Assembly: GCA_030685015.1 (NCBI GenBank)
Contig: JAUXWS010000044.1
Span: forward strand, 1-51,380
DNA length: 51,380 nucleotides
Direction of reading: 5' to 3'
From: a bacterium
Lineage (GTDB): Bacteria > CAIWAD01
How positions within the stretch are numbered: position 1 is the stretch's first letter; every line of letters begins with the position of its first letter. The notes beneath the pieces are model-generated. The model searched no databases, had not been told where the DNA came from, and was given only the letters and a program-made list of their open reading frames with translations. Positions 1-51,380 of the stretch are shown in pieces. The position numbers and the translations under genes were made by a program.

Positions 1-50
1 AGGTCCACCAGCAGATCCCCCCAGTCGATTCCGCGCTTACGCCTCTGCAT
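1..50 (-). CDS. start of an unidentified gene, cut by the window edge
   Basis: On the minus strand an ATG at 48-50 opens a frame reading MQRRKRGIDWGDLLVD and running off the left edge. A GGGAGA stretch lies about nine bases upstream, and the start lies 14 bases inside the end of the preceding gene, as in the tightly overlapped genes before it. Too little is visible to name a family. It is probably the next member of the same leftward module. Confidence 0.4.
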   Translation of the reverse strand, partial: MQRRKRGIDWGDLLVD

Positions 51-747
51 GGCCGGCATCTCCCGGATCTTGGTAGTCGTCTTTGACGACCGTGGCAAGA
101 ACATCGTGGTAGGACTCCCGCACTGCCTTCACCTGCACCAGCTCGTTCTGGGTGATCAGGCGGTCCACCGTCATCAGCACCTCGGCATAGCGATAGGGCG
201 GGCGCTGGATGTCCTTCAATTCGAAGCGCGTGCGCACGGCCAGGTAAGGCACCTTGGACCGCGCCAGGCGCTGCACATAGCGATGCCACTGTTTGATGCT
301 GGTGGGCGACAGGGGAAAGACCCACAGGGCAGGCTCCCCATCTTCTCCAGGCGCCAATACCAATAGGCGCACCTTGGGCTTGCAGCGGCTGCCGAAGCCA
401 CTCAGGGGACATTGCTCACAGGCCGTGGCTTGGGGCGTGTCCACGGTGGGCTGGCCATTCACAGCGGCGCAAACCGGCAGGGTGCCCCCTTCCTCAAACA
501 CGGCGCGGATGTGCTGGTGGGCGACCACGATTCCCGACAACTGGTTGCCTACCAGAGGCACCACCAGGCCTTCGTCCTCGATGGTCGGCCCCAGATCCAG
601 GAACAGGCGATGCTGGCCACTGGGACTGTGTTCCACGCGCACGCGGGGCAAGGGCATGTGTACGCCTTCGGTCATGCGATCCAGTTCGGCCTGCAGATCG
701 ATGTCCAGGGCGGGCAGGCATTCGCTGATGTGGGCAGGGCTGTTCAT
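37..747 (-). CDS. four-cysteine protein of a phage/plasmid-like recombination module
   Basis: This 236-residue protein starts at an ATG that overlaps the stop of the upstream nuclease gene (ATGA), so translation is probably coupled. A longer frame exists upstream but would overlap the nuclease further. The middle carries a cysteine set, CEQCPLSGFGSRCK, followed by a basic RLLVL strand and a conserved-looking WVFPLSPTSIKQW segment. This CxxCP...C pattern is, to my knowledge, typical of uncharacterised proteins beside phage recombination nucleases, where a single-stranded-DNA-binding or metal-binding role is possible. That role is inference from context. No signal peptide or membrane segment is visible. 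Confidence 0.6.
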   Translation of the reverse strand: MNSPAHISECLPALDIDLQAELDRMTEGVHMPLPRVRVEHSPSGQHRLFLDLGPTIEDEGLVVPLVGNQLSGIVVAHQHIRAVFEEGGTLPVCAAVNGQPTVDTPQATACEQCPLSGFGSRCKPKVRLLVLAPGEDGEPALWVFPLSPTSIKQWHRYVQRLARSKVPYLAVRTRFELKDIQRPPYRYAEVLMTVDRLITQNELVQVKAVRESYHDVLATVVKDDYQDPGDAGHAEA

Positions 748-1634
748 GCGACTTCCTCCAGTTGTGATACAAGGGATTCCAGGCGGGCCATGGGCAGGCG
801 GGCGTCTTGGGTCGCGCCACGACAGGCGTCGGCGAAGGCGCAGACACCACACTTCATGGGATCCGGCGAGCGTGGATAGCACCCTGCCTTCATCATCCGT
901 GACACATGGGCCACGTCCTGTTTCATGGCCTTCAGTTGGTCCAGGTTGCGGGTGGTGCTGATGCGGGGATCCCCGCGCTCTTCCCCGGCGGACTTGCCGC
1001 CTGTGGCCCGCTTGTAGGGGATGTGGTGACGCAGGAAGTAGAGGGTCAAGCGATCCGGCAGGATGCGTGGTTGCAGCAGCTTGCCGTCCACCAGCAGAGT
1101 GCCGTGGAGCAAGGCGTAGGCGTAGATGGACAGTTGGTAGTCCAGGTCCACATAGGCCTGGGGCGGTGCGGTCTTGCCGCTCTTGAAGTCCACCAGCTCC
1201 AGCGTGCCGTCCGGGTGCTGGCGCAGCTGGTCCAAGGTTCCCGTCAGCTGATGCCGTCCCATCCTCACCGTGAATTGGGCCTCGGCCATCAGGATCTTGC
1301 AGTCCCGGTTGTAGGCCTTGCTGCGGTAGCCCTCCAGCATGGCCACCGCGTCGGACAGATACTGGTCGCGCTCTTCGGATTCATCCTTCCAGCGCACGGG
1401 CAGCGTGTCGTTTTGTCCGTTTGTCACTTCGTGCTGGAAGGCCAGCAGGTAGGCTGCCTGCAGATCCATATCCCAGTCGCCTTCGTGCAGGCGCTTGATC
1501 AGCCTATGGAGCACAGTCCCGTGCATCGCGGCGGGGTGTCGGAATGTCCGTTTGTCCGGTTCGGCGCTCTGCAGGAAGTGCTGGTAGGGACAGCGCAGGT
1601 AGCTGTAGATGGTGGATTGGCGTAGGGCTTCCAT
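744..1634 (-). CDS. PD-(D/E)XK superfamily nuclease, Cas4/RecB-like
   Basis: The protein has the motifs of the RecB/Cas4-like PD-(D/E)XK nucleases: an acidic GTLDQL strand, then LELVDFKSGK with the catalytic D and K. One cysteine near the N-terminus (LRCPYQHF) and three near the C-terminus (KCGVCAFADAC) match the 1+3 pattern that holds a 4Fe-4S cluster in Cas4 and AddB. The predicted role is exonuclease or end-processing in recombination. I chose the ATG at 1634 because GAGGGG lies six bases upstream; a TTG six bases earlier lacks that spacing. It starts two bases after the DUF932 stop and overlaps the next gene by four bases. No cas1, cas2 or CRISPR array is present, so this is unlikely to be a CRISPR Cas4. 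Confidence 0.82.
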   Translation of the reverse strand: MEALRQSTIYSYLRCPYQHFLQSAEPDKRTFRHPAAMHGTVLHRLIKRLHEGDWDMDLQAAYLLAFQHEVTNGQNDTLPVRWKDESEERDQYLSDAVAMLEGYRSKAYNRDCKILMAEAQFTVRMGRHQLTGTLDQLRQHPDGTLELVDFKSGKTAPPQAYVDLDYQLSIYAYALLHGTLLVDGKLLQPRILPDRLTLYFLRHHIPYKRATGGKSAGEERGDPRISTTRNLDQLKAMKQDVAHVSRMMKAGCYPRSPDPMKCGVCAFADACRGATQDARLPMARLESLVSQLEEVA

Positions 1635-1636
1635 GG

Positions 1637-2410
1637 TCAACCCCTCGCGTGGTCAAGGAAGTACTGCGTGACACGCCGGTTGGTGTGCTCGGCGCCGAAG
1701 GACTCCTGCCTGGTCAACACGTGGGTGAAGGCGTTGTAGAGATCCCAGGCGCGGCTGCCTTCCAGTTCCATGAAGACATCGGACACCAGTGGGCGCGGGA
1801 TCTCCAGGTCGCTGAAGACGCGCTGGATCCCCGCGATGGAGAGCTTCTGCCGGGTCATGGTCTGGAACTTGGGCGCGAGCAGGTGGATGTTCTGGGACAA
1901 CTGCTGGAGCCGCTCCACGGCCTGCTCCACTTCGCAGTCGAAGACCTCGCCATGGGCCTGGTTATGCTTGAAGCGGAACCCACCCAGCAACTGGTCGACC
2001 ACCATGCCGTTGGAACAGACCAGGCGCTGCATGTTGAAGGCGACGCCGAATCTGGCCGAGCCGTCGTAGGAATTCCAGGCGTCCAAGGTCAGGGCGACGA
2101 TGTCACCGGGTTGGGTCTCGAAGGTGTGCTGCCCCAGCACCCACCGCTGGCGGAAGCGTCGTCCATCGAACAAGGTCTTGCCCCGTGAGGCTTCCAGAGC
2201 GCCTTCCGCCAGGATTCGCTCCGCCGTCTCCACCACACGGGAGTTCTCCACTAGGTTGTAGTCGTCGGACACGATGCCCGCTTCCTCATGGGCACCCTGC
2301 GGATCCAGCACGATGGCGTAGCGGCTGGACTGCACACCGGCTGGGGTGAATAGGGGCACACGTTGGATAGGCACAAAGGGGTCGTTGACCGTCAGGGTTC
2401 GCGGTCTCAT
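1637..2410 (-). CDS. DUF932 (phage/plasmid-like) protein
   Basis: The 257-residue protein matches the DUF932 family (TIGR03299-like), which occurs on phages, plasmids and integrated elements. Family-type segments include LDAWNSYDGSARFGVAFNMQ and RLVCSNGMVV followed by KHNQAH. Its biochemical role is not established. It is the first gene of a leftward set with the nuclease and the four-cysteine protein, all overlapping or nearly so, which suggests one transcript. AAAGGAA lies seven bases upstream of the ATG and supports the start. Confidence 0.82.
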   Translation of the reverse strand: MRPRTLTVNDPFVPIQRVPLFTPAGVQSSRYAIVLDPQGAHEEAGIVSDDYNLVENSRVVETAERILAEGALEASRGKTLFDGRRFRQRWVLGQHTFETQPGDIVALTLDAWNSYDGSARFGVAFNMQRLVCSNGMVVDQLLGGFRFKHNQAHGEVFDCEVEQAVERLQQLSQNIHLLAPKFQTMTRQKLSIAGIQRVFSDLEIPRPLVSDVFMELEGSRAWDLYNAFTHVLTRQESFGAEHTNRRVTQYFLDHARG

Positions 2411-2499
2411 GGTTCGTTCCTTTCGGGTTGAACAGGGTTGGTTTCTTTGTACCTGTTCTTATACCGGTAAATGAACGAGAAATGCGGCTACGTATGGTG

Positions 2500-2541
2500 A
2501 CTTGGGCAAGCCAAGTGGCTTAGGTTGGTTAGCCTAGGTTG
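2500..2541. promoter_or_regulatory. dyad and direct repeats upstream of the DUF932 operon
   Basis: About 90 bases upstream of the DUF932 start there is a dyad ACTTGG-GCAAG-CCAAGT (2500-2516). It is followed by two copies of TAGGTTG at 2521-2527 and 2535-2541, spaced 14 bases apart. The symmetry and position suit an operator for the leftward module. No regulator gene is visible nearby, and no convincing -35/-10 pair was found. Confidence 0.35.
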
Positions 2542-2604
2542 ACTACTTGCCGAAAGTGGAGGAAGTGTCAGAGGTCCTGAAACAAAGTGACTTGGCATGG
2601 ATAG

Positions 2605-2641
2605 ACAAAAAAGAGCCCCCCAACCACGAGGGAAGGGGGGC
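2605..2641 (-). terminator. Rho-independent terminator, leftward
   Basis: A perfect 7-bp stem, GCCCCCC (2615-2621) with GGGGGGC (2635-2641), encloses a 13-base loop. Read on the minus strand it is followed by TCTTTTTTG. This is a textbook intrinsic terminator placed 27 bases after the small gene at 2668-2940. It insulates that gene from the DUF932 operon downstream. Confidence 0.85.
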
Positions 2642-2667
2642 AAAGTATCATGACAGCCAAGCTATTC

Positions 2668-2940
2668 TCAGTCTTGTTGATCTCTTGAACGCTGGAAGTA
2701 ATCCTTGTTCGTCGGGATCTCCTTGCCAAAGAACTTCAACAGATTTCGGGCTTGGTTTCCCCTTACCACATCACTTCGAAGAGCTTCCACATCGATAGGG
2801 AAGCGCCCTGCATCCTCAAGGGCCTTCATAGCCTCTGGATCAGCAGGTTCGAGAAGAACGACCTTCTTCGTTCCATGGAAGAAGTCCTTACCCGCCTTCC
2901 GGAATTCCGGAAGTACATTCGTCTCGTGAACAGTGATCAT
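2668..2940 (-). CDS. small hypothetical protein, 90 residues
   Basis: The start at 2940 (MITVHETNVLPEF) is preceded by GAGGTG four bases upstream. A start 33 bases earlier has no such signal. The product is charged and soluble, with no signal peptide or membrane segment. It contains KKVVLLEPADPEAMKAL, followed by a basic C-terminal half. I do not recognise the family. The gene is monocistronic, with its own terminator 27 bases downstream. Its base composition is clearly lower in GC than the housekeeping genes to the right, which suggests transfer. A small regulator or toxin/antitoxin component is possible but unsupported. Confidence 0.6.
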   Translation of the reverse strand: MITVHETNVLPEFRKAGKDFFHGTKKVVLLEPADPEAMKALEDAGRFPIDVEALRSDVVRGNQARNLLKFFGKEIPTNKDYFQRSRDQQD

Positions 2941-3306
2941 TGCACACCTCAACTTAGAAACAAAGCCTAGCACCTTGCCAGGTCAAAGCTCCTCGTTACC
3001 GAATGAACTCTGTCCCGTTAAAGCGAAGATCTTCAGCTTGTTCCCCGTTTGGTGGGCCTGACTCCACCTTCACTGGCTGTCAATGAACCGTCTTAATGGG
3101 GCGCCCAATATAACGCGTGGGGCGCATTATGCAAGACCGTTTTCCGGCTGTAGTGTGGATTTCGGAAATATTTTTCTGCAAAGCTAGGTGATCGGAATTT
3201 CATGCCCTGTCTTTCGGCGCTTTAGCGTCTGAGCAGATGCGTGAGATTGCGATCTTCCACCCCAAGACTGGGCGGCCACGATCAGAAACGGCAAGAGGAT
3301 CCCAAA
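2941..3306. other. AT-richer intergenic region, no gene seen
   Basis: No credible coding frame was found on either strand. The stretch is noticeably less GC-rich than its surroundings. It contains the octamer palindrome GGGCGCCC (3099-3106), and TGGGGCGC occurs twice (3097-3104 and 3118-3125). Divergent promoters for the small leftward gene and for msrA are expected here, but none was convincing. Confidence 0.4.
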
Positions 3307-3963
3307 ATGTTAGCTTTGGAGAGACGGTCTACTTTTGCCGAAATGGTGAAATACTTTTGCATTTTGCTACTTTTCAGCATGGGTTGTGAGGGGAAAATGA
3401 AGCCAGAAGCTGTTGATGTAAAAAGGAATTACGAGTTGGCCACTTTCGCCGGCGGCTGCTTCTGGTGCATGGAGCCGCCCTTCGAGCAGCTGGAGGGCGT
3501 GCTGGCCGTGACCAGCGGCTACATGGGCGGCCGCGGGGCGGAGCCCAGCTACGAAGAGGTGTGCTCCGGGGAGACGGGGCATCTGGAAGTGGTGCAGGTG
3601 GCCTTCGACAGCAGCAAGGTCACCTTTGAGACGTTGCTGGAGGTCTTCTGGCGCAACATCGACCCCACCGACGCCTGGGGCCAGTTCGCCGACAAGGGCA
3701 GCCAGTACCGCACGGCCATTTTCTGCCACACGCCGGAGCAGCGCGCCGCCGCGCAGGCCAGCAAGGAGGCCCTGGCCGCCTCCGGCACCTTCGAGCGCCC
3801 CATCGTCACGGAGATCCGCGACGCCATGGCGTTCCATCCCGCCGAGGATGTCCACCAGGACTACCACAAGAAGCAGCCCCTGCGCTACCAGGGCTACAAG
3901 GAGGCCTCGGGGCGGGCGGGCTTCCTGCGGCGGATGTGGGGGAAGGAAAGCGGCGCTCCATAG
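3307..3963 (+). CDS. msrA: peptide-methionine (S)-S-oxide reductase MsrA, exported
   Basis: MsrA reduces methionine-S-sulfoxide in proteins. The family signature GGCFWCMEPPFEQLEGV is present with the catalytic cysteine in GCFWC, followed by SGYMGG, the conserved ETGHLEVVQV segment, and a terminal HQDYHKK. The N-terminus adds a hydrophobic stretch (YFCILLLFSMGC) that looks like a signal peptide or an imperfect lipobox, so the enzyme is probably outside the cytoplasm. I chose the ATG at 3307 because GAGGA lies seven bases upstream; an ATG at 3343 would keep the hydrophobic stretch but has no good ribosome site. It converges on the DUF4143 ATPase with 26 bases between the stops. Confidence 0.93.
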   Translation: MLALERRSTFAEMVKYFCILLLFSMGCEGKMKPEAVDVKRNYELATFAGGCFWCMEPPFEQLEGVLAVTSGYMGGRGAEPSYEEVCSGETGHLEVVQVAFDSSKVTFETLLEVFWRNIDPTDAWGQFADKGSQYRTAIFCHTPEQRAAAQASKEALAASGTFERPIVTEIRDAMAFHPAEDVHQDYHKKQPLRYQGYKEASGRAGFLRRMWGKESGAP

Positions 3964-3989
3964 GCGGCAGCGTCCCATGATCACCTGGA

Positions 3990-5168
3990 TCAGGCGCGTG
4001 GAGCCTCTGCCAACACGTCACCCAGCTGCCGCACATGGATGGCCCGGGCGCCGAAGGCGGATTCCAGGTTCTCCCCCGCATACACGATCCAACGGTGGCG
4101 GGCCTCGCGGCCCGTGGCTTTCTCGAAGGCCGCGAATCCCCTGGTGAACTCCTGGTGGAGGGTGCGGGAGGATTTGATCTCCACCAGGAGGGGGCCATCA
4201 GGGGAGTCCGCCACCAGATCCACCTCGTGACCCGCATGGTCGCGATAGAAACTCAGATTGCTGCGCAACCCACGGTTGTGGCGGGCCTTGATGCACTCAG
4301 CGACCACCATGTTCTCGAAGAGCGCGCCGGCCAGGGGGTGGCTGACCAGTTGCCGCGCCTCCTCCACTCCCAGCAGGAAGGCCGCCAGGCCCACATCGTG
4401 AAAATAGAGCTTGGGCGATTTCACCAAACGCTTGCCCAGGTTGGCATGCCATGGCGGCAGTAGGAAGACCACGTAGGCCGCCTCCAGCACACTCAGCCAC
4501 TCCCGCAGGGTGGAGGCGGCCACTCCCACCTCGCCGGCCAGGGCGTTCAGGTTGAGCAGTTGACCCACCCGGCCGGCGCACAGGGTCAGGAAGCGCTGGA
4601 AGTGGGACAGCAGGCGGATCTCACCCTGCAAACGCACATCGCGCTCCAGGTAGGTTTGGATGTACGCGGCGTGCGCGGCGTAGGCCGGCAACTTGGCGGC
4701 GTGGACGCGGGGATAGAAGCCGGTGAAGAGCAGGTCCTCGATGCCCGGCATCAGTCCGGCAGCGGAGAGTTCGGCCAGGCTGAGGGGGAGCAGGTGCAGC
4801 AATGCCGTGCGTCCCGCCAAGGATTGGGACAGCGCCTGGCGCAGGCCCACCTGCTCGCTGCCCGTGAGCAGGAAGCGTCCGGGCCGCCCGTCTGCATCCA
4901 CCAGCACCTGCACGGTGTTGAGCAGATCCGGCGCCCGCTGGATCTCGTCCAGCAACATGCCCTCCGGAAAGCGGGCGAAGAAGCCCCGGGGATCGGCCAG
5001 AGCCTGGGCCCGCACCTGGGGCTCCTCCAGATTGACGTGGGCCAGCTGGGGAAAGCAGTGGCGGGCCATGGTGGTCTTGCCCGATTGACGTGGACCAGTC
5101 AGGGTCAGTACGGGAAAAGATGCGGCCAGTTCCCGGGCCACGACTCCCATTTGGCGCTCGATGTACAT
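3990..5168 (-). CDS. AAA+ family ATPase with DUF4143 domain
   Basis: The 392-residue protein has a Walker A motif GPRQSGKTT at about residues 25-33, a Walker B-like GMLLDEIQ, a sensor-like LLTGSEQ, and the arginine-containing LAGRT. These are hallmarks of the ATPases paired with a C-terminal DUF4143 domain. The C-terminal EVDLV...LLVEIKSS segment resembles a PD-(D/E)XK-like fold. Such genes are widespread, patchily distributed and of unknown function. The frame is open 48 bases further upstream, but that extension is encoded by a 41-bp palindrome. The ATG at 5168 has AGGA eight bases upstream, so I place the start there. Confidence 0.88.
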   Translation of the reverse strand: MYIERQMGVVARELAASFPVLTLTGPRQSGKTTMARHCFPQLAHVNLEEPQVRAQALADPRGFFARFPEGMLLDEIQRAPDLLNTVQVLVDADGRPGRFLLTGSEQVGLRQALSQSLAGRTALLHLLPLSLAELSAAGLMPGIEDLLFTGFYPRVHAAKLPAYAAHAAYIQTYLERDVRLQGEIRLLSHFQRFLTLCAGRVGQLLNLNALAGEVGVAASTLREWLSVLEAAYVVFLLPPWHANLGKRLVKSPKLYFHDVGLAAFLLGVEEARQLVSHPLAGALFENMVVAECIKARHNRGLRSNLSFYRDHAGHEVDLVADSPDGPLLVEIKSSRTLHQEFTRGFAAFEKATGREARHRWIVYAGENLESAFGARAIHVRQLGDVLAEAPRA

Positions 5169-5179
5169 GACAGACATCC

Positions 5180-5220
5180 TATTGTGAAATTCATCGATAG
5201 TATCGACAAATTTCACAATA
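5180..5220. promoter_or_regulatory. 41-bp near-perfect palindrome at the ATPase start
   Basis: Outer arms TATTGTGAAATT (5180-5191) and AATTTCACAATA (5209-5220) pair perfectly. After two mismatched pairs, inner arms TCGATA (5194-5199) and TATCGA (5201-5206) pair around a single G at 5200. Eighteen of 20 base pairs match. The element is AT-rich in a GC-rich genome and lies 12-52 bases upstream of the chosen start. It could be an operator, a transcript hairpin covering the leader, or a transposition mark. Confidence 0.75.
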
Positions 5221-5462
5221 AGGGCAATGGGGCCACCCTTGTTTTCTTGGACATTTGTAAGGAACCGACCGGGAAAGGCGATGCAGAGCTCTCTTGCGGT
5301 GTGGCCGACCAGCGGTCAATGACAGCTGGTATCCTTGGCCTGCTGCCCGACAGGCGCCAAGGCGGGCCCGGCCACTCGGTCAGATCAATCCCGTCCCCAA
5401 CAACGGCGCGCCCCTCAGGCGCCGCACCTGGCAATAGTCACCTTTAGCCCGATCGGGCAGGC

Positions 5463-7088
5463 TCAGCGAAGTAAAGTGAGGGGCAAGGTCTCCCGCCGCG
5501 CGCCGTCCTCCACCGTCAGCCAGTAGCGGCCGCTGGGCCGCCCGCCCAGATCCAGGGGCAGCGTGGCGCGGCCGGCGGGCAGGCTGTCGCTCCGCTCCAG
5601 GACCAGGGCGCCCCGCGCGTCGAACAGGCGCAGGGCCAGCTCGGCCGGACGGTCCAACTCGAGCGTCACCTGGGTGGTGGGGTTGAAGGGGTTGGGCGCG
5701 ATGGCCGCCAGGCGCCAGCCGCCGGGCCGCGCGGGCGGCAGGGGCAGCGCCGTCTCCGTGCCCGTCCCGCCCACCGCCACCTGGCGCAGCGAGCCGTTCT
5801 GGGCGTTGGTGCTGATGGTAAGGAGCAGGTCCTGCGTCCCGGCCGCCTGCGGATGGAAGGCGAGGCGGGTCCGGCCCAGGCGGCCGGCGGCGATGGCGGC
5901 GGGCGCCTCCACCACGGAGAAGTCGGCCGGGGAGGAGCTTTGCAGGTAGCCGACGAGGAGGGTCTGGTTGCCCGCGTTGAGCAGGGGCAGGTCCAGCCAG
6001 ATGGTGTCGCCCGGCGCGGCGGCCAGCCAGAGGCTGTCCGTGGGCAGGACCAGGAGGCGCGTGGGCGCCGGGTCGGCGCTGCCGGCCAGGGAGGCGATGC
6101 GCGCCAGCCAGCCCATGTGGTCGATGAAGGGGTTGCGGTTGTGCTGCACGGCCTCGATGCCGTCGTTGCGCTCCAACTCCTTCTGGCTGACCGTGTCGGC
6201 CAGGGCCCAGGCCCGCAGGGTCGGCTCCTGGTAGGTAAGGAAACTGGAAAGGTTGCCGTAGCGCAGGGCGAAGTAGAAGAGGGCGCGCGCCCCGTCCCCC
6301 TTGTGCTGGTCGCGGGGCTCGAAGACGGTCACGCCGTTGGCGTCGGTCCCGCGCAGGCTGCCCCCCTGGCTCCAGTTGGCGGTCACCACGTCGCCGAAGG
6401 GCAGGTTGCCGCGGATGGAGTTGGGCGAGTTGAGCGTGGGAAAGAGATGGTGCAGGTCGCTGCGGGCCGTGCCCTCGGCGCCCATGCTCTGCGGCCAGGT
6501 GTGTTCCGTGTTCATGATGTTGGCGTCGGGGATGCCGGTGGTGGCCACCCAGGTCCCCGTGTAGACGCACTGCACTTGGCCGTCCACGTTGTCGATGCTG
6601 CCGAACATCTGCTGGCGGGCCCCCGTGTAGCCCAGGTCGGTGTGCCCCGCGACCTGCGTCTGCAGGTAGCTCTTCAGGGCCGTGCCCCACAGGTTGGCCG
6701 CCCCCGTCCAGTCGGGATGGGCGTGGCGCGGTTGGGCCGCCAGCGCCAGCTGGGGCAGGCCGCCCACCGCCGGGGCGCGCAGGACGAGGGCCTCCTCGAG
6801 GTCGAGATCGTCCCGCAAATCAAGACGCAGGACGACCAGGCTGCTGTCGCCGCTTGCCAGCTGGCCGGGCAGATCCAGCGCCAGGACGCGACCGGTCAGG
6901 CCGGCGAGGCCGTCCAGGTCGACCATGCCGTCGTGGTCGTTGACCAGCCAGACGGCCGTGTCCACCACGGCCAGGTGGCGCGGGCCCAGGTCGAGGGCGG
7001 GCGGGTTGAAGCGCAGCGCCTCCTGGGGAAGCTGCGGCTGGGCGAGGGCGGCCAGGGGCCACCAAAGAAGCAGAAAGAGGCGGCGCAT
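5463..7088 (-). CDS. secreted endonuclease I family nuclease with C-terminal sorting domain
   Basis: The 541-residue protein starts with a signal peptide (LFLLLWWPLAALAQ). The endonuclease I region spans roughly residues 130-330. It contains NTEHTWPQSM near residue 195, then SDLHHLFP, NSIRGNLPFGDV, FEPRDQHKGDGARALFYF and HNRNPFIDH, which match the EndA/NucM His-metal nuclease family. An Ig-like segment follows, then the FlgD/T9SS-like module starting at APNPFNPTTQ and ending LPLTLLR. The protein should cleave extracellular DNA or RNA non-specifically at the cell surface or outside. AAAGGT lies about seven bases upstream of the ATG. The start is only 17 bases from the divergent patatin gene. 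Confidence 0.92.
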   Translation of the reverse strand: MRRLFLLLWWPLAALAQPQLPQEALRFNPPALDLGPRHLAVVDTAVWLVNDHDGMVDLDGLAGLTGRVLALDLPGQLASGDSSLVVLRLDLRDDLDLEEALVLRAPAVGGLPQLALAAQPRHAHPDWTGAANLWGTALKSYLQTQVAGHTDLGYTGARQQMFGSIDNVDGQVQCVYTGTWVATTGIPDANIMNTEHTWPQSMGAEGTARSDLHHLFPTLNSPNSIRGNLPFGDVVTANWSQGGSLRGTDANGVTVFEPRDQHKGDGARALFYFALRYGNLSSFLTYQEPTLRAWALADTVSQKELERNDGIEAVQHNRNPFIDHMGWLARIASLAGSADPAPTRLLVLPTDSLWLAAAPGDTIWLDLPLLNAGNQTLLVGYLQSSSPADFSVVEAPAAIAAGRLGRTRLAFHPQAAGTQDLLLTISTNAQNGSLRQVAVGGTGTETALPLPPARPGGWRLAAIAPNPFNPTTQVTLELDRPAELALRLFDARGALVLERSDSLPAGRATLPLDLGGRPSGRYWLTVEDGARRETLPLTLLR

Positions 7089-7105
7089 CGTTCGTACCTT
7101 TTTTC

Positions 7106-9463
7106 GTGAAGCGGACGATCAACATAGCGCTTGCCCTTTGGCTGGCCGCGACCGGCACCCTCCAGGCCCAGGCGGTCGACCCCGTGGTGACAGCGGCCGC
7201 CCGGTTGACAGGGACTGCCACATCGGCGGGGAAGCAGACCACGTCACAAGAACAAACCGAGGACACCGTGGCCACCACCGCCGGCACGCCTCCCCGCGTG
7301 GCCCTGGTGCTGGCGGGGGGCGGTTCGCGGGGGCTGGCCCACATCGGCGCCATCCGCCGGCTGGAGGAGCTGGGCGTGCCGGTGGACATCGTCTGCGGCA
7401 CCAGCATGGGTGCCCTTGTGGGCGGCTTGTGGAGCCTGGGCTGGAGCGGCGTCGAGCTGGACAGCCTGGCCCGGCGGATCGATTGGGCCGGCACCTTCAC
7501 CGACCGGCCGGCCCACAATCGGCTGATCGGCAACGCGCGCTTCCTCAACCGCCCCGAGGGCTTGCGTCTGGAATTGAAAAGCGGCCAACTCAAGCCGCCC
7601 GGCCAGCTCTTCCGCGGCAACAAGGCGGAGTTGCTCCTCAGCGACCTGACCCAGGGCGTCCACGGCGAGATCGACTTCCTCGCCCTGCCCCGGTCCTTCG
7701 CCTGCACCGCCACGGACCTGGAGTGCGGCGCACCCGTCCATCTGTCGCGCGGCTCCCTGCCCCAGGCCCTGCGCGCCTCCATGAGCCTGCCCTCCATCTT
7801 CGAGCCGGTGGAGATCGAAGGACGGGTGCTGGTGGACGGCGGCCTGACGCAGAACCTGCCCACCGACCTGGCGCTGCGCCTGGGTGCCGGCCTGATCGTG
7901 GCGGTGGATCTGCCCGTGCACTTGCGGCCGCTTAGGGAATTGGACAATCTGGTGGCCGTGGCCGACCAGTCCCGGCAGATTCTCACGCTGGTCCAGGAAC
8001 GGCAGGCCGCCCAGCTGGCGGACCTGGTCATCTCCCCGGACGTGTCGCGCTTCGGGCTGGTCGATTTCGAGCAGGTGGGCCTGCTCATGGAGCTGGGCTA
8101 TCAGGCAGTCCTGGCCGTGGAGCCGGAGCTGATCGCCCTGCTCACCTCCCGCGGCGTGCAGTTGCACGGGAAGACACCCCCCGTCCGGCTTGCACTACCC
8201 GATTCGCTCTGGCTGGCCAGCCTGCGGGTGGAGGGCAGCTCCACCGTGAGCCTGGAGCAGGCGGAGCGACTGCTGGGACTGAAGCGCGGCGACACCTTCA
8301 GCCCGCGGGAGGTGTCGCGGCGTGTGCGCGATTTCATTTCCTCCAGGTTGGCCCAGCGCGCCGGCTACGAGATCACGCTGGAGGACCCCGACATCCGCCC
8401 GCACCACGGGCAATGCGCCCCGGCGGCTCTGCTGTTGCAGGTGGACGGCCCCAGCCAGTCCTGGCTGGAGCTTCGACCAGGCTACAACGAGCACGACCAG
8501 GTGTGGCTGGAGGTGGGCATGGACTGGGATCGCCCGCGCGGCCCCGGCTCCCTGCTCCGGTTGAATGGACGCTTCGGCGGGTTGACGGAGCTTGGCCTGG
8601 ACTACTGGCGCAGCAGCTTTCTCAACTCCGGCCTCTATCACCATCCCCACGCCCGCTACTCCAATGCGGCGGTGAAGCTGAGGGGGAAGGACAGCCGGCC
8701 GGTGGCCAGCTATGATCTGGAACAGGCCGGTGTGGGTCTCGGCAGCGGTGTGGTGCTGCGCCGCGGCACCCGCCTGGAGGGAAGCCTGTCCACCGTGTGG
8801 GCGCGGGCCACGCCGGAGATCGCCGACACCACCTGGGTGAGGGTCCGCGAGCGGGCCCACGTGGCCGGCCTCTCCCTGGAGGTGGACACGCGCAACAGCC
8901 TGGACCATCCCACCCACGGGTTCATCATGACCTCCCGCGCCCAGCTCTACCAGCCTCCGGACCTCGAACGGGAGCGTTACGCGCGGGCTTCCATCATGGC
9001 TCGGGTCTGGCACTCGGCGGTCTGGCACACGCTGACCCGGCGGTTGGAGTCCAGTTCCACCGCCGCCCGGGAGGCGGGCACCATTCCCTACCGGGCCGGC
9101 CTCATCACCCTGGAGAGCGGCCTGCAGGCGGGCTTCGACCTCAAGGGCGAGCTGCCGCCCCCCTTCTACTTTCCCATGGGGGGCTGGCCCCAGACACCGG
9201 GCATGTCACGCGACGAGCGTTGGGCGCCGCGCCTGGCCTCCGGCTGGCTGGGTTTGCGCGTCTGGCTGAATCGCTCCCTGAGCGTCATGCCGGTGGCGGC
9301 GGTGGCCCGCAGCGAGCGGGATCTGGCGCTGGGGGGCCGCCAGGACGAGGTGGGTTTGGGCATGGAAGTGGCGCTGCGCACCCTGCTGGGGCCGCTGCGT
9401 CTGGCGGCGGGCACTCGACCGGGCAAGACCTGGGAGATCTACCTGCGCCTGGGATGGGAATAG
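7106..9463 (+). CDS. patatin-like phospholipase fused to an outer-membrane BamA-type barrel
   Basis: A signal peptide (residues 1-22) precedes a patatin domain with the oxyanion loop GGGSRG (about 71-76), nucleophile elbow GTSMG (Ser about 100) and the DGG motif (Asp about 244). A POTRA-like segment (WLASLRVEGSSTVSLEQAE onward) and a C-terminal barrel ending in an alternating strand with terminal aromatic (IYLRLGWE) follow, as in Omp85/BamA proteins. The architecture is that of the PlpD-type two-domain patatins, in which the lipase is presented through an outer-membrane barrel. This implies a diderm envelope. The start is a GTG without a clear ribosome site, chosen because it gives the signal peptide. 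The 3' end is duplicated downstream. Confidence 0.92.
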   Translation: MKRTINIALALWLAATGTLQAQAVDPVVTAAARLTGTATSAGKQTTSQEQTEDTVATTAGTPPRVALVLAGGGSRGLAHIGAIRRLEELGVPVDIVCGTSMGALVGGLWSLGWSGVELDSLARRIDWAGTFTDRPAHNRLIGNARFLNRPEGLRLELKSGQLKPPGQLFRGNKAELLLSDLTQGVHGEIDFLALPRSFACTATDLECGAPVHLSRGSLPQALRASMSLPSIFEPVEIEGRVLVDGGLTQNLPTDLALRLGAGLIVAVDLPVHLRPLRELDNLVAVADQSRQILTLVQERQAAQLADLVISPDVSRFGLVDFEQVGLLMELGYQAVLAVEPELIALLTSRGVQLHGKTPPVRLALPDSLWLASLRVEGSSTVSLEQAERLLGLKRGDTFSPREVSRRVRDFISSRLAQRAGYEITLEDPDIRPHHGQCAPAALLLQVDGPSQSWLELRPGYNEHDQVWLEVGMDWDRPRGPGSLLRLNGRFGGLTELGLDYWRSSFLNSGLYHHPHARYSNAAVKLRGKDSRPVASYDLEQAGVGLGSGVVLRRGTRLEGSLSTVWARATPEIADTTWVRVRERAHVAGLSLEVDTRNSLDHPTHGFIMTSRAQLYQPPDLERERYARASIMARVWHSAVWHTLTRRLESSSTAAREAGTIPYRAGLITLESGLQAGFDLKGELPPPFYFPMGGWPQTPGMSRDERWAPRLASGWLGLRVWLNRSLSVMPVAAVARSERDLALGGRQDEVGLGMEVALRTLLGPLRLAAGTRPGKTWEIYLRLGWE

Positions 9464-9500
9464 GCGGCAGTCCGCCAATCCGGCAACTAATCCGACACCT

Positions 9501-9617
9501 TTCCGGCTGCCAGGGCGCAACCCAGCGCCGCCACATGCTGGGGATTGGGATGTGCGCCCCAGGGCCAGGCCGCCCGCCGCCCGCTCGTGCTCCAGGCAGC
9601 GGTTGAGGGCGCCGCAA
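9501..9617 (-). pseudogene. remnant of the 3' end of an acyl-CoA dehydratase activase gene
   Basis: This segment closely matches the 3' end of the intact activase gene at 15743-16504. It shares the stretch around GCCGCCACATGCTGGGGAT and the run ending CAGGCAGCGGTTGAGGG. In the intact gene this stretch encodes the last 45 or so residues. Here it is cut off abruptly at about 9614 and followed by a second copy of the patatin 3' end. It has no start and no ATPase motifs, so it is a dead fragment. Confidence 0.75.
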
Positions 9618-9735
9618 CGAGCTGGGACTGGGCATGGAAGTGGCGCTGCGCACCCTGTTGGGGCCGCTGCGCCTGGCGGCGGGGACGAGACCGGGCAAGG
9701 CCTGGGTGATCCATCTCAGCTTCGGCTGGGAGTGA
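9618..9735 (+). pseudogene. remnant: second copy of the patatin-barrel gene 3' end
   Basis: The stretch reads ELGLGMEVALRTLLGPLRL, then AAGTRPGKAWVIHLSFGWE and a TGA. This repeats, with scattered changes, the last strands of the patatin barrel at about 9350-9463. The frame is intact to its own stop, but there is no start and no upstream domain. A third, shorter copy lies at 15706-15758 and is closer to this one than to the intact gene. Confidence 0.78.
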
Positions 9736-9740
9736 CCATC

Positions 9741-10091
9741 TCATGCAGAACCATGGGGTTCCTTCAGGTCGTCCTCCTCACCCAGCACAACTTCCCGATA
9801 GAGCTCGGTGATCTGTTCCCGCAGGACCTCCAGCACCGCGCGACCGTCCTCGGTGATCCCATAGGTGCGCGGTCCGTGCTTCATGTCATCCTGATGTGTC
9901 ACGGACAGCCAGCCACGGCGCACCATGCGGGCCAGCATGGGGTACAAGGTCCCAGGACTGATCTCATAGCCGTGGCGGCGCAGCTCCAGGATCATCCATT
10001 GGCCGACCACACCCTCCCGTTCGGCATGATGCAGGATGTGGGCTTTCCAGAAGGCCAGCAGGATTTCGCGGTCTAGTCCAGGAATTGTCAT
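9741..10091 (-). CDS. PadR family transcriptional regulator
   Basis: The 116-residue protein has the PadR winged-helix pattern: ILLAFWKAHIL, then a helix reading QWMILELRRHGYEISPGTLY and the wing segment PMLARMVRRGWLSV, with YGITEDGRAVL near the end. PadR proteins are ligand-responsive repressors that often control neighbouring genes and themselves. A GTTAT-N8-ATAAC dyad lies 15 bases upstream of the start. The divergent octaheme cytochrome and DsrE genes are the obvious targets. I place the start at MTIPGLD because the upstream extension has no family similarity. The ribosome site is weak. Confidence 0.88.
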   Translation of the reverse strand: MTIPGLDREILLAFWKAHILHHAEREGVVGQWMILELRRHGYEISPGTLYPMLARMVRRGWLSVTHQDDMKHGPRTYGITEDGRAVLEVLREQITELYREVVLGEEDDLKEPHGSA

Positions 10092-10106
10092 GGAATTACG
10101 GTCTTC

Positions 10107-10124
10107 GTTATCGAAATTAATAAC
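10107..10124. promoter_or_regulatory. GTTAT-N8-ATAAC dyad, candidate PadR operator
   Basis: GTTAT (10107-10111) and ATAAC (10120-10124) form an inverted repeat with an 8-base spacer, 15 bases upstream of the PadR start codon. Known PadR operators are short dyads with about eight bases between half-sites (ATGT-N8-ACAT type). The match in geometry and position suggests autoregulation. Confidence 0.5.
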
Positions 10125-10262
10125 AGGTTTGGCCAGGGGCCGACGGCCACGCACAGGGAGCCGGAGGACGAGGACAGCTTCGCAAACAAGGGTTTGATTG
10201 CCAATGGATTCAAGCAAACAATGCCACCCCCTACTTTCGTGCAGAGTGATTAGTCGATTCAA

Positions 10263-10279
10263 AGTTCATGAAATGAACT
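10263..10279. promoter_or_regulatory. 17-bp palindrome AGTTCAT-GAA-ATGAACT
   Basis: Perfect 7-bp arms at 10263-10269 and 10273-10279 flank GAA, in the intergenic region between the PadR gene and the cytochrome gene. It sits 28 bases upstream of the candidate -35 box. It is therefore a plausible operator or activator site. Confidence 0.45.
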
Positions 10280-10306
10280 ACCACTTATTGATCGCATATC
10301 AAGCGA

Positions 10307-10337
10307 TTGACATTGGAGTCGCCCAACAACCTATAAC
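10307..10337 (+). promoter_or_regulatory. candidate sigma70-type promoter for the cytochrome-dsrE genes
   Basis: A consensus -35 box TTGACA (10307-10312) is followed after 19 bases by TATAAC (10332-10337), ending 22 bases before the cytochrome start. The spacer is longer than the usual 17, which would suit a regulated promoter. Confidence 0.45.
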
Positions 10338-10359
10338 ATCATCCATGTCTGGAGGCCCC

Positions 10360-11748
10360 ATGAAACGATTCGCCCTGCTTGTCCTGGTCTGCGCGTCCGC
10401 CGCCACGGCCCAGACCTATGTGGGGGACGCCATCTGCGGCGCCTGCCACGCCAACAACCCGTACACGGGATTCTTCGAGGGATACCGCAACAGCGGCCAT
10501 CCCTGGAAGATCTTCCGCACCCAGGGCGGCGTACCCGCCGCCAACACGTGGCCGCATACACCGGTGCCACCGCTGCCCTCGTCGGTCAACGGATCGCCCG
10601 TGACCTGGAGCGACGTCGAGTATGTCATCGGCAACTACTTCTGGAAAACCCGTTACATGAACCGCGATGGCTACATCATGACGGGCGTGACGGGCGAGAC
10701 CACCCAATGGAATCCCCAGAATGAGACGTGGTCGCCCTACAATCCGGGCACGGCGGGCACCTTCGATTGCGGCAGCTGCCACACCACGGGCTACAACGTG
10801 AACGGGCCCAGCCAGCACGGCCTGCCCGGCATCGTCGGTTCCTGGGCCCAGGACGGCATCCGCTGTGAGGCCTGCCATGGCCCGGGCAGCTCCCATATCT
10901 CCAATCCGGGGGCCAATCCCATGCCGGGCGGTCAGGAATGCGCGGCCTGCCATTATCGGGACGCCAGCTTCCGCATGCCCTGGGGTGGCGGCTTCATGAA
11001 GCACCATCAGCAGTCGGAGGAGATGGCGCACTCCCCCCATGCCGACGCCATGACCTGCGCCTCTTGCCACAATCCGCACAAGTCCACGGTCTACAACGAC
11101 GGCGGCATGACCACGTCCTGCACGGACTGCCACACGGGCAACTACTTGGTGGCCGGCATGGAAAGCGTGGCCTGCATCGATTGCCACATGCCGCTCCTGG
11201 GCAAAAGCGCCATCTCCACGGGCCAGTATGTGGGCGACGTGCGCAGCCACCTCTTCTCCATCATGACGGAGCCCATCGCCGCCACCAACAACACCTACAC
11301 CGAGGGCAGCAACACCTTCTGGAACCAGGATGTCGACGGCAAGGCCCATGCCACCTTGGATTACGCCTGCCTGGGTTGCCATCTGGGCTTTGGCGACAAT
11401 CTGACCTTGGAGCAGGCCGCGGCCTTCGCCACGAACATCCACCAGAACCATGCGTCCGCATTGGGGGACGCGCCCCGGCGTCCGGCCAGCCTGCGCCTCA
11501 CCAGTCTCTTTCCCAATCCGTTCAACCCCACGAGTACGGTGCGCTTCGAAACCGACCTGCCCTACATCGTGCGGGCCGTCATCTTCGACCTGGCAGGAAG
11601 TCGGGTGAAGGAGGTCCACACCGGTCCCATGCGCGCCGGTGTCCATGAATTGAGCCTCGACGCCGGCGACCTGGCCAGCGGCACTTATCTGCTGCGCCTC
11701 ACGGCGGGCAACGAGGCGATCACCGAGCGATTCACCGTCCTGAAGTAA
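10360..11748 (+). CDS. secreted octaheme c-type cytochrome with C-terminal sorting domain
   Basis: The 462-residue protein has a signal peptide (MKRFALLVLVCASAATAQ) and eight CxxCH haem sites, in order CGACH, CGSCH, CEACH, CAACH, CASCH, CTDCH, CIDCH and CLGCH. It ends in the FlgD/T9SS-like module (SLFPNPFNPTSTVRF...RFTVLK). The haem part resembles the cytochrome c554 and octaheme reductase/dehydrogenase superfamily, but the exact enzyme cannot be told from motifs. A role in electron transfer outside the cytoplasm is likely. GGAGG four bases upstream fixes the start. The DsrE-family gene follows after 10 bases, so the two are probably co-transcribed. Confidence 0.92.
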   Translation: MKRFALLVLVCASAATAQTYVGDAICGACHANNPYTGFFEGYRNSGHPWKIFRTQGGVPAANTWPHTPVPPLPSSVNGSPVTWSDVEYVIGNYFWKTRYMNRDGYIMTGVTGETTQWNPQNETWSPYNPGTAGTFDCGSCHTTGYNVNGPSQHGLPGIVGSWAQDGIRCEACHGPGSSHISNPGANPMPGGQECAACHYRDASFRMPWGGGFMKHHQQSEEMAHSPHADAMTCASCHNPHKSTVYNDGGMTTSCTDCHTGNYLVAGMESVACIDCHMPLLGKSAISTGQYVGDVRSHLFSIMTEPIAATNNTYTEGSNTFWNQDVDGKAHATLDYACLGCHLGFGDNLTLEQAAAFATNIHQNHASALGDAPRRPASLRLTSLFPNPFNPTSTVRFETDLPYIVRAVIFDLAGSRVKEVHTGPMRAGVHELSLDAGDLASGTYLLRLTAGNEAITERFTVLK

Positions 11749-11758
11749 GAGCCGCACC

Positions 11759-12109
11759 ATGAAGAACTGGCTGATCATCCTGAACGAGGGGCCCTACGGC
11801 ACAGAACGTACCTACAACGGCCTGCGCCTGGCCATGGCGTTGCAAAAGCGGAGTGATTGCCAGGTGAAGCTCTTCCTGATGGGGGACGCCGTGGCTTGTG
11901 CCGTCAAAGGGCAGACAACGCCGCAAGGGTGGTACAACGTGGAGCGGATGTTGACGTCCATTGTCCGCAAGGGCGCCGCCGCCACCTGAGGCAGCTGCGC
12001 TGCGGCCCGCGGGTTCGGGCCCACCCAACTGATCGAAGGCGTGGAGCCAGGCAGCATGGAACTTCTGGCGGAATGGGCCGCCACCGCCGATCAGGTGGCA
12101 ACCTTCTGA
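11759..12109 (+). CDS. DsrE-family protein, candidate selenoprotein (in-frame TGA at 11987-11989)
   Basis: Without read-through the product is 76 residues (MKNWLIILNEGPYGTERT..., KLFLMGDAVACAVKGQTTPQ, ML...IVRKGAAAT). With the TGA read as selenocysteine (U77) it continues in frame as GSCAAARGFGPTQLIEGV and EPGSMELLAEW to a normal DsrE-family end at 116 residues. Family members usually have CGxC here, so the TGA replaces the first redox cysteine and gives U-G-S-C. A 6-bp hairpin lies 14 bases after the TGA. DsrE-like proteins handle sulfur or thiols in the cytoplasm, and DsrE-like selenoproteins are known. The alternative is a Cys-to-stop point mutation. The gene follows the octaheme cytochrome by 10 bases. 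Confidence 0.7.
11990..12021 (+). promoter_or_regulatory. bacterial SECIS-like hairpin after the dsrE TGA
   Basis: GGCCCG (12004-12009) pairs perfectly with CGGGCC (12016-12021) around the loop CGGGTT, with 20 bases between the TGA and the loop. A lower hairpin, GCAGC/GCTGC, lies at 11991-12003. Bacterial SECIS elements are short hairpins just downstream of UGA with a G early in the apical loop, which this fits. GC-rich sequence makes chance hairpins common. Confidence 0.5.
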
Positions 12110-12157
12110 CCAGTGGATGCTCCTCCGGGGGCCCGACATCACCACACATCCGAAGGG

Positions 12158-12192
12158 GGAAGCTCGGCACGTGCGAGCTTCCTCCTTCTTGC
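12158..12192 (+). terminator. hairpin terminator after the cytochrome-dsrE pair
   Basis: Perfect 9-bp arms GGAAGCTCG (12158-12166) and CGAGCTTCC (12174-12182) flank a 7-base loop and are followed by TCCTTCTTGC. The pyrimidine tail is only moderately T-rich. The hairpin lies 49 bases after the read-through stop at 12109, not after the TGA at 11987, so its position fits either gene model. Confidence 0.5.
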
Positions 12193-12217
12193 TGGTGGAG
12201 CCAGGGTGCGCGGCGGT

Positions 12218-13552
12218 TCAGGACCCCGGCACGCCGGGCAATCGGCGGAAAAAGAAGCGGGTGACGGCCTCACGAGCATGCCCGCCCTCCTCCAACAGGG
12301 CATAGGCCAGGAAATTCACGGGGCCGGCCGCGGGTCCCGGCTCCACCACCAGGTCGCGCCCGGCGCTCAGTTCGAAGCGGTTGGCGGGCTGGTGGCCGAA
12401 GTAGTAGGTGGCAAGGCGCGAGTACTTGTCCGCCTCGCTGATGTCAACCGGCCACCACTTGCCGTCGGCATGGAACTCCGCCCAGCAGTGGTATCCGTCC
12501 ACTCCCCCGTCGTCCCGCTCCGCGGGGAGCGCCGCCCCGATGGCGAAGCGCGCCGGGATGCCCAGGGCGCGCGCCAGCGCGATGAAATAGGAATGGAAGT
12601 CCGTGCAGTTGCCTTGACCGATGGAACAGGCGTTGAGGGCGTCGCCCCGCCCCCAGCCTTGACCGAAGCGGGCGTAGCGCAGGTTCTCAATGACGTGGTC
12701 GTACAGGGCGCGGGCGCGCATCAGGTCGGAGGACAACCCCGCGGTCACCTGGCAGGCGGTCTGCTGGAACAGGGTGTCCGCCGGCACCAGGCGTTCCGGC
12801 GCCAGGAAATCCTCCACTGGTCCGGACGAGGGATAGGGCCCCGTCTCGCGGCGCTGGACCCGGTAGGTCAGCTCGATGACCGCCCCGCCCTCCCCAGGTC
12901 CGGGCTGGAAATGCAAGAGGCGGTTTCCATGGCGCTCGTCCCGCAGCTCCGCCGCCGGCACCGGGGAGGAGAGGCCGGCCAGTTCCACCTGCTGGAATTG
13001 GTCGGAGGTGGCCAGGGGCAGCCACAGATCAGCGGGACCGGCCAACACCGGCAGGGTGACCTGGTAGGTGAACTCGAAACGGTCCTCGCCCGTGACCACG
13101 CCCAGTTCGCGATCGGAGGCGGCCTCCACGGAAATGCGTCGCCAGGTGTCGTCCGGCTGGCGCTGCCAGGCGTAGTAGGGCTGGCCGTTGAGCTTGTGCA
13201 CGCTCTGTTCGCCCACCACCAGGGCGCCGGCCTCCTCCTCCAGGAAGAAGTCCACGTCGTAGACGGCTCCGTCCGTGTCCACCAGGTCCACGCAGGCGAA
13301 CTGGCGCCCGTCCCCCAGATCGGCCAGGTACTCCAGGTGGACCCGGACCAGCGCCAGGTGCAGGGTCTGGCCCTCGTGGTCCAGCCGGTAGAGTCCTCCG
13401 TCGGCACGGGATTTGGCCTCGATGTGGGCCGTGATGGCCGCGGCGATGCGTTCGACGGGAACCAGGGCTACGGCCTTAAGCTCCTCCGCCCCGCCCGCCA
13501 TCGGCACGATGGCCGCCCAGACGGCAAGCAGGACAATGCCCCAGGTCTTCAT
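12218..13552 (-). CDS. exported transglutaminase-like protein
   Basis: The 444-residue protein has a signal peptide (GIVLLAVWAAIVPMAGGAEE) and a C-terminal transglutaminase-like core. The catalytic triad is visible: Cys in GNCTDFHSYFIALARALGIP, His in GYHCWAEFH and Asp in WWPVDISEA. The N-terminal 250 residues form a beta-rich region typical of DUF3857-type partners of transglutaminase domains. These proteins act as proteases or cross-linking enzymes in the envelope, and the substrate is unknown. GGGAG upstream supports the ATG. It follows the His-rich protein gene by 25 bases on the same strand. Confidence 0.88.
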   Translation of the reverse strand: MKTWGIVLLAVWAAIVPMAGGAEELKAVALVPVERIAAAITAHIEAKSRADGGLYRLDHEGQTLHLALVRVHLEYLADLGDGRQFACVDLVDTDGAVYDVDFFLEEEAGALVVGEQSVHKLNGQPYYAWQRQPDDTWRRISVEAASDRELGVVTGEDRFEFTYQVTLPVLAGPADLWLPLATSDQFQQVELAGLSSPVPAAELRDERHGNRLLHFQPGPGEGGAVIELTYRVQRRETGPYPSSGPVEDFLAPERLVPADTLFQQTACQVTAGLSSDLMRARALYDHVIENLRYARFGQGWGRGDALNACSIGQGNCTDFHSYFIALARALGIPARFAIGAALPAERDDGGVDGYHCWAEFHADGKWWPVDISEADKYSRLATYYFGHQPANRFELSAGRDLVVEPGPAAGPVNFLAYALLEEGGHAREAVTRFFFRRLPGVPGS

Positions 13553-13577
13553 CCTTGGGCTCCCTGTCCACTGGGCA

Positions 13578-14081
13578 TCAGTGGCCTGGATGCTCAGGAT
13601 GATCGGCCTTGCGCGGGTGGTCCGGATGCTCGCTCTTGCCCGGGTGTTCCGCGGGCCTGGCGGCCTTGTCCTGCGGCCGGCCCGCGGTCACTTCGAAGAT
13701 GTGGTGCTTGCGGAAGACCATTCCCTTCAGGGTCAGCGTCTCACCGTCGTGCCCATTGATGTAAGGCCGCGCCTCGTCCGTGTCCAGGTAGCTCAGTAGG
13801 ACACCATCCAAGCCGGGCACCGGCTTGCCGTCCACCTCGACCTTGCTGACGAGGAGGGCGTGCCGGTTGCCAAAGGCGGAACAGGGCAGGCCGGAGTCCT
13901 TCTTCAGCTCCACGCCCAGACAGACATTCTTGCCTGTGACGGTGGCCTGGAGGACGTCTGCGGACACTCCCGCCGCGACGGGTGCGGCCTTGGCGGCAGC
14001 TTGCTCCGGATGCTCGGTGGCGGCAGGACTCCCCCCCAGGCCGAGGAGGAGCACCAGCAGGAAGGACAGGGTGGACTTCAT
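13578..14081 (-). CDS. exported protein with His-rich tail
   Basis: The 167-residue protein has a signal peptide (STLSFLLVLLLGLGGSPAAT) and a central domain around GKNVCLGVELKKDSG...CSAFGNRHALLV with two cysteines. This is followed by a segment on growth or extension of the fold (GHDGETLTLKGMVFRKHHIFEVT). The last 25 residues repeat His-Pro-rich units (EHPGKSEHPDHPRKADHPEH), which could bind divalent metal. I do not know the family by name. Similar small CLG..LKK proteins occur near metal or redox genes, which is only a hint here. It is probably co-transcribed with the transglutaminase gene downstream. Confidence 0.75.
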   Translation of the reverse strand: MKSTLSFLLVLLLGLGGSPAATEHPEQAAAKAAPVAAGVSADVLQATVTGKNVCLGVELKKDSGLPCSAFGNRHALLVSKVEVDGKPVPGLDGVLLSYLDTDEARPYINGHDGETLTLKGMVFRKHHIFEVTAGRPQDKAARPAEHPGKSEHPDHPRKADHPEHPGH

Positions 14082-14283
14082 GACAACTTCCTTTCCAAAA
14101 GGTGATGGTCAGCAGCTCCCCAATTCCAACAACGGTGACACGGCTGCTGACGGTGAGACAGAACCGGCTGCGGGTTGATCCAACAGGCGGGCGGGCGGCA
14201 GCCAGCCCCTTCCGGCTTCAGCTAATAAAGTGAGTCATTCCATACTTTGCTGCAAGCAGCTGCCGACAAATGTGACTGCCCGG

Positions 14284-15645
14284 TCACGGGATCCAACTGA
14301 AGGGCAAGGATCGCACCGGGCCGGCCGCTTCCACCCTCAGGAAGTAGCGCCCGGCGGGAAGGCCCTCCAACACAAGCTCCATTCGATCCAGCCCGGCTGG
14401 AAGATGCCAACGCCGCAGCTCCTGCCCCGCCAGGTTGTACAGGCGCAGGGGGGAAGCTTCCGTGGTGGATGGCCTCAATTCCAGGCGCAGGCCCATCGTC
14501 GTCGCGACCAGATTCCCCAGGGCGGGTGGCCGGGGGGTGGCCGGGGCGACCGCACTTGCTTCCGGTGCGGTGCCGATGATAAAGGCCGTGCGGCTGGGCA
14601 TGCAGAACCCGGCCATGAAAAAGGAGCCGTCCACGGCGGGAGCCAGGCCCCAGGCCATGTCGAATCCGCACACGTCGTAGCCCGCGCGCCACAGCTCCTC
14701 CCCCTGGTCGTCCACCCGCAGCAAGAGGTTGGCCAGGTTGCCGGCGGCTGTCTGCCAGCGGCCGGTGAGGGCCAGGCCGCCATCCGGACAACGGCGGAGG
14801 TCGCGGGCCAGCATGTCCCGTTCGCGGGTGCCGAAGTAGCGGTGCGTCATGTCCTGGCTGTTGGTGCCCAACCACAACGGCAGGTAGGCGAACTGGAATT
14901 CGCCGGTGACGGCCAGGCGGCCGTCCGTCAAGGGTTCCAGGGCGAACATCTGGGCGTCATAGGGCTGGAAGAGATCCAGCAGCCCGCCCGCGGGGTCGAA
15001 CCAGGCCAGCACGGCGTAGCGGCTGGTCCATTCATGGGAATCGTGGAAGGTCTGGCCACATGCCACGATGCGTCCGTCCGCCAGCTCCTCCACGTCGTAG
15101 AACACGTCGTCGTAGCCGGGGAAGAACTCGAATTCGCGGGTCCACAAGGTGTCCCCTTCCTCGTTCAGGCGCGCCAGCAGGGCCTGATGGTTGCGCTCCC
15201 CCGCCACCACCCAGCCGCCCATGGCCAAGGGAGCCAGGGCGTGGAGGGCTCCCGCGCCGCCCCAATCCGGTTCGCTCGACCAAAGGACGGCGCCGGCTTC
15301 ATCCACTTTCATCAGCAAGGGGCGCGTCAGGTCCCCGCGATTGGCCTCACCAGCCAGCAGGAATCCGTCCGCCGCCGTCCGTGCGGCATGGAATCGGCTG
15401 CGCGGCAGAGTGTCCATCCACATCCAGGTCGCCTGGTCGGCTCCCGGCGACAACAGGAGCACCTGGGCACGGCGTTCCGTGTCGGGACCCGCATCACCCC
15501 AGGCGAGCAGGCCCCCGCTCGCCGGCAGCAGCCCATGGAATTCAGCGAACCCGGGCAGGGGAGTCGCCACCCAGTCCAGGGGCGGCCCCTGCTGTGCCCG
15601 GGCGGCATGTCCGGCCGCCAGGATGATCAAGAGAAGCAGTCGCAA
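14284..15645 (-). CDS. secreted delta-60/WD-like repeat protein with divergent sorting domain
   Basis: The frame is open far upstream, but the product should begin at a signal peptide, RLLLLIILAAGHAARAQ. I place the start at a TTG (15645) with GGAG five bases upstream; a GTG at 15651 is the alternative. The mature part repeats blocks of the type DGRxxxxG...W...LARLNEEGDTLW, as in delta-60 or beta-propeller repeats of secreted FCB proteins. The end resembles the FlgD/T9SS fold (LRLYNLAGQELRRWHLPAG...GRYFLRVEA) but lacks PNPFNP and finishes VRSLPFSWIP. Function is unknown, probably at the cell surface. It is followed leftward by a 202-base gap. Confidence 0.78.
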   Translation of the reverse strand: MRLLLLIILAAGHAARAQQGPPLDWVATPLPGFAEFHGLLPASGGLLAWGDAGPDTERRAQVLLLSPGADQATWMWMDTLPRSRFHAARTAADGFLLAGEANRGDLTRPLLMKVDEAGAVLWSSEPDWGGAGALHALAPLAMGGWVVAGERNHQALLARLNEEGDTLWTREFEFFPGYDDVFYDVEELADGRIVACGQTFHDSHEWTSRYAVLAWFDPAGGLLDLFQPYDAQMFALEPLTDGRLAVTGEFQFAYLPLWLGTNSQDMTHRYFGTRERDMLARDLRRCPDGGLALTGRWQTAAGNLANLLLRVDDQGEELWRAGYDVCGFDMAWGLAPAVDGSFFMAGFCMPSRTAFIIGTAPEASAVAPATPRPPALGNLVATTMGLRLELRPSTTEASPLRLYNLAGQELRRWHLPAGLDRMELVLEGLPAGRYFLRVEAAGPVRSLPFSWIP

Positions 15646-15705
15646 AGTCACTCCGATCTTGGAGTGGGAATTAGCAGGATTGGCGGGCAATTGGCAAGCG
15701 CAAAA

Positions 15706-15758
15706 GGCGGGGACGAGACCGGGCAAGACAGGGAGATCTATCTCAGCTTCGGCTGGGA
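15706..15758 (+). repeat. third copy of the patatin 3'-end segment
   Basis: GGCGGGGACGAGACCGGGCA (15706-15725) is identical to 9678-9697. The copy continues to ATCTCAGCTTCGGCTGGGA, ending at 15758, which matches the segment ending at 9731. It encodes the end of the barrel (ETGQDREIYLSFGWE) but has no gene around it. Together with 9678-9731 it forms direct repeats about 6 kb apart in the same orientation. Confidence 0.75.
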
Positions 15759-16504
15759 ACAGGCTTCGCCCCGGCGGCCAGGGCGCAGCCCAGGGCCGCC
15801 ACATGCTGGGGATGGGCTGCTCGCACCAGGGCCAAGCCGCCCGCCGCCAGCTCGTGCTCCAGGCAGCGGTTGAGGGCCCCGCCCCCCGTGAAGAGGACGG
15901 GACCCTCCAGGGCCAGGCCTCGCACCTGAGCGAGGATGCGCTGCGCCACGCTGCGGTGGATGCCCCGGGCCAGGCGGTCCCGCCCGGCGCCACGCCCGAT
16001 GAGGGAGACCGCCTCCGACTCGGCGAAGACGGCGCAAAGACTGCTCAATTGCTCCGCCCCGTCGGCGGCCAGGGCCGTGGCCACGAACTCCTCCAGGCGC
16101 AGGCCCATGGCCGTTGCCATCACTTCGAGGAAGCGTCCCGTCCCGGCGGCGCAGCGGTCGTTCATGGCGAACTTCCGCATCTTCCCGCCGCCGTCCAGGC
16201 TGAGGGCCTTGGTGTCCTGGCCGCCCACGTCCACCACGCCGCGCACCTCCGGGTGCAGGCGGACAGCGCCCAGGGCAACGGCCTTCAGCTCCGTGATGGC
16301 CGGACAAGCGTAGTGACGGGCGCCCAGGTGGCGCCCGTAGCCCGTCACCGCCATCGCGTCCCACTGCTCGCCCTCCAGCAAGCCGGCGCAAACCTGCAGG
16401 GGATCCCATCCGCCGGGCGCCGTCTTCAGCAGGGGCGGCCCGCCATCCTCCACCAGGGCGACCTTGATCGCCCGCGAGCCCATGTCCAGGCCCAGGGTCC
16501 GCAT
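15743..16504 (-). CDS. 2-hydroxyacyl-CoA dehydratase activase / BadF-HgdC family ATPase
   Basis: The 253-residue protein has the ASKHA ATPase motifs of the HgdC/YjiL activases: GLDMGSRAIKVALV, VTGYGR, VDVGGQDTK and FTGGGALN. It also has the two cysteines that bridge the dimer [4Fe-4S] cluster, in NDRCAAGTGRF and SLCAVFAESE. These proteins use ATP hydrolysis to push one low-potential electron into a partner FeS protein. The ATG overlaps the stop of the partner gene by one base (TGATG), which indicates coupled translation in one operon. A fragment of a second activase gene lies at 9501-9617. Confidence 0.93.
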   Translation of the reverse strand: MRTLGLDMGSRAIKVALVEDGGPPLLKTAPGGWDPLQVCAGLLEGEQWDAMAVTGYGRHLGARHYACPAITELKAVALGAVRLHPEVRGVVDVGGQDTKALSLDGGGKMRKFAMNDRCAAGTGRFLEVMATAMGLRLEEFVATALAADGAEQLSSLCAVFAESEAVSLIGRGAGRDRLARGIHRSVAQRILAQVRGLALEGPVLFTGGGALNRCLEHELAAGGLALVRAAHPQHVAALGCALAAGAKPVPSRS

Positions 16505-17784
16505 CAATCGGCCAGTCGCTCGAGGAAGGCCTCCACCCGCGTCGCCAACTGGCCGGCGTCCTCCGGGCTGTAATCGGTGTCGATGCGCAGGACGGGCAGC
16601 CCCTCGCCCTCGAGAACGGGCTCCACCTGCAGGGCCTCGAACTGGTAGGGCTGGCAGAAGGGCAGGGCGAAGTGGATGACGCCGTCCACCCGCTGGTTGG
16701 CGGACATCTCGCGGATGTGTTCGAGGCGGCCGGGGTTGGGCGTGAAGATGGCGCAGTCGATGCCCAGATAGCGGTCCGTCAGGGCGTCAAGCTGGGCCTC
16801 CACCGTGGTCGCGGACGGCTCCACCAGGTTGCGCAGGCCGCGCGCCCCGATGCAGGACTCCTCCCCCACGATGACGGCGCCCGCCTCTTCCACGATGCGG
16901 GGCAGTTTCCAGTTGGGCACGGCCATGGGGCAACCGCTCATGAGCAGACGCGGGCGGCGTCCTTCATGGATGCCCTGGCCGGCGGCGACGCGGCTCTCCA
17001 GTTCGTCGCAGAGGGCGTTGACACTGGCCGTGAAGCGGACCGGGTCGTCATAGAAGGAGATCTGCTGGATGAGCAGGGCGTCCAGGCCGCTGATGGGGGC
17101 GGGCTCGGCGCCGCGCAGCTGTTGCAGGCGGGCCAGGGCCCGGCGCTTGGCATTGACCACCTCGATGGCGGCGCCCAGGCTCTCTTCTGTGATGGAGCGG
17201 CCGCCCAGGGCCTCGAAGCGCCGCCGGAGCAGGACGTACTGCTCGCGCAGCAGAGTGCGGCCGGCCTCGTTCTTGACCTGTGGCATGTCCATCACGTGCA
17301 GGTCGTTGACAAAACGACCGAAGCTCTCCCAGGCCTTTTTCTTGCCGTCGCAGGTGTTCTCCCCCACCACCAGGTCGCTGGCGGCCAGGTAGGGGCAGAC
17401 ACGGGCCGAGGCGAAGCCGAAGGCGCCCTTGATCAGGGCGCAGGTGGTGCGCGGCAGCAGGGCGTCCACCTCTGGCGTGGACCACTCGGCGCCGGCACAG
17501 AGCCCCACGCAGATGCCGCCCGCGGCCAGGACCAGCTCCTCCGGCACGAAGGTGCAGAAGGTGCCGACGACGAAGCCGCCCTGCGCCTTGTGGTCAAGCA
17601 GCTCGCGGATGCGCAGGCCGTGCACCTCGCTCATGACGATATTGAAACAGTCCATGCCCCGGGGCCGCCTGGGCTGGCTCAGGAAGACCTCGGCGTAGAG
17701 CGGGCCCAGCACGCCGAGGAGGGCGTCGTGCGCCTCCAGGTCCAGGCCCAGTTCCTGCCACATGGGATGATAGTCGACGGACAT
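16504..17784 (-). CDS. HgdB/YjiM-like 2-hydroxyacyl-CoA dehydratase family protein, possible double-cubane-cluster protein
   Basis: The 426-residue protein belongs to the HgdB/BcrC/FldB family. Cysteines expected to bind the cluster occur in VVGTFCTFVPEE, ASARVCPYLA, GENTCDGKKKAWE, LMSGCPM, GEESCIGARGL and FALPFCQPYQFE. Classical dehydratases and benzoyl-CoA reductases need two such subunits, but here there is only one, next to its activase. The single-subunit plus activase layout matches the double-cubane [8Fe-9S] proteins and E. coli YjiM/YjiL. The substrate is unknown; ATP-driven reduction of a small molecule is the likely activity. Cytoplasmic and oxygen-sensitive, it suggests anaerobic life. 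The long start is supported by family similarity from the N-terminus. Confidence 0.85.
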   Translation of the reverse strand: MSVDYHPMWQELGLDLEAHDALLGVLGPLYAEVFLSQPRRPRGMDCFNIVMSEVHGLRIRELLDHKAQGGFVVGTFCTFVPEELVLAAGGICVGLCAGAEWSTPEVDALLPRTTCALIKGAFGFASARVCPYLAASDLVVGENTCDGKKKAWESFGRFVNDLHVMDMPQVKNEAGRTLLREQYVLLRRRFEALGGRSITEESLGAAIEVVNAKRRALARLQQLRGAEPAPISGLDALLIQQISFYDDPVRFTASVNALCDELESRVAAGQGIHEGRRPRLLMSGCPMAVPNWKLPRIVEEAGAVIVGEESCIGARGLRNLVEPSATTVEAQLDALTDRYLGIDCAIFTPNPGRLEHIREMSANQRVDGVIHFALPFCQPYQFEALQVEPVLEGEGLPVLRIDTDYSPEDAGQLATRVEAFLERLAD

Positions 17785-17870
17785 GATGCCTCCTTGCGAC
17801 GCTCCCGCGCCGCAGGGGGCGGGAAGGGTCAGGGTTGGGGTGGGGTCGAACTCGCCGCCTTGGCCCGGCC

Positions 17871-17927
17871 TCAGGTGTGGCCGGCGGGCAGCAGCTTCTG
17901 GTTGGGATGCCGGTTCATGGAATACAT
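17871..17927 (-). CDS. possible 18-residue leader peptide
   Basis: An ATG with AAGGTG upstream opens a short frame, MYSMNRHPNQKLLPAGHT, ending 86 bases before the dehydratase-like gene on the same strand. It has no known family. It could be a leader peptide or chance, and only conservation in relatives would tell. Confidence 0.22.
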   Translation of the reverse strand: MYSMNRHPNQKLLPAGHT

Positions 17928-18136
17928 GGATGCACCTTTTGGACGGGGCAAGTAAGGAGATTGTTAAGGAAGAGACAAGGCTTGCCCGCCCTCATTTTCG
18001 CCTGTCCCTGGCACAAGTCTGGGGCAAATGGCAAGCTGCATCGCACAGAGACAAGAGCAGCGGCTTTGATCGTCACAAGCAGCGGGAGCCTGGATGCGCA
18101 TGCACCCTGTATTCAATGGCACTGGATGGCAGACAG

Positions 18137-18305
18137 CTAGCAGCCTGTCGGACTTGGCCACTTGGCGGTCTTCATCGCCCCAATCGGTCCGGATTTTCCG
18201 CAAGTTTCTTGAACAGACCACCAGCATGCCCTGCGAAACTTCCGAAAAACCGGCCACGATTTGGGCGCGAATCCCATCCAAGGCCCAAGCCCGACAGGCT
18301 GCTAG
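18137..18305. mobile_element. 169-bp imperfect inverted-repeat element (MITE-like)
   Basis: The ends CTAGCAGCCTGTCGG (18137-18151) and CCGACAGGCTGCTAG (18291-18305) are perfect inverted repeats. The symmetry continues inward with small gaps for about 70 bases per arm: ACTTGGCC with GGCCCAAG, CGCCCCAATCG with CGATTTGGGCGCG, and CCGGATTTTCCGCAAGTTTC with GAAACTTCCGAAAAACCGG. A loop of about 26 bases remains at 18209-18234. No transposase is encoded. The structure is typical of a non-autonomous palindromic transposable element. It sits 37 bases upstream of the peptide-binding lipoprotein start. Confidence 0.75.
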
Positions 18306-18342
18306 GGCGGCCGACGCCGGCTCCCGGCCCGTCCGGAGGCGG

Positions 18343-20319
18343 ATGCCGTGGCGCGTCTGGCGGCCTTTCCCCTGGCTGATGATCCCCCTGCTGGCCGCTT
18401 GCCAGAAGGGAGGCGGCCGCTTCGACACGGGGGAGATCCTGCCGCTGCTCGAGGGTGTGGAGGCCAAGGCCCACTGGCGGCAGGCCGGCTACGCGGTGGA
18501 GGACCATCCGGCCGGCGCCCTGCCCGAGGTACCTGCCTGGATGGGCGGCGCCGGCTTCGAGGCTGTGGCCGACAGCCTGGGCTGGGAGACGCGCGTGGAC
18601 TTTCCCCTGGACACGGACTCCTCGGCCCTGGCCGGCGGGCGCATCCGCATCGCCATCACCGAGTACCCGGCCACCCTGCGCAGCGAGGGCAAGGACTCCC
18701 ACACCGCCTTCCAGCAGATGATGAACCAGGCCTGCTACGAGACCCTTCTCCGCGTCAATACCACCGACCTGGACTACCAGCCGGAGCTGGCCACCCACTG
18801 GAAAGTGGTCTTTCCTCCCGAGGGCGGACAGGAGTTGTGGTTCCGGATCAACCCGGAGGCCCGGTGGCAGACGGGACAGCGTGTCACGGCGGCGGACGTG
18901 GCGGCCACCTGGCGCCTCAAGGTGGACGACGGCCTGCTGCGCCTGGGGGATGCCGTGGTCTACCGCGAGTTCACGGCGCCCGAGGCGGTGGGCCCTTACC
19001 TGGTGAAGACCGGCACGGCCAAGCGCAGTTGGCGCCTCATGATGGAGTTCGCCACCGAGATGCGCGTCTATCCGGCCCACATCATCGGCGGACTCACCGG
19101 CAAGCAGTACATGGAGCGTTTCCAAAACCATCCGCTGCCGGGCTCGGGACGCTATCTGATCCGCGAGGAGGATGTGCGGCAGGGCAACAGCCTCATCCTT
19201 ACCCGGGACGCCGGCTACTGGGACCGCGCCAACCCCCGCAAGCGTGGCGAATGGAATTTCTACCAGATCAAGTTCGTGGCCATCGCCGAGGACAACCTGG
19301 CCCGTGAAATGACAAAGAAGGGCATGCTGGACCTGCTGCTCGTCTCGGAGGCCAAGTACTGGGTGCGCGAGCTGGTGCCGGAGAAGGTGATGCAACTGGA
19401 GCGGGGCTGGCTGGTGAAGCGGAAGATCTTCAACGACCAGCCCAACGGCCTGCAGGGTTTCGTCCTCAACACCCGCGAGGAGCCCTTCCACGACATCCGG
19501 TTGCGGCGGGCCTTCTCCCTGCTGATGGATCGCCAGGCGCTCATCGACAAGCTCTTCTACCAGCAGTACCTGCACAACGACAGCTACTACCCGGGCGGCA
19601 TCTACGAGAACCCGGACAATCCCAAGGTGAGGCATGATCCCCGCGAGGCCATCCGCCTGCTCGAGGCGGCCGGCTACAAGCGCCTGGACCGGGACGGCGT
19701 CCGCATGAACGAGACGGGCCAGCGACTGGATTTCGAGCTGATGAGTCCGGAGGCGGCGGCCAGCGAGCGGCTCCTCACGGTGATCCAGGAGCAGCTCCAG
19801 AGGGGCGGCGTGCGCCTCTCGCTCAAACCCACGACCTTCACGACGCGGGTCAAGATGCTCAATGACCGCAAGTTCAAGCTCTACTACGGCGCCTGGACGG
19901 GCAGCCTCTTTCCCGACCCGCGCTCCTCCTGGCACGGCGAGTTCGCCATCGGGCCGGACACGGGCAATCATCCCGGGGTGATGGATCCCGTCATCGACAG
20001 CCTGTGCACGGCCTACGACATCTGCTACGATCAGGCGGAGCGGGTCCGCCAGGTCCAGGCCATCGATCGCCGGCTGATGGAAGGCTACTACGTGGCCCAC
20101 GCCTGGTACGGGCCCTATGAGCGGCTCCTCTACTGGAACAAGTTCGGCATGCCGCCCCGCGTGCTGTCACGCACCTATGACTACCGGGATCTCATCCGCC
20201 TGTGGTGGTACGATCCGGTCCGGCATCGGGAGCTGAGGGAGGCGATTGTGGCGGACCGAGGCCTGCCTCTCCTGCCGGAAGAGGTCCATGGCTGGGATGA
20301 GATGAGGGATGCGCATTAG
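18343..20319 (+). CDS. ABC transporter substrate-binding lipoprotein, family 5
   Basis: The 658-residue protein starts MPWRVWRPFPWLMIPLLAAC, where LLAAC is a lipobox, so it is an envelope lipoprotein. The mature part has the peptide/nickel family 5 fold: the QACYETLLRVN...YQPELATHW entry, the W.....DV.ATWRL block, LRRAFSLLMDRQALIDKLFY, and a long C-terminal lobe. The length and NxxEGKD-like features recall the YejA/oligopeptide group. No permease or ATPase genes are adjacent, so it is an orphan receptor here. I chose the ATG at 18343 for the lipobox and the GGAGG just upstream, although the spacing is short. The frame extends upstream through the 169-bp element, which is not coding. Confidence 0.88.
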   Translation: MPWRVWRPFPWLMIPLLAACQKGGGRFDTGEILPLLEGVEAKAHWRQAGYAVEDHPAGALPEVPAWMGGAGFEAVADSLGWETRVDFPLDTDSSALAGGRIRIAITEYPATLRSEGKDSHTAFQQMMNQACYETLLRVNTTDLDYQPELATHWKVVFPPEGGQELWFRINPEARWQTGQRVTAADVAATWRLKVDDGLLRLGDAVVYREFTAPEAVGPYLVKTGTAKRSWRLMMEFATEMRVYPAHIIGGLTGKQYMERFQNHPLPGSGRYLIREEDVRQGNSLILTRDAGYWDRANPRKRGEWNFYQIKFVAIAEDNLAREMTKKGMLDLLLVSEAKYWVRELVPEKVMQLERGWLVKRKIFNDQPNGLQGFVLNTREEPFHDIRLRRAFSLLMDRQALIDKLFYQQYLHNDSYYPGGIYENPDNPKVRHDPREAIRLLEAAGYKRLDRDGVRMNETGQRLDFELMSPEAAASERLLTVIQEQLQRGGVRLSLKPTTFTTRVKMLNDRKFKLYYGAWTGSLFPDPRSSWHGEFAIGPDTGNHPGVMDPVIDSLCTAYDICYDQAERVRQVQAIDRRLMEGYYVAHAWYGPYERLLYWNKFGMPPRVLSRTYDYRDLIRLWWYDPVRHRELREAIVADRGLPLLPEEVHGWDEMRDAH

Positions 20320-20683
20320 GGTGAGGCGATGCCCGCGGGCAGGTCGTGATTCATACTCTTTTTCCCGCGCCCCACCCACCTCCCCCCACCCGCCCTTCGA
20401 AGGGGCGTCATGGGGTGCGCGGCGCCAAACTGGAAACGGATTATTCAGGTTCCCGCCTTTTCGGCCCCCGCCGTCGGTTTTCTCATCATGCCGGCCCAGG
20501 GGCTGGACACGGCGTTCCCATCGCCTGTCGATCCACCCCCACCTGTGAGACCACCCGCACACCGCCACCCCGCCAGACGCCCTTGGCGGGCACTCCTCAT
20601 CCCGCGTCGCCCTGTGATTTGGTAAGATTCCCCGTCGCCGCCCTGCTTGCGGGCGCGCCACCCACCCCGGAGCGGAGTCCGTC
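20320..20683. other. intergenic region, no gene seen
   Basis: This C-rich stretch separates two rightward genes. Short frames on both strands lack starts with ribosome sites and have no recognisable similarity. No clear terminator with a T-run or strong promoter was found. The final 20 bases carry the ribosome site (GGAGCGGAG) of the protease gene. Confidence 0.5.
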
Positions 20684-23179
20684 ATGAAACACATGACCCT
20701 CAAATGGCCGAGCACCCAGGCCCTGATCCTTGCCGTGCTCCTGATCCAAGCCCCGCCCCTGCGCGCCCAGATCAGCGCCGGCGGCACGCCGCCCAGCGCA
20801 GGGCAGCGGCTGGCGGCCGAAGCACCCACCGTGGTCCTGCCCGCCCCCGACCACGAGCTGCTGCTGGCCGAGGACGAAGGAGAGCCCAAGGACCTGCCCC
20901 TGCGCTTCGGCACCCCGCTGGAGGTGCAACTTGACCTGCGTCAGGCGGGGAGGGCGGAGGATCTGCCCGACGGCGGCCGGCTCTGGCGCTTGCGCATCCA
21001 CAGCCCGGGGGCCCGCTCGCTCAATCTGCTCTACGACGACTTCTCCCTCCCGCCCGGCGCCCGCCTCTTCCTTTACAATGACGACCGCAGCCTGACCATC
21101 GGCGCTTTCACCGAACTCAACAACATGCCCGACGGCAGCTTCGCCACCCAGCCCCTCTCCGGGGACGCGATCACGCTGGAGTATGAAGAGCCGGCGGGCG
21201 CCGCCTGGCCGGGCCGCGTGCGGGCCAGCCGCGTCGTGCACGCCTATCGCAACATCTTCGGATGGCCGGAAGCGGACCGCGACTACGGCGACAGCGGCGC
21301 CTGCAACAACAACGTGCGCTGCCCGGAGGGCAATCCCTGGGCGGCCGAGATCCGCTCCGTGGCCATGATCCTCACCGGGGGCGGCTACCGCATCTGCAGC
21401 GGCGCCTTGGTCAACAACGCGGCCCAGGACCAGACCCAGTACTTCCTCACGGCCAACCACTGCCTGGGCGGCGAGACGAACTGGATCTTCATGTTCAACT
21501 ACCAAAGCCCGGGCTGCTTCAACCAGAACGGCATCACCCTGGACACGGTCCAGGGCTCCATCCGCCGCGCCAACAACGCCGACTCCGACGTTGCGCTGCT
21601 GCAATTGACGGAGGCCATCCCCCCCAGCTACGGGGTGGTCTTCGCCGGCTGGAGCCGGGTGGATGTCGCCCCCACGGCGGGTGTCTGCATCCACCATCCC
21701 AATGGCGACATCAAGAAGATCTCCTTCGAGAACAACGCCCTGGTCTCGGACCGCTACCTGGGCAACCAGGGCGTGGTGGACAGCCACTGGAAGGTGATCA
21801 ACTGGGACGACGGCACGACCGAGCCGGGCAGCTCGGGCAGCCCCGTCTTCGACCCCAACCACCGCATCGTGGGGCAGTTGCACGGCGGTTATGCCAGTTG
21901 CAGCAGCCCCACCCCCGACTGGTTCGGCAAGTTCTCCATGAGCTGGGGCCGCGGCAGCAGCCCCTCCACCCGGCTGCGGGACTGGCTGGATCCCCTCAAC
22001 TCCCAGTTGACGACGCTCAACGCCCTGGATCCGCAGAACGTGACGCCCCTGGCCTTCGCCGGGTTGAACGTGCTGTCCAGCAGCGACGGCGACCTGGTGC
22101 CGGAACCAGGGGAGACGGTGGAGCTGGCGGTGCTCCTGCTCAACCAGGTGGCCAGTCCCTTGAACGGTGTCACAGGGACACTGACGAGCAACACCCCCTG
22201 GCTCGGCATCAGCCAGGGGACGGCCTCCTGGCCCACCCTGCCCGCCGGGCAAAGCGAGGCCAACCTGACGCCCTTCGTCCTGCAGGTGGACGCCCAGGCG
22301 CCCCCGGCCGGCCTCGCCACCCTCAGCCTGGCCGTGGGCAACGGCAGTTTCACGACCACCCTGGGCCTGGGCCTGGACATCGGCCAGCGCCTTGTCTACT
22401 GGCAGGACGACGTGGAGGCGGGGGACAACGGCTGGACGCACGGGGCGCCGGCCGGCTGGAGCGACGCCTGGCATCGCGGGACGCAGGACAGCCACAGCCC
22501 GGACCACAGCTGGAAGTGCGGAGCCCCGGGCGCGGGAGACTACCCGGTGCTGCTCGACGCCCGCCTGGACTCGCCCCCCCTCACCCTCTGGCCCTACAGT
22601 CGCCTGCGCTTCTGGCACCGCATCCAGGCCTCGGTCTCCTCCGTCTTCCCCGATTCGGCCTACGATTCGGGCATCCTCGAGCTGTCCGCCGACAACGGGA
22701 CCACCTGGACGCAGCTGATGCCGGAGACGGGATACAGCCACGTGGTGCGCTGGCGCGGCCCGGACAGCCAGCCGGGCACCCAGCCGCTACCTCCCTTCAG
22801 CCCCTGCTGGTCGGGCACCCTGCCCTGGCAGGAGGTCCGCACCGACCTGTCGGCCTGGGGCGGCCAGACGGTCCGCCTGCGCCTGCGCTTCGGCAGCGAC
22901 GCCAACGGCGGTTCGCTGGGCTGGTTCGTGGACGACCTTCTGCTCGAGGGCCTGGATCCCACCCCGCCACCGGTCACGGACCTCTCCATCCATTTGGCCG
23001 GCAACGGCATGCTGCAGCTTTCGTGGAGCGCCGTGTCCGGCGCGACCCGCTACCGGGTGGAGCGCCGGGCGGGCGGGGCGGCCCCCTGGCAGCCCTGGGT
23101 GGAGGTGGCGGAACCGGGGCTGATGGTGGTGTCGACGCCGGGCATGCACTTCTTCCGGGTGATCGCCTTGGCTTGGTGA
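20684..23179 (+). CDS. secreted lysyl-endopeptidase-like serine protease with MAM/choice-of-anchor J and FnIII domains
   Basis: A signal peptide (LILAVLLIQAPPLRAQ) is followed by an N-terminal propeptide-like beta domain (about residues 60-190) ending near VVHAYRNIFG. The trypsin-like domain shows His in FLTANHCLGG, Asp in ANNADSDVALLQL and Ser in EPGSSGSPVFD, with flanking cysteines as in Achromobacter lysyl endopeptidase. A CARDB-like segment, a concanavalin-like choice-of-anchor J domain (GWTHGAPAGWSDAWHRG to GWFVDDLLLEG) and a final fibronectin type III domain follow. Unlike its neighbours it lacks the PNPFNPTT sorting module, so it may be freely released or sorted differently. GGAG upstream supports the start. 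Confidence 0.9.
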   Translation: MKHMTLKWPSTQALILAVLLIQAPPLRAQISAGGTPPSAGQRLAAEAPTVVLPAPDHELLLAEDEGEPKDLPLRFGTPLEVQLDLRQAGRAEDLPDGGRLWRLRIHSPGARSLNLLYDDFSLPPGARLFLYNDDRSLTIGAFTELNNMPDGSFATQPLSGDAITLEYEEPAGAAWPGRVRASRVVHAYRNIFGWPEADRDYGDSGACNNNVRCPEGNPWAAEIRSVAMILTGGGYRICSGALVNNAAQDQTQYFLTANHCLGGETNWIFMFNYQSPGCFNQNGITLDTVQGSIRRANNADSDVALLQLTEAIPPSYGVVFAGWSRVDVAPTAGVCIHHPNGDIKKISFENNALVSDRYLGNQGVVDSHWKVINWDDGTTEPGSSGSPVFDPNHRIVGQLHGGYASCSSPTPDWFGKFSMSWGRGSSPSTRLRDWLDPLNSQLTTLNALDPQNVTPLAFAGLNVLSSSDGDLVPEPGETVELAVLLLNQVASPLNGVTGTLTSNTPWLGISQGTASWPTLPAGQSEANLTPFVLQVDAQAPPAGLATLSLAVGNGSFTTTLGLGLDIGQRLVYWQDDVEAGDNGWTHGAPAGWSDAWHRGTQDSHSPDHSWKCGAPGAGDYPVLLDARLDSPPLTLWPYSRLRFWHRIQASVSSVFPDSAYDSGILELSADNGTTWTQLMPETGYSHVVRWRGPDSQPGTQPLPPFSPCWSGTLPWQEVRTDLSAWGGQTVRLRLRFGSDANGGSLGWFVDDLLLEGLDPTPPPVTDLSIHLAGNGMLQLSWSAVSGATRYRVERRAGGAAPWQPWVEVAEPGLMVVSTPGMHFFRVIALAW

Positions 23180-23229
23180 TGAAAATCCGAACAATGTGCG
23201 GCCCGGCGGGGTCCCGGCGGGCCGGCGGC

Positions 23230-23258
23230 TTGGCCCTTCGCGGAGCGAATCCTATTAT
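23230..23258 (+). promoter_or_regulatory. candidate promoter of the smg-topA operon
   Basis: TTGGCC (23230-23235) and TATTAT (23253-23258) are separated by exactly 17 bases, ending 27 bases before the smg start. The match to the sigma70 consensus is good at -10 and moderate at -35. Confidence 0.55.
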
Positions 23259-23285
23259 CCGCGGGCAAGACAACCGGAAAGGTCC

Positions 23286-23756
23286 ATGAGTCCACGATTC
23301 GCCCAGCTGCTCATCCACCTGCTGCACCGCTTCTTGGAGTTGGAGCCCGGCATGGAGCTGCGCCCCGATCTCCTGGCCGAGGAGCTGGGGGCCATGGGCT
23401 ACGGCCAGGAGGAGATCTCCCAGGCCCTGGGCTGGCTGCTGGACAGACAGGAGTATGCCGAGGAAAGCGAGTTCGACCGGGTGGTCCACACCGCCAGCCG
23501 GCGGGTGCTCCACGCGGCGGAGAACCATTACCTGACACCCGAGGCCCGTTCCTTTCTGGCGGAACTGCAGAATCACGACCTGCTGGATCCCGGCGAGACG
23601 GAGGCGCTCATCGAGCGTGCCATCTGGATGCAGCGCGCCAGCGTGCCCATTGACGACCTGAAGTCCTTTGTCAACACCTACATGCTGGGTCAGGGCCGCC
23701 TTGATCCCGGCCAGCAGAGCCGGGTGGTGCTGCCCTTCCATGCCAGCAGGCACTGA
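23286..23756 (+). CDS. smg: Smg/DUF494 family protein
   Basis: The 156-residue protein matches the Smg (DUF494) family. It has an N-terminal helix with LIHLLHRFLELEPGMELRPD, the EEISQALGWL region, and a C-terminal helix typical of the family (ETEALIERAIWMQRASVPID, LKSFVNTYML). The biochemical role of Smg is unknown. Its position just upstream of DNA topoisomerase I is a recurring gene order, which supports the call. GGAAAGG lies six bases upstream of the ATG. topA follows after 80 bases, so co-transcription is likely. Confidence 0.82.
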   Translation: MSPRFAQLLIHLLHRFLELEPGMELRPDLLAEELGAMGYGQEEISQALGWLLDRQEYAEESEFDRVVHTASRRVLHAAENHYLTPEARSFLAELQNHDLLDPGETEALIERAIWMQRASVPIDDLKSFVNTYMLGQGRLDPGQQSRVVLPFHASRH

Positions 23757-23836
23757 TCGCCCGCCGGGCGGCCTCAACCCGAGTCCATCCGATCCCCTGC
23801 CCGGGGCCCGGACCTAGCCAGAGAATCCCAATCGAG

Positions 23837-26206
23837 ATGTCCCACACCCTCGTCATTGTCGAATCCCCCACCAAAAGCAAGACGATCGGACGCTATCTGG
23901 AAGGATGGCAGCCGCACCGCTTCCGGGTGGCCAGCAGCGTGGGCCACGTCGTCGACCTGCCCGAGCGGGAGTTGGGCGTGGACGTGGAGCAGGGCTTCGA
24001 GCCCCGCTATGTCAACGCCCCGCGCAAGGCCAAAGTGATCGCCGAGCTGCGCAAGCTGGCCAAGGAGGCGGACGAGGTGTTGCTGGCCACGGACCAGGAC
24101 CGCGAGGGGGAGGCCATCGCCTGGCACATCGCCAACCTGTTGCGCTCCTCGCTGAAGAAGTCCGTGCCCGTCCACCGCATCCGCTTCAATGAGATCACCA
24201 GACAGGCCATCGTCGCCGCCGTGCAGCAGCCGGAGGCGGTGGACCAGAACCGCGTGGACGCCCAGCAGGCCCGCCGCGTGATGGACCGCCTGGTCGGCTA
24301 CCAGGTCAGCCCCATCCTTTGGAAAACGGTGAGCCGCGGCCTCTCCGCCGGCCGGGTGCAGAGCGTGGCCGTGCGTCTCATCTGCGAGCGGGAGGAGGAG
24401 ATCCAGGCCTTCGTGCCGGAAGAGTACTGGTCCTTCACCGGACACTTCCGCAGCGCCGCGGGCGAGGACTTCGAGGCCGAGCTGCAGCGCATCTTCAGCG
24501 ACGCCGGCGCCGCCCGCCATGAGGCGGCCCAGGCCAAGGGGGGCGAGAAGCCGGAGGTGCGCAGCGGGACCGAGGCCCAGGCCCTCAAGGAGGAGATGGA
24601 GGCCGCCGCCTGGCGCGTGCACGCCATCAACGAGAAGCAGGTGGCGCGCAAGGCCCCCGCCCCCTTCACCACCAGCACTCTGCAGCAGGACGCCGCCCGC
24701 CGCCTGGGCTTCAGTCCGAAGAAAACCATGATGGTGGCCCAGCAGCTCTACGAGGGCCTGGAACTGGAGAACGGCGAGCGGGCCGGCCTCATCACCTACA
24801 TGAGGACGGACTCCGTGCGTCTGGCCGACAGCGCCGTGGAGGAGGCCCGCGCCTTCCTGGCCAAGCGCTACGGGCCGGCCGTCGTGCCGGACAAGCCCGT
24901 GCACTTCAAAGGCAAGGGAAAAGCCCAGGACGCCCACGAGGCGGTCCGGCCCACCAGCCTGGCCTGGTCGCCGGACCAGTTGGCGCACAGCCTCAACCGC
25001 GACCAGCTCCGCCTCTACACCCTCATCTGGAACCGCTTCCTCGCCTGCCAGATGGTGCCCGCCCTCTTCAACCAGCGCTCCATCGACCTGCTGGGCGGCC
25101 GCTTCCTCTTCCGCGCCACGGGCAGCGTGCTGGTGCGCAAGGGCTATCTGGAAGTCTACGAGGACATGCCCGAGGAGAAGGCGGAGGGCGGCGAGGCCGG
25201 CCGGCCGCGCGCCGTCCGCGCCCGCAGCGGGGCGCCCGCCGTCCGCGAGAAAAGCGTGCCCATCCGCATCGCCGAGGGGGAGGAGGCTGCCCTGGCCGCC
25301 CTGGACAGCGAGCAGCACTTCACCAAGCCGCCGGCGCGCTATTCCCAGGAGAGTCTGATCAAATCGCTGGAGGAGCTGGGCATCGGCCGGCCCTCGACCT
25401 ACGCCTCCATCGTCGACATGGTCCTCAAACGCAAGTATGTGGAGCTGAAGGAGCGCCGCTTCTGGCCCACCCCGCTGGGGATCACGGTCAACCGCATCCT
25501 CGTCACCCACTTCGCCGCCATCTTCAACGTGGATTTCACCGCCCAGATGGAGCTGGAGCTGGATTCGGTGGAGTCGGGACGGAACTGGCGCGAGGTGGTC
25601 CAGGATTTCTACGGCCCCTTCGCCGCCGCCCTGGGCGCCGCCGATTCGGCCCGCGCCGAGATCCGGGCCAGCACGCGCGAGGAGGTGGGGGAGGCCTGTC
25701 CGGACTGCGGCCAGCCGCTGGTCTACAAGCATGGCCGCAACGGCCGCTTCATCTCCTGCACCAACTACCCGGCCTGCAAGTATTCGCGCAATCCGGGCGA
25801 GAGCGGACAGGCCGCCCAGGTCACGGACGAGGTCTGCGCCAGCTGCGGCGCGCCCATGGCGGTCAAGCATTCGCGCTATGGACCCTTCCTGGGCTGCAGC
25901 CGCTACCCGGAGTGCAAGCAGACGATGCCCTTCGACCTGGGGGCGGCCTGCCCGCGCCAAGGCTGCGACGGCAAACTGACCGAGCGCCGCAGCAAGAAGG
26001 GGCGGACCTTCTACGGCTGCACGCGCTTCCCGGCGTGCGACTTCGCCAGCTGGGACCGGCCGGAGCTGGTGGCCTGCCCCAGCTGCGACTGGCCCTGGAT
26101 GGGGCGCAAGACCGGCCGCGACCGCGACCATGAGTTGACCTGTCCGCGCTGCGGCATGAAGCAGGACGCCGATCTGCTCCAGCAGCACGCCGCCGGCGAT
26201 TCCTGA
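23837..26206 (+). CDS. topA: DNA topoisomerase I
   Basis: This type IA topoisomerase relaxes negative supercoils. The 789-residue protein opens with the Toprim motif (TLVIVESPTKSKTIGRYLEG), has the acidic triad in LLATDQDREGEAIAWHI, and carries the active-site Tyr at about residue 321 in GLITYMRTDSVRL (E. coli Tyr319). The C-terminal third holds three or four zinc ribbons: CPDCGQPL...CTNYPACKYS, CASCGAPM...CSRYPECKQ, CPRQGCDG...CTRFPACDF, and a final CPSCDW...CPRCG pair. Length and order are as expected for bacterial TopA. Confidence 0.97.
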   Translation: MSHTLVIVESPTKSKTIGRYLEGWQPHRFRVASSVGHVVDLPERELGVDVEQGFEPRYVNAPRKAKVIAELRKLAKEADEVLLATDQDREGEAIAWHIANLLRSSLKKSVPVHRIRFNEITRQAIVAAVQQPEAVDQNRVDAQQARRVMDRLVGYQVSPILWKTVSRGLSAGRVQSVAVRLICEREEEIQAFVPEEYWSFTGHFRSAAGEDFEAELQRIFSDAGAARHEAAQAKGGEKPEVRSGTEAQALKEEMEAAAWRVHAINEKQVARKAPAPFTTSTLQQDAARRLGFSPKKTMMVAQQLYEGLELENGERAGLITYMRTDSVRLADSAVEEARAFLAKRYGPAVVPDKPVHFKGKGKAQDAHEAVRPTSLAWSPDQLAHSLNRDQLRLYTLIWNRFLACQMVPALFNQRSIDLLGGRFLFRATGSVLVRKGYLEVYEDMPEEKAEGGEAGRPRAVRARSGAPAVREKSVPIRIAEGEEAALAALDSEQHFTKPPARYSQESLIKSLEELGIGRPSTYASIVDMVLKRKYVELKERRFWPTPLGITVNRILVTHFAAIFNVDFTAQMELELDSVESGRNWREVVQDFYGPFAAALGAADSARAEIRASTREEVGEACPDCGQPLVYKHGRNGRFISCTNYPACKYSRNPGESGQAAQVTDEVCASCGAPMAVKHSRYGPFLGCSRYPECKQTMPFDLGAACPRQGCDGKLTERRSKKGRTFYGCTRFPACDFASWDRPELVACPSCDWPWMGRKTGRDRDHELTCPRCGMKQDADLLQQHAAGDS

Positions 26207-26279
26207 CCACGAGGCGGGCGCGGGTCAAGCCGGGGACCCCGCCTGCCGATCTTGACAGCAGTGGTGTGAAAGGCGACGC

Positions 26280-27236
26280 GTGGACCATCCGCCCCTCAGC
26301 CCTTCTGCGTGGACCCTGCTGGATGCCTTCCTGGACCACCTGACCCAGGAGCGCCGCCTCTCCCCCGCCACGCGCCTGGCCTACGACCGCGACCTGCGCG
26401 GCTATCTCCAGGGCCTGAGCCCCGAGGCGGACCCCTTCGCCCCCGACGAGTTGCGCGACCATCTCAGCCGGCGCCTGCGGGAGGGTCTCTCGCGCCGCAG
26501 CGTGGCGCGCTGCCAAGCCGCGATGCGCTCCTGGTGCCGCTGGCTGCAGTCCCGTGGCCGGCTGGAGCGCAATCCGGCCGCCCTCCTGCCCGCCCTGCGC
26601 CAGGAGAAGCGCCTGCCCGAGGTGCTGAGCGAGCGCGAGGTGCGCGAGGCGATCGAGGCGGTGCCCACGGCCGACTTCGCCGACTGTCGCGACCGCCTCA
26701 TCCTGGAACTGCTCTACGGCACCGGCATGCGACTGGCCGAGCTGACCCGGCTCGACCTGCGCGACCTGGGCGGCGAGCTGGTGCTGCTCTTCGGCAAGGG
26801 CGCCAAGGAGCGCCTCGTGCCCCTGGGGCGGGAAGCCCGCCGCGTGCTGGAGGCCTGGCGGCCGCATCGACGCGCCCTGTTGGCCCAGGCCGGGCGCCCC
26901 GAGGAGCCGGCCCTCCTCCTCAACCGGCGGGGCGGGCGGCTGGGGCCGCGCTCGGTGGAGCGCCTGGTGCAGGCCCGCCTGGCCCGGGTGAGCCGCCTGC
27001 GCCGCCTCTCGCCGCACCTGCTGCGGCACAGTTTCGCCACACACCTCCTGGACAGCGGCGCCGAGCTGCGCGTGGTGCAGGAGCTGCTCGGCCACGCCTC
27101 CCTGTCCACCACCCAGATCTATACCCATGTCAGCGTGAAACACATGCAGGACATCTACCGGCAGGCCCATCCGCGGTCGGGAGGACTGCGCCGCGGGGGA
27201 ACGCCGGACGGTCCCAAGCCCGAGGAGGAAGCATGA
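26280..27236 (+). CDS. xerC: tyrosine recombinase XerC/XerD
   Basis: The 318-residue protein has an N-terminal SAM-like core-binding domain (FLDHLTQERRLSPATRLAYDRD) and a C-terminal catalytic domain. All catalytic residues are visible: Arg at about 151 in GTGMRLAEL, Lys in FGKGAKER, HxxR in SPHLLRHSFATHLL, His in LGHASLSTTQIYTH, and Tyr at about 281. It is of the size and type that resolves chromosome dimers at dif. XerC and XerD cannot be told apart here, but position after topA is common for xerC. The start is a GTG. The gene overlaps hpf by ATGA. Confidence 0.92.
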   Translation: MDHPPLSPSAWTLLDAFLDHLTQERRLSPATRLAYDRDLRGYLQGLSPEADPFAPDELRDHLSRRLREGLSRRSVARCQAAMRSWCRWLQSRGRLERNPAALLPALRQEKRLPEVLSEREVREAIEAVPTADFADCRDRLILELLYGTGMRLAELTRLDLRDLGGELVLLFGKGAKERLVPLGREARRVLEAWRPHRRALLAQAGRPEEPALLLNRRGGRLGPRSVERLVQARLARVSRLRRLSPHLLRHSFATHLLDSGAELRVVQELLGHASLSTTQIYTHVSVKHMQDIYRQAHPRSGGLRRGGTPDGPKPEEEA

Positions 27237-27526
27237 AGACGACAGTGACCTCGCGCCATTTCAGGGCCAGCGACAAGCTCAAGGCTTATGCCGAGACGGA
27301 GGTGTCGAGGCTGGACAAGTACTTCGACAGCATCCTGGAATGCGACGTGGTGCTGGAGTACGACGCCCGCCAGAACAAGACGGCGGAGGTCGCCATCCGC
27401 GTGCCGGGCGAGCAGCTGCAGGCGGCGGAGACAAGCGAGGACTTCCAGAAATCCCTCGACCTGGCTGTGTTGAAGCTCGAGAAGCAGGTGGTGCGCTACA
27501 AGGAGCGGCTCAAGAAGAAGCACTGA
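27233..27526 (+). CDS. hpf: ribosome hibernation-promoting factor, short form
   Basis: The 97-residue product is a short HPF/RaiA (YfiA) protein. It begins KTTVTSRHFRASDKLKAYAE, has the basic KLEKQVVRYKERLKKKH tail, and lacks the long-form C-terminal dimerisation domain. It binds the 30S decoding region and helps inactivate ribosomes in starvation. The ATG overlaps the stop of xerC, and GGAGGAA lies just upstream. An hpf gene beside hprK and PTS genes is a common arrangement in many bacteria, usually downstream of rpoN, which is not here. Confidence 0.93.
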   Translation: MKTTVTSRHFRASDKLKAYAETEVSRLDKYFDSILECDVVLEYDARQNKTAEVAIRVPGEQLQAAETSEDFQKSLDLAVLKLEKQVVRYKERLKKKH

Positions 27527-27660
27527 GCGGCGGACAGGGCCGCGGATGGCGGCAAGACCGGAGCCGGCGGGGCTCCTGGTGGCGTGCGGGTGAGGCCGGC
27601 CCGGCCGTCCAATTCGGCGCGGGTCCATCCGTGTTCAAGGACTGAAAGGGACGCTGTCGA

Positions 27661-28647
27661 ATGCCTGAAGACATCACCCCCAAGCGCCTGAGCGTGCGCC
27701 AGCTCTTCGAGGAGGAGCAGGGCGAGCTGCGGCTCACCTTGCTCACCGATCCGCTCCATCTGGGGCGGGAGATCCTCCAGAAGAACCTGCACCGCCCCGG
27801 CCTTGCCCTGGCGGGCTATTTGGAGCTCTTCACCCACGACCGCATCCAGGTGTTGGGCAACACCGAGATTTCTTATTTGCGCTCATTGACCCGGGAACAG
27901 TGCCGCGAGGCCTTCGCCCGTGTCTTCCGCTTCGATATCCCCTGTCTGGTCATCACCAACAGCAACTCGCCGGTCAACGACACGGTGGAGTTGGCCGAGG
28001 GGGCGGGCGTGCCCGTCTTTCAGTCGGAACTGAGCACGACGGAGCTCTACCACCTGCTCTCCGACTACCTGGACGACTTCTTCGCCCCCCAGGAGACGCA
28101 GCACGCCACGCTGGTGGACGTCTACGGCACGGGCCTGCTGCTGACAGGCAAGAGTGGCATCGGCAAGAGCGAGGTGGCGCTGGACCTGGTGGAGCGCGGG
28201 CACCGCCTGGTGGCCGACGACGCCGTGCTGGTGACGCGCAAGGCGGACCGCATCCTGATGGGATCGGGCAACGACCTGCTCCAGCACATGATGGAGATCC
28301 GCGGCCTGGGCATCATCGACGTGCGGCAGATCTACGGCATCAGCGCCGTGCGCATGCAGAAGCGGGTGGAGATGATTGTCGAGCTCTGCCTGTGGGAGGA
28401 GCGGGGCGATCTGGACCGCACCGGCCTCGAGAAGGAGACGGCCACCATCCTCGGCATCGAGCTGCCCCTCATCCGCCTGCCCATCTTCCCGGGCAAGAAC
28501 ATCACGGTCATCTGCGAGACCCTCGCCCTCAACCACCACCTCAAGGTCTATGGCTACGACAGCTCCCTGGAACTGAACCGCCGCCTGCTGAAGACGATGG
28601 AGGACCGCCGCCGGCTGCGCGCCTATCTGCGGCGGGATCCCGAATGA
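27661..28647 (+). CDS. hprK: HPr kinase/phosphorylase
   Basis: HprK phosphorylates and dephosphorylates Ser46 of HPr, linking sugar status to regulation. The N-terminal HprK domain is present. The C-terminal kinase domain has the His near residue 148 (QHATLVDVYG), Walker A GKSGIGKS at about 163-170, the family signature MEIRGLGIIDV, and IFPGKNITVI. The 328-residue length is typical. AAGGGA lies upstream of the ATG. It overlaps the EIIA gene by ATGA. HPr itself is not encoded in this window. Confidence 0.95.
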   Translation: MPEDITPKRLSVRQLFEEEQGELRLTLLTDPLHLGREILQKNLHRPGLALAGYLELFTHDRIQVLGNTEISYLRSLTREQCREAFARVFRFDIPCLVITNSNSPVNDTVELAEGAGVPVFQSELSTTELYHLLSDYLDDFFAPQETQHATLVDVYGTGLLLTGKSGIGKSEVALDLVERGHRLVADDAVLVTRKADRILMGSGNDLLQHMMEIRGLGIIDVRQIYGISAVRMQKRVEMIVELCLWEERGDLDRTGLEKETATILGIELPLIRLPIFPGKNITVICETLALNHHLKVYGYDSSLELNRRLLKTMEDRRRLRAYLRRDPE

Positions 28648-29051
28648 GCCTGCTGCGCGTCCTGGTCGTGACGCACGGCGAGCTGGGCCGGGCCTTGGTG
28701 GAGGCGGCCCTCCTCGTCGCGGGGCCGCGGGAGGGCGTGGCCGCCTTGAGCAACACGGGGCTGTCGCGCGAGGGGCTGGTCGAGGCGGTGCTGGCCCACA
28801 TGGCGGCCTTGCCCGCCGAGGACAGTCTGCTGCTGCTGGTGGACGCGCCGGGGGCCTCGCCCCACATCGCCTGCCGGCTGGCCCTGGCCCGCCAGCGCGA
28901 GGAGCGGCGCCCCCGCCTGCTGGGGCCGGTGACCGGCGTCAACCTGCCCCTCCTGCTCACCTTGCTCAATCGGCGGGAGACGACGGCGCCGGCGGACTTG
29001 CTGCCCCTCCTGCTCGACCGGGGGCGGGCGGGGATCCAGTTGTCGGAGTGA
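28644..29051 (+). CDS. PTS mannose-family EIIA component
   Basis: The 135-residue protein is a Man-family EIIA domain. The phosphorylatable His11 lies in LRVLVVTHGELGRALVEAA, followed by the fold-typical LLLVDAPGASPHIACRLAL and a VTGVNLPLLLTLLNRR helix. It would take phosphate from HPr and pass it to EIIB. The start overlaps hprK by four bases. In many bacteria with incomplete phosphotransferase chains this protein acts in regulation rather than transport. Confidence 0.9.
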   Translation: MSLLRVLVVTHGELGRALVEAALLVAGPREGVAALSNTGLSREGLVEAVLAHMAALPAEDSLLLLVDAPGASPHIACRLALARQREERRPRLLGPVTGVNLPLLLTLLNRRETTAPADLLPLLLDRGRAGIQLSE

Positions 29052-29182
29052 GCGCCGCCGGCGCTGGGTCCATGGCTGAGGGAGGATGGCCGGCACGAAT
29101 GAACGCACATGAGCCCGAATCAGCGTCCCCGCTTCAGGCCGCGGCCACGGGCCGGGACACTGCGTTGACCCAGGAGGCGCCC

Positions 29183-29716
29183 ATGGAGAGCCCGGACCGC
29201 CCAGCCGCCCGCCGCCCGGGTCTGCGGCCGGAGATGCTCGTCGCGGTGTTGGCCGTGGTGATCAGCCTCTCAACCCTGGCGGTCTACGTCTACCAGTCCA
29301 GCCTGATGAAGCAGCAGCAGCAGATGTCGGTCTGGCCCTACCTCGTCTTCGGCCCCTCCTGGGGCGAGGACTACCTGCGCGTCACCTTGGTGAACAAGGG
29401 CATCGGCCCTGCCATCATCCAGCACATCGCCTGCAGCGTGGACCAGCAGCCGCTGGCCGACCTGCATGGGATCATGGGCCTGCTCCCGGACTCCCTGCGG
29501 GTGCCCTACCGCTACTCGTCGCTGTGGCCCGGCCAAGTGGTGATGGTCGGTGAATCCATGGATCTCCTCACGGTGGAGGATCCGGTCGCCGTGCGCCATC
29601 TTTTATCCCGCTTCCAGAGCGAGGGCATCCGTTTCGAGATCTGCTACGCCTCGGTCTATGGCGAGACCTGGACCAGTTTTGGCACGGGAGTCCGGGCCGG
29701 AGCCTGCGGAGATTGA
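29183..29716 (+). CDS. membrane-anchored protein of unknown function, between EIIA and EIIB genes
   Basis: I place the start at MESPDRPAARRP because AGGAGG lies five bases upstream; the frame is open back to 29048. One transmembrane helix (MLVAVLAVVISLSTLAVYVY) near the N-terminus is followed by a polyglutamine-methionine linker (KQQQQM). A soluble domain of about 130 residues follows (WPYLVFGPSWGEDYLRVTLV, NKGIGPAIIQHIACSVD), probably outside the inner membrane. Similar proteins with an SVWPYL segment and NKGIGPA motif are known as uncharacterised, widely scattered families. It interrupts the PTS gene order without obvious functional link. Confidence 0.72.
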   Translation: MESPDRPAARRPGLRPEMLVAVLAVVISLSTLAVYVYQSSLMKQQQQMSVWPYLVFGPSWGEDYLRVTLVNKGIGPAIIQHIACSVDQQPLADLHGIMGLLPDSLRVPYRYSSLWPGQVVMVGESMDLLTVEDPVAVRHLLSRFQSEGIRFEICYASVYGETWTSFGTGVRAGACGD

Positions 29717-29777
29717 GCGGGGACGCCCGCGCCGGATGCTGACCGCCACGCGGCCAAGGTGGCAAGGGAAGGATGGC

Positions 29778-30260
29778 ATGAGCGCGACACCGCATTGGAT
29801 CCTGCGCATCGACGACCGTCTGGTCCACGGGCAGGTCTGCGTAGGCTGGTGCGACGCGCTGGGCATTCCCCGCCTGGTGCTGGCCGACGACGCCATCGCC
29901 GCCAGCGACTTCGAGCGCGAACTCTATGCCTGCTGCCCCGCCGCCGGCCAAGTGCTGGAGTTTCTGGGTCTGGCCGAGCTGGCCGCCGCCCTGCGCCAGC
30001 CACCGCCCGCCACCACCCTGGTCGTGCTGCCCGGCACGGCCGAGGCCCTCCGCCTGGCGGAGCTGGGCGCCCCCCTGGCCGAGATCACCGTGGGCGGCCT
30101 GCACGACCAGCCCGGCGCCCGCCAGCTGGCCGACTATCTCTTCCTCACCCCCGCCCAGGAATCCGACCTGCGCGCCCTGCTGGCCCGTGGCATCCGCCTG
30201 GTGGGCCAGCCGCTTCCCTCCAGCCCCCGCCTGGATGTGGGGCGCCTGCTGGCCGGGTAG
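29778..30260 (+). CDS. PTS mannose-family EIIB component
   Basis: The 160-residue protein carries the EIIB(Man) signature RIDDRLVHGQV with the phosphorylated His17, then LVLADDAIAAS and a GGLHDQPGA loop near the product-binding side. AAGGA lies upstream of the ATG. EIIC, EIID, HPr and enzyme I would normally follow but are absent; instead an 11-bp tandem repeat begins 27 bases after the stop. Either the remaining PTS genes are elsewhere or the operon was interrupted here. Confidence 0.9.
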   Translation: MSATPHWILRIDDRLVHGQVCVGWCDALGIPRLVLADDAIAASDFERELYACCPAAGQVLEFLGLAELAAALRQPPPATTLVVLPGTAEALRLAELGAPLAEITVGGLHDQPGARQLADYLFLTPAQESDLRALLARGIRLVGQPLPSSPRLDVGRLLAG

Positions 30261-30287
30261 GGAGAACGCGCACCCGGGGGAAGACCA

Positions 30288-30394
30288 GGGCAGCACCAGG
30301 GCAACACCAGGGCAACACCAGGGCAGCACCTGGGCAACACCAGGGCAGCACCAGGGCAACACCAGGGCAGCACCAGGGCAACACCAGGGCGGTC
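30288..30394. repeat. 11-bp minisatellite, nine full copies
   Basis: The unit GGGCARCACCA repeats nine times in tandem from 30288 to 30386, with a partial tenth. The only variation is R (A or G) at one position plus one A-to-T change. The unit length is not a multiple of three, and no gene covers it. It separates EIIB from a decayed gene and is likely to vary in copy number. Confidence 0.92.
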
Positions 30395-30519
30395 TTAATG
30401 CCAGTCAGCCAATCGCCTGGCCGACTGTCCATCCGGCGTTGCGCCCATGCCAGTTTTCTGTTGCGCAACGGCAGACAAAGTGCCAAGCTATGGCGGCCCC
30501 CCAGCAGCCTGGAGTCGCC

Positions 30520-30720
30520 ATGCGCCTGTCCATCCCACTCCGCGCGGCTGGAGTGGACTGCTTGGTCCGCCATGTATCCCGCCCACAATCACCACAGAGT
30601 GTTCCCGGCGGAGGCCCACACGTCCAGCAGCGAGGAACAGGCTGGGCGGTGGGCCTGCACCTCTTGGTGCTGAGGCATGCGTCCGGGGTGGAAACGAGAA
30701 AGCTGCTGCTCTTGAAATGA
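30520..30720 (+). pseudogene. decayed 3' end of a sorting-domain protein gene
   Basis: The last 26 residues, GWAVGLHLLVLRHASGVETR plus KLLLLK, closely match the C-terminus of the intact protein that ends at 32680 (GWAAGLHLLVVKHRGGTETR). Upstream, fragments of the same domain are recognisable but out of frame or scrambled (VPGGGPHVQQ for LPAGSHAFT). There is no signal peptide or mature domain. The intact paralogue starts 11 bases after its stop. Confidence 0.7.
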
Positions 30721-30730
30721 GGAGGACACC

Positions 30731-32680
30731 ATGCAGACCCGAGGATGCCCAATCCTGGCTCTGGCTCTGGCCCTGGCCCTGGCCCTGGTCCTGGTCCTGT
30801 CGCACTGTCCGGCTCTCATGTCCCAGGGGACAAACCTTGCCTACTACGATTACGTGTCCAATGGTGAATACAGCCCGGAAAATGGTTCGATGGCCCTGAA
30901 GGGCCGTCCCTATCAAGGACGCGTGCACATCAATGGGCAGGGTCACTTCAGCGTGTTCCCCCCCCACCCCATCTTCATGGAGACTTACTCCCAGTCGGGA
31001 GACCAAGTCCTCAACGTCGCGCCAGGACAATACTCAGAATACTTCATCGGCGGAGTGCTGCTGGCGCACGCCCCCATGGGCTTCGACCACTCCGCCGACA
31101 TCGTGGTGATGCAAGAACTTTGCCTGCCCGCCCACCGCTGGGCCGCCACCCTGGACAGTCTGCATCTCACCACGGTCATCCGCTTCGACGGCCCCCTCTA
31201 CCACGCCGCCCAGTATGCCGAGGCGCAGGTCGCCGGCGGTGACACGCTCTGGCAGGTGCCGTGGACGACCCAGTCCCTGCCCGGTCCCGCCGAGCCCCAG
31301 CTCATCTGGGTGGAAGGCGTGGCGCGGATCAAAGGGGTGGTGGCAGGGCGGGTCACTGTGCTGGCCAGCGATTCCCTCTTCATCATGGGCGACCTCATCA
31401 CCGTGGACACGGACACCCTCCACCACACGGATCCCGCCCTCTTCGGCACCTCGCCGTCAGGGTCCCCCCATCGCATCGGATTGGTCGGGGAGAAGGATGT
31501 CATCATCGCCGCCACGCTGGAGAACGGCTTCGCCGATGGGGCCAACAGCCCCCAGACCACCTGCGGCCTGGCCAATCGCCCCGTGCTGTGGGGTTCCGGG
31601 CACGACCGGCGGGATGTGGTCATCCAGGCCTCCATCCTGGCTCTGGGCTGCACCTTCACCACCGAGTTCTGGAAAACCACCGTCTGGGGCGTGACTCCTC
31701 CGCAGCCCTTCGCCCAGTACTACAAGTGTGGCGGTATAAACTACCAGGAAGTGACCATCTGGGACACCGTGCCGGGGGGCGCCAACCCCGATTGCTTCGG
31801 CACCTCCTCCCTCAGTGATCGGAGAGGGACCCTGTGGTATCACGGGTCGCTGATGGTGAACTCCCCGGGCTATCATGAGCGAGCCTCAATCGGGCTTTGG
31901 TATCCCGCCACGATCGGCTATCAGGTCCAGAACATCCGTTACGATGCGAACCTGAGGACCTCAGCACCTCCCTTCTGGCCGGATGTCTACTGGCAGTGCG
32001 GCGTGGAGCCACTGCTGTCGACCGGCGCGCACAGCGGCTGCGGCCTAACATTGCCCGCCGAGGACTTCCAGTCGGACTGGGACTCCGGAGCCATCTCGCT
32101 GCTGTTCAGCGCTGTGGGCGAATGGTGGATGGACAGCCTGGCGGTGCGCACCTGGATCAATGGCGAATTGGTGTCGCGCGAGGTGCTGCCCCTTCTAAAC
32201 GGCGGTCCGCCCTTTACATGGACGCCCACGCTTGACCTGTCCCCCTGGCTTGATGAGCCTTGCACGATCCATCTGGATGCGGTCTGGACAGATTGGGTCA
32301 GGACGACCGACTTGATCTGGATCCCCCTCCGCCCGGACGCGCCCTTCTGGAACGATGGCGGCCAGCTGTGCAGCTGGACCGTCCAACCAACCGCCCAGCT
32401 GACCCCTGTGGCGCCGGCCGTCATCGCCCTGTCGGAGGCCTGGCCCAACCCCTTCAACCCGACGACCCGCGTCGAGCTGAGCCTGCCCGCCCCCGAAGCC
32501 GTCCGCCTGGAAGTCTTCGATGTGGCCGGCCGCCGGGTGGCGCTGATCCACGACGGCCCTCTGCCGGCGGGGAGCCACGCCTTCACCATCGACGGCGCGG
32601 GCTGGGCGGCGGGATTGCATCTGCTGGTGGTGAAACACAGGGGTGGGACGGAAACGCGCAAGCTGTTGCTGTTGAAATGA
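30731..32680 (+). CDS. large secreted surface protein with C-terminal sorting domain (paralogue 1)
   Basis: The 649-residue protein has an unusual signal peptide built from a hexamer repeat (ALALALALALVLVL). The central region has segments such as IRFDGPLYHAAQYAEAQVAG, WVEGVARIKGVVAGRVTVLA and SDSLFIMGDLITVDTDTL. It also has VGEKDVIIAATLENGFADGAN, and the pattern recalls beta-solenoid DUF4900-like repeats. The end is the sorting module (EAWPNPFNPTTRVELSLPAP to TRKLLLLK). Function is unknown, most likely a surface or extracellular structural protein. GAGGAGG precedes the ATG. The next gene is a paralogue. Confidence 0.85.
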   Translation: MQTRGCPILALALALALALVLVLSHCPALMSQGTNLAYYDYVSNGEYSPENGSMALKGRPYQGRVHINGQGHFSVFPPHPIFMETYSQSGDQVLNVAPGQYSEYFIGGVLLAHAPMGFDHSADIVVMQELCLPAHRWAATLDSLHLTTVIRFDGPLYHAAQYAEAQVAGGDTLWQVPWTTQSLPGPAEPQLIWVEGVARIKGVVAGRVTVLASDSLFIMGDLITVDTDTLHHTDPALFGTSPSGSPHRIGLVGEKDVIIAATLENGFADGANSPQTTCGLANRPVLWGSGHDRRDVVIQASILALGCTFTTEFWKTTVWGVTPPQPFAQYYKCGGINYQEVTIWDTVPGGANPDCFGTSSLSDRRGTLWYHGSLMVNSPGYHERASIGLWYPATIGYQVQNIRYDANLRTSAPPFWPDVYWQCGVEPLLSTGAHSGCGLTLPAEDFQSDWDSGAISLLFSAVGEWWMDSLAVRTWINGELVSREVLPLLNGGPPFTWTPTLDLSPWLDEPCTIHLDAVWTDWVRTTDLIWIPLRPDAPFWNDGGQLCSWTVQPTAQLTPVAPAVIALSEAWPNPFNPTTRVELSLPAPEAVRLEVFDVAGRRVALIHDGPLPAGSHAFTIDGAGWAAGLHLLVVKHRGGTETRKLLLLK

Positions 32681-32765
32681 GATGTGTCGAGGACAGGCTG
32701 CTGGCGGGTGGAAGGCCCGGGTCCGTCATCAGATTGGGACACTTGGTCCCCGCAAAGGAGAGCCC

Positions 32766-34679
32766 ATGAAACACTTGTGGTACGCGGTGATTTCCACTCT
32801 CCTCCTGATCCAATCGCCCCAGCCAACGAGGGCGGAGAGTGTGGCCTCCCTGCATTATCTGACAATGTTCGAGGTCACGCCCGAGGGAAGCCACGTCAAT
32901 TACCTGCCCCTCCATGGCCGGACCCACACCAATGGGTACTTCGACTTCTCCCAAGACAGCCCAGGTCCAGTCGGCTGGACCACCCAGGTGGCCCCTCCCC
33001 TGCCCGGCGGGCCGTCGCCCCTGGTGGACTGGTCAATCTTCCATTGTCTGCATGATGCAGCCTCCTTCGATTTCAGCAGCCTGGTGGCGCACCTGCGTGT
33101 CGACTGCGGCACCCAACACCATTGGGCCGCCATTGAGGGCGCCCTGGCACTTACCACCCTCCTGCGCTTCGACGGCCCCGTCTACCATGCCGCCCAATAC
33201 GCCGAGAGCCAGATCGTCGATGGCGACACCACCTGGACAGTGCCCTGGTCAACCCGCGCGCTCCCCCAGCCCCCAGGCGAGGCCCCGGTGATCTGGATCG
33301 AAGGCGTGGGCCGCATCAAGGGCGTGGTGGAGGGACGGGTCACCGTGCTCTGCAGCGACTCGCTCTTCGTGATGGGCGACCTGATCACGGCCGACACGGA
33401 CATCAGCTCCTGCGGCAACGAGGAGTTGTTCGGGACGGTGCCGGCCGGATCGCCCAACCGGATCGGGCTGGTGGGCGAAAAGGATGTCATCATCGCCGCC
33501 ACGCTGGAGAATGGATTCTCCAACGGTGCCAACGGCGGACCGACCTGCGGCATGGCATCCAGCCCGGTCGTGACCACCTGCGCCCAAGGACGACAGGATG
33601 TCATCGTGACGGCGGCGATCCTGGCCCTGGGCTGTTCCTTCGAAGTGGAGTTCTGGAAAACCACCGCCTGGCGCGCCAACATCCCTCCCGTCTCACCGCA
33701 AAACATTTGCTGGGGCGGGTGGAACAACACCGAGGTCACCGTCTGGGACACAATTCCGGGGGGTGAACACCCGGACTGCCAGGGTGCCGATGGCTTGTTC
33801 GATCGGCGAGGCACCCTGTGGTTCTGCGGTGCCCTCTGCGCCTACCAACGGGGCTTCACGGTGCGCTACGGCGACACCCCCTGGGGCGACAACGTCATGA
33901 TTGGCTACACGGCCAAGGTCTGGCGCCCGGATCCCAACCTGGCCGCTGACCCGCCGCCCTATTGGCCCGACCTGCGGTGGATCTCCCCGGTCGCCCTGGA
34001 CGTGGAGCTTGTCACAAGCCCCGCCACCTCCTGCGGCAGCGTGGTGGAAACCGGACTTTTCCTCGCCGACTGGAGCGCGGGCCTGGTCGGCCTGCAGGTG
34101 GAGGTGCCGCCCGGCAGCTGGGAGGATTCGCTGGCCGCGCGTGTGGTCCTGGTCCGCGGCGGCCTGGAACAGACCCTGGAAGAGGCTCACCTGCCCATCG
34201 CCCATCCGGGTGCGAGCTGGGTGCCCACCATCGACCTGGCGCCCTGGCTGGATCAGCCGGCCAGCCTTCGCCTGGAGTTGTGGCGCACGGACATCCTGTG
34301 GATGTGGCCGGACATCCTGGTGGACGACGGACGCCGGCGACCGGTCTGGAACACGGACGGCGCCCAATGCACCTGGCAGCTGGACGCCCTGCCCGTGGCA
34401 TCCTCCAGCGCGGCCACCGCTTTCACGCTCTCCGATCCCCGGCCCAACCCCTTCAACCCGTCGACCCGCGTGGAGCTGGGCCTGCCCGCCCCCGAAACCG
34501 TCCGCCTGGAAGTCTACGATGTGGCCGGCCGCCGGGTGGCGCTGACCCACGACGGCCCCCTGCCGGCGGGGAGCCACGCCTTCACCATCGACGGCGCGGG
34601 CTGGGCGGCGGGCCTGTACCTGCTGGTGCTGCGGCAGGGGAATGAACTGGACGTAAGAAAGCTGCTGCTGGTGAAATGA
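32766..34679 (+). CDS. large secreted surface protein with C-terminal sorting domain (paralogue 2)
   Basis: The 637-residue product is a tandem paralogue of the upstream protein. It shares LRFDGPVYHAAQYAESQIVD, IKGVVEGRVTVLCSDSLFVM, VGEKDVIIAATLENGFSNGA, FWKTTAW and VTVWDTIPGG at equivalent positions, and it ends with the same module (DPRPNPFNPSTRVELGLPAP to VRKLLLVK). The C-terminal sorting stretches are almost identical at DNA level, while the central parts are more diverged, which suggests duplication followed by gene conversion at the end. The signal peptide is ordinary (LWYAVISTLLLIQSPQPTRA). GGAG lies upstream of the ATG. Confidence 0.86.
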   Translation: MKHLWYAVISTLLLIQSPQPTRAESVASLHYLTMFEVTPEGSHVNYLPLHGRTHTNGYFDFSQDSPGPVGWTTQVAPPLPGGPSPLVDWSIFHCLHDAASFDFSSLVAHLRVDCGTQHHWAAIEGALALTTLLRFDGPVYHAAQYAESQIVDGDTTWTVPWSTRALPQPPGEAPVIWIEGVGRIKGVVEGRVTVLCSDSLFVMGDLITADTDISSCGNEELFGTVPAGSPNRIGLVGEKDVIIAATLENGFSNGANGGPTCGMASSPVVTTCAQGRQDVIVTAAILALGCSFEVEFWKTTAWRANIPPVSPQNICWGGWNNTEVTVWDTIPGGEHPDCQGADGLFDRRGTLWFCGALCAYQRGFTVRYGDTPWGDNVMIGYTAKVWRPDPNLAADPPPYWPDLRWISPVALDVELVTSPATSCGSVVETGLFLADWSAGLVGLQVEVPPGSWEDSLAARVVLVRGGLEQTLEEAHLPIAHPGASWVPTIDLAPWLDQPASLRLELWRTDILWMWPDILVDDGRRRPVWNTDGAQCTWQLDALPVASSSAATAFTLSDPRPNPFNPSTRVELGLPAPETVRLEVYDVAGRRVALTHDGPLPAGSHAFTIDGAGWAAGLYLLVLRQGNELDVRKLLLVK

Positions 34680-34747
34680 CGGTCGGGCTTGACCCGCCCT
34701 CATCACCTGCCATACCGACTTGGCAAAAGCCTGGCACCGGCCACCCC

Positions 34748-34843
34748 ACCTCCACCGCCTCGGCGGTGGAGGAGCAGAACGCCAGCACGCGGGAGGTCGC
34801 GGGCAACGTGCAGCAGGCAGCGGCCGAGGCGCGTGACGGGTCA
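34748..34843 (+). pseudogene. scrap of a methyl-accepting chemotaxis protein
   Basis: The frame reads TSTASAVEEQNASTREVAGN followed by VQQAAAEARDGS. This matches the hairpin-flanking part of the chemoreceptor signalling domain, where family members have IAxAVEEQxAxTREIxxNVQQAA. No start, membrane segment or rest of the domain is present on either side. It is a gene remnant in the gap between the paralogue pair and the convergent leftward secreted proteins. Confidence 0.65.
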
Positions 34844-34989
34844 CAGGCCACGGGCAACCCTCATGTTCACCGAACTAGAGAAGTTCCCGGGGGAAATCCG
34901 CACCCGCTAGCGGTGCTGACTTCCACCATCAATTGGTTCCCTGCGGGGCACCCATCTGCAGGCCGGATCCAGTCGGTCCCTTCTTCCCA

Positions 34990-37053
34990 TCACCTCAGCA
35001 GCAAGAGTTTCCGCACCCGGCTGTCGCCCGCCGCACTCAGGCGCAACAGGTAGGCGCCGGAGGCCAGACCGTCCGCCTCGAGGCGCAGCTCGTGGCGCCC
35101 CGGTCCGGTGAAGCCATCGACCAGGACGCGCACCAGGCGGCCCCTCACGTCAAAGAGTTCCAGGCGGGCCTGACCAGCCAAGGGCATCGTCCAGGCGATG
35201 GTGGTCGCCGGGTTGAAGGGATTCGGCCAAACTGGCCGCAGATCCAGGGAGATGGGACGTGGTGCCGGCGTCAGTCCGGTGTCCTCCGCCCATCCAACGA
35301 CGCGCAGATCATCGAGATACCAGCCCTCCCGGTTGCTGCCGCTGTCGCTGCCAAAGCGGAAACGCAGCCGGACCGTGCTCCCGGCCCAGGCGCCCAGGTC
35401 GAAGTTTGCCTCGCTCCAATCGGCGCTGCCGCTGAAGCAGGGCGTGCCAGCGGGGAAAGGATGGGTGGTGGGCTCTCCCGCCGCCGTCAGATGGCGGAAA
35501 TGGTGGGGGTAACCGCCCTCCGGCTCGACCTGCGTCCAGATGTCGCCACCGTCCGTGCTCAACTCCACCACGCCCCCATCGTAGGCCGAGTCGGGGTGGG
35601 CCACCGATGTCTCCGCATCCATGCGGTGCTGGAAGCTGAGGCGCGACCAGGGCCGCAGCAGGAGTTCGGGGCTGAGAAGGCGCGCGTCCAGATTGGTCCG
35701 GTAATCCCCGTTCTCGGTGCTGCCGCACTTCCAGGAGTGGCTGGGGCTGGCCGCGTCCTCCGTGCTCAGATGCCAGTCGTCCTGCCAACCGGCGGCTGCC
35801 CCGTGCCACCATCCCTCCGTTTCTCCCTCCAGGTCCGTCTCGAGGAGGGTCTCACGTGCGCCGACCGGCAAGGTGAATTCCAGGCTGACGGGACCCTGGG
35901 CCGTGGTCAGCGCCAGATTGAAGCGCTCATCAAAGAGAGGCGGGGCCGCCGCGGCGATGGAGCATGAGAAGGGCGTTTCCGCCACCGGGACCGCACTCTC
36001 ACCTGGAGCCAAATCCGGCCAATCGGCCGTGTCGATCTCCATTTCCGTCCAGGCGCTGGCTGGTGAAAGCAATCCTTGGATTTGAGTCACCGGCAGCAAG
36101 CCCGTGTTGTGCAGGCTGAGACCCAGCACGATGAACTCCCCGGCTTCCGCCACGCCGTCCCCGTCCCCGTCCATGAACAGGTCGATCCCCTCCAACACCA
36201 GGCTGGGCGATTGAACAGCCAGCAACAGCTCCGCATCCAGGTCCAGCTCCCCCGCCGAGCTGGACACGTGCAGGAGCAGCTCCGCAACCTGATCATCCGG
36301 CAGGCTGGGATCCACGACCAGGGCATAGGGCGACTGACAGGTGCCCGTGCTTCCAGGGGGCAGCATGTCCCAGGTACTCTGGGCCTCGACCAGTTGCAGC
36401 CACGGGGAGCTTGACGCGAGGATCCCCGAGATGCCCGAGATCCACGTGCCTCCCGTGTTGTGCAAGGAGATGGAAAGCGTCACCTGCTCCCCGCCTTCCG
36501 CCAGACCGTCGCCATCGTCGTCCGACAGCACGGCGAGGCCCGCCACCGCCAGGGGTGGATCCGGGGGAGCCCCTTCCTCCGTCACCAGGGTGAGGGCCGT
36601 GGTCTGACCATTGGCGCTGCTGCCCTGATAAGCGCCGATGTAGAGGCGCGCCGTCCCCGCGCCCGCCGCGGGGGCGGTCCAGACGAAACTGGCCGAGTTC
36701 TGGCCGTTGGTGGAAAGATGGATGCCGTTGGTCTCGCCCGGCACATTGTAGGTGCTGGTGCCCTGGCCGCCGCTGAGCACGCCGGCGTTGCTGCTGCCCG
36801 CGCCCAGCCGGCAACTGCCGTTGAAACTGCGGATGCTGTTCCCGCTGGAGCGCGCGATGGTGACGGTGTATGGCGTGCCCGGCGTGTAGAGGGTCGGGAA
36901 ACCGCTGACCGTCACCGTTCCATTGGAGCCGCCGTGGCAGGAGCTGGCACAGGTCTGGCGGCCAGGGGCCCCCGAATAGCCCGTGTAATTGGGGTAGCCC
37001 TCCGCCAGGCGGACAAGACCTGCGAACAACAACAGGACCATCAATCTCATCAT
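34990..37053 (-). CDS. secreted choice-of-anchor V (Reeler-like) protein with a CxxxCH site and sorting domain
   Basis: The start at MMRLMVLLLFAG has GGGAGG four bases upstream. After the signal peptide the mature protein begins YPNYTGYSGAPGRQTCASSC and then H, a CxxxCH site near residues 35-40 where related proteins usually have CxxCH. A Reeler/choice-of-anchor V domain follows (FNGSCRLG, NGIHLSTNGQNSASFVWTAP). Two CARDB-like domains come next (DGDGLAEGGEQVTLSISLHN and DGDGVAEAGEFIVLGLSLHN), then a choice-of-anchor J domain (GWWHGAAAGWQDDWHLSTED), and the module from PNPFNPATT to VRKLLLLR. The role is unknown. It starts the leftward end of a secreted-protein block. Confidence 0.87.
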   Translation of the reverse strand: MMRLMVLLLFAGLVRLAEGYPNYTGYSGAPGRQTCASSCHGGSNGTVTVSGFPTLYTPGTPYTVTIARSSGNSIRSFNGSCRLGAGSSNAGVLSGGQGTSTYNVPGETNGIHLSTNGQNSASFVWTAPAAGAGTARLYIGAYQGSSANGQTTALTLVTEEGAPPDPPLAVAGLAVLSDDDGDGLAEGGEQVTLSISLHNTGGTWISGISGILASSSPWLQLVEAQSTWDMLPPGSTGTCQSPYALVVDPSLPDDQVAELLLHVSSSAGELDLDAELLLAVQSPSLVLEGIDLFMDGDGDGVAEAGEFIVLGLSLHNTGLLPVTQIQGLLSPASAWTEMEIDTADWPDLAPGESAVPVAETPFSCSIAAAAPPLFDERFNLALTTAQGPVSLEFTLPVGARETLLETDLEGETEGWWHGAAAGWQDDWHLSTEDAASPSHSWKCGSTENGDYRTNLDARLLSPELLLRPWSRLSFQHRMDAETSVAHPDSAYDGGVVELSTDGGDIWTQVEPEGGYPHHFRHLTAAGEPTTHPFPAGTPCFSGSADWSEANFDLGAWAGSTVRLRFRFGSDSGSNREGWYLDDLRVVGWAEDTGLTPAPRPISLDLRPVWPNPFNPATTIAWTMPLAGQARLELFDVRGRLVRVLVDGFTGPGRHELRLEADGLASGAYLLRLSAAGDSRVRKLLLLR

Positions 37054-37167
37054 CGCGCCTCCCTCCCATCCTTCCTCTGCCTTGCTGCGGACCTGCTGTG
37101 GGAGTTGGTGTCTGGCATCACGCCTGACACCAACCAAGGCGTGCAGATGGATCCACGCAGCGCTGGC

Positions 37168-38874
37168 TCAGCGCAGCAGCAGCACCTTCAGGTTGTTCGT
37201 CCCGCGGGCCGTCTCAAGTCGCAGGAGATAGAGGCCACCGGCCAGCCGGGCGCCGTCCAGCGTCAGCTCATGGCGTCCCACGGCGTGGCTGCCATCCGCC
37301 AACACCGCCACGCGGCGCCCCGCCAGATCAAAGAGGGCCAAGCGGACCGGCCCCGCCTCCGCCAGCTCGAAGGCGACACGCGCCGTGGGATTGAAGGGGT
37401 TGGGCCAAGCCTCCAGCAGCGCCAGGCTGCCAGGCCGCGGGGCGGGATCCGTCAGCGCCGTGTCCTCGGTGGGCGCCGCCAGGACCAGATCGTCGATGTA
37501 CCAGCCTTCCAGGGCGCCTCCGTTGTCGCTGCCGAAATGGAACGCCAAGCGCACCGTCAGCCCGTTGAAGTCCGCCAGGTCGAAGACGGCCTCCTCCCAG
37601 GAGAAGCTGCCGCTGTAGCAGGGCGTCTGCCCGGGGAAATTGTGGCTGGCCGGATTGCCGCCGCCGGAGAGCGCGCGGAAGGCCTTGTTGTACCCGGTCA
37701 ATGGAAGCAGCTGCGACCAGGTGGCGCCGTCGTCCAGGCTGATCTCCACCGTGCCGCCGTCGTAGGCGGAGTCGGGGAAGGTGCTGGAGATCTCCGCGTC
37801 CATGCGGTGCTGGAAGGTCAGGCGGCTCCAGGGCTGCAGCTCCAGCGGCGGGCCGACCAGGCGGCAGTCCACGTGGTTGCCGTAGGTGCCCGTCGAGGCG
37901 CTACCGGCCTTCCAGGCGTGGCTCGGACTATGGCTGTCCTCCGTGCTCAGGTGCCACACGTCGGTCCAGCCCGCCGTGGCGGCATGGCTCCAGTCCCCCG
38001 TGGCGGACTCGCAATCCAGGTCCCAATAGGGCTCGCGACGCCCCACCTCAAGGCTGAACTCCTGCACGGCGTTGCCCCGGTCGGTGCTGATCATGAGCCG
38101 GAATGGCAGGTCCATCGCCGCTGGTGCGCCCGCATCAAGATGGAAGACGAAGGGCGCCGCGCCGCCCTCCGTGGCGCCGGCCGTGAAATCCGGCCAGGCG
38201 ATCTCGTCCTGGCTGAAACTGACCCACTCGGACGTGCTGGTCAGCTGGACCGAGACCTCGCCCACGGCCAGCTCCGAGCGGTTCTCCAACAGCACGTCCA
38301 GCTCGATCGTCTCGCCCGGTTCGGGCACGCCGTCGCCGTCACTGTCGGCCACGAGACTCATGTCGTGGAAGTAGAGGCCGGTGGGATTGGCCCAGGTCGC
38401 GATCGTCTCGTGCATCTGCTGGCCGAAGGCGTCGCTCCATCCCACCCAGTTGCCGCGCACGATGCCCAGGGGATCCAGGATGACCGAGTGCGGGATGTAG
38501 CCCTCGCCCCAGGTCTGGAGCAACCCGCCACACATGGTGAGGATGGGGAAGGTGGGGCCGTACTGCGACCAATGGGCGATGAGCGCGGCGGCCGAGGCGT
38601 TGTCCGTGTCGATGTGGACCAGGCTGAAGATCTCAGGATCGTAGACGGCCTGGAAGTCGGTTTGAAGGTGCGGAAACTCCGTGTTGCAGGCCGGTCACCA
38701 CGTGGCGCCGAAGTTCACCAGGACCACCTTGCCCCGCTGGGCATGGAGGTTCCAGGTGTTGCCATCCGTGTCCGTGCAACTGAAATCGGGGGGCGTCGTG
38801 CCCACGGCGTGCGTGGCCAGGGCCGGGCCGGCGCAGGCCAGCGCCAGCAACAGGTGGGGGAACAGTCCGGGCAT
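37168..38874 (-). CDS. exported thioredoxin-like protein with sorting domain, candidate selenoprotein (TGA at 38695-38697)
   Basis: Read through one TGA, this frame encodes 568 residues. It has a signal peptide (MPGLFPHLLLALACAGPALA), then a redoxin domain: PPDFSCTDTDGNTWNLHAQR, GKVVLVNFGATW, U60, PAC, NTEFPHLQTDF. The TGA stands at the first cysteine of the W-C-x-x-C motif. Next come FPILTMCGG, GYIPHSVILDPLGIVRGNW, a CARDB-like region, a choice-of-anchor J domain and the module ending NLKVLLLR. The next gene upstream is a paralogue of identical length with Ser60 and Cys63. No other stop interrupts the frame. GGAGG four bases upstream supports the ATG at 38874. As separate genes the two halves would be a 59-residue fragment and a protein lacking a signal peptide. 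The alternative is a nonsense mutation. Confidence 0.78.
38671..38694 (-). promoter_or_regulatory. bacterial SECIS-like hairpin after the thioredoxin-like TGA
   Basis: On the minus strand CGGA-GTT-TCCG (38681-38671) forms a 4-bp stem with a GUU loop, with 17 bases between the TGA and the loop. An outer stem, GGCCTG (38692-38687) with CAGGCC (38652-38647), could enclose it. The stem is short, so this is suggestive only. Confidence 0.4.
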
Positions 38875-38974
38875 GGGGCCTCCGTTGGATGTTGGGGGAC
38901 GAGGGGTGGGGCGGACACCGACCCACCCGCCCCCGCGCTTCAAGGCATCATGTGTTGTCGCTCGCGACTCCTGG

Positions 38975-40681
38975 TCAGCGCACCAGCAGCAGCTTCAGGC
39001 TGCGCGTCCCGTGGGCCGACTCCAAGCTCAGCAGATAGATGCCGCCCGCCAGGGAAGCGGCATCCAGCGACAGCTCGTGGCGGCCGGCCGCCCGGACGCC
39101 CTCGGCCAGCACCCCCACCTGCCGTCCCGCCAGGTCGAAGAGCGCCAGCCGCACCAGGCCCGCCTCCCCCACCTCATAGGCGATGCGCGTCGTGGGATTG
39201 AAGGGGTTGGGCCAGGCCTCCAGCAGCGCCAGGCTGCGCGGCCGCGCCAGGGGGGCCAGGCCCGTGTCCTCGGTGGGGGCCGCCAGGACCAGATCGTCCA
39301 CGTACCAGCCTTCCTGGGAACCGCCGTTGTCGCTGCCGAAATGGAAGCCCAGGCGCACCGTCTCGCCATTGAACGCGGCCAGGTCGAAGACAGCCTCCTC
39401 CCACGGGAAATTGCCGCTGTAACAAGGCGTCTGTCCGGGGAAGTTGTGGCTGGCCGGATTGCCGCCGCCCGACTGGCCCCGGAAGGCCTTGTTGTACCCG
39501 GTCATGGGAAAGAGCTGGGTCCAGTTCGCCCCGTCGTCGAGGCTGATCTCCACCACTCCTCCGTCGTAGGCCGAGTCCGGGAAGGCGGCGGAGACCTCGG
39601 CGTCCATGCGGTGCCAGAAATGCAGGCGGCTCCAATTCTCCAAGGCCAGGGGCGGGCTGACCAGGCGGCAGTCCACGTGGTTGCCGTAGGTGCCCGTCGT
39701 GGCGCTGCCCGCTTTCCAGGCGTGGGTGGGGCTGTGGCTGAACTCCGTGCTCAGGTGCCACACGTCGTTCCAGCCCGCGGTGGCGGCGTGCGTCCAGCCC
39801 TCGCTGCCCTCTTCGCCGTTCATCGTCCAGTAGGCGACGCGCTGGCCCACTTCGATGGAGAAGCGGAGGACGGCCTCGCCCTGGTCGCAACTGACACTCA
39901 GCTCCAGGGGCAGGTCCATGGCCTCGGGCGCGCTCTCGGAGAGGGTGAGGGTGAAGGGCGCCGTGCCCAGCCCCGTCTGCCCGGGACTCATGTTCGGCCA
40001 GCCAATGACCCCCGGGGAGATGGTGACCCATTCCGAGGGGCTGTCCAAGGTGGCCGACACGTTGGTGGCGGCATTCAGGCCCATGTTCTCCAGCGTCACC
40101 GTGAGGCCCGCCACTTCACCCGGCTCGAAGACCTGGTCGGCGTCCCCCGAAGTGACGGTGACGGTGTGGCCCTGCACGTAGAGCCCGGTGGGGTTGATGT
40201 GGGCCAGGATTGTCTCGTGCATTCGGGGATAGAAGGGCTGGTAGAACCCGATCCAGTTGCCCCGCACGATGCCGATGGGATCCAGGACGACCGTGTGGGG
40301 GATGTACTCCTCACCCCAGTCCCCAAACAGCGTGCCACCCATGGTGAGGATGGGAAACTGGGGGTTGAAGAAGCCCCAGTAGGCGACCAGCTGCTGGGCC
40401 GTCTGGTTGGCCACGTCGATGTGGACCGCCGTGAAGACGGCCGGATCGTACCCGTCCACGAAATCCGGCTGGATGTGGGCGAAGGAGGAGTCGCAGGGCT
40501 GGGAGGCGGTCTGGCCGAAATTGATCATGACCACCTTGCCGCGCTGCCCGGCCAGCGACCAGGCGTTGCCCGCCGTGTCCGTCAAGGTGAAATCGGGCGG
40601 CTCATCCCCCACCGGGTAGGTGGCCAGGGCGGAAGCGGCGCAGCACAGCGCCAACAACAAGTACATCGGGCGTATCGACAT
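38975..40681 (-). CDS. exported thioredoxin-like protein with sorting domain (Ser/Cys paralogue)
   Basis: This 568-residue paralogue of the TGA-containing gene downstream has the same order: signal peptide (PMYLLLALCCAASALA), redoxin domain (PPDFTLTDTAGNAWSLAGQR, GKVVMINFGQTASQPC), IPHTVVLDPIGIVRGNW, two beta domains including choice-of-anchor J, and the module PNPFNPTTRIAYEVG to SLKLLLVR. The redox motif is S60-Q-P-C63, so only the second cysteine remains. It may therefore not act as a dithiol oxidoreductase. GGAGGTCCAC precedes the ATG at 40681. The two genes are about 100 bases apart and probably arose by tandem duplication. Confidence 0.9.
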   Translation of the reverse strand: MSIRPMYLLLALCCAASALATYPVGDEPPDFTLTDTAGNAWSLAGQRGKVVMINFGQTASQPCDSSFAHIQPDFVDGYDPAVFTAVHIDVANQTAQQLVAYWGFFNPQFPILTMGGTLFGDWGEEYIPHTVVLDPIGIVRGNWIGFYQPFYPRMHETILAHINPTGLYVQGHTVTVTSGDADQVFEPGEVAGLTVTLENMGLNAATNVSATLDSPSEWVTISPGVIGWPNMSPGQTGLGTAPFTLTLSESAPEAMDLPLELSVSCDQGEAVLRFSIEVGQRVAYWTMNGEEGSEGWTHAATAGWNDVWHLSTEFSHSPTHAWKAGSATTGTYGNHVDCRLVSPPLALENWSRLHFWHRMDAEVSAAFPDSAYDGGVVEISLDDGANWTQLFPMTGYNKAFRGQSGGGNPASHNFPGQTPCYSGNFPWEEAVFDLAAFNGETVRLGFHFGSDNGGSQEGWYVDDLVLAAPTEDTGLAPLARPRSLALLEAWPNPFNPTTRIAYEVGEAGLVRLALFDLAGRQVGVLAEGVRAAGRHELSLDAASLAGGIYLLSLESAHGTRSLKLLLVR

Positions 40682-40817
40682 GTGGACCTCCGGTGACGAT
40701 GCAGGTGAGCGGTCCGTGGACCGGCGTCGCGCCATGGCGGGCGACGCCGCAAAGGTGGTGTGCGGGCGGGACGGTCACAAGGGAAAAGTCAACGGGAGGG
40801 ACGGTCGTGATCCCTGG

Positions 40818-41231
40818 TCAGCCTGCGGACCAGGACCATCCCCAGGGGAAGGGCGATGAGGAGGCCAGGATGATCCAGACCAGCGGGTCGCCACTCTGGC
40901 CCTCCACCACCTGCGAGGCGGCCGGCTGCCCAGAAGGCGGGGTCCTGGTTTGCCACAGCCAGAGGAAGGCGGCCAGGGCAAGGGTCGCGCCCGCCAGCCC
41001 CAAACGCAGAGCCAGGGGCAAAACGGGCCGTCCGCCCGGCGCGTCGGCTCCCTCCGCGGCCTTGCCGTGCGCACGGCGGCCCAGCAGGGTGGCGGCCACG
41101 GCCAGCAGGGCGATGGCCGGCGCCCACACCATTCCCTCGCCGTCCGCCGCCGGCTGCCTGAATTGTAGAACCAGCAGGCCCAAGGCCAGGATCAGCAACA
41201 CGATGATCATCCTGATGGTGCGCGGGTTCAT
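40818..41231 (-). CDS. small inner-membrane protein, probably frameshifted near its end
   Basis: The start is an ATG preceded by GGAGGAGAC and overlapping the ribbon-helix-helix gene by ATGA. Three hydrophobic helices are visible ([53 protein letters not shown]). The annotated frame ends [20 protein letters not shown], an unlikely tail. At about 40860-40868 the adjacent frame continues the hydrophobic helix as [20 protein letters not shown] and stops at 40789. A one-base loss or sequencing error is therefore likely. The protein has no known family. It sits downstream of an SPFH protein and a ribbon-helix-helix regulator on the same strand. Confidence 0.6.
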
Positions 41232-41416
41232 GTCTCCTCCTCGTGTTCCGCCGGCGGGTTGTCGAGGCCGGGGCGGCGGCCTGCCTGGGCCAGGGCCTGC
41301 CGCAGCAGGTACTCGATCTGGCCGTTGAGCGAGCGCAACTCGTCGTCGGCCCAGCGCTGCAGCTCGGCGTGCAAGGTCGGATCCAGTCGGAGCAGGAATG
41401 CCTTGCGCTCGGCCAT
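41228..41416 (-). CDS. ribbon-helix-helix (Arc-like) small protein
   Basis: The 62-residue protein has the Arc/MetJ-type pattern: a short strand ([20 protein letters not shown]) followed by helix-turn-helix ([20 protein letters not shown]). It lies 77 bases downstream of the SPFH gene, an association seen repeatedly in other genomes, where the small protein is annotated as Arc-like. It may regulate the operon or act as a small adaptor. It overlaps the membrane protein gene by four bases. Confidence 0.82.
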
Positions 41417-41493
41417 GCTCGTCTCGCGTGGTTGGTGTGGGCGGCGGACCGACGCAGGGACACGGCGCGCCGTGTCCCTGCGTCACCCCCGCG

Positions 41494-42363
41494 CTAGTTG
41501 TAAAGCGTTCCCGTGTTGACCACCGGCTGCGTGTGGCGATCGCTGCACAGCACCACCAGCAGGTTGCTCACCATCGCCGCCTTGCGCTCCTCGTCCAGCC
41601 GGACGATGCCACGCTCGTTCAGCTTGGCCAAGGCCATGTCAACCATGCCCACCGCCCCCTCCACGATCTGCTGCCGCGCCGCCACCACGGCGGCGGCCTG
41701 CTGGCGCTGGAGCATGGCGGCGGCGATCTCCTGGGCGTAGGCCAGGTGGCTGATGCGGGCCTCGATCACGCGCACGCCGGCCTTGTCCAACCGCTCGTGG
41801 ATCTCCTGCTGCAGACGCTGGGAGACGGAGGCCGTGTCCCCGGCCAGGGAGATCACGTCCTCCCCATGGGAATCGTAGGGGTAGGTCGTGGCCAGGTTGC
41901 GCATGGCGGATTCGCTCTGCACATGGACGTAATTGACGAAGTCGTTCACCTCGAAAAGGGCCTCGGCGCTGTCCACCACCTGCCAGACGACCACGGCGGC
42001 GATCTCCACCGGATTGCCGTTGCTGTCGTTCACCTTGACCTTGTTGGTTTCGAAGTTGCGCACCCGGAGGGAGACCTTGGCCTTGCTGAAGAAGGGGTTG
42101 GCCCAGAGCAGACCCGGCTCCCGGACCGTTCCTGTGTAACGGCCGAAGAGCTGCAGGACGCGGGCCTCGTTGGGATTGACCATGAAGAGGCCGGCCAGGA
42201 CCGTGAGGCAAACGAGCATGATCACCAGGGCGGCGATGGCCGGAAGCACTTGGTTGGTCCGGGCGCTCCAGACAACAGCATAGATGCAGAGGCCGATCAA
42301 CAGCAGACAGGCCGTAACAATGGGATAGCCGCTGCGCGGGGCGACATGGATGTCCTTGACCAT
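41494..42363 (-). CDS. SPFH/Band 7 domain membrane protein
   Basis: Two hydrophobic helices near the N-terminus ([19 protein letters not shown] and [20 protein letters not shown]) are followed by a Band 7 domain. It contains [68 protein letters not shown] and [15 protein letters not shown]. The last part is a coiled coil that would mediate oligomerisation. SPFH proteins form ring-like membrane assemblies; the precise role here is unknown. The ATG at 42363 has GGAG upstream, and a strong promoter lies 25-53 bases before it. Confidence 0.93.
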
Positions 42364-42387
42364 CACTCCTCCAGAATTGATAGCCTG

Positions 42388-42416
42388 ATGATATCATATC
42401 AATATCGCCACGTCAA
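42388..42416 (-). promoter_or_regulatory. sigma70-type promoter of the SPFH operon
   Basis: On the minus strand TTGACG (42416-42411) and TATCAT (42393-42388) are separated by exactly 17 bases. Each hexamer has one mismatch to consensus. An overlapping AT-rich dyad (TGATATCA at 42389-42396) could be bound by a regulator. Confidence 0.7.
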
Positions 42417-42506
42417 GCCCTGGTCAGGAGGCGAGGCTTCCTCGTGACGCGCCTGACGGCTGTACTTGGCTTTGCTTGGAGGGCGTGCGAGGTTGGAGTG
42501 GCCGGA

Positions 42507-43520
42507 TCAGGCGAGGAAGGCGGCGATCCGGGCCAGCACCTCGCCGTGGCGCAGGATTTCGCCATGGGCCAGGGGCCGAACCGCGTCGCCGAAGATCTCG
42601 TGGGGCAGCTCCTGTCCCAGGGGGCGCTGGGCCGCCAGGGCCAAGCGTCCGTCGCCAGCCGTGCCCATCGTCAGGTCGACGGCATGGCAGGACATGCGCG
42701 GCCCTTCCATTCGACAGCGCAAGGGAGTGGGCAGACCCTGGCCGGAGACGATGAGCAGGCGCTTGTCCAGCTCCTCCAGCCGCGCGGCGAAGCCCAGCAG
42801 GCGGGCACGATCCCGGCGGGCGCCCTCCAGCAGGCGGGCCAGCAAGTGCGGCCGCCCCTCTCCCTCCAGCGCTTCCAGCGGCCAGTTCTCCAGGTCCAGC
42901 GGATCCAGGGCCAAGCCCTCGCTGTTCACCAGCAAGCCATAGCCGGGCACCGGCAAGAGGCGGTAGAGCGAGGGGAAGCCGCGCACCAGCAAGCCATAGG
43001 CGTTCCCGGTGGCGTCTCCACAGTCCGCTTCGCGATCGCAGCCCGAGAGGAGCACATGCTGGATGTCCAGGGCGCCGCCGAAGGAGGGCGCGGCCAGGAC
43101 AAGGCGGCGGATGCGGGCGAGGGGCAGGGCGCCCATCATCACCAGCTCGCCCAGCAGATGAAGACCCATGCTGTGCACGACCACGTCCAGGCTGCCGTCG
43201 GGCAGATCCGCGGCCAGCTCCCGCACCACCCGGGACGGTTCCTGGCGCCAGTCCCAGGGGGGGGCGTGCAGGGGACCGCGGGCCGCGGCCCAGGACAGGA
43301 AGTCCCCGTAGATCTCTGGCTCCAGGTCGAGAGGAAAGACCGGGCGGGACGGGTCGGCGGGCAGGGGATCGCCCTGCTCCTCGTGATGCAGGCAGAGCAG
43401 GAAACCCAGGGGATGGGTCTCGTGGGCCAGTTCCCAGATGATCTCGGGTCCTGTCCCGCCGCGGATGGCCAGCCGCGATCCGCGGATGCCGTGCAGGAAG
43501 AGCAGGGGATGCGTGGTCAT
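42507..43520 (-). CDS. alpha/beta hydrolase of the lecithin:cholesterol acyltransferase/lipase type
   Basis: The 337-residue protein begins HPLLFLHGIRGSRLAIRGG, the oxyanion region of LCAT-like lipases. The nucleophile elbow is LDVVVHSMGLHLLGELVMMG (Ser in HSMG). Other hydrolase elements include a WDWRQEPSRVV segment, LVLAAPSFGGALD, LLIVSGQGLPTPL and a C-terminal HGEILRHGEVLARI with candidate histidines. No signal peptide is seen, so it should be cytoplasmic. The substrate is probably a lipid or ester. It lies 96 bases downstream of the coiled-coil gene, possibly in the same transcript as the sigma-factor cluster. Confidence 0.8.
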   Translation of the reverse strand: MTTHPLLFLHGIRGSRLAIRGGTGPEIIWELAHETHPLGFLLCLHHEEQGDPLPADPSRPVFPLDLEPEIYGDFLSWAAARGPLHAPPWDWRQEPSRVVRELAADLPDGSLDVVVHSMGLHLLGELVMMGALPLARIRRLVLAAPSFGGALDIQHVLLSGCDREADCGDATGNAYGLLVRGFPSLYRLLPVPGYGLLVNSEGLALDPLDLENWPLEALEGEGRPHLLARLLEGARRDRARLLGFAARLEELDKRLLIVSGQGLPTPLRCRMEGPRMSCHAVDLTMGTAGDGRLALAAQRPLGQELPHEIFGDAVRPLAHGEILRHGEVLARIAAFLA

Positions 43521-43616
43521 GGATCCAGTGTGGCGAAATCACGCCGAAAGGGCCAAGCGGGGCGGCGGCCCGGGGGCATCCGCCTGCCGCCGCCTTTTCA
43601 CAACCACGCCGGGTCG

Positions 43617-44222
43617 CTACCAGTCCTCCTCGCCGCTGCCCAGCAGTTCCCGCAGCCGCTCGTCGATCATCTCGCTCCGGCGGGAGGCCCGGCGCTCCAG
43701 GCTGCCCTCCAGCTCCGCGAGCCGGCCGCGCAACTCCTTCAGCTCGGCCTCCTTGATGCGATGCCGCAGGTCGAAGGAGCGTTGGACGGCCTCCTTCAAC
43801 TTGCGTTCAGCTTCCTGGCGCTCCTTGCTTCCCGCCTTCTCGCGCCTTGCCTCGCGGGCCAAGCGGTTCAGCTCGTCGCGCAAACCCATCTCTTCCAGAT
43901 GGACGCGGAAGAGTTCACTGTCGCGTTCACGCAGGTCCAGCAGGTGGCGGACTTCCTCGGCCAGCCGCTGGCGGCGCCGCTGGAACTCCTCCGGATTGCG
44001 CTGACGCAGCTCCTCCAGGAGGCGGGCCTTGAGGGGAAAGTTCTCGCGGATGAACTGGACCACTTCGTCGCGCCGGCCTTCCTCGAGACCGGGAGCCCCG
44101 TCCTGGCGGGGTGGCGCCTCCCGCCGCTGCGCCGCCGCCGGCAGGGTCAGCAGCAGGATGCCCAGCAGGCAGAGGATGCGGACCGCCCACCGGTGGGACG
44201 GGCGGCGGGTCATCGTATTCAT
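43617..44222 (-). CDS. exported coiled-coil protein of an ECF sigma cluster
   Basis: The 201-residue protein has a signal peptide (AVRILCLLGILLLTLPAAAQ) and is then almost entirely charged helix (ENFPLKARLLEELRQRNPEE and similar) rich in Arg, Glu and Leu. It resembles periplasmic Spy/CpxP-like helical proteins only in overall character. Its ATG overlaps the anti-sigma stop by one base, so it is co-translated with the sigma/anti-sigma pair. A role as periplasmic sensor or target of the stress response is a fair guess. Confidence 0.75.
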   Translation of the reverse strand: MNTMTRRPSHRWAVRILCLLGILLLTLPAAAQRREAPPRQDGAPGLEEGRRDEVVQFIRENFPLKARLLEELRQRNPEEFQRRRQRLAEEVRHLLDLRERDSELFRVHLEEMGLRDELNRLAREARREKAGSKERQEAERKLKEAVQRSFDLRHRIKEAELKELRGRLAELEGSLERRASRRSEMIDERLRELLGSGEEDW

Positions 44223-44719
44223 CAGAAAGCCTCCATGTCTTCGGCCAGTTGGTCGAGCCGCTGGCGCAGCCCGGCCGCATCACCGACGGATTCGAATGCG
44301 AGGTCCTCCAGCGCCAGTTCCCGGCTCACGCGGGCCAGGCGGGCCTCCAACTCCTGGCCCAGGCTCTCGAAGCGCTCCGCCAGCACCAGTCCCTCCGCCC
44401 AGATCTCAGCTCTTCCGCCCGGCCGGGCGGAAGGCCCCTGTCCCAGGCGCTCCCGCGCCTGCCACAGCCCGGCCACCAGGAGCAGGGCGGCCGCCAGGCC
44501 CAGGCCGGTGGACAGGGTCGTACGCCAAGCCGGGCGGGAGTTGACGGGCGGCTCGACGCCCTCCCGGCGCAGGCGCGACAGGGTCTCCCTCACCAGCCTG
44601 GACGGCGCCGGGGTGGGTTCCAGATCCCGCCAGACCTCCTCCAGGAGCCTCAGGTCGCGCTCCACGCCCTGCTCCAGATCCGGCCCTTCCCGACCGGTGA
44701 ACGCCTCAGGCCTGCTCAT
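44222..44719 (-). CDS. putative anti-sigma factor, single-pass membrane protein
   Basis: This 165-residue protein overlaps the ECF sigma gene by 14 bases and the exported coiled-coil gene by one. It has a cytoplasmic N-terminal part of about 75 residues, one transmembrane helix (LGLAAALLLVAGLW) and a helical outer part. This layout is that of an anti-sigma factor. I see no zinc-binding HxxxCxxC motif, so it would belong to a non-ZAS group. The call rests on position and topology. Confidence 0.68.
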   Translation of the reverse strand: MSRPEAFTGREGPDLEQGVERDLRLLEEVWRDLEPTPAPSRLVRETLSRLRREGVEPPVNSRPAWRTTLSTGLGLAAALLLVAGLWQARERLGQGPSARPGGRAEIWAEGLVLAERFESLGQELEARLARVSRELALEDLAFESVGDAAGLRQRLDQLAEDMEAF

Positions 44720-45272
44720 GGCCCCGCTCCTTGAAATAGCGCCGGATATTCTTGACGGCGCGGTGCATGCGCGGCAGGACGGTGCCCAGGGGCGCGCCCT
44801 GCGCCTCGGCGATCTCCTGGAAGCTCATGCCCGCCTCCAGGCGCAGCAGCACCACGCTGCGTTGGGCGTCGGGCAGCTGCTCGATGGCCTGCCGCAGCAG
44901 CTCGGTCCGCTGCCGGCCCGCCAGCACCCATTCCGGGCAGCTCTCCAGCCCGGCGCCCGCCCTCTCCTCCAGCGGCACCGGGCCCTCCTCCTCGTGCAGT
45001 CCACGCCAGCGACCGCGGGCCCGGGCATGGTCGATGGCCAGGCGGGTGGCGACCGTGAAGAGGAGGGATTTGAACTGCTGCCGCTCCTCGTAGCGCGGCA
45101 GGGCCGCCAGCAAACGTACCCAGGTGTCCTGGAAGAGGTCCTCCGCGTCGGCCGGCTGCCCCGTGAAGCGGAGCAGGTAGCCGTAGAGCGGTTGCCGCCA
45201 GCGCTCCACCAGCCTGGTCACAGCCCACGCGTGGCCCGTGCGCCAGGCCTGGATCAGTTCCGCATCGCTCAT
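44706..45272 (-). CDS. ECF-family RNA polymerase sigma factor
   Basis: The 188-residue protein has region 2 (WAVTRLVERWRQPLYGYLLR, then DAEDLFQDTWVRLLAALPRY) and region 4 (LRQAIEQLPDAQRSVVLLRL, then GMSFQEIAEAQGAPLGTV). The linker between them is charged. It would direct transcription in response to an envelope signal via the adjacent anti-sigma protein. The ATG at 45272 has AGGA upstream; a GTG one codon earlier is possible. Only 29 bases separate it from the epimerase gene, so it is likely read from the upstream genes as well. Confidence 0.93.
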   Translation of the reverse strand: MSDAELIQAWRTGHAWAVTRLVERWRQPLYGYLLRFTGQPADAEDLFQDTWVRLLAALPRYEERQQFKSLLFTVATRLAIDHARARGRWRGLHEEEGPVPLEERAGAGLESCPEWVLAGRQRTELLRQAIEQLPDAQRSVVLLRLEAGMSFQEIAEAQGAPLGTVLPRMHRAVKNIRRYFKERGHEQA

Positions 45273-45301
45273 CACTGTCCTGAAACGTTGCCACGGGCGA
45301 C

Positions 45302-46342
45302 TTATTGCCCGGCCGGACCTCCCTCCCCGGCCGCCGCCCGATACCAGCCGGCCGTGCGCCGGATGGCCTCCCGGGCCTCGACGGGGGGTTCCCAGCCCGC
45401 CGCCCGCAGGCGGCGCAGGTCGCTGTAGTAGCCGCTGGTGCCGAAGCCGCGGGCCACCTCGCGGCTGAGGGGAAAGGAGAGTCCGCGGGCACGCAGCCAG
45501 TCGCCCAGGGCGCCCAGACCGGCGAGGAGGGGCCAGGGCAGCGGCAGGATGAGGGGTTGCCGGCCATAGGCGGCGGCGATCCAGTCCTGGACCTGGCGCA
45601 TGGTGGGGCAGGGATCGTCACGCAACATCCAGGTGTCCGGACAGGGAGGGAGGGCGGCGGGATCGCCCGGGAACGGCCCGGGGGAGGCCAGGGCGCGTCC
45701 GGCCAGCCACAACATGGCCGCCACCAGGTTCTCCCGGGCCATCACGTTGAAGCGGTTGGCGCCTGCGCCCCGCCGGAAGAAGAGCGGTCCGCCCATCAAG
45801 CGGAAGACCTTGCTGGCCGAGCTGTGGGGATTGGCCCCCGGCCCGTAGATGACGGGCGGCCGCAGCACCTGGACGCGCAGCCCCGCCACGCCGGCCAGCG
45901 CCTGCTCGGCCAGCATCTTGCTCTCCCCGTAGAGCGAGGCGGGACGGAAAGGGCTCTCCTCCCGCAGGGGATTCCCTTCGTCGCCCTCCGGCCCGTTGGC
46001 GGAGACGCTGCTGACGAACTGGAAGAGCACGGCGCCGGCTTCCCGGGCGGCCCGGGCCAGCACCAGGGTCGCCTCCGTGTTGGTGCGCAGGTACTCGCCG
46101 CGGCCGGCGCGGGCGTTGCCCAGCAGGGCCGCGCAATGCATCACCACGTCACCTTGGCGCAGACCCTCCGGCGGCAGGGGCTCCGCCAGATCGAAGCGGC
46201 CGGCCCCCACCCCGGCGGGCAGACGGCGGCCCAGCGCCGCGGGGTCACGGCCCAGGGCCAGCACCTCGTCGCCGCGCTCGAGCAGGGCCGTGAGCAGGGC
46301 TCCGCCCAGGAAGCCGGTGGCGCCGGTGAGCACGACGCGCAT
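45302..46342 (-). CDS. NAD-dependent epimerase/dehydratase (extended SDR)
   Basis: The 346-residue protein has the nucleotide-binding motif TGATGFLGG at the N-terminus. The catalytic set is Ser/Ser in FVSSVSANGP and YxxxK in ASLYGESKMLAEQ, followed by LRPPVIYGPGA and FNVMARENLVAAMLWL. These are hallmarks of extended short-chain dehydrogenases acting on nucleotide sugars, sterols or related substrates. The substrate cannot be told. GGAGG lies eight bases upstream of the ATG at 46342. Neighbours do not point to a sugar pathway. Confidence 0.9.
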   Translation of the reverse strand: MRVVLTGATGFLGGALLTALLERGDEVLALGRDPAALGRRLPAGVGAGRFDLAEPLPPEGLRQGDVVMHCAALLGNARAGRGEYLRTNTEATLVLARAAREAGAVLFQFVSSVSANGPEGDEGNPLREESPFRPASLYGESKMLAEQALAGVAGLRVQVLRPPVIYGPGANPHSSASKVFRLMGGPLFFRRGAGANRFNVMARENLVAAMLWLAGRALASPGPFPGDPAALPPCPDTWMLRDDPCPTMRQVQDWIAAAYGRQPLILPLPWPLLAGLGALGDWLRARGLSFPLSREVARGFGTSGYYSDLRRLRAAGWEPPVEAREAIRRTAGWYRAAAGEGGPAGQ

Positions 46343-46377
46343 GTGGCACCTCCATCTCTGGGACGATCTCCCCCAAC

Positions 46378-47763
46378 CTACTTGCCGACAGACCCCTGGC
46401 GCCGGCGCGCGGCCGGGGCCGCGGCCACAGGTGCGGCCGGGGTTTTCGGCTGGGGCAGGGCCTTCAGGTAGCGCGACCGCGTCTGCATGGCGGCCTCGAT
46501 CTCGCGCGGTGTGCGAGGGATGTCCTCGGTCAACAAGCGGCGCCCGGAGGTGGTGACCAGCACGTCGTCCTCGATGCGGATGCCCGTGCCCCGCCACTTC
46601 TCCGGCACTTTCCTGTCGTCGGCGGGCAGGTAGAGGCCCGGCTCCACCGTGACGACCATGCCCTCCTCCAGGCGACGCGGCGCCACGTCCAGGGCGTAGT
46701 CGCCCGTGTCGTGGACGTCCAGCCCCAGCCAGTGGGAGGTGCCGTGCGGGAACCAGCGCTTGTAGGCCTGCCGCGCCATGAGCGTCTCCAACCTCCCCTT
46801 GAGCAGCCCCTGGTCAAGCAGGCCCTGGGTGATGACGCGGGCGGCCGCGCCGTGCACCTCGTCCAGGGTGGCGCCCGGCGCCACTGTCTCCACGGCGGCC
46901 TGATGGGCGGCCAGCACGATGTGGTAGAGCGCCTCCTGGTGCTTGCTGAAACGCCCGGAGGCGGGAATCGTGCGGGTCACGTCGGCGGCGAAGTGGCCCA
47001 TCTCGGCGCCGGCGTCGAAGAGGACGAGGTCCCCCTCGCGCACCGTGTCGCGGCAGCTCACATAGTGGAGGACGCAGGCGTTGGCGCCGGTGGCCACGAT
47101 CGTCTCGAAGGCCCAGTCCCCGCCATGCAGGCCGTAGACCAGGGGGAAAACAGCGCGCAGCTGGTACTCGGCCACCCCGGGCCGGGTGTGGCGGAAGACC
47201 TCGCGGAAGGCCTCGCCCGTGACGGCGGCGGCCTGCTCCATCAGCGCCAGCTCGTCCGGCGTCTTGCGCAGGCGCAGCTCGCCGGCCAGGCGGCGGACGT
47301 CGCGCAGCTCGGCGGGCAAGGGCCCCGGCTGGCGGCGCTTGCGCACCAGCCGGTTGAGCACACCCAGCACCTGGGTCTGCAGGGCGCCGCCGTCCAGGGG
47401 CAGGAAGAGCCGCTCGTGGCCCTTCAGCAGCTCCTCGATGCGGGCGGGGAACTGCTCGATGGACCAGGCCGCCGTCGCGCCCAACTGCCGGCGCGCTCCC
47501 TCCGGGCCCAGCCGCCGGCCGTTCCACATCTCCATCAGCGGATTGCGCGGCCGCAGGAAGAGGATGAAGCGGCGCTCCTTCCCCTCGCGCAGCAGCACGG
47601 CCACCGCCTCCGGCTCGCTCAGGCCGGTCAGCTGCCAGAAGGTGCTGTCGGGGCGGTAGCGATACTCCGTGTCGCTGTTGCGCAGCACCTCGGGCGGTGC
47701 GGCCAGGAAGGCGACGCCGTCGCCCATGGCCTCGAAGAAGCGGTCGCGGAATGCGGCGTGCAT
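46378..47763 (-). CDS. pepP: Xaa-Pro aminopeptidase (aminopeptidase P, M24B)
   Basis: The 461-residue protein has an N-terminal creatinase-like domain (RYRPDSTFWQLTGLSEPEAV) and a pita-bread catalytic domain. Metal ligands are visible: the two Asp in LFDAGAEMGHFAADVTRT, His in HGTSHWLGLDVHDTGDY, Glu in VVTVEPGLYLP and Glu in GIRIEDDVLVT. It cuts the N-terminal residue before proline using two metals, probably manganese. The C-terminal 40 residues are Pro/Ala/Arg-rich and not part of the enzyme. AAGGA lies upstream of the ATG at 47763. trmB lies 11 bases upstream on the same strand. Confidence 0.94.
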   Translation of the reverse strand: MHAAFRDRFFEAMGDGVAFLAAPPEVLRNSDTEYRYRPDSTFWQLTGLSEPEAVAVLLREGKERRFILFLRPRNPLMEMWNGRRLGPEGARRQLGATAAWSIEQFPARIEELLKGHERLFLPLDGGALQTQVLGVLNRLVRKRRQPGPLPAELRDVRRLAGELRLRKTPDELALMEQAAAVTGEAFREVFRHTRPGVAEYQLRAVFPLVYGLHGGDWAFETIVATGANACVLHYVSCRDTVREGDLVLFDAGAEMGHFAADVTRTIPASGRFSKHQEALYHIVLAAHQAAVETVAPGATLDEVHGAAARVITQGLLDQGLLKGRLETLMARQAYKRWFPHGTSHWLGLDVHDTGDYALDVAPRRLEEGMVVTVEPGLYLPADDRKVPEKWRGTGIRIEDDVLVTTSGRRLLTEDIPRTPREIEAAMQTRSRYLKALPQPKTPAAPVAAAPAARRRQGSVGK

Positions 47764-47774
47764 GTCATGTCCTT

Positions 47775-48458
47775 TCAATCGTCCGACCGGACCAGTTCGA
47801 TCCGGGTGGTGGCCTTGACCAGCCGCGCGAAATGGATGGAGGCGCCGGCGGCCTGATAGCGGCGCTCGTACTCGGTCCTGACCTGGGACAGGGCCGATTC
47901 CCGGGAGTGAAGATCGCATCCCTCCTCCACCACCCGCAGGTGGCGGGGCAGCGAGGCGAGCAGCTCGGCGTGGCAGGCGGGCTGGTCGCTGCGGAACCAC
48001 AGCTCGCCCCCCTCGGCCAGCAGCGTCTGGTAGACGCGCAGAAAGCCCTCCCCGAAGAGGCGCCGGTTGCGGTAGACGACGGAGGGCCAGGGGTCGGGGA
48101 AGTTGAGGTAGATCCGCGCCAACTCCCCCGGGGCGAAGATCTGGGGCAGGATCTCGGCCGCCGCGTTGAGCAGGGTGAAGGGCCGCCGCGTCTGCTTGAG
48201 CAGCTTCTGCCGCGCCGTGACGCAGCGGTCGGGCTTCAATTCCAGGCCCAGGTAGTTGACCGGCTCAGGCCGCGCCGCCAACTCGGCCAGGAAGCGCCCG
48301 CGACCCATCCCCACTTCCAGGTGGAGCGGCGCCCCCTCGCCCAGGGCCTCCGCCCAGCGGCCCCGGCGCTCGCGCATGGCCGCGCTGCTGGTGAGGATCT
48401 CCCCCGGATGATCATGCACGGCCCGTTTGAGGCTCCCCTTCACCCGGCTGCGACCCAC
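47775..48458 (-). CDS. trmB: tRNA (guanine-N7-)-methyltransferase
   Basis: TrmB methylates G46 of tRNA with S-adenosylmethionine. The SAM motif LHLEVGMGRGRFLAELAAR, NYLGLELKP, and the signature IYLNFPDPWPSVVYRNRRLF are present, with a final RTEYERRY block. The canonical K after NFPDPWP is S here, which is a minor departure. I place the start at GTG 48458 because AGGAG lies five bases upstream; an ATG 15 bases earlier would put that ribosome site inside the gene. It is divergent from the ClC gene and leads the pepP operon. Confidence 0.93.
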   Translation of the reverse strand: MGRSRVKGSLKRAVHDHPGEILTSSAAMRERRGRWAEALGEGAPLHLEVGMGRGRFLAELAARPEPVNYLGLELKPDRCVTARQKLLKQTRRPFTLLNAAAEILPQIFAPGELARIYLNFPDPWPSVVYRNRRLFGEGFLRVYQTLLAEGGELWFRSDQPACHAELLASLPRHLRVVEEGCDLHSRESALSQVRTEYERRYQAAGASIHFARLVKATTRIELVRSDD

Positions 48459-48568
48459 GTTGTCTCCTTCCACCCGTCTGCGATTCGACGGGCCAAAGCT
48501 ACCAATCGCCCCGCATGCCGCCGCCCGCGCCTGGCCGCGGCCAAGCCCGCTGTTCCTACCTTGTGCCC

Positions 48569-50347
48569 ATGATGCTGCGCGACGACCTCCGCTCCCGCCT
48601 GACCCGCCTGCGCACCTGGCTGCGCACCCACGAGCACTCCGAGTACGGGTTGACCCTCTTCTACAGCCTCGTCATCGGCGTGGCCGCCGGCCTCTTGGGC
48701 GCCTTCTTCGTCCGGCTCATGCTGCTCTTCCAGCATTTCTTCTTCCATGCGGACGAGGAGAGCTTCGCCTCCCTGCCCTGGACCTCCCTCCTCTTCATCC
48801 CGGTGCTGGGCGGCATCCTCCAGGCGCTCATGTCCTGGCTATGGCCGGAGATCGCGGCGCGCAAGGGGGTGGTGGAGGTGATGAAATCCCTCAAACAGAG
48901 GGACGGCCTGATCGAGCCGCGCACCACCCTCTTCCACTTCGTCGCCCCGGCGCTCAACATCGGCACGGGCGGCAGCGTGGGACCGGAGGGCCCCGCCGTG
49001 CAGTTCGGGGCCGGCATCGCCTCCTGGCTGGGGCAGTTCTTCCACGTCTCGCCGGGCCGCATGAAGGTGATGGTGGCGGCCGGGGCCGGCGCGGCCATCA
49101 GCGCCATGTTCAACGCGCCCCTGGGCGGCGTTTTCTTCACGCTGGAGATCATCCTCCTCAACGACCTGCGGGACGTCACCTTTGGCGTGCTCATCATGTC
49201 CAGCGTGGTGGCCAACGTGGTCAGCCACACCCTCACCGGGCACGAGGCCGTCTTCCTCATCCCCGCATTCCAGGTGCCCGGCGCCGCGCTCCTGCCCTGG
49301 TTCCTCCTGCTGGGCGCCCTGGGCGGCGCCGCCTCCGTCGCCTTCAGCCGCTGGTCCGGCCTCCTGGCCCGCCTGGTCTGGGGTCGCCTGCGCGCCTGGC
49401 CGCGCTGGATCTTCCCGCCCATCGCCGGCCTGGTGCTGGGCATCGTCGCCCTGCGCCTGCCCCAGGTGCTGGGCGTGGGCTACCACGGCATCAACCAGTT
49501 GCTCGCAGGGGAATTCCCCCTCCTCGTCGCCCTCCTCCTGATGGCCGCCAAAATCCTGCTCACCGCCCTCAACATCGAACTGGGCGGCTTCGGTGGCATC
49601 TTCGCCCCCAGCCTCTTCATCGGCGCCATGCTGGGCGGGGCCATCGGCCAGGGCACGGCCCTGCTGGGCATCTTCCCCGATCCCGTCATCTTCATCCTGG
49701 CCGGCATGGGCACGGTCCTGGCCGGGATGAACGGCATCCCCCTCACCGCCTTCCTCCTGCTGGTGGAAATGACGGGCAACTACGATCTCGTGCTGCCCCT
49801 GATGGTGAGCGTGGCCGCCTCCACCCTCGTCATCCAGCTGCTGACCAAGGAGCGCTCCCTCTACCTCTACAAGCTGCGCAAGGCCAACCTGCTGGACGAG
49901 GAGGATCCCGCCGCCCGCCTGGCCGACCGCCGTGTGGCGGAGCTGCTGGACAAGCGGCGCCCCGTCGTGCCCGGCGCCGCCTTGCTGGCGGAGATCCTCC
50001 CGGCCTTCACCGAGCACGATCTCAAGGACCTGGTGGTGGTGGACGGGGAGGGCCGTGTGACCGGCCTGCTGGACTTCGCCGACCTGCGCTTCATCCTCGG
50101 CCAGGAGAAGGCCCTGCACATCATCCGCGTGGCCGATGTGGCCCAGCGGGCGCCCCGCATCCTGGCCGACAGCACCCTGGCCGAGCTGGCCGCCCACATG
50201 GACAAAGCCTCGACGGACTTCCTGCCCGTCCAGGACGAGGAGGGCCGCCTGCTCGGCATCGTCTGCCGCGCCGCCCTGGTCCGGGAGCGGAACCGCGTGG
50301 AGCGGGAGCGGCAGCTGGGTGCCCGCACGGCCTGGGAGTTCAAATAG
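48569..50347 (+). CDS. ClC family chloride channel/transporter with CBS domains
   Basis: The 592-residue protein has about ten hydrophobic segments and the ClC selectivity motifs: GTGGSVGPEGPAVQFGAG, which holds the gating Glu (GxEGP type), and GGFGGIFAPSLFIGAMLGG (GxFxP). The C-terminal 130 residues form a CBS pair (LLAEILPAFTEHDLKDLVVV and STDFLPVQDEEGRLLGIVCR). It would move chloride, nitrate or fluoride-like anions, either as a channel or as an antiporter. ClC proteins with CBS domains may respond to nucleotides. The start is the first ATG before the helices; no strong ribosome site is seen. Confidence 0.94.
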   Translation: MMLRDDLRSRLTRLRTWLRTHEHSEYGLTLFYSLVIGVAAGLLGAFFVRLMLLFQHFFFHADEESFASLPWTSLLFIPVLGGILQALMSWLWPEIAARKGVVEVMKSLKQRDGLIEPRTTLFHFVAPALNIGTGGSVGPEGPAVQFGAGIASWLGQFFHVSPGRMKVMVAAGAGAAISAMFNAPLGGVFFTLEIILLNDLRDVTFGVLIMSSVVANVVSHTLTGHEAVFLIPAFQVPGAALLPWFLLLGALGGAASVAFSRWSGLLARLVWGRLRAWPRWIFPPIAGLVLGIVALRLPQVLGVGYHGINQLLAGEFPLLVALLLMAAKILLTALNIELGGFGGIFAPSLFIGAMLGGAIGQGTALLGIFPDPVIFILAGMGTVLAGMNGIPLTAFLLLVEMTGNYDLVLPLMVSVAASTLVIQLLTKERSLYLYKLRKANLLDEEDPAARLADRRVAELLDKRRPVVPGAALLAEILPAFTEHDLKDLVVVDGEGRVTGLLDFADLRFILGQEKALHIIRVADVAQRAPRILADSTLAELAAHMDKASTDFLPVQDEEGRLLGIVCRAALVRERNRVERERQLGARTAWEFK

Positions 50348-50352
50348 AGGAT

Positions 50353-50461
50353 CTGATGGAACACCACCTGCTCGTGCGACCCGGCGGGTCGCATGGTTGG
50401 GGAGCCTGATGAAACACCACTTGCTTGTGCGACCCGGCGGGTCGCAAGATTGGGGAGCCTG
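50353..50461 (+). repeat. two 53-bp tandem copies of the thioesterase 5' end, each a mini-ORF with a hairpin
   Basis: CTGATG starts at 50353, 50406 and 50459 mark three copies of a 53-bp unit, the third being the real gene start. Copies 1 and 2 encode MEHHLLVRPGGSHGWGA (50356-50409) and MKHHLLVRPGGSQDWGA (50409-50462). Each ends in a TGA that overlaps the next ATG, with GGGGAG upstream of the second and third starts. Each carries a perfect hairpin, GCGACCC-GGC-GGGTCGC, absent from the gene itself. The arrangement would couple translation of the leader peptides to the thioesterase. Confidence 0.88.
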
Positions 50462-50848
50462 ATGGAACACCACCTGCTCGTGCGACCCGAGCACCTCAAC
50501 CAGTACGGCTTCCTTTTCGGCGGCTACCTGCTCATGTGGGTGGACGAGACGGCCTGGATCGCCGCCAGCCTGGACTACCCCGGCTGCCGCTTCGTGACGG
50601 TGGCCATGAACCGCGTGGAGTTCCGCCACAACGTGCGGGCGGGCAGCCTGCTCAAGCTGGACATCCGCCGTGCCCGCCAGGGCAGGACCTCCGTGGATTA
50701 CGATGTCCTGGTCGTGCGCGCCGGCAGCGAGGGCGCCAGTCCGACCGGCAGCGTGGGCGGCGCCGCCATCGGCGAGGAGATCTTCGCCACCACCGTCACC
50801 TTCGTGCGGGTGGACGCCGAGGGCCGTAAACAGCCCTTGCCCTGCTGA
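50462..50848 (+). CDS. acyl-CoA thioesterase, hotdog fold (YciA-like)
   Basis: The 128-residue protein has the hotdog pattern of YciA/BACH thioesterases: HLNQYGFLFGGYLLMWVDET with the catalytic-region GG and Asp, then AMNRVEFRHNVRAGSLLKLD and FATTVTFVRVDAEGR. It would hydrolyse acyl-CoA to free acid and CoA in the cytoplasm. GGGGAG lies upstream of the ATG. The 5' end is triplicated upstream. The TGA stop sits in the loop of a perfect hairpin (50839-50855). Confidence 0.9.
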   Translation: MEHHLLVRPEHLNQYGFLFGGYLLMWVDETAWIAASLDYPGCRFVTVAMNRVEFRHNVRAGSLLKLDIRRARQGRTSVDYDVLVVRAGSEGASPTGSVGGAAIGEEIFATTVTFVRVDAEGRKQPLPC

Positions 50849-50855
50849 GCAGGGC
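50839..50855 (+). terminator. hairpin with the thioesterase stop codon in its loop
   Basis: GCCCTGC (50839-50845) and GCAGGGC (50849-50855) pair perfectly with TGA as the loop. There is no T-run after it, so it is at best a weak terminator or an mRNA end-protecting structure. Confidence 0.4.
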
Positions 50856-50874
50856 CCTCATCCGAGCCGTCGTC

Positions 50875-51162
50875 ATGGAGGAGTCCGACCGGTGGCATGG
50901 GGTGTCCATGGTCGCCGCCGTGGTGGTGGCGGTGGATGTCTCTCACCCCCTCCTGGACGACAAGCGGCGCGGCCCCATCGACGTGATGCGCCAAGCCTGT
51001 TTCATCATCCAGATGCACAACGTGGACCACCGGCGCTCCCAGGCCGATCTGCTTGTCCGCCCCGACCTGGATGGCCTGGACTTCCACAAGGTGGAGGCGG
51101 CGCGGCGCTGCCTGCCGGAGCCGCGCATCCTTCTTGAAGAGAAAGGCTGGGCGCCACGCTGA
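50875..51162 (+). pseudogene. remnant of a patatin-like phospholipase C-terminus
   Basis: The frame reads VVVAVDVSHPLLDDKRRGPI, IIQMHNVDHRRSQADLLVRP and DLDGLDFHKVEAARRCL. This aligns with the part of the patatin domain after the DGG motif; compare GLIVAVDLP, AAQLADLVISPDVSRFGLVD in the gene at 7106. The catalytic oxyanion loop and Ser elbow are missing. The region upstream holds no patatin sequence, so this is most likely a decayed gene. A short intact protein starting at 50875 cannot be excluded, but it would lack activity. Confidence 0.55.
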
Positions 51163-51190
51163 CCCACCAAGGGCGGCACTTTTTGCACAA

Positions 51191-51213
51191 GTGTCCGACC
51201 ATGGGTCGGACAC
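51191..51213. repeat. 23-bp palindrome with 10-bp arms
   Basis: GTGTCCGACC (51191-51200) and GGTCGGACAC (51204-51213) flank ATG. No T-run follows on either strand. The remaining sequence from 51214 to the right edge holds no gene I can support. The palindrome may be a dispersed repeat, a protein-binding site or a transposon end. Confidence 0.6.
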
Positions 51214-51380
51214 CTGATCGGCAATCCAGACAGCCCCCGACTACCTCCCCACTTGGGGCAACAGATCGCCCGTCCGGCGCGACACTCGCCCGCCGGGATA
51301 TTCTCCGGCTCTGGCGAGACGCACCCATTGCCGGCTGTCTTGCCGAAGGGCCGTACAGCCGGGCGGCAACACCTGCCAGG

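Follow-up and report, generated by a model that had tools for sequence, protein, structure and literature searches.

Organisation of the locus

The window, the whole stretch of 51,380 nucleotides that was analysed, comes from a Delongbacteria-like genome. A gene on its minus strand (37168-38874), preceded by a ribosome-binding-like GGAGG, runs from an ATG over 568 residues to a terminal TGA. The single other in-frame stop is the TGA of codon 60, and the genome search likewise counts one internal TGA in this gene. In the translated product this codon falls in the active site, W59-U60-P-A-C63, of a ResA/TlpA-like redoxin domain. The first-pass annotation had placed a TGA at 38695-38697 instead of the first cysteine of a WCxxC motif, in a frame otherwise open over 568 residues. 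Translation confirmed both points and supplied the strand (minus), which had been missing. The adjacent paralogue, described there as equally long and aligned without gaps at the site with S60-x-x-C63, does give 568 residues when read from its second ATG, with S60-Q-P-C63. The GUU-loop hairpin reported 17 bases after the TGA was also recovered, as CGGA-GUU-UCCG with its apical loop at 17 nt. The features of the locus are as follows.

37168-38874, minus strand: predicted exported redoxin selenoprotein gene, 568 codons, one in-frame TGA, ordinary TGA stop
38815-38874, minus strand: predicted signal peptide, residues 1-20, cleavage site between ALA and T (by inspection; hydrophobic N-terminus conserved in the family)
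38695-38697, minus strand: in-frame TGA at codon 60, very probably a selenocysteine codon (W-U-P-A-C), shared by 17 further homologues
38671-38681, minus strand: SECIS-like hairpin CGGA-GUU-UCCG; in the family its place and its loop are conserved, and its stem covaries
38395-38805, minus strand: ResA/TlpA-like redoxin domain, residues 24-160, with U60 and C63 (Pfam; for the most part with an AlphaFold2 pLDDT of about 80-93; PDB matches to ResA)
38041-38379, minus strand: beta-sandwich-like domain, residues 166-278 (AlphaFold2 strands, pLDDT mostly 65-92)
37465-38004, minus strand: MAM / choice-of-anchor-J-like region, residues about 291-470 (Pfam PF20773; NCBIfam NF038128 27.6, cut-off 30)
37183-37407, minus strand: C-terminal T9SS type A-like sorting domain, residues 490-564 (PF18962, TIGR04183; all-beta C-terminal region in the AlphaFold2 model)
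38975-40681, minus strand: upstream tandem paralogue, 568 aa, S60-Q-P-C63 for U60-P-A-C63, without the SECIS-like hairpin
34990-37053, minus strand: downstream gene sharing the beta/MAM/sorting-tail half, with another N-terminal domain and no redoxin

The three genes form a tandem array (34990-40735, minus strand) of predicted secreted proteins with a common beta/MAM/sorting-tail half. The product of the third member, 34990-37053, begins with TCASSCHGG, a C-x-x-x-C-H motif, which presumably resembles the CxxCH of choice-of-anchor V-type domains with one residue more. Ordinary annotation would split such selenoprotein genes at the UGA.

Active site and domain architecture

The Redoxin/AhpC-TSA match of Pfam covers residues 24-113, and the fold extends to about residue 160. 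ResA is among the best PDB matches (profile score of 76 bits to 4nmu; target-normalised TM-score of 0.88 on 4nmu chain D). AlphaFold2 predicts a Trx fold whose active-site helix carries U60 at its N-terminal end. Alignment, model and PDB comparison place U60 and C63 at the CxxC position of ResA, at the start of this helix, so that the redox pair of a Redoxin/AhpC-TSA fold stands where it is expected. The full-length model has a mean pLDDT of 62.9 and is confident only for the redoxin and the first beta domain. Further towards the C-terminus, Pfam finds an InhA-like MAM domain (PF20773) at residues 421-470. The protein begins with a signal-peptide-like stretch, MPGLFPHLLLALACAGPALA, recognised by inspection and from the family alignment.

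TGA at the same codon in homologues

Relatives were searched for cysteine or TGA at the active-site codon, as had been suggested initially. TGA was found at this codon in 17 further homologues, making 18 with the window gene, all of them U-x-x-C. Two of these are in the same genome as the window (G000, contig C59), ten are in five related genomes (two in G001, one in G002, three each in G003 and G004, one in G005) and five in four more distant genomes (one each in G080, G121 and G010, two in G222). The count of 18 refers to genes that were read through, and leaves out one in G004 (C95:11004) and TGA matches in G061, G105, G201, G297 and G330. The 17 other genes come mostly from independent assemblies. 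Thus, a UGA at the position of the catalytic cysteine recurs in homologues elsewhere, as is expected of a selenoprotein. A plasmid search returned only redoxins below 60% identity.

Decay of the downstream half had been named at the outset as an argument against a selenoprotein. No such decay is seen, and the half after the TGA is subject to purifying selection: dN/dS there ranges from 0.20 to 0.84 and is below 1 in every comparison with estimable dS, and for the post-TGA redoxin part it is about 0.20-0.24 (C59/C150/C146 orthologues).

Beyond the redoxin domain the family is variable. The MAM type is present in the window protein and, by similarity, in L060; other beta-rich regions follow in L055-L059, L061 and L063, and L195 carries an N-terminal extension before the redoxin domain. 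This variation indicates that the redox domain has been joined to several exported scaffolds. In L195 (G010:C141) the redoxin, with WUGPC, comes after a fibronectin-type-like N-terminal domain, and the domain order is reversed.

Export and the C-terminal sorting domain

The N-terminal signal peptide, identified by inspection, makes export of the protein nearly as certain as the recoding of its UGA. Por_Secre_tail (PF18962) matches residues 490-560 of the window protein with 23.2 bits against a cut-off of 27, and the T9SS sorting domain of NCBIfam (TIGR04183) scores 23.1 bits, barely over its cut-off of 23. Other UGA-containing members have tails well above the cut-off (L063, 43.0; L058, 35.1; L060, 33.4 bits), and these three pass both TIGR04183 and PF18962. 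Many proteins in the genome of the window bear the same sorting tail. The search for the secretion machinery covered three core components, SprA/Sov, PorU and PorV, and homologues of all three were found in this genome: two SprA/Sov matches in one frame of 2400 residues, PorU with 493 bits (cut-off 420) and several PorV-family proteins. Given these homologues, it is possible that the C-terminal tail functions as a T9SS signal. The FlgD/T9SS-like tail noted in the first-pass annotation has thereby gained support as a putative signal.

Reviews of T9SS assign the system to Bacteroidota, whereas these SprA, PorU and PorV-family homologues (G000:C102:30492-31718, C13:63978-67202, C68:16364-17494) belong to a Delongbacteria-like genome.

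A real selenoprotein could also stay in the periplasm, or be anchored to the inner face of the outer membrane, in which case the FlgD/Por-like tail would serve for folding or anchoring instead of T9SS sorting. The marginal scores of the window tail on PF18962 and TIGR04183 are in keeping with such a location, as are two UGA-containing members without a Por tail match (L055_4961, L059_1872) and the dockerin-like stretch at the C-terminus of L185. A known kind of electron supply serves periplasmic ResA-like enzymes. Against a periplasmic location stand the SprA, PorU and PorV homologues in the same genome, the abundance of tail-bearing proteins there and the clear tails of L063, L058 and L060. 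A periplasmic enzyme is thus rather unlikely, and is the strongest of the alternatives. With the machinery present, clear tails in three members and a marginal tail in the window protein, T9SS delivery of the selenoprotein to the cell surface or the medium is likely.

A hairpin follows the UGA

The hairpin of the window gene has a stem of 4 bp and the loop GUU; from the UGA it is 13 nt to the stem and 17 nt to the apical loop. The bacterial SECIS model, as set out in PMC13188914, places the loop 16-37 nt from the UGA and requires of a bSECIS a minimum free energy no higher than -7.5 kcal/mol. In 17 of the 18 UGA-containing members a hairpin is found whose loop lies 16 or 17 nt past the UGA and has a G as its first or second base. 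A check for a bacterial SECIS, proposed with the original observation, thus showed nearly the whole family to have a SECIS-like hairpin, suitably spaced from the UGA. The energy of the window hairpin is -3.3 kcal/mol in its short form (27 nt), -6.6 over 38 nt and -14.4 with a distal lower stem, in which GGCCUG pairs with CAGGCC. The short form misses the limit of -7.5 kcal/mol, while the other members pass it in their best context.

Taken alone, the window hairpin is no better than chance, since 46% of synonymous-codon shuffles fold equally well; its weight comes from the family. The stem covariation score is 0.200 against 0.094 +/- 0.021 for shuffled alignments, a score inflated by the relatedness of the sequences according to the tool's own warning; none of 500 shuffles was as high, and the true register exceeds all slid registers. 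Across the loop, the proline codon CCG occurs with NCG, CCT with GAG and CCA with GTG. Hairpins of the UGA-containing members are stronger than those of 81 Cys/Ser controls (p about 3e-4 for energy, 5e-5 for synonymous z); at the hairpin position, folding is poorer in the Ser paralogues and in the Cys relatives. The exact 11-nt core of the window hairpin is also present in L058 and in both L059 genes.

Five members, L061 and L062 (G004) and L185-L187 (G080, G222), have GGC as apical loop instead of GUU, with stems of up to 8 bp. This loop change accompanies EAP instead of EFP in the redoxin protein. No known SECIS family in Rfam gave a meaningful match to the UGA region. The 71 nt from the UGA, folded as one piece, were not better than shuffles (z -0.32), and no claim made here rests on that fold.

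Selenocysteine machinery

All four components, selA, selB, selC and selD, whose absence from the genome would speak against a selenoprotein, were found in the genome of the window. SelA (480 bits) and SelB (309 bits) are encoded side by side on contig C67. SelD (347 bits; G000:C37:12407-13327) has an in-frame UGA of its own (CSGGU). A tRNA-Sec with anticodon TCA (UCA) lies on C59. Among the tested TGA genomes, nine of ten have a tRNA-Sec(TCA), and in four control genomes lacking SelB none was found and nothing matched better than Ser or Leu tRNAs. Among the draft genomes, G001 gave no SelB, G004 none above cut-off and G002 no tRNA-Sec; in each of the three the other component is present. The presence of SelB is not discriminating, as it is over cut-off in 12 of 14 TGA genomes and in 10 of 14 non-TGA genomes.

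The UGA could be read through by other means, with Cys or Trp misinserted or termination leaky, or it could act as a regulated switch yielding mostly the short product. Under selenium shortage, bacteria can place another amino acid at a selenocysteine UGA or end translation there. Such readings are improbable here: UGA is a normal stop elsewhere (the gene itself ends in TGA), a dedicated tRNA-Sec(UCA), SelA, SelB and SelD are present, and the hairpin covaries. The gene could also be a pseudogene with a nonsense mutation, a reading already disfavoured when the site was first noticed, or the TGA could be an error of the assembly. Either would need one base change from TGC or TGT and would suit the weak hairpin of the window copy. 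Both are rejected as highly improbable: 17 homologous genes share the TGA codon, mostly in independent assemblies, the frame after it is intact and under purifying selection, and the selenocysteine machinery is complete. Recoding of the UGA to selenocysteine is, by genomic standards, close to certain.

Serine paralogues are nested within the selenocysteine group

A maximum-likelihood tree was built from 61 redoxin domains: 18 U, 3 C and 3 S in the selenocysteine group and 37 Cys proteins of TlpA/ResA type. The selenocysteine group stands apart from these 37 with support of 100/98; two of its three Cys rows are an identical sequence. The three SQPC proteins (the window neighbour; L064:5146-6843 in G001; L067 in G002) form one clade (100/100). 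Its sister is the selenocysteine protein of the window (98/91), inside the selenocysteine group. With the SQPC clade nested in this way, the serine is most simply explained by loss of selenocysteine before these species split. The alignment of the Ser paralogue with the window gene stands as first described, and its reading is amended: it is a derived copy that has lost selenocysteine. The Sec-to-Ser loss in these paralogues is kept under selection in three species.

In the redoxin part, the Sec and Ser proteins of the window share 53% identity, and the window Ser and G001 Ser proteins 62%. In the C-terminal part the figures are 68% and 61%. This points to gene conversion between the tandem Sec and Ser copies, or to an exchange of sequence between them, in the C-terminal half.

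Discussion

The gene product very probably carries selenium at its reactive site and is very probably exported from the cell, perhaps to the surface. In the proposed mechanism, SelB with Sec-tRNA(UCA) would bind the hairpin just past the UGA and insert selenocysteine at residue 60. The signal peptide would direct the protein through the Sec translocon to the periplasm, from where the C-terminal sorting domain would most likely take it to the SprA translocon and, with PorU/PorV, to the surface or the medium. The MAM-type and beta domains may present the enzyme or bind something outside. U60 would be the attacking residue of the redoxin domain and C63 the resolving one. By analogy with ResA, residue 60 may attack a disulfide, selenosulfide or peroxide, which C63 would resolve; selenocysteine at the attacking position points to a reaction of the reductase or peroxidase type. 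The protein may thus act on targets outside the cell or at its surface, as a selenol/thiol-disulfide oxidoreductase or as a reductase of peroxidase type. This explanation as a whole, with selenocysteine at residue 60, export, likely T9SS delivery and selenol/thiol-disulfide redox action, is held with considerable confidence on genomic grounds. For the family we somewhat favour a broader picture: selenoenzymes that the type IX secretion system carries across the outer membrane to work on the surface or outside, with tandem paralogues in a Delongbacteria-like lineage, selenocysteine relatives with other exported architectures in further lineages, and Sec-to-Ser copies alongside.

Most of the bacterial selenoproteins known are enzymes of the cytoplasm or periplasm, where electrons are readily supplied. 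If the proposed picture is true, selenium chemistry takes place on the cell surface of uncultured bacteria by means of large multidomain T9SS-tailed selenoproteins, which raises the question of how a surface selenoprotein stays reduced. The tandem Ser paralogues nested in the selenocysteine clade are natural counterparts against which the need for the selenol can be judged.

No T9SS selenoprotein cargo was found in the open-access literature, nor a description there of an exported or secreted bacterial selenoprotein of this kind or of selenocysteine in Delongbacteria; this agrees with the original suggestion that an exported selenoprotein with a sorting tail is an undescribed combination. A 'redoxin family protein' selenoprotein with UxxC (PF08534; HEU0032618.1 / MBA3499694.1) is listed in PMC13188914, and Prx-like and thiol-disulfide isomerase-like UxxC selenoproteins are listed in PMC13188914 and PMC9312934. 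These share the redoxin/Trx-like domain and the UxxC with the window protein, and the entries as listed describe no T9SS tail or multidomain architecture, a distinction drawn from descriptions and not from sequences. UxxC redoxin selenoproteins are thus already known; the multidomain family with T9SS-type tails seems, from the literature covered, to be undescribed. The ResA-like selenoprotein family NF041054 is also ResA-like, but its motif is WAxxUGC in place of WUxxC; membership of the window protein was rejected (23.6 bits against a cut-off of 300). The ResA/TlpA/DsbE oxidoreductases (PDB 4nmu, 1st9, 3c71) have the same exported thioredoxin fold with the active site at a helix start. The present proteins differ from them in having selenocysteine for the first cysteine, in their fused beta, MAM and sorting domains and in forming a clade separate from the sampled Cys proteins. 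T9SS cargo with a type A C-terminal domain (TIGR04183 / PF18962) likewise combines a signal peptide with a C-terminal beta-rich sorting domain, and homologues of its translocon, sortase and shuttle are encoded in the genome of the window.
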